A stretch of 34,079 nucleotides of DNA from contig SCRA01000071.1 of NCBI GenBank assembly GCA_004297985.1, positions 1-34,079 on the forward strand, read 5' to 3'. Source of the stretch: a bacterium. Its GTDB lineage: Bacteria > Vulcanimicrobiota > Vulcanimicrobiia > Vulcanimicrobiales > SCRA01. The translations under genes were made by a program, and so were the position numbers. Positions 1 to 34,079 of the stretch are shown one piece after another (position 1 is the stretch's first letter; each line of letters starts with the position of its first letter). A model generated the notes under the pieces. That model did no database searches. It worked only from the letters and a program-made list of their open reading frames with translations, and was not told the DNA's origin.

Positions 1-405
1 CGAGCTGTTCTTCGCGACCTGATCCTTCAGGCCGGCGACATCCTTCTGCAGGTCCTTGATATCGGACCCATATTCGTCGACGAGCTTCTTGACAGCAGCG
101 ATGTCGTCGGCGTTGACCTTCGCGGCCTCCTCGGGCTTCGCGAGCTCTTCCTCGAGCTTCTTCACGACGCGCTCAGTGAGCACGGCCGCTTCGTAGCGCG
201 TGAGAGGGCGCTGACCCTTAAAGTAACCGCCGGGATACCCTTCGATCAATCCATCGGCATAGAGCTTCTGGATCGACTGGTACGCCCAGCTATTCGTGGG
301 GACGTCACGGAACGGATTCTCCTGGGCCATCGCCGGCGCGACCGTAGTCGCCGCCAATGCCGCCACGAGAAGCCCTCCGTAAAGTCGCGACTTCACAGAA
401 AGCAC
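1..405 (-). CDS. SLH-domain surface/outer-membrane protein, N-terminal part (runs off the left edge)
   Basis: The visible 135 codons open with a GTG at 405, six bases after a clear GGAGG. Residues 1-27 form a Sec signal peptide (SRLYGGLLVAALAATT, likely cut after APAMA). Residues about 31-80 are one S-layer homology domain: NPFRDVP, then SWAYQSIQKLYADGLIEGYP, then LTRYEAAVLTERVV. A heptad-like segment follows (KKLVDEYGSDIKDLQKDVAGLKDQ), predicted coiled coil. Signal peptide, single SLH, coiled coil is the start of SLH-type porins (OmpM, SlpA, SomA families), which hold the outer membrane to the cell wall and end in a beta barrel. The barrel would lie beyond the window, so the porin assignment is inference; another SLH-anchored exoprotein is possible. 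The gene follows the LysR gene on the same strand but has its own promoter-like region. Confidence 0.85.
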   Translation of the reverse strand, partial: MLSVKSRLYGGLLVAALAATTVAPAMAQENPFRDVPTNSWAYQSIQKLYADGLIEGYPGGYFKGQRPLTRYEAAVLTERVVKKLEEELAKPEEAAKVNADDIAAVKKLVDEYGSDIKDLQKDVAGLKDQVAKNSS

Positions 406-421
406 GGGTTGCCTCCAATTT

Positions 422-455
422 TCAATAGGGCGAGCTGTCCATTGTTTCGCTCGCC
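422..455 (-). promoter_or_regulatory. Structured 5' leader of the SLH gene with a possible 6-residue leader ORF
   Basis: A 7-bp inverted repeat (GGCGAGC at 429-435, GCTCGCC at 449-455, 13-nt loop) lies just upstream of the Shine-Dalgarno sequence of the SLH gene. Inside it, on the minus strand, an ATG at 442 opens a six-codon frame (MDSSPY) ending in TGA at 422, with a GGAGG 11 bases before that ATG. A highly expressed envelope gene could use such a leader for mRNA stability or control. The mini-ORF could easily be chance. Confidence 0.3.
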
Positions 456-464
456 TCCACCGTG

Positions 465-493
465 ACTTTACCAGGGGAGAGCCACCCGGACAA
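465..493 (-). promoter_or_regulatory. Putative sigma-70-type promoter for the SLH gene
   Basis: On the minus strand a -35-like TTGTCC (488-493) and a -10-like TAAAGT (465-470) are separated by 17 bases; each matches consensus at four of six positions. The roughly 40 bases upstream (494-531) are strikingly AT-rich for this genome and resemble an UP element. The pair lies about 60 bases before the GTG start, leaving a leader with a hairpin. Confidence 0.4.
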
Positions 494-531
494 CTATCTT
501 TGTCTATATTGTCGAATAAAGTTAGTTATGG

Positions 532-1428
532 CTAGGCAGCTAGGCGCTCGGCTTCACGCTGGAAGATCTCGAGGAGCGCTCCCGCCGCAGGGCTGGGGAT
601 ACGATCTTCGCGCCAGCCGACGTGAACGCTGCGCATCAGCGGGGCGCCGGCGAGCCGGACCATCGCGGTGCCGCCGGGTATCTGTTCGCACGACGACGCC
701 CCTACCAGGGTCGCCCCCAAGACCGGCACCAGCCGGGCACGCCCGGCGTCGCCGCCTCCTCCCTCGATGATCGTGCCCAGCTCGATGCCGGCCGCGCGGA
801 AGGTGCTGTCGACCACTTGGCGGAGCGCATAGCGCCGCGCCGGAAGCACGACATCGAGGCCTTCGAGTTCGGCGAGATCCACTTCGCCGCGGCCGGCGAG
901 CACGTGGTGGTCGGCGACCAAGAGGCAGAGCTCCTCATCGTAGAGGCGAGCGAGGTGGAGGCTAGCGGCCGCGCCCGCAGCAGGGAAGACACCGATGTCG
1001 AGACGCCCTAGGCGGACGCCCTGCGCGATCTCCGGCTCCCCTTGCTCGTCGAGAACGAGCTCGGCCTCGCCGTACTCATGCTGGAAAGCGCGCAACACGC
1101 CGGTCAGCAGCTCGTTCCGCAGCGAGGGAAAGACCCCGCAGGCCACGCGCGCCTCCATCAGCTCCCGCCCCCCAGCGGCGCGCAGTTCCAGGCGCTGAAG
1201 GCCCGAGATAATCTGCCGAATGTCCTCGAGGATGCGCCGGCCCACCGGGGTCAGCAGCACGCGCTTGCCCGTCCGCTCGAAGACGGGCACCCCGATCTGC
1301 AGCTCGAGGCGCCGAATGTGATGGCTGACGGCGGGCTGGGTGATGCCGAGCGCCTCGGCGGCTGCGGTGAAGCTCCCCGACTCGTAGACGGCATTGAAGC
1401 ACCGGACCTGCTGAAGGTCGATCGCCAT
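532..1428 (-). CDS. LysR-family transcriptional regulator
   Basis: A 298-residue protein of typical LysR length. The N-terminal winged helix-turn-helix spans residues about 4-63 (LQQVRCFNAVYESGSFTAAA, then ALGITQPAVSHHIRRLE, then VPVFERTGKRVLLTPVGRRI). The rest is the periplasmic-binding-like effector domain, which senses a small molecule. The ATG at 1428 is two bases after the TAG of the ETF:quinone oxidoreductase gene and has only a poor ribosome site (TAGGC), so translation is probably coupled to that gene. LysR regulators are usually divergent from their target; here the regulator is downstream of its likely partner and may sense an intermediate of fatty- or amino-acid oxidation. The effector cannot be read from the sequence. 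Confidence 0.92.
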   Translation of the reverse strand: MAIDLQQVRCFNAVYESGSFTAAAEALGITQPAVSHHIRRLELQIGVPVFERTGKRVLLTPVGRRILEDIRQIISGLQRLELRAAGGRELMEARVACGVFPSLRNELLTGVLRAFQHEYGEAELVLDEQGEPEIAQGVRLGRLDIGVFPAAGAAASLHLARLYDEELCLLVADHHVLAGRGEVDLAELEGLDVVLPARRYALRQVVDSTFRAAGIELGTIIEGGGGDAGRARLVPVLGATLVGASSCEQIPGGTAMVRLAGAPLMRSVHVGWREDRIPSPAAGALLEIFQREAERLAA

Positions 1429-1430
1429 GC

Positions 1431-3146
1431 CTACATATTCGTGTAAACGGGGCCTTCCCCGCCCTGCGGGGGCACCCAGGTGATGATCTGATAGGGATCG
1501 GCGATGTCGCAGGTCTTGCAGTGCACGCAGTTGGTGAAGTTGATCTGCAGATGGCCGGTATACGAGCCGTCGGCTTGTTTTTCGAACATCGGCTCGTAGA
1601 CTTTCGCCGGGCAGAAGTGCTGACAGGGATTACCGTACTCCTCCGTGCACTGGTCGCGGCAGATGCTGGTATCGGCGACGTGGAGGTGGCACGGCTGGTT
1701 CTCCTCGTGGATCGTGCCGCTCTTGTAGACGTCTGTCAGCTTGTCGAACGTGGTGACGCCGTCGAAGGTGATGCGCTCCTCGCGTTTCTCGGGCAGCTCG
1801 GAGAGCTTCTTCATGTATTCGTGACCGGGCTTATTAGGCAAGCGGTCGCTCATGCCGAAGCCGCGCCCGCCGCTGACCATGCCCAGTCCAACGTTCAACA
1901 TGCCGCTGAAGAGGCCGTGTTCGAAGCCTTGGTGGAAGTTGCGCGCCCCCCACAGCTCCTGCTTGATCCACGACGCCTCGATCCGGCTGCGATACGCCGC
2001 CAATTGCTGGGCGTCGAAACGCTTGGCAAGCAGAGCGTCGAACGCCGTCTCGGCCGCAAGCATGCCGCTCTTCATCGCCAAGTGGATACCCTTGAGGCGC
2101 GCGCCGTTGAGGAAGCCGCCGGTGTCGCCCACCAGCAGCACGCCGTCGGCGTAGGGGCGGGGCATTGCCCACCAGCCGCCTTCGGGGATCGCCTTCGCCC
2201 CATAGCGCGTGAGTTCCGCGCCCTCGAGCATCGCCTTGATCGCCGGATGGGTCTTGAATTTCTGCAGGAAGTAATGCATGTCGGTCGAGGGGTCGCGGTA
2301 GTCGAGCCCCGTCACGAAGCCGATGTCCAGCAGATCGCCCTGCATGCCGTAGATGAAGCCGCCGCCGAACGTCTCGCCGGGCAGCGGGAAGCCCATCGTG
2401 TGGATGACATGACCGGGCTGCACGCGCCCCGGCGGGCACTTCCAGATCTCCTTGACGCCGGTGGCGTAGACCATGGGATTGGCTTCGGCATCCAGGCGCA
2501 GACGCGAGATCAACGTCTTGGTGAGCGAGCCGCGCGGCCCTTCGCCCAGTACGGTGACCTTGGCGAAGAGGTCGGGTCCGGGCTCGTAATTCGGCTTGGG
2601 GTTACCGTCTCTATCCACGCCCTTGTCGCCGATGCGCACGCCGGCCACGCGGTCGCCGTCGTAGAGCAGCTCCTGGCCGGGGAACGACGGGAAGACGTCG
2701 ACGCCGGAGGCTTCGACCAGGCCCGCCAGCCAAACCACCAGCTTGTTGAGCGACGCGACGTACTTACCGTGGTTGTTGAGCATTGGCGGCACGACGGGCG
2801 CCTTGATCGTGCCCCCGCCGGTGAGGAACCACAGCTCGTCGCCCGTGACCTGGGACTCTACGGGACAGCCGCGCTCGCGCCAATCGGGGATGAGCTCGTC
2901 GATGGCGCGCGGATCCATCACGGCACCGGAGAGACCATGCTGCCCCACTTCGCCGGCCTTGTCGATGACCATGATCGAAAGCTCGCCCAAACTCTCGGTT
3001 TGGCCGGCTGCGGCGCGTGCTTCGTGCGCGTCGACGAGTTGCTTGAGGCGCAACGCCCCCGCTAGACTCGCCGGCCCCGCACCGACGAAGAGTACGTCCA
3101 CCTCTAGACTATCGCGCTCGGCCATCTCGTTCGCTCTCGCTCCCAC
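1431..3146 (-). CDS. Electron-transfer flavoprotein:ubiquinone oxidoreductase (ETF-QO)
   Basis: This membrane-associated enzyme takes electrons from reduced ETF, which is charged by acyl-CoA dehydrogenases, and passes them to quinone through FAD and a [4Fe-4S] cluster. The 571-residue product has an N-terminal FAD-binding loop (VGAGPASLAGA, about 21-31) and a second FAD-contact segment (GVLLVGDTGGFLNGARLKGI). The C-terminus is the diagnostic cluster domain: a Cys in FCPAKVYE (about 512) and NCVHCKTCDI (Cys 540, 543, 546), nearly identical to the human ETFDH ending. The chosen start is GTG at 3146; an in-frame ATG at 3125 (MAERDSLEVD) is a good alternative, because neither site has a strong Shine-Dalgarno sequence. 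etfAB and acyl-CoA dehydrogenases are not in the window. A LysR gene follows in the same transcript. Confidence 0.95.
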   Translation of the reverse strand: MGARANEMAERDSLEVDVLFVGAGPASLAGALRLKQLVDAHEARAAAGQTESLGELSIMVIDKAGEVGQHGLSGAVMDPRAIDELIPDWRERGCPVESQVTGDELWFLTGGGTIKAPVVPPMLNNHGKYVASLNKLVVWLAGLVEASGVDVFPSFPGQELLYDGDRVAGVRIGDKGVDRDGNPKPNYEPGPDLFAKVTVLGEGPRGSLTKTLISRLRLDAEANPMVYATGVKEIWKCPPGRVQPGHVIHTMGFPLPGETFGGGFIYGMQGDLLDIGFVTGLDYRDPSTDMHYFLQKFKTHPAIKAMLEGAELTRYGAKAIPEGGWWAMPRPYADGVLLVGDTGGFLNGARLKGIHLAMKSGMLAAETAFDALLAKRFDAQQLAAYRSRIEASWIKQELWGARNFHQGFEHGLFSGMLNVGLGMVSGGRGFGMSDRLPNKPGHEYMKKLSELPEKREERITFDGVTTFDKLTDVYKSGTIHEENQPCHLHVADTSICRDQCTEEYGNPCQHFCPAKVYEPMFEKQADGSYTGHLQINFTNCVHCKTCDIADPYQIITWVPPQGGEGPVYTNM

Positions 3147-3254
3147 GTCCCGGAGTACGTCACCACGGCATCGGCCGGGGCCCGCGTCAATGTGATAATT
3201 TTAATATACCCGTCCACGGACCTGCCGAAGCCCCTAGCCCGGCTCCGGCGGGCC

Positions 3255-4154
3255 CTACTTCTCGCCGCCCGCGCGGACCCCCGCGGCGCGTTCGTACTGT
3301 TGGGCGACCACCGTATAGTCCTCGCTGCCGTGGCCCTCACTGGAGGCGTTCTGGTAGAGCTGCTCACAGAGCGCCGTCACGAACATCGGCACGCCCAATG
3401 CGCGGCCGGAGGAGAGCGCGGCACGCACGTCCTTGCGCAGCAAGTCGAGCGCAAAGCCGCCGTCGTAACTCCCCGAGAGCCACGTCTTCGGCAGCCACTC
3501 GTTGAGCAGATAGTTGGAGGCGGTGGCCGAGGCCAACACTTCGCGCACCACGCCGAGATCGGCGCCCGCCTTCTTTGCGAAGATCAAGCCTTCGACATTC
3601 GCGAGCATCGTCACCGCGATGATGGTCTGGTTGACCAGCTTCACCGTTTCGCCCATGCCCAGCGGCCCGCAGTGACGGGGATTGCCCATGCCTTTGAGCA
3701 CCTGCTCGGCGCGCGCGAAATCTTGCGCGTCCGCGCCGGCCATGATGGCCAGCGTACCGCTGGCGGCACGCGTGGGGCCGCCGGAGACCGGTGCGTCGAC
3801 CATGGCGATGCCGTGCTCGTGCAGACGCGCGCCGAAGGCCTGCGTCGAGGTCGGCGCGATGGTGGAGCAGTCGATGACCAAACTCCCGCGCGCGGCCCCC
3901 GCTACCACGCCGCGCTCGCCGAAGAGAACCTCTTCGACTTGCGGAGCGTCGGGCACGCAGAGCACCACGACCTCACTGGCAGCCGCCACGCCCCTGGGAT
4001 CGACGCCGTCGACTGCTCCGGCGGCAACCAGCCGCCCGAGCGGCGCGCGGTTACGGTGCGCGCAGACCGTCAACGAGAAACCGGCGCGCAGCAATGAAGC
4101 GCTCATGGGTTCGCCCATGGCGCCCAGACCGATGAACCCAACCGTCGTGGACAA
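3255..4154 (-). CDS. 3-hydroxyisobutyrate dehydrogenase family (beta-hydroxyacid dehydrogenase)
   Basis: A 299-residue NAD(P)-dependent dehydrogenase with all family hallmarks: dinucleotide loop GFIGLGAMG (6-14), substrate motif DAPVSGG followed by SGTL (120-135), catalytic Lys172 and Asn175 in GETVKLVNQ, and KDVRAAL at 241-247. Possible substrates are 3-hydroxyisobutyrate (valine breakdown), tartronate semialdehyde (glyoxylate use) or related beta-hydroxyacids; the sequence alone does not decide. I chose TTG at 4154 because GAGGAG lies eight bases upstream and the product begins right at the Rossmann strand. An in-frame GTG at 4163 has its purine tract too close. The frame stays open to 4277, but that extension lacks family similarity. 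The gene is divergent from the lactate racemase homologue, and ETF-QO and GlcDEF are nearby. Confidence 0.9.
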   Translation of the reverse strand: MSTTVGFIGLGAMGEPMSASLLRAGFSLTVCAHRNRAPLGRLVAAGAVDGVDPRGVAAASEVVVLCVPDAPQVEEVLFGERGVVAGAARGSLVIDCSTIAPTSTQAFGARLHEHGIAMVDAPVSGGPTRAASGTLAIMAGADAQDFARAEQVLKGMGNPRHCGPLGMGETVKLVNQTIIAVTMLANVEGLIFAKKAGADLGVVREVLASATASNYLLNEWLPKTWLSGSYDGGFALDLLRKDVRAALSSGRALGVPMFVTALCEQLYQNASSEGHGSEDYTVVAQQYERAAGVRAGGEK

Positions 4155-4293
4155 GGCAGACACTCCTCTCGCAAGCAACGCGCCACTGTTCGCCTTCACG
4201 AGCCGCCACGCTTCTCGGTCCACGAAAAGGAATGCGGGGCGAAGCCCGCGGAGCTGGCGAATAAGGTCTGTGCACAAGAGGAGGGGGTTACAG

Positions 4294-5568
4294 ATGAAGG
4301 TCCACCTTGCGTACGGTCGTCACGGTATCGATGCCGAACTTCCCGATTCCGCCGTCGTGATCGAGCCCATCGACGCCCCCGCGCTCCCCGACGAGCACGC
4401 CGCCGTGGAAACAGCGTTCCGCGCGCCCATCGGAACGCGCCCGTTGCGCGAGATCGTCGGCACCGGTGATCGCGTCTGCATCGTCACTTCCGACATCACG
4501 CGCGCCACGCCCAACGAGCGCCTCATCCCGTGGGTCCTCGACGAACTCGCGCATGTCCCCACGGAGCAGATCACCGTGCTGATCGGCCTGGGTTCGCATC
4601 GCGCGCAGACGGACGAGGAGATTATTCAGATGTTCGGCGCGCAGACGGCGCATCGCGTGCGCATCGTCAACCACGACGCCTTCGATCTCGAGCAGACCGT
4701 TGCGGTGGGAACGACCGCGGAGGGACAACTCGCGCGCCTTCACCGCGAGTGGGTCGAGGCCGACAAACGCATCGTGGTCGGCTTCATCGAGCCTCACCTC
4801 TACGCCGGCTTCTCAGGCGGCGCCAAAGGCATCATGCCGGCGATCGCCGACATCGACACCATCACCTGCTTCCACAACGCACGCAAGGTTTCGGATCCCG
4901 CGACGACGTGGCTCAACCTCGAGGGGAGCCCCGTGCAGCGGATGGCGCGCGAAGTCGCCGCGATGTGTCCGCCGGACTTCTGCGTCAACGTCACGCTCAA
5001 TCGCACCAAGGGGATCACGGGGGTCTTCTGCGGCCACTACATCGAGGCGCACCGCAAGGGCTGCGAGTTCTGCCGCGAGACGGCCTCACGTCCGATGCCG
5101 GAACGCTTCGACATCGTCGTCACCACCAACGGTGGGTATCCGTTGGATCAGAATCTCTATCAGTCGATCAAGGGACTCACGGCGGCCATGGGCATCGTCA
5201 AGAAAGGCGGCACCATCGTGCTAGCCTGTGAATGCAGCGATGGGCTCCCCGACCACGGCAACTTCAAGGAACTGATTCGCAGCCGTGCGACGGCGCACGA
5301 CCTGCTGCAGATGATCCTCACGCCCGGCTTCAAGACGTTCGATCAGTGGAGCGCGCAGAGCATGGCACAGGTCCTGCTCCACGCCAAGATTCAGATCAAG
5401 AGCCTGCTGGACGACCACGTCGTGCGCTCCGCACTGCTCGAGCCGATCCACGACGTGGGCGAGGCCGTCGCGCAGACGCTGCGCGCGGCGGGGCCGAACG
5501 CCACCGTCGCCGTACTTCCCGAGGGACCGTATACCGTGCCGTTCATCGGCGTCGAGAGCGCAATCTAG
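4294..5568 (+). CDS. larA: LarA-family nickel-pincer lactate (2-hydroxyacid) racemase
   Basis: A 424-residue protein of the LarA/DUF2088 family, which racemises lactate or related 2-hydroxyacids using a nickel-pincer nucleotide bound to a lysine. Family signatures are visible: TSDITRATP (65-73), GLGSH (98-102), EPHLYAGFSGGAKGIMPA (166-183) and TCFHN (191-195). The presumed key residues are His102, His168, Lys178 and His194. Each is exactly six positions before the residues described for Lactiplantibacillus plantarum LarA (His108, His174, Lys184, His200). ATG at 4294 follows a strong AAGAGGAGGGGG (4275-4286). It is divergent from the HIBADH-like gene and convergent with the binding-protein gene. 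The cofactor-making larB, larC and larE are not in this window. The exact substrate is open, since LarA relatives act on several 2-hydroxyacids. Confidence 0.88.
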   Translation: MKVHLAYGRHGIDAELPDSAVVIEPIDAPALPDEHAAVETAFRAPIGTRPLREIVGTGDRVCIVTSDITRATPNERLIPWVLDELAHVPTEQITVLIGLGSHRAQTDEEIIQMFGAQTAHRVRIVNHDAFDLEQTVAVGTTAEGQLARLHREWVEADKRIVVGFIEPHLYAGFSGGAKGIMPAIADIDTITCFHNARKVSDPATTWLNLEGSPVQRMAREVAAMCPPDFCVNVTLNRTKGITGVFCGHYIEAHRKGCEFCRETASRPMPERFDIVVTTNGGYPLDQNLYQSIKGLTAAMGIVKKGGTIVLACECSDGLPDHGNFKELIRSRATAHDLLQMILTPGFKTFDQWSAQSMAQVLLHAKIQIKSLLDDHVVRSALLEPIHDVGEAVAQTLRAAGPNATVAVLPEGPYTVPFIGVESAI

Positions 5569-5608
5569 CGCGTTCCGGGGAGCCTTTGATCGATAGTCAG
5601 ACCAAGGC

Positions 5609-5653
5609 GCCAAGAGGCGACGTGTACTTCTTAACGTACATGAGCCTCTTGGC
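5609..5653. terminator. Compound inverted repeat, probable bidirectional terminator
   Basis: A perfect 10-bp inverted repeat (GCCAAGAGGC at 5609-5618, GCCTCTTGGC at 5644-5653) encloses a second 5-bp dyad (TGTAC ... GTACA). It sits between the convergent stops of larA and the binding-protein gene, where a shared terminator is expected. There is no U-tract on either strand, so termination may depend on Rho or on the hairpin alone. Confidence 0.55.
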
Positions 5654-5684
5654 AACGATGGGATGACGTCGAGCAAAGGTTCCC

Positions 5685-6938
5685 CTAAGGGAAGCCGAGG
5701 TGGCAGACCTTGGCCTTCTCCTCCGCCGACTGCTCGATCTTCTCCGCCGGCTGGCGATCGATCACGTCGAAGACGTCGTAGGGGTCGCTCACCGGCGGCT
5801 TGGAGCGCACCTTCGCCACCCACACCGGCCACATCAACTGGTGATCGACGGCGCGGAAGTATGCGTCGCCGGGGAAGAAACCCGTGAACTTCGCCCCCTC
5901 CAGCGAACGCGCCATCTTGGCGGCATCTTTGCCGCCTGCCTTCTGGATCGACCAGATCAGGCGATCGAGCATAATGTAGCCGAACGTGTTGTAGTTCGTC
6001 GGCGGCTTACCGGAGCTCTTGCGCGTTGCCTTGACGAAGTCCACGGCGGCAGTATCGCTCTGCGGGAAGACCAGATCGCTGTGGTAGTACCATTCCGTCG
6101 AGCCGTAGCCGACGCGTGCCTCCTCCGGCAATGTCCAGACGTACTCGAGTGAGAGCTGCGGCGTGCAGATGGGGAACTTCGCGATCAGCCCGAACGAGCC
6201 GGCTTGCTTGAGCATGTTGACGTAGTCGGCCCCCTGCACGAGCGCGAGGATCACGTCCGGCTTTGCGGCGGCAACCTTCGTGAGGTAGGGACTGAAGTCG
6301 GCCGTCCCCAGCGGCACCAGATCGTTACCGACCAGCTCTCCGCCGATCTTCGCCAGCACGTCCTTGTAACCGTCGACGAGCGCGTGGCCGTAGGCGTAGT
6401 CGGGCGTGATCGCATACCACTTCTTGCCGAATTTCTGCGAGAAGCTGTAGCCGCTGGCGTGGGTGAGCATCCATGTGCTGTGGCCCACGCGGAACGTGGT
6501 CCAGTGGCAATTTGCGCCGGTGATCGCGTCGGCGCTGCCGCACGAGATGTAGACCATCTTGTTCTCAGCGGCCGCGTTGCTGACGGCGAGGACCACCGAA
6601 CTGTTGACGCTGCCCGAGAGCGCAACGACTTTGTCCTCGTTGACCAGCTTTCGCACTTTCTGCACGGCGACGCCGGGGTTGTTCTGGTCGTCCTCGACGA
6701 TCAGTTCAACGCGTTTGCCGAGTACGCCGCCGCGCGCGTTCCACGCCGCGACCGCCATCTGGGCGCCGGCCAACTGGTGGCTGGCCAATCCCGCATAGAC
6801 ACCGGTAAGCTCGGCCACCATACCGAGCTTGAGCGTGTCGGCTGCCTCGCCGCGCTCGCGAATGATGGCAGGAAACCCCGCGGCGACCGCCGCAACGGCG
6901 GCGCCTTTGACCAGTGCGCCGCGTGAGAGCTGATGCAT
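5685..6938 (-). CDS. ABC transporter substrate-binding protein, branched-chain amino acid/amide type
   Basis: A 417-residue periplasmic binding protein of the Peripla_BP_6 (LivJ/amide/urea) type. It has an N-terminal export signal (GALVKGAAVAAVAAGFPAI) and the family opening LKLGMVAELTGVYAGLASHQ. ARGGVLGKRVELIVEDDQNN and ALSGSVNSSVVLAVSNAA follow, with AITPDYAYGHALVDGYKD in the second lobe. It would capture a small amino acid, amide or carboxylate outside the inner membrane and deliver it to a permease. No permease or ATPase gene is in the window, so it is an orphan component here. ATG at 6938 has a weak GGGGG about 11 bases upstream. It lies 74 bases after the M14 peptidase gene, and that gap holds a GAGT-N5-ACTC dyad and the 10-bp palindrome AAGCATGCTT (6985-6994). 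The ligand is unknown. Confidence 0.88.
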   Translation of the reverse strand: MHQLSRGALVKGAAVAAVAAGFPAIIRERGEAADTLKLGMVAELTGVYAGLASHQLAGAQMAVAAWNARGGVLGKRVELIVEDDQNNPGVAVQKVRKLVNEDKVVALSGSVNSSVVLAVSNAAAENKMVYISCGSADAITGANCHWTTFRVGHSTWMLTHASGYSFSQKFGKKWYAITPDYAYGHALVDGYKDVLAKIGGELVGNDLVPLGTADFSPYLTKVAAAKPDVILALVQGADYVNMLKQAGSFGLIAKFPICTPQLSLEYVWTLPEEARVGYGSTEWYYHSDLVFPQSDTAAVDFVKATRKSSGKPPTNYNTFGYIMLDRLIWSIQKAGGKDAAKMARSLEGAKFTGFFPGDAYFRAVDHQLMWPVWVAKVRSKPPVSDPYDVFDVIDRQPAEKIEQSAEEKAKVCHLGFP

Positions 6939-7012
6939 GAAGGCTCGACCCCCTGAGAGATGAGGTGATGAGAGTTAACGACTCAAGCATGCTTCCACGC
7001 CATCCGCGCGTC

Positions 7013-7798
7013 TCATTCCCGTGACGTGAAGTGGAGCGCGGTACGCACGGCCAGCACGAGCGCCCCCACGCGCGTCTCCCATGCTCCCAAACCCGGCGAC
7101 TCGAAGGTGAACGAATGCGGAACTCCATGCGATGCCGCCCACACCGAGTACGGACTTCCGCCGATGATCGCCCCCGGATCGTGCCCCAGCGAGCGCACCC
7201 AGCCGCGCTCCAGCCGCCAGAGACCGAGGCGCCCGGCCTCCTCGCTGGAGAGGCCGAGATCGACCTCGCGCAGGTCGTGCTGGATGGGGATGCCGGCGGA
7301 CTCGAGCCGCTCCACCAGGTCCGCCGCGCGATGTTCACCTACGGCGATGCGCTCGTAGCAGTAGAACGCCGTGGTCTCGGGGTCTTCGTGGAGATCGAGC
7401 GCGAGGATCGGTGTGCGGCTAGGCCAGGAGTCGGCTACCGCGCGGCTCTCGGCGGTCATCTCGCCGCCATAGGATCGGTTGATGTCGCGCCCCCCGCCGT
7501 TACGGCGCGTTCCCATACGGTAGCCCGCGGGATTCGTGCACGGCCATAGCGCGTAGGAGAACTCCTCGGGCAAGCCCTCGCGCACCACCTGCAGCAGCGC
7601 GCTGGGCCCCGCCGGCTCGTCACCGTGAACTCCCGCAGAGATCGCGACCAACGGCGCACCTGGGCGCTCGATCACCGCGTGAAGGAGCTCCTCCTCTCCA
7701 GCGGGCAGGCTGCTGAGGCGTACGATACCGCTATCGGCGAGCTCCGCCCACGCGGAGACGAGCGCCTCGTACTCAGGTTTCAGAACGGGAGGGGTCAT
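7013..7798 (-). CDS. M14-family zinc carboxypeptidase / succinylglutamate desuccinylase-like hydrolase
   Basis: A 261-residue hydrolase with the zinc-binding arrangement of the M14 superfamily: HGDEPAG (His and Glu ligands) and LDLHEDPE (third ligand). NPAGYRMGTRRN and GGRDINRSYGG match the substrate-carboxylate region, and SFTFESPG supplies the probable catalytic Glu. The compact size and HGDEPAG motif are closer to the aspartoacylase/AstE branch than to digestive carboxypeptidases. It could remove an acyl or amino-acid group from a small amide. ATG at 7798 overlaps the end of the upstream nucleotidyltransferase gene by 26 bases; GGGGAG ends one base before it, so translation may depend on coupling. 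The frame is open upstream, but that stretch is only the shadow of the neighbour. Confidence 0.78.
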   Translation of the reverse strand: MTPPVLKPEYEALVSAWAELADSGIVRLSSLPAGEEELLHAVIERPGAPLVAISAGVHGDEPAGPSALLQVVREGLPEEFSYALWPCTNPAGYRMGTRRNGGGRDINRSYGGEMTAESRAVADSWPSRTPILALDLHEDPETTAFYCYERIAVGEHRAADLVERLESAGIPIQHDLREVDLGLSSEEAGRLGLWRLERGWVRSLGHDPGAIIGGSPYSVWAASHGVPHSFTFESPGLGAWETRVGALVLAVRTALHFTSRE

Positions 7799-8435
7799 GC
7801 TCCCCGTTTCGCTGCCCCGGCACAATCCCCGCCGTGCCGGCGGCCCAGCGCCTAGCGCGCGCGAGATCCTCTTGCGTATCGACGTCGAAGAGCGCGCCCG
7901 CATCGTCCAGCTCCACGCGCGCGACGGCAGCGCCTGGTGCGTCGCGCAATTCGCGCAACGACTCTCCATCGGGCGCCTGCTCCAAGCGCGCGCGCATCGA
8001 GGGGCCGAAGACGACGGGGTGCGCCGGTATGCCGCCCACGACCGGATAGACGATCTCGGCTTCGCCGCCGCGATAGCGCTCGATCACGCGATCGACCACT
8101 TCGCACGTCAGGAATGGCCGGTCGGCCAGGATGACGGCCAGCGCAACCCCTCGCGGCGCCGCACATGCGCCCAGGCGCGCACTGGAGGCGAGGCCGCGCT
8201 CGGGCGCCGGTTGGCGCACGATCGTCGTGACGTGCGCCGGGGGGCCGGAGCGGCGCAGGCTACCCTCACTCTCGGCGCCGACGACCACGACGGTAGGATG
8301 GTGGCGGCAGGCATCGAGCGCGCGTTCCAAGAGCGTACGCCCTTCGATCGTTTCGGCAAGCTTAGGACGGCCCATGCGCAGCGCACGTCCAGCAGCCAGC
8401 AGCACGATGGCCACGTCGCGCGCGGGCGGCTGCAT
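7773..8435 (-). CDS. MobA/MocA-like nucleotidyltransferase
   Basis: A 220-residue GT-A-fold nucleotidyltransferase. The signature LLAAGRALRMGRPKL lies at residues about 12-26. VILADRPFLTCEVVDRVI carries the metal-binding Asp region, and GGIPAHPVVFGPSMR and LFDVDTQEDLARA are typical of the MocA branch. MocA adds CMP to molybdopterin for molybdenum hydroxylases. Other members of this fold activate different small molecules, so the substrate is not certain. No molybdenum hydroxylase is encoded in the window. ATG at 8435 overlaps the TGA of the IclR gene by one base (TGATG), a typical translational-coupling junction. Confidence 0.8.
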   Translation of the reverse strand: MQPPARDVAIVLLAAGRALRMGRPKLAETIEGRTLLERALDACRHHPTVVVVGAESEGSLRRSGPPAHVTTIVRQPAPERGLASSARLGACAAPRGVALAVILADRPFLTCEVVDRVIERYRGGEAEIVYPVVGGIPAHPVVFGPSMRARLEQAPDGESLRELRDAPGAAVARVELDDAGALFDVDTQEDLARARRWAAGTAGIVPGQRNGEHDPSRSET

Positions 8436-9100
8436 CAGAGGCGCTCGGCCAGTTCGGCGGCCGCCCCGCGCAGCCACTCTCCGAGCGCGCTCATCTCCTG
8501 CTTGTGCAACATGCCGACCCCGCCGACCACCCAGACCATCCCCGCGATCCTTCCGGCGCGCACGACGGGTGCGGCTACGGCGCGAACGCCTTGCAGGTAC
8601 TCCTGATCGTCGCACGCATAGGGCACGCGCGCCCCGGCCAGCAGCACCTTGCCGAGCGCCCCGGCATTGCGTGGAAGGCGCATGCCGACGGGTGCAGTCT
8701 GCGCGAAGCCGCTCTCCTTGCCGGCGCGTGCCAGGATCGTCACCCCGTCTGCGTCGGGAACGCCGAAGTAGCACGTCAGCTCCGGCTGCTCGTGCGCGAT
8801 GCGGTCGAGCACGGTCTGCACGCCGTGTAGATCGGGGCCCGCGCCGGCCGCCGTCAGCTCGTGCAGCTTGGTGCCGATGCGCAGCGAGCCGTCTGCGGCG
8901 GTAGCAAGAGCGTCTACGCCGATCAGGCTGCGCACCACGGCGTGCACGGAGCCTTTGCTGACACCCAACTCGCGCGCCAACGCCGAGATGCTGCGCGTCC
9001 CCGCGGCGACGCGCTCCAAGACCACGAACGCCCGCCCAACGGCGGGGGCCGGGAGATCGGTCCTCCATCTCGAGACCGCAGACTGCTCGACTGCGCTCAT
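8435..9100 (-). CDS. IclR-family transcriptional regulator
   Basis: A 221-residue regulator. The winged helix-turn-helix spans residues about 18-80 (VGRAFVVLERVAAG, then SISALARELGVSKGSVHAVVRSL). It is followed by an IclR effector domain (VGMRLPRNAGALGKVLLA, then GVRAVAAPVVRAGRIAGMVWVVG). IclR regulators often control breakdown of small carboxylic acids, including glyoxylate, and bind such acids in the C-terminal domain. Its place directly after glcDEF suggests that it regulates this operon; that is inference. ATG at 9100 has an excellent GGGAGG six bases upstream, which overlaps the stop region of glcF. The protein is slightly shorter than the usual 240-270 residues. Confidence 0.9.
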   Translation of the reverse strand: MSAVEQSAVSRWRTDLPAPAVGRAFVVLERVAAGTRSISALARELGVSKGSVHAVVRSLIGVDALATAADGSLRIGTKLHELTAAGAGPDLHGVQTVLDRIAHEQPELTCYFGVPDADGVTILARAGKESGFAQTAPVGMRLPRNAGALGKVLLAGARVPYACDDQEYLQGVRAVAAPVVRAGRIAGMVWVVGGVGMLHKQEMSALGEWLRGAAAELAERL

Positions 9101-9113
9101 CGGCTGCCTCCCG

Positions 9114-10397
9114 TCAGAGCGTTGCGTCCATGACCTCCGCGATGTGCCGCACGTCCACGTTCATTCCCCGCTCCGCGGCTCCACGCCGGAGATGGAGCAG
9201 ACAGCCGGGATTGCCCGTCACCACCAAGCGCGCCCCCGTGGCCTCGATCCGCTCGAGCTTCTGCCGCAGCAACTCGTTGGCGATCTCGGGATGCGTCAGG
9301 TTGTAGATGCCGGCGCTCCCGCAACACTGATCGTCGCCCAGCTCGCGGAAGTCGTCGGAGCACCCCTTGAGCAGGCTGCGTGGCTCCGCGCGGATCCGTT
9401 GCGCGTGCGCCAAGTGGCAGGCATCCTGATACGTGACCGGTACATCGAGCACGCGTGTTGCGGCGACCCCGCGCGTGGCCAGGGCCTGGCTCAAATCGAG
9501 AACCCGCGAAGCAAACCGCTCCGCCCGCTCGCGCCACGGGTCGTCCTGCTCGAAGAGGTGGGCATACTCCTTCAACTGCGCCCCGCATCCGGCACTGTTT
9601 GAAACGAAATACTCCGCCCCGCTGCGCTCGAATGCGTCGATGGTCGCGCGGGCCATGTCCTTGGCGGCTTGGCGCTCACCTGCGTGGACGTTGAGTGCCC
9701 CACAGCAGCCGCCATGCGGGGGAACCAGCCGGTAGCCCGCCTTGCGGAGCACCGATTCCGTCGCCCGATTGAGGTGCGGAAGCATCGCCTCCATCATGCA
9801 GCCGGTCAACGCCATCACGAGCGGCGCGGTACCGCTCTCCGGCGCTCCCCCTGGGCGAGGCTCCCGGCGCACGGGAATAGGCGCCCGCGGCCGGGGAAGC
9901 GCCGCCTCCCAGGCGCGCAGGCGCCGCGGGAGCAAGCCGGCCAGAGCCCGCAGCGGCGAACCGGCATAGAGGCGCGGGAAGGCAAAAACCGCGCGCGTCA
10001 GCCAGGGGCGCGGTAGGATGACTCGGTTCAGCAGCCAGCGCAGGAGGCGCCAACGGCGCGGCGTCACCCCCGCCGCCTCAACCTGCGCGCGGCCCGCCTC
10101 CACGAGCTCGCCGTAGGGCACGCCGGAGGGGCAGGCCGTCTCGCAGGCACGGCAGTCCAAGCAGATGTAGAGGTGGTCGGCGATCAGCTCGGAGAGCGGC
10201 ATCTGCTCCTCGCGCACCTGACGCATCATGAAGACGCGCCCGCGCGGTGAATCCATCTCGCGGCCAAGTACGCGGTAGGTGGGGCAGGCGTTGAGACAGA
10301 GCCCGCAGTGCGTGCAGGTATTCAGTCCCTCGCTGCTCGGCGCCGCCACGCCTTCGAGGTAGTTGCCCAGATCGATCGTCTCGCCGGACATCGTCAT
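9114..10397 (-). CDS. glcF: Glycolate oxidase iron-sulfur subunit
   Basis: The 427-residue subunit carries electrons from the flavoprotein to quinone. Two ferredoxin-type clusters are visible near the N-terminus: CTHCGLCLNACPTY (about 28-41) and CLDCRACETACPSGV (about 79-93). The C-terminal half has the paired cysteine-rich CCG domains, seen as GGCCGALNVHAGE and DQCCGSAGIYNL plus the lone NPGCLLHLRRG. This order matches GlcF of glycolate oxidase and the related iron-sulfur subunits of D-lactate dehydrogenases. Its ATG at 10397 overlaps the glcE stop by four bases (ATGA); an ATG two codons further in is also possible. Being third after glcD and glcE supports the assignment. Confidence 0.93.
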   Translation of the reverse strand: MTMSGETIDLGNYLEGVAAPSSEGLNTCTHCGLCLNACPTYRVLGREMDSPRGRVFMMRQVREEQMPLSELIADHLYICLDCRACETACPSGVPYGELVEAGRAQVEAAGVTPRRWRLLRWLLNRVILPRPWLTRAVFAFPRLYAGSPLRALAGLLPRRLRAWEAALPRPRAPIPVRREPRPGGAPESGTAPLVMALTGCMMEAMLPHLNRATESVLRKAGYRLVPPHGGCCGALNVHAGERQAAKDMARATIDAFERSGAEYFVSNSAGCGAQLKEYAHLFEQDDPWRERAERFASRVLDLSQALATRGVAATRVLDVPVTYQDACHLAHAQRIRAEPRSLLKGCSDDFRELGDDQCCGSAGIYNLTHPEIANELLRQKLERIEATGARLVVTGNPGCLLHLRRGAAERGMNVDVRHIAEVMDATL

Positions 10398-11539
10398 CCC
10401 TCATCCAACTGGTCGTAGATGGTACGCCCGGCATTGCAGCGCCGGGCCGGATCGAGCGCGTTCTTGAGCATGGGGAACATCGTGCGCCCGCCTTCGATCT
10501 GCTCGATTCGCCACCAGCCAAGGAGCCTGCGCAGGCCGTCGTCCGCCCGGCGCACGTGCGCGTGGCCGCGCGCTTCGACCGCGCCCCGCAAAACCGGCAT
10601 GAGACCGTCCTCCCCGAGCGCCTCGCCGAAGATCTCGACGATGCCAACCCAGGGCCGCGCGACTGCGCGCTGATCGGGCGCAAGCGACGCCAACACGCTC
10701 GCCGTCTGCGCCGGGGGGACGCCCACGCGCAGCCAGGTCCGCGCACCGGCGGGCTTGCGGGCCTGTTCCACTACTTCGTCGTGCCCGGCTTCGCGCGTGG
10801 AGCATCCCGCGTTACGCGCAGCCTCCCCGCACTCGCGTATCAACCGTTCGACGATCACGCCGTCGCCTTCCGCCAGCGCGTAGAGCGTCCACCCGTCCTC
10901 CGTGCGCACGACCTCGATGGCCGCGAAGGGCAGCGCACGCTCCCGCAACGCACGCCATGCCGCCGCGACGGCATCGAGCGTGCCCGACAGCGCCGTGCTC
11001 GTGCCGCGCGCGGGCTGCGGCTGCACTTTGAACGTCGCTTCGACGATCATGCCGAAGGCGCCGGCGCTTCCCACGTAGCCCTTGGTGAGATCGTAGCCGG
11101 CCACGTTCTTCACGACGTCTCCGCCGAAGCGCGCTACTTCTCCGTTGGGCAGTGCCACGCGCACGCCGATCAGCGCATCGCGCACGCCACCCCAGCGCGT
11201 CCGCAACGGGCCATTGTCGTTCGACGCGATCAGACCGCCCACGGTGCCCTGTGGCCAGGGATCGAGCGGCAGTCGCTGGCCTTCCCGCCCAAGCGCCGCC
11301 TGAACGTCGGCCAGCGGCGTTCCGGCGCGCACGCAGATCGTGAGGTCTGCGGGCGTATAGCGTACGATGCCGCTCAGTGCCGCGCTGTCAAGAGCAACGA
11401 CGGGGCTGCGCGCAGGCGGAAACCAGGCATCGCGCGAACCGCTGCCCACGATCGCCGTGTTGCCGCCCGTGCTCGCTTCGTGCAGCATCCGCGACGCTTC
11501 GTCGTACGAGCTGGGACACAGGCGCTCCATCACGTTCAT
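10394..11539 (-). CDS. glcE: Glycolate oxidase FAD-binding subunit
   Basis: A 381-residue PCMH-type FAD-binding protein. The FAD-contacting motifs are TVGGLIASNDNGPLRTRWGG, DALIGVRVALPNGEVARFGG and VVKNVAGYDLTKGYVGS, the latter highly characteristic of GlcE. The catalytic C-terminal His motifs found in GlcD are absent, as expected for the second flavin-binding subunit. It would form a complex with GlcD and GlcF at the inner membrane. The ATG at 11539 shares one base with the TGA of glcD (TGATG), and its own TGA overlaps the glcF start, so the three subunits should be made in balance. Confidence 0.92.
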   Translation of the reverse strand: MNVMERLCPSSYDEASRMLHEASTGGNTAIVGSGSRDAWFPPARSPVVALDSAALSGIVRYTPADLTICVRAGTPLADVQAALGREGQRLPLDPWPQGTVGGLIASNDNGPLRTRWGGVRDALIGVRVALPNGEVARFGGDVVKNVAGYDLTKGYVGSAGAFGMIVEATFKVQPQPARGTSTALSGTLDAVAAAWRALRERALPFAAIEVVRTEDGWTLYALAEGDGVIVERLIRECGEAARNAGCSTREAGHDEVVEQARKPAGARTWLRVGVPPAQTASVLASLAPDQRAVARPWVGIVEIFGEALGEDGLMPVLRGAVEARGHAHVRRADDGLRRLLGWWRIEQIEGGRTMFPMLKNALDPARRCNAGRTIYDQLDEG

Positions 11540-13014
11540 CAGTACGCATCCCCTACTGCTGCGTTGCGCTCTGCGAGCTCCTGCATCTGCGTCATCGTCT
11601 TCTGACGTTTCCCACCTTCGGCACAGCCAAGGCCGCTGGGCAGCAGCTTGTAGGGATTGAGCGTATGCCCTGGATCGCAGGCATCGCGGAAGGCCGTGAA
11701 CGCGGCGAGCGTCGCCTCGGGGAACTGCAGAACCATATAATCGCGCTTCTCCATCCCCACGCCGTGCTCTCCCGTAATACTTCCGCCCGCCTCCACGCAG
11801 GCGCGCAGAATCTCCTCGCCGGCCGCGATGGCCCGCTTGGCTTGGCCGGGATCGCGATCGTCGAAGAGGATCAGCGGATGGAGGTTTCCATCTCCCGCGT
11901 GGAAGACGTTGGCCACGCGCAGGCCGACCTTGCGTGCCGCCTCCTCCACGCGCTCGAGGACTTCGGGAAGGCGCGTGCGCGGGATGACGCCGTCCTGCAC
12001 GTAATACGACGGACCGATGCGCCCCATCGCTCCGAAGGCCTTTTTGCGCCCTTTCCAGAGCGCCTCGCGCTCCTCGTCGTTCTGCGCAACGCGCACCTCG
12101 GAGGCGCCGTTGGCACGACAGATCTCGACGACGCGCGGCGCAGCGTCCTCCACCTCTTCACGCAGTGCCTCCAGCTCTAACAGCAGCACGGCGCCCGCGT
12201 CTACGGGGTAGCCCGCGTGGGAGAACGCCTCGATGGCGGCGAGCGCGGTATGGTCCATCATCTCCATGGCCGTGGGCACGATGCCCGAGGCGATCACCGC
12301 GCTCACCGCTTCGCTCGCGGCACGGCAGGAGTCGAAAGCGGCGAGCATCGTTCGCACGCACTCCGTTTTGCGGACGATGCGGCAGAGGATCTGCGTGACG
12401 ACGGCGATCGTCCCCTCGCTGCCGCAGGTCACGCCCACGAAGTCGGGCCCCGGCGGGTCGGGGGCCGGCGAGCCGATGCGCACGCGCTCGCCATCGGCCA
12501 TCACGAGTTCGATCTCTAGCACGTGATTGGTCGTCACACCCCCGGTAAGCGTGTGGGGACCGCCGCTGTTCTCCGCGACGTTGCCGCCGATGGTACAGGC
12601 GCCTTGGCTCGAGGGATCGGGCACGTACTGGAAGCCTAGCGGGGCGACGTGTTTGGTGAGATCGAGGTTCACCAGGCCCGGCTGGACGGTAACCGTCTGG
12701 TTCTCCGTGTCGACGGCGAGGATCGCCTTCATGCGCGCTGTCGAGAGCACCACGCCGCCGCAGAGCGGAATCGATCCCCCCGAGAGCCCCGTCCCCGCAC
12801 CGCGCGGCGTCAGGAAGACGCCCTCCTCGTGGCAGAGGCGCACCACGCCCGCCACCTGCTCCGCCGTACGCGGAAGCGCGACGGCCATCGGCAGCGCGCG
12901 GTCGATGGAGCCGTCGTACATGTAGAGCCGCAACTGCTGCGGCTCGGTAAAGAGCCCGTCATCGCCGACGACGGCGCGCAGGCGCGCGATGAAGTTCGAT
13001 GGTTGCTCGCTCAT
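11539..13014 (-). CDS. glcD: Glycolate/D-lactate oxidase catalytic FAD subunit
   Basis: A 491-residue FAD-linked oxidase that converts glycolate to glyoxylate; close relatives oxidise D-lactate to pyruvate. The FAD_binding_4 domain shows LTPRGAGTGLSGGSIP and GGNVAENSGGPHTLTGGVT. The C-terminal FAD-oxidase domain shows NVFHAGDGNLHPLI and SITGEHGVGMEKRDYM, with the conserved His residues. I chose ATG at 13014 because GAGGGA lies a few bases upstream and the product (MSEQPSNFIARL) matches the family start. The frame is open 27 codons further up, but that stretch has no homology and covers the regulatory region. It heads the operon glcD-glcE-glcF-iclR. With a LarA racemase nearby, D-lactate is a realistic alternative substrate. 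Confidence 0.93.
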   Translation of the reverse strand: MSEQPSNFIARLRAVVGDDGLFTEPQQLRLYMYDGSIDRALPMAVALPRTAEQVAGVVRLCHEEGVFLTPRGAGTGLSGGSIPLCGGVVLSTARMKAILAVDTENQTVTVQPGLVNLDLTKHVAPLGFQYVPDPSSQGACTIGGNVAENSGGPHTLTGGVTTNHVLEIELVMADGERVRIGSPAPDPPGPDFVGVTCGSEGTIAVVTQILCRIVRKTECVRTMLAAFDSCRAASEAVSAVIASGIVPTAMEMMDHTALAAIEAFSHAGYPVDAGAVLLLELEALREEVEDAAPRVVEICRANGASEVRVAQNDEEREALWKGRKKAFGAMGRIGPSYYVQDGVIPRTRLPEVLERVEEAARKVGLRVANVFHAGDGNLHPLILFDDRDPGQAKRAIAAGEEILRACVEAGGSITGEHGVGMEKRDYMVLQFPEATLAAFTAFRDACDPGHTLNPYKLLPSGLGCAEGGKRQKTMTQMQELAERNAAVGDAY

Positions 13015-13062
13015 TGCGTCCCTCTTCTCCCTCGATGATACGACGCGCATCGTCCAAATCGT

Positions 13063-13077
13063 TTGCGTGAAGCGCAA
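13063..13077. promoter_or_regulatory. Candidate operator upstream of glcD (TTGCG-N5-CGCAA)
   Basis: A perfect 5-bp-arm dyad, TTGCG TGAAG CGCAA, centred about 56 bases before the glcD ATG. A second inverted motif (CGCGCAATGCGC, 13089-13100) follows. The dyad spacing suits a dimeric winged-helix repressor, and the IclR protein encoded in the same operon is the obvious candidate. The same arms and 5-base spacing recur twice at 33920-34026. No convincing -35/-10 pair could be assigned. Confidence 0.35.
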
Positions 13078-13133
13078 TTTTTGGGAAACGCGCAATGCGC
13101 CCTCTCGGAGCCGGCCGCCGATCGCCGGGCGAC

Positions 13134-15635
13134 TCAGGTGGCCGCGGACGGTGAAACGATGCGAACCAGCTTGAAGCCCTTGCGGGCGACGCGTACGGCA
13201 AGACGAGACACCTCTCGCCCCAGGGCCTCCCCGGGGGCATCCCAGCCGTCCTCGTCGGCCACGGTGAGCGTGTAGCGCTCCGCCTCCTCGAGCAGCCCGG
13301 AGAGATCAACCGGCACGGTGGTGGGGTACTCGGCCGTACTGCCCACGCAGAGCAGCAGCTCACCGCGCTTGCGCAGCGCTATCACCTCGGCGTCCTCGTT
13401 GAGCGAGCGCACGCGGGCCGTCACGTCGTCCTTATAGTGGCGGTGCGGGTCGCGCGGCGCGGGCTCACCGCCCGAGAAGAACTGCAGATGCCCCTCGATC
13501 CGTGCCGCGAACCAAGTCAGGCACTTGCCGAGCAGCGGCAGGTTGGCGATCGCCAGCCACGGCCACTCGGCGGGGACCAAGGGCTCGTAGTGGCGGCTCT
13601 GCAGCAAGTTGATGCCGCACATACCCTCGATGGCCGCCCAGAGGTAACGCGGCGGCTCCCACGGCGAGAGGCGCATCCCGCGGTTGGTGAGCGACTCGCC
13701 GTCGAACCACTCGCTGAACTGGCCGGGAACCGTCCAGTTGGTCTTCGGGTCCGTGGTGTAATGCTCGTAAGACGAGCGCAGCGCGCGCACCATGCCCGTG
13801 CTGTCGTGAAACGCAGCGGCGAACGCGTACCAGAAGTTGACGCCGGGCCAGACCCCGCCCAAGAGGCCGAGGTTCTTCGATGGATGATAGTCGGGGCTGC
13901 CGCGCGGCACGGTGCGTAATCCCGCCGCCGTCCAGAAGTCTTCCTCCTGGAGCCGGCGCATGACTTCGCGCGCCGCCGCGTCGTCCGCGACGCCGAACAT
14001 CACGGGAAAAACCATATCGGAGGTGACGTCGGTTCGCGCTACGCCGTCTGCGTCGTGCGCCAAGAGGTAGAGGTGCGTGCGCCGATCGCGCAGGTGTTCG
14101 TTGATCGCCGCCTTCAGCTCCGCGGCGGCTTGCCGGTAGCGCTCGGCGTCGCCCTTCTCTCCCAGCCGCTCGGCGAACATCGCCCCCTCGCGCAACGCAG
14201 CGTAGCATTCGGCGTTGATCTCCGTGACCGCGCCGGAGAGCGTGTAGTTGGGGATCACGTTGCGCCACGAGCACACGCCCCACACGTTCTCGCCGCGCGC
14301 CGTGCAGAAGACCAGACCCCGTTCGTCACGCTGCGTCAGAATATACTCATCGGCACTGCGCACATGCGGGTAGATCTCGCGCGCGAACTCGTCGTCGCCG
14401 GTGGCGTGGATGTGGTGCACGCATGCCAAGACGAACAGCGGCGTGTCGTCGTTGATGTTGAGCCCGTAGTCCTCCACGTCCGCCGTCAGGCCGTTGTAGT
14501 ATTCGGGGACCTTTCCGCTCTCGTATTGCGCAGCGGCGACGCGGCGCAAGAGCGCGCGCGAGAACTCGGGCTTGAGGTAGTCGCAGCCGTAGACGAACCA
14601 CGCCACGTCACGCACGACGACGTTCGAGCTCACCCCGGGTTCGTTGGTGAAGGCCAGCCCCGTATTGGGGTAGTCGACCATGACGCGCAGCATGTTGACC
14701 TTCGACCACGCCACACCGTGGTTGATCACCGGATCCGGCGTCGAGATGCGTGCGAGATCGACACCGGCGCGGTAGAAGGCCACGGTCTTCTCCAGCGCCG
14801 ATACGTAATCGCCTTCGCGCTCCACGGTGGCCAGCGCCGCCTCTTCGCCGTCCGGCTCAAAGGCCACGAAGTAGGCGAACTGGTCCTCGCCTCCCGGCTC
14901 CAGCACGACGTCGACGGCGATCTCGGCGACCAGGTTCCCCACGGAACCGGTGTCGCCATCGAGCGGAGCCATCAACAACGGGTCGGCGGAGCGCGCATGA
15001 TCGAGGCTCGCGCCAAAGCGCGACGGGCGGCGGCTGGCGGCAAAAGCGCGCGTCCACGTGGGATTCTCCTCGCTGGATACCAAGAGCACCCCCTCGCGCT
15101 CCGCCCAGCGCGCGCGAAAATTGCGCTCCGGGCGCTGCGACGGGTCGACTTCCGGTTTCAATTTGGTCGCCAACACGCAGAGCAGGTGGTGGCGCACGCC
15201 GCTGGCGTTGTGGATCGTCACCTCCAGGAAGAAGCCCGGCGGATCGCCGCGGAGACCGTATCGCGGCACGAAGACGCGCTCACGCACCTGGAGGTGCCCT
15301 TGAAGCTCGAAGCGGTGCTCTTGATAGGCCGGCTGAATCGTAAACTCGCCCACGCCCAACTGTCCCAGCGGCGTCAGGGCGTGGTGGCCCGTGCCGGCGG
15401 CCGCTCTGCTCCAGGCGGGCTCGATGAAGCGGTAGTCATGGCTGGCGTAGCGGACGATGCTGCTCCAAGTGACCTGCTTGGCCGCACGCACGTCGAAGAG
15501 TGCTTGAGGGTAACCCGTGCCGCGTAACGTGAGCCACGCGGTGGAGTTGCCCAGACTGGAGCCCATCGAGAGCTGATCGTCACGCACGACGTAGAGCGGG
15601 GGCTGGCCTCCAGGGACGACAATCAAAGAATCCAT
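13134..15635 (-). CDS. Large (alpha/alpha)6-barrel glycoside hydrolase (six-hairpin glycosidase superfamily)
   Basis: An 833-residue protein without a signal peptide, so probably cytoplasmic. Residues about 1-280 form a beta-rich N-terminal domain (YQEHRFELQGHLQVRERVFV, then GFFLEVTIHNAS). Residues about 290-740 look like an alpha-toroid: VVVRDVAWFVYGCDYLK, GKVPEYYNGL, YGLNINDDTPLFVLA, WRNVIPNYTLSGAVTEINAE, GLLGGVWPGVNFWYAFA and PGQFSEWFDGES. A short beta domain ends it. The pattern resembles glycogen-debranching, GH63/mannosylglycerate-hydrolase-like and related alpha-toroidal enzymes. I cannot name the family or substrate. Acidic residues in NINDD and SEWFDGES are candidates for catalysis. 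The ATG at 15635 lies within a perfect hairpin. The gene stands alone between glcD and a small orphan gene. Confidence 0.75.
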   Translation of the reverse strand: MDSLIVVPGGQPPLYVVRDDQLSMGSSLGNSTAWLTLRGTGYPQALFDVRAAKQVTWSSIVRYASHDYRFIEPAWSRAAAGTGHHALTPLGQLGVGEFTIQPAYQEHRFELQGHLQVRERVFVPRYGLRGDPPGFFLEVTIHNASGVRHHLLCVLATKLKPEVDPSQRPERNFRARWAEREGVLLVSSEENPTWTRAFAASRRPSRFGASLDHARSADPLLMAPLDGDTGSVGNLVAEIAVDVVLEPGGEDQFAYFVAFEPDGEEAALATVEREGDYVSALEKTVAFYRAGVDLARISTPDPVINHGVAWSKVNMLRVMVDYPNTGLAFTNEPGVSSNVVVRDVAWFVYGCDYLKPEFSRALLRRVAAAQYESGKVPEYYNGLTADVEDYGLNINDDTPLFVLACVHHIHATGDDEFAREIYPHVRSADEYILTQRDERGLVFCTARGENVWGVCSWRNVIPNYTLSGAVTEINAECYAALREGAMFAERLGEKGDAERYRQAAAELKAAINEHLRDRRTHLYLLAHDADGVARTDVTSDMVFPVMFGVADDAAAREVMRRLQEEDFWTAAGLRTVPRGSPDYHPSKNLGLLGGVWPGVNFWYAFAAAFHDSTGMVRALRSSYEHYTTDPKTNWTVPGQFSEWFDGESLTNRGMRLSPWEPPRYLWAAIEGMCGINLLQSRHYEPLVPAEWPWLAIANLPLLGKCLTWFAARIEGHLQFFSGGEPAPRDPHRHYKDDVTARVRSLNEDAEVIALRKRGELLLCVGSTAEYPTTVPVDLSGLLEEAERYTLTVADEDGWDAPGEALGREVSRLAVRVARKGFKLVRIVSPSAAT

Positions 15636-15649
15636 ACGCCTGTATGGAT
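15630..15649 (-). promoter_or_regulatory. Hairpin enclosing the start codon of the glycosidase gene
   Basis: On the minus strand ATCCATAC-AGGC-GTATGGAT forms a perfect 8-bp stem with a 4-base loop. The start ATG (15635-15633) is in the 3' arm, and the only Shine-Dalgarno-like sequence (AGGC) is the loop. The structure should hide the start codon, suggesting thermal or other control of translation. This is inferred from pairing only. Confidence 0.45.
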
Positions 15650-15657
15650 TCCCGCTC

Positions 15658-15673
15658 GCGGAGAAGGCTCCGC
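15658..15673 (-). promoter_or_regulatory. Second hairpin in the glycosidase leader
   Basis: A perfect 6-bp stem (GCGGAG / CTCCGC) closes a 4-base loop, nine bases upstream of the start-codon hairpin. On the minus strand it reads GCGGAG-CCTT-CTCCGC. It stands between the 14-bp hairpin at 15683-15716 and the start codon. Confidence 0.35.
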
Positions 15674-15682
15674 TAGGTTATC

Positions 15683-15716
15683 CCGCAGGCGGGGCTCCCC
15701 CAAGCCCTGCCTGCGG
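15683..15716 (-). terminator. 14-bp hairpin, terminator of the 86-residue gene or part of the next leader
   Basis: CCGCAGGCGGGGCT (15683-15696) pairs with AGCCCTGCCTGCGG (15703-15716) across a 6-base loop, with one mismatch in DNA. It begins nine bases after the stop of the small upstream gene. No run of T follows on the minus strand, so it may be a weak or attenuator-type terminator. Confidence 0.5.
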
Positions 15717-15724
15717 AATGCATG

Positions 15725-15985
15725 TCAGCGCCGCGGCATGAATCTCGGGCGCCGCTGATCGTCCTCGGCCTCGCCGACCGCGACCTCGAGCACCGAGGCC
15801 AGCGCCTCCGCGAACTCGACGTGCTGGTCGGCCGTCGCGGCCCGCGCCTGCTGGATGACCTGCTCGAAGCCCGGCCGGCGCTCCGCCGGCAGCGCCGCGA
15901 CGCGCCAAGTGAGGGCCCGAAGATTCGCTTCCACCAGATCTGCGGCCTCCCGCGGATCGACGACCTCCCGCTCCTTGAACAGCAT
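15725..15985 (-). CDS. Small hypothetical protein, 86 residues
   Basis: I do not recognise this protein. The ATG at 15985 has a good GGGAGG seven bases upstream. The product is largely helical and charged, starts MLFKEREVVDPREAADLVEA and ends with a basic tail (QRRPRFMPRR). It has no signal peptide, membrane segment or cysteines. The frame is open another 22 codons upstream (to 16051), but that part lacks a ribosome site. It is followed by a 14-bp hairpin, so it may be a single-gene unit. It could be a small regulatory or DNA-associated protein, but nothing proves this. Confidence 0.6.
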   Translation of the reverse strand: MLFKEREVVDPREAADLVEANLRALTWRVAALPAERRPGFEQVIQQARAATADQHVEFAEALASVLEVAVGEAEDDQRRPRFMPRR

Positions 15986-16085
15986 GCGCCGCCCTCCCGT
16001 CCGACTCTCAGGATAGCCGGGATGTGCGCCTCGCGGCATCCGGGAAATCACCTAATTGTTCGGTAGCCCTCTTGCCAATGGGCTG

Positions 16086-16790
16086 CTAGAGGCGGTCGCC
16101 GGGGCGCGGCCCGAGGATCCGCCAGCGGCCGGCGGCCAGGCTCTCCAGCTCTTCCGGGGAGCCCGTAAGGACGGGGAAGGTGTGGTGGTGCATGGCCACC
16201 ACCGTGGGCGCTTGAAGGAACTCACAGGCCTTGGCCGCCTCGCGCGGCCCCATCGTGTAGTGGCCGCCGATCGGCAGGAGCGCGACCTCGGGGCGATAGA
16301 GCTCGTGGATGAGCGCCATGTCCGAAAAGACATTGGTATCGCCCGCGTGGTAGAGCGTGAGGCCGTTGTCAAACGCGACGACGTAGCCGCAAGGATCGCC
16401 GCCGTAAACGATCTTGCCCTCGTCCAAGATGCCGCACGAGTGGTCGGCGTGGACCATGGTGACTTTGATGCCGTCCAGTTCGATCGTACCGCCCTTGTTC
16501 ATGCCGATCAGGTTGGCCTCGGCTACACCCTTGGCGCCTAACCAGACACTGGTTTCGAAGTTGCAGACGAAGACGGCGCTCGGGTGCGTGGCCGCGATTT
16601 CAACGGCGTCGCCGATGTGGTCGTAGTGCCCGTGCGTGATCAGCACGTAGTCGAGGGAAGGGATCCGCTTGAGACTCTGCGGAACGGCCGGGTTGCCTTG
16701 AACCCAGGGATCGATCAGGATCCGCTTGCCCGTATGGCTCTTGATCGTGAACGTGGCATGACCAAGGTAGGTGAGCTCAGTGTCGCGCAT
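16086..16790 (-). CDS. UPF0173-family metal-dependent hydrolase (metallo-beta-lactamase fold)
   Basis: A 234-residue member of the UPF0173 (YtkL-like) branch of metallo-beta-lactamase-fold hydrolases. The metal motif THGHYDHIGD gives His53, His55, Asp57 and His58. Further ligands are in MVHADHS and LYHAGDTNVF, and the family C-terminus shows LLPIGGHYTMGPREAA and VAMHHHTFPVL. The family's physiological substrate is not known. ATG at 16790 has a very strong GGAGGAGGGG upstream. It starts 34 bases after the glutamate synthase stop and is probably cotranscribed with it. Confidence 0.9.
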   Translation of the reverse strand: MRDTELTYLGHATFTIKSHTGKRILIDPWVQGNPAVPQSLKRIPSLDYVLITHGHYDHIGDAVEIAATHPSAVFVCNFETSVWLGAKGVAEANLIGMNKGGTIELDGIKVTMVHADHSCGILDEGKIVYGGDPCGYVVAFDNGLTLYHAGDTNVFSDMALIHELYRPEVALLPIGGHYTMGPREAAKACEFLQAPTVVAMHHHTFPVLTGSPEELESLAAGRWRILGPRPGDRL

Positions 16791-16824
16791 CGTCCCCTCC
16801 TCCACGAAGTACGACCAACCGATA

Positions 16825-19800
16825 CTAGGCCACGCTCGATACGCCCTCCAAGGCCTCCTCGGGAAGCTCGCTTGGCGCCCGCACCGCCACCGGTTCGACC
16901 AGCCAGAACGCAGCCGCCGATGCCGGCCAGGCACGCAGCAGGGTCCGCGCCATTTCGCTCTCGGTGCGCTCGGCATGCACCTCCAGCAGCATCCGCACTC
17001 GCTCCACGCGGCGCGGGTCGCCGCCCAAGCGCGTCGCGCGCACGGCCGTTCCCGCGAAGCGGGCCGGGAAGGCACCCTCCGCATCCAACACGTAGGCCAC
17101 GCCGCCCGTCATGCCGCTGGCAAAGTTGCGCCCCGTGGGCCCGAGGATAACGACCTCGCCGCTGGTCATGTACTCGCACCCGTGGTCGCCCACGCCGCCC
17201 ACGACCAACGACGCCCCGGAATTGCGCACAGCGAAACGCTCCCCGGCGCTGCCGCGCAAGAATGCCCGCCCGCCGGTCGCGCCGTAGAAACAAGCGTTTC
17301 CGGCCACCGGTTGCCACGGCATCTTCCACGGCGGCGCGATGACGATCTCGCCGCCCGACATGCCCTTGCCGACGTAGTCGTTCGCGTCGCCCTCGAGGCG
17401 TAACGAAATCCCCGCCGTCAGGAAGGCGCCGAAGCTTTGCCCCGCCGTGCCGCGGAACGTGGCGCGCAGGGGCACTGCCAAACCACGCTCGCCGAAGCGC
17501 TCCGCGACCAGTCCGCTCACTCGCGCCCCGACCGCGCGGTCGCCCGGCGTGATCGGCAGGGCGACGTAGGCGGCGGCACGCCCTTCGATCGCGGGGATGG
17601 CCTCTGCCGCCAGGGCATCGTCGAGGCAGGCACTCTGCGGCGCGAGCGTGGTGGCGGGCGCGCCCGGTGCAGGAAGCCCCATCAGCTCCGAGATGTCGAC
17701 GCTATGACCCTCGCGCGGACGGACCAGATCGGTGCGCCCCATGAGATCGTCGAGCGAGCGCGCGCCGAGCGCCGCCAGGCGACGGCGCACGTCGCGCGCC
17801 AGCAACCGCAGATAGTTGGCGGCATGCTCCGCCTTGCCTGGGAACTTCGCGCGCAGCTCCGCCTTTTGGGTGGCGATCCCGACGGGGCACGTGTTGAGGT
17901 GACACTGCCGCGCCATGACGCAGCCGATCGCTACGAGCACGGTCGAGCCGACGCCGAACTCCTGCGCCCCCAAGAGCGCTCCGACGACAACGTCGCGGCC
18001 CGTCTTGATTCCGCCGTCGACGCGCAGGCGAGTGCGGCTGCGCAGGCCGTTCTCCACCAGCACGCGGTGGCTCTCGAGGAGCCCCAACTCCCACGGACTG
18101 CCGGCGTGCTTGATCGACGCTAGCGGTGAGGCACCGGTCCCGCCGTCGTGGCCTGCCACGTGGATGACGTCGGCCAGCGCTTTGGCCACACCGGCGGCGA
18201 CCGCCCCGATGCCGGTCTGCGAGACCAGTTTCACGGCGATCCGCGCACGCGGGTTGACGCGCCGCAGATCGTAGATCAACTGCGCCAGATCTTCGATCGA
18301 GTAGATATCGTGGTGCGGCGGCGGCGAGATCAACTGCTGGCCGGCCTGTGCGCGACGCAGGGTAGCGATCTCGACGGTCACCTTGTTGGCGGGGATCTGC
18401 CCGCCTTCGCCGGGCTTCGCGCCCTGGGCGATCTTGATCTCCAGCTCCTCCGCGGTTACAAGATACTCGGCGGTCACGCCGAAGCGCGCGCTGGCGACCT
18501 GGCGCACCGCGTTGTACGGCGCGCCGGGGGAGCGGTCGCGATAGTGGCGGGGATCCTCACCGCCCTCGCCGGCGTTCGAGCGCGCGCCAGCCAGATGGGC
18601 ACCGGCAGCCACGGCCTCGTGCGCCTCCGGCGAGAGTGAGCCGAGCGACATGGCGGAGGTCGTGAAGCGCGCGATGATCCCCTCCTCGGACTCCACGCTC
18701 TCCAGCGGTACGCTCGGCCCCAGCGGCGCGACGTCGAAGAGATCGCGCACCGTGCGCGGCTCGCGCTTCTCCATCTCATCGGAGAGCGCGTAGAAGGAAT
18801 CTTCGTCGCCGTCGATGGCGCTGGCACGCAGCGTCTTGATGACCATGGGCTCGTAGGCTCGCTTGAGCCCCTCGCGGCGGAAGCGGAAGCTTCCGCGATC
18901 GACCAGCGCCGGCTTCTCCCCGCGCGAGAACTCGCGGAAGGCGCGCAGATCCTGCTCCAACTCGTCGAAGCCGATAGTCGGCAGCCGGCACGCGGCCGAA
19001 GGGAAGCAGAGCTCCACCACTTCGCGCGCTAGCCCAAGCGTGTCGAAGGCCTGACCGCCAATGTACGAGCGCAGCGTGCAGATGCCGAGCTTGGCCAGCA
19101 CCTTCTTGATGCTCGCGCCCATGGACTCGGCAAGCCGCACCTCGTCGAGGCCCTCTCCACGCACCGTGCGCAGCGCAAGCCACGGACAGACCACGTCGGC
19201 CCCGGCGGCCAAGAGCATCGCCGCCGAATGCGAGTCGAACGCCATACCGTCGGTGGCCGCGATGGAGCAGCGCAGACGCAGACCTTCGTTGACCAGTTGC
19301 GCGTTCAACGCGCCCACCGCCAGCAGCGCAGGCACAGTCAACTCTTCGTCGGCGACGTAGCGGTCGTCGAAGACCACCAGCGTGGCGCCGGCGCGCGCCA
19401 ACTTCACGGCGCGAGCAACGACGTCCGCAAGCGCCTCGCGCAGCGTGCGCGCCTGCGATCCCAGACGCACCGTACGAGACTGGAGGCGACCGTCGACCAA
19501 CAGCGCGGCAAGCTCCGATTCGTGGACCACGGCGCGGTCGAGCACCACCAAATTGGCGTCGCGCGCGCTGCCGTCGAACCCGGGGCGCGCCCCGACGAAC
19601 GTGCGCGCGTCGCAGACGACGGCCTCGCGCAGCGGATCGATGGGTGGATTGGTAACCTGCGCAAAGCGCTGGCGGAGATAGGTGTGCGGCCGCTGGCGGC
19701 GCGAGAGGAACGAGAACGCGGCGTCGTCGCCCATAGCGAAGATCACCTCGTTTCCCGTACGGGCCGCCGGGATCAAGACATCCTTGTGATCCTCCAGCGC

Positions 19801-21069
19801 CCAACCGCTCCGGACTTGCGCACGGCACAGCGACTCCGCGTCGGCATCTTGGGACCTTCGCTCGCCGCCCACGAAGCGCCAGAGGTGCGCCACATGGCCG
19901 CCGGCCTCGGCGCGGCGCCGCGCGCGGAAGGCGCTGGGCTCCACCAGCTCTCCCGTGGCGAGATCGACCACGATGCGGTCGCCGGGGCCTAAGCGTCCGC
20001 GGCGGACGATGCGCTCGGGAGCTACGTCCAGGACACCGGTCTCCGAGGCGCAGATCACGTAGCCGTCGCTGGTCACGCACCAGCGCGAGGGACGAAAGCC
20101 GCTGCGATCGAGCGCGGCGCCCACCTTCAGCCCGTCGGTGAAAGCGATGCAGGCGGGGCCGTCCCACGGTTCCACCACCGCCAGTCGCGCGTCGTAGTAG
20201 GCTCGCAGCGCGAGGTCGTCGCGGTCGGGGGCGGGCGCGAGCAGCGCATCGACGGCGTCGTCGACGCTCCAGCCGGCACGCAGCATTGCCTCGAGCGCCT
20301 CGTCGAAATTGAAGGAGTCGGACGCCGTCAGATCCACCTTCAAGCCGCGAGCGCGCATCCAGGCGCGATTACCACGCAGAGTATTGATCTCGCCGTTGTG
20401 CGCCACAAAGCGGAACGGCTGAACCAAGCGCCACGACGGCGCCGTGTTGGTCGAGAAGCGCTGATGAAAGACGGCGAAGCGAGAAGCGTAGGCCGGGTCG
20501 CGGAGATCCGCGTAGTAGGCGGCAAGGTCCTCCGACGAGAGCAACGCCTTGTAGGTCACGAGTAACGTGGACGACGAGACGATCTCCGCTCCCTCGATCG
20601 TGCCGTGGACGTTGCGCATGCCGCGTTCGCCCGGCATGCCCGCATCCACCAAGAGCTGCGCCACGGCTGGCGCCGCGGTCAGCGCGTGGGCGCCCAGCAC
20701 GCGCGCATCGCGCGGGACTTCACGCCAGCGCAGCGGGGTCAATCCCAAGCCACGCGCTCGCGACTCGATTGCGGCGCGCGCCTGCGCGGCCGCGAACGGC
20801 TCGGCGGGCAGAAACGTCGTGACGACGCCCAGCCGCTCCGGGGCTCGCAGATTCGCCGCGGCGAGATCGCGTGCGAAGAAGGACGGAGAGAGCTCGAGCG
20901 TGATCCCCGCTCCATCGCCGGTACGGCCGTCGGCCGCGCGGGCGCCGCGGTGGGCCATCGCCGTTGCCGCGCGCAGTGCGAGCTCGACGAGCTCGTGGGT
21001 AGGGGCGGCGTCGAGCCTAGAGAGAAAGCCGACGCCGCAGGCGTCGCGTTCCTGCGGATCCTGGTACAC
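16825..21069 (-). CDS. gltB: Glutamate synthase large (alpha) subunit
   Basis: A 1414-residue glutamate synthase that moves the amide nitrogen of glutamine to 2-oxoglutarate. Domain order: class II glutaminase (ERDACGVGFLSRLD, Cys11 expected to become the N-terminal nucleophile after a 10-residue propeptide is removed), central domain, FMN-binding synthase domain (EGGQIPANKVTVEIA, then GHDGGTGASPLASIKHAG), 3Fe-4S cysteines (RQCHLNTCPVGIATQ, about 1050-1065) and C-terminal GXGXG beta-helix (EYMTSGEVVILGPTGRNFASGMTGG). GTG at 21069 has GGAGG six bases upstream. It is shorter than E. coli GltB (about 1,500). No gltD lies next to it, so it may pair with a distant small subunit or use ferredoxin. 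A GTTTA-N5-TAAAC dyad lies within 50 bases upstream of the start. Confidence 0.95.
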   Translation of the reverse strand: MYQDPQERDACGVGFLSRLDAAPTHELVELALRAATAMAHRGARAADGRTGDGAGITLELSPSFFARDLAAANLRAPERLGVVTTFLPAEPFAAAQARAAIESRARGLGLTPLRWREVPRDARVLGAHALTAAPAVAQLLVDAGMPGERGMRNVHGTIEGAEIVSSSTLLVTYKALLSSEDLAAYYADLRDPAYASRFAVFHQRFSTNTAPSWRLVQPFRFVAHNGEINTLRGNRAWMRARGLKVDLTASDSFNFDEALEAMLRAGWSVDDAVDALLAPAPDRDDLALRAYYDARLAVVEPWDGPACIAFTDGLKVGAALDRSGFRPSRWCVTSDGYVICASETGVLDVAPERIVRRGRLGPGDRIVVDLATGELVEPSAFRARRRAEAGGHVAHLWRFVGGERRSQDADAESLCRAQVRSGWALEDHKDVLIPAARTGNEVIFAMGDDAAFSFLSRRQRPHTYLRQRFAQVTNPPIDPLREAVVCDARTFVGARPGFDGSARDANLVVLDRAVVHESELAALLVDGRLQSRTVRLGSQARTLREALADVVARAVKLARAGATLVVFDDRYVADEELTVPALLAVGALNAQLVNEGLRLRCSIAATDGMAFDSHSAAMLLAAGADVVCPWLALRTVRGEGLDEVRLAESMGASIKKVLAKLGICTLRSYIGGQAFDTLGLAREVVELCFPSAACRLPTIGFDELEQDLRAFREFSRGEKPALVDRGSFRFRREGLKRAYEPMVIKTLRASAIDGDEDSFYALSDEMEKREPRTVRDLFDVAPLGPSVPLESVESEEGIIARFTTSAMSLGSLSPEAHEAVAAGAHLAGARSNAGEGGEDPRHYRDRSPGAPYNAVRQVASARFGVTAEYLVTAEELEIKIAQGAKPGEGGQIPANKVTVEIATLRRAQAGQQLISPPPHHDIYSIEDLAQLIYDLRRVNPRARIAVKLVSQTGIGAVAAGVAKALADVIHVAGHDGGTGASPLASIKHAGSPWELGLLESHRVLVENGLRSRTRLRVDGGIKTGRDVVVGALLGAQEFGVGSTVLVAIGCVMARQCHLNTCPVGIATQKAELRAKFPGKAEHAANYLRLLARDVRRRLAALGARSLDDLMGRTDLVRPREGHSVDISELMGLPAPGAPATTLAPQSACLDDALAAEAIPAIEGRAAAYVALPITPGDRAVGARVSGLVAERFGERGLAVPLRATFRGTAGQSFGAFLTAGISLRLEGDANDYVGKGMSGGEIVIAPPWKMPWQPVAGNACFYGATGGRAFLRGSAGERFAVRNSGASLVVGGVGDHGCEYMTSGEVVILGPTGRNFASGMTGGVAYVLDAEGAFPARFAGTAVRATRLGGDPRRVERVRMLLEVHAERTESEMARTLLRAWPASAAAFWLVEPVAVRAPSELPEEALEGVSSVA

Positions 21070-21146
21070 GGGAAACCTCCGGGGTGGCTTTCTTTAATAG
21101 TTTAGAGAGTAAACCGCGAGCTAGCATTCGACAGATGTAACAACGT

Positions 21147-21172
21147 AGAGGCGCCGCATGCGCGGCGCCTCT
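21147..21172 (-). terminator. Strong 11-bp hairpin between the M20 hydrolase gene and gltB
   Basis: AGAGGCGCCGC and GCGGCGCCTCT form a perfect 11-bp stem with a 4-base loop, about 40 bases past the stop of the amidohydrolase gene. A smaller 6-bp hairpin (21190-21205) precedes it right after the stop. The following minus-strand bases (ACGTTGTTAC) are only weakly T-rich. It probably separates the kinase/amidohydrolase transcript from gltB. Confidence 0.6.
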
Positions 21173-21208
21173 GCATATGGTGCAACACATCCCTCCGGCG
21201 AGGGAGAA

Positions 21209-22366
21209 TTAAGAGGAGACAGCGATCCCCGTCATCATGTCGATGCCCACCCGCAGCGCGCGCTCGTCGAGGTCGAACCGGGCATTGTGATGCGGTACGG
21301 AGGTCTCCGGGCCACCACGCACCCCCAGCAGAAAGTAGGAGCCGGGGCGCTGCTCCTGCATGAAGGACATGTCTTCCGACCACAGCACCACGTCGTGCTC
21401 GACCACGTTCCCCTCGCCTACCACGTCGGCACCCACGGCGCGCACCAAGTCGGTCATCGCAGGGTCGTTCACGGTCGACGGGTAGCTAAAGCGGAAGTCC
21501 AGATCGTAGGAGGCACGCATGGCCTCGCAGATGCCCGCGGTGATGCGCTCGATGCGCTTGGGCATGGAGGCGCGGACCTCGCGGTCGAAGCTGCGTACGG
21601 TTCCCTTCAGCACGGCATGATCTGGAATCACATTGAACGTCGTCCCAGATTCGATGCTACCGACAGTTACCACGGCCGGATCCTTCGGGTGCAGCTCGCG
21701 GCTGACGATCGTCTGCAGCGCCGAGATGATCTGCGAGGCCACCACGATCGGATCGACGGAGAGCTGGGGCATCGCGCCATGGCCCCCCTTGCCCTCGATC
21801 GTCAACGTGAACTCGTCGGCGGAGGCAAAGAAGGCACCGTTGCGTACACCAACCCTGCCGACGTCGAGTCCGCTGTAGACGTGGAGCGCGAAGCAGCGAT
21901 CGATGTGGGGGTCCTCCAGTGCGCCGTCCTCGATCATGAGGCGGTTGCCGGCCGACCCCTCCTCACCCGGCTGAAAGCAGAAGACGACCCGGCCGGACAC
22001 GTCGGCGCGGCGGGCCGCCAGCTCCGCGGCGGCCGAGAGCAGGATCGCCATATGGGCGTCGTGGCCGCAGGCGTGCATCACGCCTTCGGTAGCGGAAGAA
22101 TACGGCGCATCGTTCAATTCGCGGACCGGCAGTGCGTCCATGTCGGCGCGCAGTAGCGTGGTTTGCCCAGGGCGCCCTCCCTCGAGCACGCCCAGCACGC
22201 CCGTCCGCCCAACGCCCTCCCGCACGCGTAGGCCGAGGCTGCGCAGCCGCTCCGCCACGAACACGGCCGTCCGATGCTCTTGCATCGAGAGTTCGGGAAA
22301 GCGGTGGAGGTAGCGGCGCACTGCCACGGGATCGGTGAAATCGGGAAGCGGTAACGGCGTCGTCAT
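21209..22366 (-). CDS. M20-family N-acyl amino acid amidohydrolase (hippurate-hydrolase-like)
   Basis: A 385-residue metal-dependent amidohydrolase of the M20D/HipO group, which releases amino acids from N-acyl conjugates. The motifs are RADMDALPV, HACGHDAHM (Cys100, His102), FQPGEEG (Glu135/136), ALHV (His162), KGGHGAMP in the dimerisation domain, and the closing SVPHHNARFDLDE. ATG at 22366 follows the stop of the histidine-kinase gene by 25 bases and has a poor ribosome site. It is probably a cytoplasmic scavenging enzyme supplying amino acids or branched acids. The acyl group and amino acid it prefers cannot be read from the sequence. Confidence 0.92.
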   Translation of the reverse strand: MTTPLPLPDFTDPVAVRRYLHRFPELSMQEHRTAVFVAERLRSLGLRVREGVGRTGVLGVLEGGRPGQTTLLRADMDALPVRELNDAPYSSATEGVMHACGHDAHMAILLSAAAELAARRADVSGRVVFCFQPGEEGSAGNRLMIEDGALEDPHIDRCFALHVYSGLDVGRVGVRNGAFFASADEFTLTIEGKGGHGAMPQLSVDPIVVASQIISALQTIVSRELHPKDPAVVTVGSIESGTTFNVIPDHAVLKGTVRSFDREVRASMPKRIERITAGICEAMRASYDLDFRFSYPSTVNDPAMTDLVRAVGADVVGEGNVVEHDVVLWSEDMSFMQEQRPGSYFLLGVRGGPETSVPHHNARFDLDERALRVGIDMMTGIAVSS

Positions 22367-22393
22367 GCCCGTGCGTTCTACGGGCGCGCGCCC

Positions 22394-23401
22394 TCACGCC
22401 TTTACCGGGATACGAACAAAGAACGTCGAGCCGGAACCAACCTCGCTCTCGACGTAGACGGCGCCACCACGTTGCAGCGTCAACTCACGAACCGCGGCCA
22501 GACCTAGCCCCGTGCCCTGCACGCCGCGCACCCCCAGGCGGTGGTAGCGGCGGAAGATCAGAGACTGCTTCTGCGGTTCGATGCCGGGGCCGTAGTCGCG
22601 TACGGCGAAGACCACCATCGACCCCTCACGCGCGATATCCACGTCGATCGGGGCCGGCGCCTCGGAGTACTTTACGGCGTTGCCAATGAAATTGAGCAAT
22701 ACCATGCGCACCTCGGCCGAGGTCATGGCCACCGGCGGGATGGCGTCCTCGATGCGCAACCGGAAGAGACGTCCGCTCGGCTCGAAGGCAGTTACCGCCT
22801 GGTGCGCGATGGCTCCCACGTCCTCGCAGCGGATCTCGCGCTCCTCCATTCCCGAGGAGACGAGCGTCGCCAGCGACAGGATATCGTCGACGATCTGCTG
22901 GACGCGCAACGCCGCGTCAAGGGCACGCTGGACGTAGTCGCCGCGGGGATCGGGCTCCTCCACGGAGAGCTCCAGATAGCCGCGTAGCGCCGTCAACGGA
23001 CCGCGCAGCGTGTGAACCAGGTCGCCGGCAGCCGTGGCCTGGCTGCGCATCACGTCGTCTTCGAGCGTGAGATCGGCAATACGCACCGCATGCAGGCGCA
23101 AGCCGCCGATCGCCAACGGCTCCCCGGCCACCTCGTAGAGCGCGCCGCCTTGGCCGCGCAAGTGCTCCGTCCGTGGCCCCGCGGCGCGCGTGCGGTCGAC
23201 GGCCTGAATCATTCCGGCCTCGGCGGGCCGCCCTGTCAGCCCGATGAGGATGAGGGCCCGTTTGTTGGCGAAGACGCAGGTTCCACGCTCGTCATAGAGC
23301 ATGAGTCCAAAGGGAAGAATGTCGAGTGCTGCCGCGTAGAGCTCGACGTCTTCGGGAACGAGAACGGTTTCCACGACGGGAACATGAAGGATCTCGGCCA
23401 T
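22394..23401 (-). CDS. PAS-domain sensor histidine kinase, probably soluble
   Basis: A 335-residue histidine kinase with no transmembrane segment. Residues about 20-115 form a PAS-like sensor (ALDILPFGLMLYDERGTCVFA). The dimerisation helix carries the presumed phospho-acceptor His130 in GDLVHTLRGPLTALRGYLEL; the usual HELR/HDLR is here HTLR. The ATPase domain has the N box (NFIGNAVKYS), G1 (DYGPGIEP) and G2 (GTGLGLAAVRELTLQRGG). ATG at 23401 has GAGGAG five bases upstream. An open frame extends to 23641, but that overlaps the divergent E1alpha gene. No response regulator is adjacent. It is divergent from the 2-oxoacid dehydrogenase operon, 136 bases apart, which suggests metabolic or redox sensing (inference). 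Confidence 0.9.
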   Translation of the reverse strand: MAEILHVPVVETVLVPEDVELYAAALDILPFGLMLYDERGTCVFANKRALILIGLTGRPAEAGMIQAVDRTRAAGPRTEHLRGQGGALYEVAGEPLAIGGLRLHAVRIADLTLEDDVMRSQATAAGDLVHTLRGPLTALRGYLELSVEEPDPRGDYVQRALDAALRVQQIVDDILSLATLVSSGMEEREIRCEDVGAIAHQAVTAFEPSGRLFRLRIEDAIPPVAMTSAEVRMVLLNFIGNAVKYSEAPAPIDVDIAREGSMVVFAVRDYGPGIEPQKQSLIFRRYHRLGVRGVQGTGLGLAAVRELTLQRGGAVYVESEVGSGSTFFVRIPVKA

Positions 23402-23537
23402 CTGCTCTCCTCTATCTTCGGCACGACGAGGAGCGCCGCGTACCCGTGAAACGCCTTCCCGTTGGGGACAAGGATTCTGAGACGGTGTTGCCTTATGCTT
23501 CGTGGCTCTAAACCCACTTCGTCGGAGGAACGTTGGC

Positions 23538-24584
23538 ATGGCTAAAGCCCCTTCGGCGCAGGCGCATGCGCCTGCGCCCGCGGTAGCCGCCTCACACCAC
23601 GAGCTTTCGAAGGAGCAGTTGCGCGCTATTTTCCGCAGCATGCTCCTTCAGCGGACGGTCGACAACCGCGGATTCCAGCTCAACCGCCAGGGGAAGATCC
23701 CCTTTGCGGCCGGCTCGGAGGGACATGAGGCCGTTCAAGCGGGAGCCGGTATGGCCTTCCAACGCGGCAGGGACCTCCTTGTCCCCTACTATCGCGACGT
23801 TGGGCTCTGCATGGCCTGCGGCTTTCCGACGATCGAAGTCTTCTACTCGCTCTTCGCGCGCGCCAAGGACAACGGCGGCGGCCGCCAATTCCCCAGCCAC
23901 CTGACCAAGAAGTCAGCGGGCATCTTCAGCTTCAGCTCGATCATCGCCGGACATATGGCGCACGCTGTAGGGGCGGCCTATGCGCTCAAGTACCGCAACG
24001 AACGTGACCGCGCGGTGATCTGCACGTTCGGCGAGGGAGCGACCAGCGAAGGCGAGTGGCACGAGGCGATGAACTTCGCTGGGCTCCACCGTCTTCCGAT
24101 CGTCTTCCTCTGCGAGAACAACCAGTGGGCCATCTCCACGCCGCAAGAGAAGCAGATGGCCGTCAAGGACGTGGCGATCAAGGCCTCCGGCTACGGCATG
24201 GAAGGCGTGATCATCGACGGCTTCGACCCCATCGCCGTCTACGACGCCGTTGCCGCGGCACGCGAAAAGGCCGCGAGCGGCGGCGGCCCGACGCTGATCG
24301 AGGCGAAGTGCTACCGCTTCCTCTCGCACACTACCGACGACGACGACCGCACCTACCGCTCGAAAGAGGAAGTGGAGTCGCATCGTAAGGACGACCCGGT
24401 GCCTCGCTTCGAGCGCTGGCTCGTGGAGCACGGCGTCGTGAGCACCGTCGAAGTCGAAGCGCTGAAGAAAGACGTTCTGCGCGAAGTCAACGAGTGCACC
24501 GACGCCGCGGAGGCCGAGCCCTACCCACAAGCCTCCGAACTCTACACGAACCTGGTGGAAGGAGCTTGGGAGCCGTGGCAGTGA
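23538..24584 (+). CDS. Branched-chain 2-oxoacid dehydrogenase E1 component, alpha subunit
   Basis: A 348-residue thiamine-diphosphate-dependent subunit that, with E1beta, decarboxylates a 2-oxoacid. The TPP/magnesium motif runs from FGEGATSEGEWHEAMNF to CENNQWAIS (about 164-200). RFLSHTTDDDDRTYR resembles the regulatory loop of branched-chain E1alpha. GRQFPSHL and SFSSIIAGHMAHAVGAAYAL are also typical. The first 22 residues are Ala/Pro/His-rich and probably flexible. ATG at 23538 follows GGAGGA by eight bases; the upstream in-frame start at 23502 has no ribosome site. The features favour a branched-chain over a pyruvate substrate, but this remains a judgement. It is first of the E1alpha-E1beta-E2 operon. 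Confidence 0.9.
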   Translation: MAKAPSAQAHAPAPAVAASHHELSKEQLRAIFRSMLLQRTVDNRGFQLNRQGKIPFAAGSEGHEAVQAGAGMAFQRGRDLLVPYYRDVGLCMACGFPTIEVFYSLFARAKDNGGGRQFPSHLTKKSAGIFSFSSIIAGHMAHAVGAAYALKYRNERDRAVICTFGEGATSEGEWHEAMNFAGLHRLPIVFLCENNQWAISTPQEKQMAVKDVAIKASGYGMEGVIIDGFDPIAVYDAVAAAREKAASGGGPTLIEAKCYRFLSHTTDDDDRTYRSKEEVESHRKDDPVPRFERWLVEHGVVSTVEVEALKKDVLREVNECTDAAEAEPYPQASELYTNLVEGAWEPWQ

Positions 24585-25579
24585 CAACCGGAACGAACGT
24601 GATGAACAACGTCGAGGCCGTGCGTGCCACGCTCTACGAGGCCTTGAAGAACGATCCGCGCACGCTCGTCATGGGCGAGGACGTGGGCCCGCGCGGCAAC
24701 GTCTTCTTGATCACCAAGGGCTTTCTCGACGAGTTCGGGCCGCAGCGCGTGCTCGATACGCCGCTGGCCGAGGCATCGATCGTCGGCATCGCCGTCGGCA
24801 TGGCTATGGAGGGGCTGCGCCCGATTGCCGAGATCCAGTTCTCCGACTTCATCTTCCCGGCGTTCAACCAGATCGTCGGCGAAGCTGCCAAGACGCGCTA
24901 TCGCAGCAACGGCGACTTCACCTGTCCGCTGGTGATCCGCACGCCTTATGGCGGCGGCGTACGCGGCTCGCTCTCGCACTCCATCTCTGTGGAGGCCCTC
25001 TTCTATCACGTGCCGGGCCTGAAGATCGTGGCACCGTCGACGCCCGCCGACATGAAGGGGCTGCTCAACGCCGCCATCGACGACCCGGACCCGGTGCTCT
25101 ACCTCGAACACAAGAAGACCTATCGCCTCATCAAGGGCGAGGTACCCGACGGCCACTACACGATCCCCATCGGGAAGGCCGCTGTACGCAAGGAGGGTCA
25201 CCAGCTCACGGTGGTGAGCTACGGGCTCAACGTCCACCAGGCGCTCGAGGCCGCCAATCAGCTCGAAGCCGATGAGGCATTGAAGGTGGAGGTGATCGAT
25301 CTGCGTTCCATCCGGCCGATGGACAAGCAGACGATCCTTGCCAGCGTACGCAAGACGCGCAAGCTGCTGATCATCCACGAGGACAACAAATTCGGAGGCA
25401 TCGGCGCGGAGATATCGGCGATGGTAGCCGAAGAGGCGCTCTTCGATCTCGACGCGCCGATCCACCGCCTCTGCGGCCCGGACGTACCGCCTATGGGCTA
25501 CGCGCTCCCGCTCGAGGAGGAGTTCATGATCTCCACGGAGCGCATGAAACAGCGCATGCGCGAGATGGTGAAATTCTAA
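24581..25579 (+). CDS. Branched-chain 2-oxoacid dehydrogenase E1 component, beta subunit
   Basis: A 332-residue transketolase-like beta subunit. Recognisable segments are LVMGEDVGPRGNVF, VLDTPLAEASIVGIAVGMAM, IAEIQFSDFIFPAFNQIV and RTPYGGGVRGSLSHS, with VEVIDLRSIRPMD and LLIIHEDNKFGGIGAEI in the C-terminal domain. I chose GTG at 24581 because it makes a GTGA overlap with the E1alpha stop and has GGGAG eight bases upstream. GTG at 24575 and ATG at 24602 are alternatives. It forms the alpha2beta2 decarboxylase with the preceding gene product. Confidence 0.92.
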   Translation: MTTGTNVMNNVEAVRATLYEALKNDPRTLVMGEDVGPRGNVFLITKGFLDEFGPQRVLDTPLAEASIVGIAVGMAMEGLRPIAEIQFSDFIFPAFNQIVGEAAKTRYRSNGDFTCPLVIRTPYGGGVRGSLSHSISVEALFYHVPGLKIVAPSTPADMKGLLNAAIDDPDPVLYLEHKKTYRLIKGEVPDGHYTIPIGKAAVRKEGHQLTVVSYGLNVHQALEAANQLEADEALKVEVIDLRSIRPMDKQTILASVRKTRKLLIIHEDNKFGGIGAEISAMVAEEALFDLDAPIHRLCGPDVPPMGYALPLEEEFMISTERMKQRMREMVKF

Positions 25580-26958
25580 TGGCTACAACCATTACGATGC
25601 CGCAGCTAGGCGAGAGCGTCACGGAAGGCACGGTCGCGCAGTGGCTCAAACGCGTGGGCGACCCCATCGAGAAGTACGAGTCCTTCGTCGAAGTCTCGAC
25701 CGACAAGGTCAACGCCGAAGTGCCCTCGCCGGCCACCGGCATCCTCAGCCGGATCCTCGTGAACGAAGGTGAGACGGTGGCCACGGGGACACCGATCGCC
25801 GTCATCGAGGACGTCGCGGCTGCCGGTGCGCCAGCGCCCAGCGCCACCGCGCCAAGCATCGCGGAACCGGCGCAGATGGCAGATGCCCGCACGCCAAGCG
25901 AGCAGATCGCCGCGGCCATCCCGACGCCTGCCGCCAACGGTGCGGCTCGCTCCGCCGGCCCCCAGACCACCACGCCCTCGGGGGCCGTGATCTCATCGGC
26001 GAGCGCTCATGCCTCACCCGCCGTGCGCAAGCTGGCGCGCGAGCACAACCTGGTCATCGCCGAGATCCGCGGCACCGGGCAGAACGGCCGCGTCACAGCC
26101 GACGACGTGATCGCCTACGCCAAACAACGCGGCGGTGCCCCGGCGCCGGCGGCCCTCGGGGCGATGCCCTACGCCGGCGAAGCCTTCCACACCACGCAGC
26201 AGATCGGCGGTGCCCCTGCCCCAGTGCCGCACGGCGCGGCGGCGATGTACGCGAACCCGCAGTTCGGGCAGACGATCCCGCTGACGCCGGCACGCAAGAT
26301 CATCGCCGAGCGCATGGTGGAGTCGAAGCACACCGCGCCGCACGCCTGGTCGATGGTCGAAGTCGACGTCACCAACGTGTGGAAGTGGCGCTCCCGCGAG
26401 AAGGACGGCTTCCAGCAGCAGACCGGTTACAGCCTCACGCTGCTCCCGTTCATGCTGCGCGCCGTCTCCGAAGCGATCCGGCAGCATCCTCTGCTCAACG
26501 CCAGGTGGACGCCCGAAGGCATCCACGTCAACGCGGAGATCAACCTCGGCATCGCCATCGGCCTGGAAACCAATTTGGTGGTTCCGGTGATTCGCAACGC
26601 CGATCACCTCTCGATCAAGGGCCTGGCGATCGCCGCCGGCGAACTGATCGAGAAAGCGCGCCGCAATCGCCTCTCGGTCGACGATCTTCAAGGCGGAACG
26701 TTCACCGTGAACAACGTGGGCGCAAACGGCTCGGTGGCTTCGGCGCCGATCATCAATGGCGGCCAGGCGGGCATCGTCACCATGGAGACGGTAGTCAGGA
26801 AGCCCGTCGTCACCAAGGACGACGCCATCGCCATCCGCTCGATGATGAACGTCTGCCTCAGCCTCGACCACCGCGTGATCGATGGCTTGATTGCCAGCCG
26901 CTTCCTCAACGCCCTGAAGGCCGGGTTGGAGGCGATGGGACCCACCGGCTCGCTCTGA
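25579..26958 (+). CDS. 2-oxoacid dehydrogenase E2 component (dihydrolipoamide acyltransferase)
   Basis: A 459-residue acyltransferase core. Residues 1-77 are a lipoyl domain with the lipoylated Lys43 in VSTDKVNAEVP. An Ala/Pro-rich linker follows (about 78-138), then a peripheral-subunit-binding domain (SPAVRKLAREHNLVIAEIRG, about 140-178) and a second flexible linker. The catalytic domain starts near 230 (IPLTPARKIIAERMVESKHT) and ends with LDHRVIDG (His431, Asp435). One lipoyl domain is normal for branched-chain or 2-oxoglutarate E2. The start codon overlaps the E1beta stop by one base (TAATG). E3 is not encoded in the window and probably comes from a shared gene. Confidence 0.94.
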   Translation: MATTITMPQLGESVTEGTVAQWLKRVGDPIEKYESFVEVSTDKVNAEVPSPATGILSRILVNEGETVATGTPIAVIEDVAAAGAPAPSATAPSIAEPAQMADARTPSEQIAAAIPTPAANGAARSAGPQTTTPSGAVISSASAHASPAVRKLAREHNLVIAEIRGTGQNGRVTADDVIAYAKQRGGAPAPAALGAMPYAGEAFHTTQQIGGAPAPVPHGAAAMYANPQFGQTIPLTPARKIIAERMVESKHTAPHAWSMVEVDVTNVWKWRSREKDGFQQQTGYSLTLLPFMLRAVSEAIRQHPLLNARWTPEGIHVNAEINLGIAIGLETNLVVPVIRNADHLSIKGLAIAAGELIEKARRNRLSVDDLQGGTFTVNNVGANGSVASAPIINGGQAGIVTMETVVRKPVVTKDDAIAIRSMMNVCLSLDHRVIDGLIASRFLNALKAGLEAMGPTGSL

Positions 26959-27839
26959 CGAACGCCTACGATGCGGCGCTGCGTACGCTGGAAGCGTTGC
27001 GTGCCGAGGATGGCCATGGCATCGAACCCAACTCGCGCACGCGCGCTCTGCTCCATGGACGGCAGACGGAGCGCGCCGTTCTGTTGCTCCACGGGCTGGC
27101 GTCTGCCCCCGCCCAGTTTGCCTTGCTCGGCGAGCGGCTCCACCAGCGGGGCTGGAACGTCCTGATTCCACGGCTTCCACGTCACGGTCACGACGACCCG
27201 ATGAGCGAGGAGCTCGCGCAGTTGACCGCGCAGAGCCTGCGCGCGAGCGCCACGCGTGCGCTGGAGATCTCCGGCGGCCTCGGTGAGAAGGTCACTGTCG
27301 CGGGATTCTCAATGGGTGGCACGCTCACGACCTGGCTCGCGCAACATCGCGCGGAGATCGACCACGCCGTGGCCATCTCTCCTTTTCTCGGCGTCGCCAT
27401 GCTGCCCAGGGGCAGCAGCACCGGACTGGCACACGTGCTGCGCCGCCTCCCCAACCGCTTCATCTGGTGGGACCCGCTGCTTCGTGAGCGCCAGCGCGTC
27501 ACACCCCACGGCTACCCGCGGGTCGCCACGCATGCGCTGGCCGCGGTGCTGGCGCTCGCCGAGGAGACGATGCATCGAGCCCGCACCGCTCCGGCGGCCG
27601 CACGCCGCATCACCATCGTGGTCCATCGCCGGGAGCCGGCCTGCAACACCGGGGACGCGCTGCGCCTGGCGCAGAGCTGGCAGAGTAACCACGGAGGAGC
27701 GGTCCGTGTTGAAACCCTTACCGGCCTGCCGATGCTCCACGATATTCTCGAGCCGGGGCGCCCGCAGACGCCGGTCTCGCGTGTCTACCCGCGACTGATC
27801 GAGATCATCGACGGGATACACGACAAGGAGTGGCCATGA
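26955..27839 (+). CDS. Alpha/beta-fold serine hydrolase; start codon uncertain
   Basis: A roughly 294-residue alpha/beta hydrolase. It shows the oxyanion segment AVLLLHGLASAPAQF, the family strand NVLIPRLPRHGHDD, the nucleophile elbow GFSMGGT (Ser119) and a late His in GLPMLHDIL. No membrane segment or signal peptide is visible. The N-terminal helix (AYDAALRTLEALRAEDG) looks like genuine protein, yet no ATG, GTG or TTG precedes it in frame. The nearest candidates are a CTG at 26955, which overlaps the E2 stop as CTGA, and a TTG at 26997 inside this helix. I report the CTG as more consistent with the protein, with low certainty. Substrate unknown; it may be an esterase or thioesterase linked to the acyl-CoA chemistry upstream. 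Confidence 0.78.
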   Translation: MTNAYDAALRTLEALRAEDGHGIEPNSRTRALLHGRQTERAVLLLHGLASAPAQFALLGERLHQRGWNVLIPRLPRHGHDDPMSEELAQLTAQSLRASATRALEISGGLGEKVTVAGFSMGGTLTTWLAQHRAEIDHAVAISPFLGVAMLPRGSSTGLAHVLRRLPNRFIWWDPLLRERQRVTPHGYPRVATHALAAVLALAEETMHRARTAPAAARRITIVVHRREPACNTGDALRLAQSWQSNHGGAVRVETLTGLPMLHDILEPGRPQTPVSRVYPRLIEIIDGIHDKEWP

Positions 27840-28369
27840 CCCGTTACGTCTCCACGCTCGACTCGCCGATCGGTCCGCTCATCGTCGTCGCCGACGGCGA
27901 CGGCGCGCTCACCGAGGTCGAGTTCGGGCGCACGCACCACAATCGCCTCTTCGAGCGCATGGAGCGCGCGGGGGTGACGCTCGAGCGCCACGCAGCGCGC
28001 ACCGATGCCGCGGTACGCCAACTCCACGAGTACTTCGCCGGTAAGCGCCGCGCGTTCGACCTCACGCTCGCTCCGGATGGCACGCCGTTCCAGTTGCGCG
28101 TATGGGAAGAGCTGCGGCGCATCCCCTATGGGACCACCACCACCTACGGCACCATCGCCAAGAGCCTGGGCAAGCCCAATGCCGCCCGCGCGGTGGGACT
28201 GGCCAACGGCGCGAATCCCATTCCCATCGTCGTGCCCTGCCATCGCGTCATCGGCAGCAGCGGCGCGCTCACCGGCTTCGGCGGCGGTATCGACATCAAA
28301 GCGGCTCTGCTCGCGCTCGAGAGCGGTCAGCTCGCCTGGCTGGACCTGCTCGAGCCCGCGCGGGCCTAG
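27836..28369 (+). CDS. Methylated-DNA--[protein]-cysteine S-methyltransferase (Ogt/MGMT)
   Basis: A 177-residue suicide DNA-repair protein that takes alkyl groups from O6-alkylguanine onto its own cysteine. The active site IVVPCHRVIG (Cys135) is intact. The helix-turn-helix with the arginine finger is RIPYGTTTTYGTIAKSLGKP followed by NAARAVGLANGANP, and GALTGFGGG follows. There is no Ada-type N-terminal domain, so it is Ogt-like. ATG at 27836 overlaps the hydrolase stop (ATGA) and has AAGGAG five bases upstream. It ends the operon that starts with E1alpha; its stop is five bases from that of the convergent DUF4438 gene. Confidence 0.95.
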   Translation: MTRYVSTLDSPIGPLIVVADGDGALTEVEFGRTHHNRLFERMERAGVTLERHAARTDAAVRQLHEYFAGKRRAFDLTLAPDGTPFQLRVWEELRRIPYGTTTTYGTIAKSLGKPNAARAVGLANGANPIPIVVPCHRVIGSSGALTGFGGGIDIKAALLALESGQLAWLDLLEPARA

Positions 28370-28374
28370 GCGTC

Positions 28375-29241
28375 CTAGCGCAGCGCGAGGATGTCGGCGA
28401 GGTTGGCCTTGGGATCGAGCACCGGCTCGATCTTCCCGTCGCCGGAGGTCATCAGCGAGGAGACGCCCGGGCCGTGGCCGGCGATGGCCGAGGCGCCGTG
28501 CACCACGACGCCGATGGAGACCGCCCCCGTCTTGTAGATGCGCCCGTACGAGTGCTCCGCGTCGATGATCGCCACGATGTCGCCGAGGCGAATCCCAGCC
28601 AGGCCGTACTGCTCGACGATGTCGGGCGAGAACATCTGGATGTCGTAGTCCCCGCGGTAGACGTTGTCACGCCCGAGGCCGCTGCCCATCACCGCCGCGG
28701 GAACGATCTTGGCGACCGGCACGCGCAGCCGGCCGCCGGCGATCTCGCAGTTCAACCGCTCGAAGAAGTCAGGGTCCATGTTGAAGAGGCGCACCGTCGG
28801 CAGATCGCTCAGCGCCAGGCCCTGCCCGACGGCACGCACCGCGATCTTGTCGCCCACGGCCAGACGCTCGAGCACCTCGCCCGGGAAGTCGATCATCACA
28901 TGCTCGATGCCGCCGTGCTTGCCGGTGACCACGCCCGTCGCTCCCTTGGCCTCACCGCTCGTCACCGTGGCGCGATTGCCCACGCAGGAGAGCAGGCAGA
29001 AACCCACGTTCTCCTTGTCGTCCTTGGCTCGCGCACTCACCGCCGGCTCGACGTGGTCGGCCACCCAGCCGAGCGCCGGATCGCCGACTCGCACGTTGAG
29101 GTTGACGCTCCCCATACCCGGCACGATGATCGCTCGCCCGTCGGCGGTGACGTCGTAGGGATTCATGCCAAAGGCGGCCGGCGCGACCTCCCCGCCGACG
29201 GCAACGGTGAGCAGGCGATCACGATTGGTGCGTGGACTCAT
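28375..29241 (-). CDS. DUF4438 family protein of unknown function
   Basis: A 288-residue protein that I assign to DUF4438 from its pattern: ADGRAIIVPGMGSVNLNVRV, GWVADHVEPAVSA, GVVTGKHGGIEHVMIDF, GDKIAVRAVGQGLAL, PAAVMGSGLG, YGLAGIRLGDIVAI, GAVSIGVVVHG and IAGHGPGVSSLMT. The family includes a structurally solved but functionally uncharacterised Thermotoga protein. Many Gly/His/Asp motifs suggest an enzyme, but no catalytic site is established. ATG at 29241 has AGAGG seven bases upstream. It is divergent from queD with only 59 bases between, and convergent with the MGMT gene. It has no signal peptide, so is presumably cytoplasmic. Confidence 0.8.
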   Translation of the reverse strand: MSPRTNRDRLLTVAVGGEVAPAAFGMNPYDVTADGRAIIVPGMGSVNLNVRVGDPALGWVADHVEPAVSARAKDDKENVGFCLLSCVGNRATVTSGEAKGATGVVTGKHGGIEHVMIDFPGEVLERLAVGDKIAVRAVGQGLALSDLPTVRLFNMDPDFFERLNCEIAGGRLRVPVAKIVPAAVMGSGLGRDNVYRGDYDIQMFSPDIVEQYGLAGIRLGDIVAIIDAEHSYGRIYKTGAVSIGVVVHGASAIAGHGPGVSSLMTSGDGKIEPVLDPKANLADILALR

Positions 29242-29300
29242 GAGCGAACCTCTGTAGGCAAGGATGCACCGCCCCCGGGCGGAACGCTCCGGACGGTACC

Positions 29301-29654
29301 ATGAAGATTGGAACGTTCTTTGGTTTCGAGGCCGCCCACATACTCCCCCACCACCCCGGCAAGTGCAGCCGCCTGCACGGCCACTCCTACCGGCTGGAAA
29401 TCGTCGTCGAAGGGCCGCTGCAGCAGAATGGCCCGGCTGCGGGCATGGTGATGGATTTCGGCGACCTCAAGGCCGTGGTGCGGCGCACCGTGATCGACGT
29501 GCTCGACCACAGCGACCTCAACGCCCAGATCCCCAACCCCACGGCGGAGGAGATCGCCGCGTGGATATGGGGGCGCTTGGAGCCGGAGCTGCCGGCTCTG
29601 CGCCGCGTGGTCCTCTGGGAGACGGCGACGGCTTACGCCGCCATCGAGCGATGA
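29301..29654 (+). CDS. queD: 6-carboxy-5,6,7,8-tetrahydropterin synthase
   Basis: A 117-residue QueD that converts dihydroneopterin triphosphate to 6-carboxytetrahydropterin, an early step to preQ0 and queuosine. Zinc ligands are His13 (FEAAH) and His26/His28 (RLHGHSY); catalytic Cys22 lies four residues before His26. MVMDFGDLK and VLDHSDLN complete the signature. The ATG at 29301 has only a weak purine stretch upstream. The 59-base divergent gap before it contains a GC palindrome (CCGCCCCCGGGCGG, 29269-29282). It overlaps queE by four bases. Confidence 0.94.
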   Translation: MKIGTFFGFEAAHILPHHPGKCSRLHGHSYRLEIVVEGPLQQNGPAAGMVMDFGDLKAVVRRTVIDVLDHSDLNAQIPNPTAEEIAAWIWGRLEPELPALRRVVLWETATAYAAIER

Positions 29655-30226
29655 AGCTCAACGAGATCTTCTACTCGCTGCAGGGCGAGGGGCTCTGGAC
29701 AGGGACGCCGGCCGTTTTCGTCCGCACGGCCGGCTGCAATCTCGCGTGCCGCTTCTGCGACACCGACTACTCGTACAAGTTCGACGCGAGCGTGGACGAG
29801 GTGATCGCGCGCATCGAGCACGCAGGCCAAGGCTGCCGCTTCGTGGTGTTGACGGGGGGCGAGCCGACGCTCCAACGCGAGAGCGAGGTGCTGATTCGCC
29901 GCATGCTCGAGCTCGGCTACGAGGTGCACATCGAGTCGAACGGCACCACGTTCATCGAACTTCCGCCGGCGGTCTGGCTCACCGTTTCGCCCAAGGAGCG
30001 CCTCGATGCGCGCATGGCCGCGCGCGCGAACGAAGTGAAGCTCATCGTCGACCGGCGCGTACCCGAGGAGTGGCTCTCCTCACCGTGGTCCCCCGACGCC
30101 GTCATCTGGCTCCAGCCTGAGGGCAACAACGCCTCCAACATCGCACTAGCGGTCGAGGCCGCTTTGGCCAATCCCACGCGTTATCGCCTCTCCATCCAGA
30201 CCCACAAAGTCATCGGCGTGCGGTGA
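29651..30226 (+). CDS. queE: 7-carboxy-7-deazaguanine synthase (radical SAM)
   Basis: A 191-residue radical-SAM enzyme that rearranges QueD's product into 7-carboxy-7-deazaguanine. The cluster motif CNLACRFC (Cys29, 33, 36) is the standard CxxxCxxC. The substrate-binding start MKLNEIFYSLQGEGLWTGTP and the SAM motif VVLTGGEPTL (GGEP about 69-72) are typical. HIESNGT and LTVSPKE follow. It is slightly short, consistent with a compact QueE. The start overlaps queD (ATGA), and its TGA overlaps the next gene's GTG. queC and queF are not in the window. Confidence 0.94.
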   Translation: MKLNEIFYSLQGEGLWTGTPAVFVRTAGCNLACRFCDTDYSYKFDASVDEVIARIEHAGQGCRFVVLTGGEPTLQRESEVLIRRMLELGYEVHIESNGTTFIELPPAVWLTVSPKERLDARMAARANEVKLIVDRRVPEEWLSSPWSPDAVIWLQPEGNNASNIALAVEAALANPTRYRLSIQTHKVIGVR

Positions 30227-31446
30227 GACGGCGCAGCTTCGTCGCTACGCTCGCCGCGGCAGCGGTGGGCGCGGCGTGCGCACCGGCACGCGCGACGTTG
30301 CCGCCGGCGAGCGTGGCACCGGGCGACGAGATCTTCCTGGCGCGCGATATCGAGCGTCTGCACGGCCGCTGCATCGGCATCGTCACCAACCCTACGGGCG
30401 TCACCTCGCGCCTCACCTCCGTCGTCGACGCGGTGCACGGCGACCCGAGGATCTGCCTGCACGCGCTCTACGCACCCGAGCACGGCTTGCGCGGCGCGGC
30501 TGCCGCCGGCGCCCATGTCGCTTCGTCCATCGACCCCTCCACGGGGCTCCCCGTCTATTCGCTCTACGGCGCGCAACGCCGGCCCACGGCGGCGATGCTC
30601 GAAGGGGTCGAGGTGCTGCTGGTGGACCTTCAAGACGTCGGAGATCGCGACTACACATACGTCTCGACGCTGGCCAACGTGATGGAGGCGGCGCGGGAGC
30701 ATGGCCGGGAGGTGTGGGTACTCGACCGCCCCAACCCCGTCGGCGGCTCCGCCGTCGAGGGCCCCGTGCTCGACCCGCGCTATCGCTCCTTCATCAGCCT
30801 CTACCCTATCGCGATGCGCCACGGTCTGACGATCGGCGAGCTGGCGCGCATGATGAACGAGCACTTCGGCATCGGCTGCACCTTGCGCATCGTGGCGATG
30901 GAAGGCTGGCGCCGCGCGATGATCTGGGGCGACACGGGCCTGCAGTGGGTACAGACCTCGCCGAACATCCCGACGTGGGAGACGTGCTTCCCCTTCCTCA
31001 CCACAGGCCTGCTCGATGCGCTCGGCGCCTTCAACGGCGTGGGCACCACCAAGCCGTTTTTCATAGCCGGTGCGCGCGGCATCGATCCCGAGCGTCTCGC
31101 GATGCGGCTCAATGCTCGCGGTCTCCCGGGCGTCTGGTTCCGCGCCGGGTTCTGGCAGCCGTTCTTCGGTGGCTTCGCGCACGAGACGGTGCCCGGCGTC
31201 GATCTGCAGATCTACGACTATCGCGTCTATCGAGGCGTACCGACGTCGGTGGAGATCGCCGTCGCGCTACGCGATCTGGCGCCGCACGCCCTACGCTTTT
31301 CAACGGCGCTCGATCGCGATTGGGGAACGGCTGCATTCCGCCGCGCGCTCGAAGCCGGAGACTCCGCCGGGCGGGTCCTCGAAGGATGGTCGGCGGCTAC
31401 CGAGGAGTTCCGCAAAGCCGCGGCGCCGTTTCGCCTCTACGCCTAG
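30223..31446 (+). CDS. namZ: Exported exo-beta-N-acetylmuramidase NamZ (DUF1343)
   Basis: A 407-residue DUF1343 protein. The founding member is the B. subtilis exo-muramidase NamZ, which removes terminal MurNAc from peptidoglycan fragments. Motifs: GIVTNPTGVTSRLTS, LYAPEHGLRG, PVYSLYGAQRRPT, VDLQDVGDRDYTYVSTL, VLDRPNPVGG, VQTSPNIPTWETCFPF and GVGTTKPF. The N-terminus MRRRSFVATLAAAAVGAACAP has a twin-arginine-like start with a hydrophobic core, so Tat or Sec export to the periplasm is likely; Cys in GAAC is not a good lipobox. GTG at 30223 overlaps the queE stop (GTGA). Its stop overlaps that of the convergent anti-sigma gene. Grouping with queDE is odd in function and may only be cotranscription. 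Confidence 0.9.
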   Translation: MRRRSFVATLAAAAVGAACAPARATLPPASVAPGDEIFLARDIERLHGRCIGIVTNPTGVTSRLTSVVDAVHGDPRICLHALYAPEHGLRGAAAAGAHVASSIDPSTGLPVYSLYGAQRRPTAAMLEGVEVLLVDLQDVGDRDYTYVSTLANVMEAAREHGREVWVLDRPNPVGGSAVEGPVLDPRYRSFISLYPIAMRHGLTIGELARMMNEHFGIGCTLRIVAMEGWRRAMIWGDTGLQWVQTSPNIPTWETCFPFLTTGLLDALGAFNGVGTTKPFFIAGARGIDPERLAMRLNARGLPGVWFRAGFWQPFFGGFAHETVPGVDLQIYDYRVYRGVPTSVEIAVALRDLAPHALRFSTALDRDWGTAAFRRALEAGDSAGRVLEGWSAATEEFRKAAAPFRLYA

Positions 31447-32087
31447 CGCACGCCCGAGGGCGCCACGGCGGGCAGGCTCGCGCGCAGCAAGGCCGACGAT
31501 TGCGGCGCCCCAGGCGCGCTCACCGCGACCTCCTCGACGGCACCGCGCACCAGCGCGTAGGCGGGATTGCCCCTCACCGTGCCCGCATCGCGCCAGCCGC
31601 CGCCGCGGCGCACCCAGAGCTGGTATGGCCCCGCAGCGTCGATCAGCACATAGCACCACGAACGGTCGAGCGCGTAGATCACCTTGCCGCGCGGCGCTGC
31701 AACAGCCTGGGCGCGCAGCGGCACGTGCGCAAAGTGCCCCTGCGCCAGTGCGATCTGCGGCGCGCGTAACGCAGCGATCTCGCTGCGCTGGGCATCGAGC
31801 CTTTGCAGTAAGATCCCAGTCACGATAGCAAGCACAACGGCGGCGGCGATGGCAACTGCGGCAAGCGCGCTCCAGGTGCCACGCACGCGCGCCGGTGCCT
31901 GCCCCGGTAAGCCTGGCGGCTCTCCTGCATCGGGGAGGAGGGCCGAGAGGGCGTACGCGGTCTCGCAACTCTCGGCGAGACGCTGCGCGCACGCGGGACA
32001 TGACGCGGCATGGCGCTCGACGTCTCGGCGCTCGCGCTCGTCGAGATCGCCCAGTGCATAGAGCTCCGCTCGCTCATCGAGATGCAC
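31443..32087 (-). CDS. RskA-like zinc-binding anti-sigma factor
   Basis: A 214-residue single-span membrane anti-sigma factor. The cytoplasmic N-terminal zinc anti-sigma domain has ERHAASCPAC (His26, Cys30, Cys33). A transmembrane helix spans about 71-95 (WSALAAVAIAAAVVLAIVTG). The extracytoplasmic part has the RskA pattern AAGPYQLWVRRGGGWRDAGT. Such proteins hold an ECF sigma factor until a signal, often proteolysis, releases it. GTG at 32087 follows GGAGGGAG and overlaps the sigma-factor gene by 14 bases; an open frame extends to 32138 but without family similarity. Its stop is the same CTAG palindrome used by the convergent namZ. Confidence 0.9.
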   Translation of the reverse strand: MHLDERAELYALGDLDERERRDVERHAASCPACAQRLAESCETAYALSALLPDAGEPPGLPGQAPARVRGTWSALAAVAIAAAVVLAIVTGILLQRLDAQRSEIAALRAPQIALAQGHFAHVPLRAQAVAAPRGKVIYALDRSWCYVLIDAAGPYQLWVRRGGGWRDAGTVRGNPAYALVRGAVEEVAVSAPGAPQSSALLRASLPAVAPSGVR

Positions 32088-32637
32088 GATCGTCTCCCTC
32101 CATGAGATCGCGGCGCAGACGCCGCATCGCCAGCGCAATGCGTTTCTTCACGGTGCCCAGCGGCAGGCCGAGCGCGACAGCGATCTCCACGTGCGTCTCG
32201 CCCCCGAAGTAGGCGCGTTGGAGCGCCTGACGCTGTTCGGCAGGCAGCGCGTCCATCGAACGCCGGAGATGCGCGATCTCAACAGGATCACGCGCGACGA
32301 GCTCGTCTTCCGGATCGATCACGCGCTCCTCGAGGGATCGACGTTCTCGCACAACGCGCCGCTGTGCCGCACGCCGGCGATCGAGCGCCTTGCGCCGCAC
32401 GACCATCGCTAGCCACGCGCCGATCGAACCCCGCGTGGGGTCATAGAGGCGGGGCCGGCTCCACCACGTCAGGAGGGCGTCATGGAGCACATCCACCGCC
32501 TCGTCGCGCGGCACGATGGCGGCGGCGATCGCCAACAGGCGCCGGCCGTGCTCGCGGTAGATCTGCTCCAAGCGCGGTTCGTGCAGAGCCGACTCCCCCT
32601 CTTCGCTACGCGAAGGGCGTATCGCTGACTCTAGCAT
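32074..32637 (-). CDS. ECF-type sigma-70 factor
   Basis: A 187-residue ECF sigma factor. Region 2 is RLEQIYREHGRRLLAIAAAI to VDVLHDALLTWW and SIGAWLAMVVRRKALDRRR. Region 4 is MDALPAEQRQALQRAYFGGE to GLPLGTVKKRIALAMRRLR. It is paired with an RskA-like anti-sigma factor, so is SigK-like in arrangement. ATG at 32637 is inside the end of the phosphoesterase gene (32-base overlap) and preceded by GGTGGGGG; a TTG near residue 23 is a less likely alternative. The order cupredoxin, phosphoesterase, sigma, anti-sigma suggests that the sigma factor controls its own operon. No ECF-type promoter could be recognised. Confidence 0.92.
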   Translation of the reverse strand: MLESAIRPSRSEEGESALHEPRLEQIYREHGRRLLAIAAAIVPRDEAVDVLHDALLTWWSRPRLYDPTRGSIGAWLAMVVRRKALDRRRAAQRRVVRERRSLEERVIDPEDELVARDPVEIAHLRRSMDALPAEQRQALQRAYFGGETHVEIAVALGLPLGTVKKRIALAMRRLRRDLMEGDDRASR

Positions 32638-33481
32638 CCCCCACCGGCGCGATCTCTACCGTGCGGTATCCAAGCACGCGACGCAGCTCCGCGGCGGCTA
32701 GCGTCACCGGCGCAGGGTGATCGCCCTGACCGGGCGCCGGCAACGGATAGGCGGTGCCGCGAGCCGTGTAGAAACGCGCGTTCCCCTCGACGCTTTGCTG
32801 GATCTGGTGGATGTGGCCGTTGAGCACCGTCACCGACGCGAAGCGTTTGGTCATCGCCATCGCCGCCGTGGCATCGGCAGTCGACCACCCCCAGGCAGGA
32901 TAGACGGCGAAGAGCGGCACGTGCGCGAAGAGAACGAGCGGCATATCGCTGGATAGGTGCGCGAGATCGCGTTCGAACCAGGCGAGTTGGTCGGCGCCGA
33001 GCTTGCCCATGCCTTCGAAGGCACGCACGTTGATCAGCGTCACGAAGTGCACGCCGTTGTTCTCGAAGCTGAACCAGCCGTCCGCGGCATCTCTGCGCCC
33101 GAATGCCTGGAAGAAGGCCGCACCCTTATCGCCGATGAGATCGTGCTCGCCGGGCAGGACGATGAGCTCAGTCTTCGCCTGGGCGAGGATATCCCTGGCC
33201 AGCGCGAACTGCTCCGGCTTCGAGAGGTGCGTCACGTCGCCCGTGTGAACCACGAAATCTGGGCGCTGCGGCAGCGCTGCGATCCGCGCGAGCGCCTCGC
33301 GAAACGTCACCTCCACGTCCGCATTGGCCGTGCCCGTAAAGCCGAGGTGGCTATCGCTGATCTGGACGAACGAGAACTCGCCGGGTTTGGCCTCCGCGAG
33401 TACCGGCAGCCCGCCGGCGAGCGTCCAGCCGAGCCCCATACCGAACCAGCCGGCACATGAAAGAAACCGCTTGCGATCCAT
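32606..33481 (-). CDS. Exported calcineurin-like metallophosphoesterase
   Basis: A 291-residue metallophosphoesterase. The N-terminal hydrophobic segment (MDRKRFLSCAGWFGMGLG, ending AEA near 31) is an export signal, twin-arginine-like with Arg-Lys-Arg. Metal motifs: ISDSHLG (Asp43, His45), HTGDVTH (Asp82), PGEHD (112-114 region; the usual Asn of GNHD is Glu), FAHVPLF and NGHIHQ. It acts outside the cytoplasm on an unknown phosphoester. I chose ATG at 33481 because AGGAG is six bases upstream; the ATG immediately before it (33484) is the alternative. It follows the cupredoxin gene by 10 bases in the same transcript. Confidence 0.88.
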   Translation of the reverse strand: MDRKRFLSCAGWFGMGLGWTLAGGLPVLAEAKPGEFSFVQISDSHLGFTGTANADVEVTFREALARIAALPQRPDFVVHTGDVTHLSKPEQFALARDILAQAKTELIVLPGEHDLIGDKGAAFFQAFGRRDAADGWFSFENNGVHFVTLINVRAFEGMGKLGADQLAWFERDLAHLSSDMPLVLFAHVPLFAVYPAWGWSTADATAAMAMTKRFASVTVLNGHIHQIQQSVEGNARFYTARGTAYPLPAPGQGDHPAPVTLAAAELRRVLGYRTVEIAPVGDARVSDTPFA

Positions 33482-33491
33482 CATCTGCTCC

Positions 33492-33827
33492 TCACTGCCG
33501 TACCACGACTGCACCCTTCATCCACGGATGGATGGCACAGACATAGCGGTAGGTGCCTGGCTTGTCGAACGTATGCTGGTAGGCGCCGTGCGGGTCGAGC
33601 CCGCCTGAATCGAAGGAGCCGTCATCAGCCGTGACCGTGTGCGCATCGCTGTCGTCGTTGCGGAAACGCACCGTGGTGCCGACGGGCACCGTGAGCGTCG
33701 TCGGGGCGTATTTGAAATCGGCGATGGTGACCGTGGCCTCCGGAACGGGGCTGACATCCTGCGCCGCAGCGCCGGCGGCGCTCAGCGCGATCATCGCGGC
33801 GAAGACGGCCATGCTCTGGTGCTTCAT
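33492..33827 (-). CDS. Periplasmic cupredoxin (plastocyanin/amicyanin-like)
   Basis: A 111-residue type-1 copper protein. Residues 1-22 are a Sec signal peptide (AVFAAMIALSAAGAAA). The mature domain has the cupredoxin pattern ADFKYAPTTLTVPVGTTVRF, and the copper ligands are His63 (DAHTV), Cys97, His100 and Met103 (YVCAIHPWM). The small size fits an amicyanin-like electron carrier or copper-binding protein. ATG at 33827 has only a weak ribosome site (CGGGTC). It is the first gene of the operon with phosphoesterase, ECF sigma and anti-sigma. The tandem repeats lie about 90 bases upstream. Confidence 0.92.
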   Translation of the reverse strand: MKHQSMAVFAAMIALSAAGAAAQDVSPVPEATVTIADFKYAPTTLTVPVGTTVRFRNDDSDAHTVTADDGSFDSGGLDPHGAYQHTFDKPGTYRYVCAIHPWMKGAVVVRQ

Positions 33828-33914
33828 GACCCGAATACGCCGCCGCAGCGCGGTACGGATCCCTCACTCGCCGGCAAAGGGGCAAGCACCTCGTCTGCCA
33901 AATGCGAGATCAAG

Positions 33915-34079
33915 GAGCGATTGCGTTTCGCGCAATTGCGCCCCCGGAGGGACTTCAGCGAAACAGGGCTCCCGCGAGCGAAGTGAAACGGAGCGAGTGG
34001 GATGAGCAATTGCGTCTCGCGCAATTGCGCCCCCGGAGGGACTTCGGTGAAACAGGGCTCCCGCGAGCGAAGTGAAACG
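33915..34079. repeat. 89-bp tandem repeat with internal dyads, running off the right edge
   Basis: Two copies of an 89-bp unit begin at 33915 and 34004; the second is cut by the window end. Shared core segments include CCCCCGGAGGGACTTC, then GAAACAGGGCTCCCGC, then GAGCGAAGTGAAACG, with a few substitutions. Each unit contains an inverted repeat with 5-base spacer (ATTGCG-N5-CGCAAT at 33920-33936; AATTGCG-N5-CGCAATT at 34008-34026), an overlapping GCGCAATTGCGC palindrome and a small GCTC-CCGC-GAGC hairpin. The period is not a multiple of three, so it is unlikely to be protein-coding. It lies upstream of the cupredoxin operon. Confidence 0.8.

Follow-up and report, generated by a model that had tools for sequence, protein, structure and literature searches.

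What is the tandem repeat, rich in palindromes, that runs off the end of this stretch of DNA, and to which of the neighboring genes does it relate? The window, by which we mean the whole stretch of 34,079 nucleotides analyzed here, is the complete contig C62 of the genome G000, an assembly of 3.19 Mb in 90 contigs. A sequence-only reading had described two near-identical 89-bp units upstream of a cupredoxin/ECF operon, and had offered a dispersed REP-like element, an operator array or a source of structured RNA as possible explanations.

The array and its insertion site

The two units running past the window end were confirmed by TRF, which reported positions 33915-34079 as a repeat of period 89 with 1.9 copies, 94% matches and a score of 302, and a repeat search of the window returned two copies at a spacing of 89, with 90% identity across an 87-nt register. 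The last 165 bases of the contig comprise a complete 89-bp unit followed by 76 bases of another, which is incomplete in the window where the contig end breaks off the array. The features are listed below; R1 is a covariance model of the repeat family, and its bit scores for units A and B are partly circular, since the R1 training set included unit A of C62 and the C13 copy of unit B.

33915-34003, plus strand: unit A (89 bp); R1 match 33914-33975, 77.6 bits (partly circular)
34004-34079, plus strand: unit B, first 76 of 89 bp; R1 match, 82.5 bits (partly circular)
C13 35558-35646, minus strand: full counterpart of unit B, identical to unit B of C62 wherever both are readable
33917-33939 (33917-33925 with 33931-33939), plus strand: hairpin H1 of unit A, 9-bp stem and 5-nt loop
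34006-34028 (34006-34014 with 34020-34028), plus strand: hairpin H1 of unit B, with covariation
33941-33955, plus strand: core C(C/T)CCCGGAGGG(A/G)CTT of unit A, with a small hairpin CCC-GGA-GGG
34030-34044, plus strand: core of unit B
33970-34002, plus strand: H3, the third hairpin of unit A (TCCC..GGGA), with covariation; its GA/GA internal loop is invariant
From 34059, plus strand: hairpin H3 of unit B, broken off by the contig end
33990-33993, plus strand: GGAG, Shine-Dalgarno-like as read from the sequence, 8 nt before the ATG at 34002
34002-34079, plus strand: possible mini-ORF of unit B (5' part in the window; 30 codons on C13)

The array appears to continue on contig C13, whose end overlaps that of C62 exactly over 105 nt. 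There, a 29-base piece of a unit is followed by a complete unit, after which a glcD-like gene of 467 codons, encoding FAD_binding_4 and FAD-oxidase_C domains, starts with an ATG. The spacing from GGAG to this ATG is the same 8 nt as in the window. This overlap, together with synteny in relatives, suggests that the two contigs are adjacent, and extending the array in this way gives at least two units before the FAD-oxidase ATG. The array does begin 87 nt 5' of the cupredoxin ATG, but the units are oriented toward the divergent FAD-oxidase gene and abut its start codon. All three sister genomes of the genus (G001, G002 and G003) have the cupredoxin and FAD-oxidase genes as the same divergent neighbors without the repeat, indicating that the array was inserted right at the FAD-oxidase start codon on C13, and the G000 flanks align to the sister intergenic regions once the array is omitted. 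As judged from these assemblies, the insertion, of at least two units in sense with the FAD oxidase, is specific to G000 among the four genus genomes. Inspection of G000 against the sisters revealed no clear target duplication at this locus. Elsewhere in the window, a weak 21-bp tandem repeat (1.9 copies) is located at 12139-12179.

Two further symmetries had been attributed to each unit, and both are confined to unit B: the CTTCG/CGAAG pair, where unit A has CTTCA, and the doubled GTGAAAC, where unit A has GCGAAAC with GTGAAAC. Neither is kept in the other copies printed. The sequence-only reading had also dismissed a repeated peptide on the grounds that the period is not divisible by three. 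That argument fails, since 89 = 3 x 30 - 1, which is the spacing of 30-codon mini-ORFs linked by ATGA overlaps. On C13, unit B reads from ATG to GGA TGA into the next ATG, giving 30 codons with the translation MSNCVSRNCAPGGTSVKQGSRERSETERVG and a stop over the FAD-oxidase ATG. The mini-ORF frame is interrupted by a stop in 10 of 27 copies, and the other frames are as open. Because frames are often open by chance, an open mini-ORF is no evidence for a peptide, and we dropped a conserved peptide from the unit as a candidate, given that 17/27, 19/27 and 16/27 copies are open across the three frames.

A dispersed family with covarying hairpins

The genome and its relatives contain more than these two copies, R1 matches forming 16 loci in G000 and occurring in all four genus genomes. 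BLAST with the 89-bp unit (E<=0.01) returned nine matches in G000, seven in G001, none in G002 and one in G003. The model R1 was built from 18 copies (alignment A3, which omits two odd or partial copies of alignment A2, on C24 and C12, and one of the two C72 copies), and produced 24 matches in G000 and 11, 3 and 3 in the sisters at E<=1e-3, or 36, 19, 8 and 6 at E<=0.1, with the 18 training copies matching by construction. Outside the genus its matches were weak, amounting to 14 loci in 13 of 113 other genomes of the class, with a best score of 31 bits; among the seven of these loci that were inspected, the one at a gyrB end in G081 is clearly the element, one in G079 is possibly so, and five are chance-like. 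A broader signature, CTTTCAAN{2,7}GGGGTCCCC, occurred at 12, 12, 10 and 2 sites in the four genus genomes and at eight sites in 7 of 145 other genomes of the phylum, one of which (G103) is chance-like by eye, while the reversed signature, used as a control, had 0 sites in 149 phylum genomes. The window units have no exact match to this signature, but share GGGNTCCC and H3 parts with it. No match was found in a plasmid search with the 89-bp unit, and a literature search, which largely covered papers outside subscription journals, revealed no description of the family.

Several other sequences were encountered during these searches. Loci L059 (G000:C10:25629) and L060 (G000:C21:3376) belong to another repeat, with a common GGGACTTATGGAGCGCGCGAG and a GCGGTCGCACAGGATGTGCGAGCCGCG stretch. 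At L058 (G000:C2:83600), CTCCCGGAGGAAGTT is present at an apparent murG-murC junction, and is perhaps a decayed copy, or due to chance. At L037 (G001:C68:4661-4701), H1 and the core lie beside an apparent 5S rRNA gene on a short contig, close to where it ends.

Window-type copies have a common layout of H1, the core, a short linker, GGG-N-TCCC, and H3. Because the folding energy of the whole unit was no better than that of shuffled sequences (for unit A as RNA, z was -1.2 on the plus strand and -0.5 on the minus strand), we relied on covariation to assess structure. Across 18 copies, the nine pairs of H1 are paired in 96.9% of cells and seven of them have changed on both sides. The shuffle comparisons that follow overstate independence, since some copies in each alignment are related and the pieces of H3 were selected by eye: H1 with the core hairpin is paired in 97.7% of cells over the 18 copies, and both sides have changed in 21 cells (shuffle mean 4.3, 0/500 as high; slid controls 0-2), and H3 is paired in 98.6% of cells over 21 long-type copies, with 23 both-side changes (shuffle mean 8.1, 0/500 as high; slid controls 0-2). 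The GA/GA internal loop of H3 is invariant in alignment A5, which omits H3 copies of other lengths. Further pair types, as another measure of covariation, did not rise above shuffles (157/500 for H1 with the core, 284/500 for H3). Folded as DNA with the letters of unit B, H1 surpassed its shuffles (z -3.9), and H3 did not. The dyads noted earlier are thus real, H1 by both folding energy and covariation, and H3 by covariation though not by energy. The suggestion of a structured single strand was also supported by the covariation of two hairpins, which could serve RNA or single-stranded DNA alike. GNA triloops are very stable in single-stranded DNA, and the H3 loop in many copies of A5 is mostly GAA, GCA or GTA, perhaps a sign that the hairpin acts in DNA and not in RNA.

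Genomic positions, empty sites and target copies

The 24 R1 matches in G000 were reduced to 16 loci by combining adjacent units and by joining six pairs of contig ends (overlaps of 48-110 nt) that meet within copies of the family. At all 16 loci, the element and a neighbor or host gene identified by Pfam run in the same sense; at the window locus, the downstream gene alone is in sense. Nine loci contain a start codon or lie within about 12 nt of one, with starts read by eye: those of the FAD oxidase, a thioesterase, an rfaE2-like cytidylyltransferase, the gene after mreC (for which a Pfam search found no match), sucD, mutL, rplF, fliG and rpsC. These starts are of two types: an ATG that follows GAGYGAGTGGG directly or a few bases later, and a GTG/ATG within RTGAGTGGG. 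The GGAG found about 8 nt upstream of the start in the window and in several other copies may act as a ribosome-binding site. Two loci are in frame within genes, namely pgk and valS; in valS the tRNA-synt_1 profile is split at 183/184 across C4 and C48, and the repeat is read through on both contigs. In the L22 gene, the element forms an in-frame C-terminal extension. Three loci lie behind the stop codons of arginase, ABC ATPase and enoyl-CoA hydratase genes, where no adjacent co-directional start was seen, and two, behind an ATP synthase gamma gene and a second thioesterase gene, are broken off by contig ends.

Copy number varies, from at least two units at the window and four 81-bp units on G001:C62 to single copies elsewhere. 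The G001 array (L031, positions 1500-1815) precedes a gene that resembles DNA polymerase III delta and that we take to be holA, although a Pfam search of this gene found no match; the end of the gene upstream of the array resembles the end of a unit. Copies of the element are also present at the ends of G000 contigs C4, C7, C11, C12, C13 (both ends), C14, C18, C24, C48, C55, C61, C62, C72 and C90. The family probably breaks the G000 assembly, and true arrays may be longer than assembled. Automatic gene calls may misplace start codons inside copies.

Three other intercistronic loci are empty in sister genomes. The MazG/thioesterase junction, compared in G002 and G003 (it was not found in G001), is a stop/start overlap in both (GCGC-ATGA-ACGC and GCC-GTGA-ACGAG, respectively), and reads ATGAGC...GTGGG-ATGAGC in G000. 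At the rfaE junction, for which the comparison covered G001 and G002, G001 has an ATGA overlap where G000 has 88 bp extra, and G002 is empty without such an overlap. Between sucC and sucD, the element is missing from all three sisters, where three or four bases separate a TAA stop from an ATG/GTG start. Insertion into an ATGA/GTGA stop-start overlap therefore fits the thioesterase junction in G002 and G003 and the rfaE junction in G001, but not rfaE in G002, sucCD or the window locus. Other copies are shared: those at mutL and mreD are common to G000 and G001, and pgk has a full in-frame element in G000 and G001 (both sides of the H3 stem having changed between them), H3 alone in G002 and nothing in G003. 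Because the mutL, mreD, pgk and gyrB copies are common to more than one species, they are older, and give no proof of present activity. In another genus, a unit behind tRNA-Gln in G113 is accompanied by a 79-bp exact duplication; this element is also present in G108 and is absent from G104, G107 and G111 (four of the ten other genomes of that genus were inspected). The lengths of duplicated target range from 4-6 bp at the thioesterase junction to 14 nt at mutL, 33 nt at rplL and 35-79 nt at gyrB and tRNA-Gln, and we know of no single transposase that fits such an inconsistent length.

Some hairpin arms appear to be drawn from the host gene. We scored 11 cases, picked by eye, for complementary arms against 1000 letter shuffles each, and in seven of them the core-adjacent arm is reverse-complementary to the upstream host gene over 14-28 nt, with a score attained by 0/1000 shuffles in every one. 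The positives are gyrB in G000, G002 and G081 (three genomes of two genera), tRNA-Gln in G113 and G108 (two genomes of a third genus), and enoyl-CoA hydratase (ECH) in G000 and G001. They are partly orthologous and probably represent three host genes and three or so events. In five of the seven (gyrB and tRNA-Gln), the element is followed directly by a second copy of the last 35-79 nt of the gene, a stretch that includes the hairpin arm itself in the G000 and G002 gyrB arrays. A complementary arm was absent from the remaining four cases (mutL, pstB, rplL and the thioesterase junction), where the hairpins are self-contained. The direct repeat of 33 nt at rplL was above control, and direct duplication was not above control in 5/11 cases (ECH in both genomes, mutL with 14 nt, pstB and the thioesterase junction), counts that leave out short or diverged repeats visible by eye. 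Tandem gyrB 3' ends, each with the element, lie behind gyrB at L111 (G000:C90:5119-5326) and L139 (G002:C9:28226-28545), and at L136 (G113:C171) and L184 (G108:C73) the element lies behind tRNA-Gln with the 3' half of the tRNA duplicated. It is conceivable, although we regard it as doubtful, that these sequences represent a new class of short mobile element that copies its target twice, once inverted as a hairpin arm and once directly behind, in the order T - T' - core - H3 - T. If so, this double copying would mean that the element spreads by target-primed or template-switching synthesis, and not through a cut-and-paste transposase.

Origin of the array and its relation to known elements

The family is dispersed, its hairpins are kept by covariation, its copies lie in sense, and sister genomes have empty sites. 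We are fairly confident that the array in the window arose by tandem duplication of one copy of a short, genus-level mobile element of about 90 bp, which resides in sense at or near gene starts, or in frame. Such an element would enter in sense, either in frame inside genes or at or close to start codons, sometimes within ATGA/GTGA operon overlaps. With GGAGYGAGTGGG-ATG as the frequent end of its 3' hairpin, it would leave the downstream gene with a ribosome-binding site and start codon. At the window locus, it would have inserted directly before the glcD-like FAD-oxidase ATG and then have been duplicated in tandem, with growth possibly occurring by slippage or recombination. It may be mobilized in trans by an enzyme that recognizes the hairpins, and may be retained because both neighbors stay translatable after insertion. 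The best reading is that the element is non-autonomous and lets operon genes stay translated. As to a mobilizing gene, PF01797 (Y1/RAYT type), the sole family sought, was found in none of the four genus genomes, which are 82-98% complete, whereas a control search found it in 5/14 genomes.

A functional structured RNA, such as a leader, translational regulator or thermometer controlling the downstream genes, would account for the two covarying hairpins, the invariant GA/GA loop and core, the sense orientation at start codons, and the Shine-Dalgarno-like GGAG within the 3' arm of H3. We consider it unlikely, in view of the unrelated downstream genes (mutL, sucD, rplF, fliG, FAD oxidase and others), the occurrence of the same genes without the element in sisters, the two copies within coding sequence, and an Rfam scan of the window that returned 0 families at gathering score. 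Slightly harder to sustain is the proposal that there is no mobile element, and that hairpins at gene ends arise and multiply time after time through hairpin-driven template switching and slippage. This process would leave arms reverse-complementary to the host gene (as at gyrB, tRNA-Gln and ECH) and directly copied gene ends (gyrB, tRNA-Gln), but the common core CCGGAGG..CTT..GGGNTCCC and H3 cannot come from unrelated targets, and the same H1 is found in several copies at unrelated loci.

An array of protein-binding sites for the cupredoxin/ECF operon, as the sequence-only reading had suggested, is very improbable: although the dyads stand in tandem within a divergent intergenic region, their orientation and position match the FAD-oxidase start, the array is missing from 3/3 sisters with the same gene pair, and the family occurs at 15 other G000 loci, with copies before unrelated genes. 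The comparison with REP sequences stands only in part. REP/BIME elements are linked to the RAYT transposase. REPs have been described as dispersed palindromic extragenic repeats with a unit of 20-40 bp (PMC3733652), and the copies studied here are likewise dispersed (24 R1 matches in G000, and copies in all four genus genomes), palindromic and mainly extragenic. Their unit is longer, at about 89 bp, they are biased toward gene starts, some are in frame within genes, and PF01797 is lacking as described above, so that a strict REP/BIME element moved by a RAYT/Y1 transposase is, in our view, scarcely credible.

The mobile element that we favor resembles several known systems. Mycobacterial interspersed repetitive units (MIRUs), reportedly described by Supply et al. 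in 1997, form tandem arrays and insert at ATGA/GTGA stop-start overlaps, duplicating TGA. To our knowledge, they lack dyads, and how they move is still an open question. A 2025 review presents MIRUs as repeats of apparent mobility whose insertion points are start codons and whose internal ORF is coupled at -4 nt (PMC12548453), and an abstract terms them minisatellites. Our family is similarly short, dispersed, apparently mobile, located at start codons and arranged in tandem arrays, and sits between operon genes in sense (16/16 G000 loci), but with two loci within genes; compared by description, it differs in its covarying hairpins, in-frame gene insertions and lineage. Rickettsia palindromic elements (RPEs), according to a 2024 MITE review, are palindromic repeats of about 100-150 bp, many of them in frame within unrelated, metabolic genes (PMC10969869). 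The in-frame insertions in valS, pgk and the L22 C-terminal extension are RPE-like, whereas most R1 loci in G000 are at gene starts or ends, again as compared by description. The same review characterizes MITEs as short, dispersed and hairpin-forming, some with target direct repeats (PMC10969869). The element shares these features, including direct target repeats at some copies, and looks non-autonomous, but is without terminal inverted repeats spanning the unit, since its inverted matches either form internal hairpins or link the H1 regions of the two units, and its target duplication is not constant in length (4-6 bp to 79 nt, or none seen). The family therefore appears to behave like both MIRUs and RPEs, a likeness by description that implies membership in neither.

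These results point to a repeat family that enters dense operons without breaking genes, beyond mycobacteria and Rickettsia, and whose target is revealed by empty sister sites. Its covarying hairpins and target-copied arms would provide a testable handle on how MIRU-like elements move.
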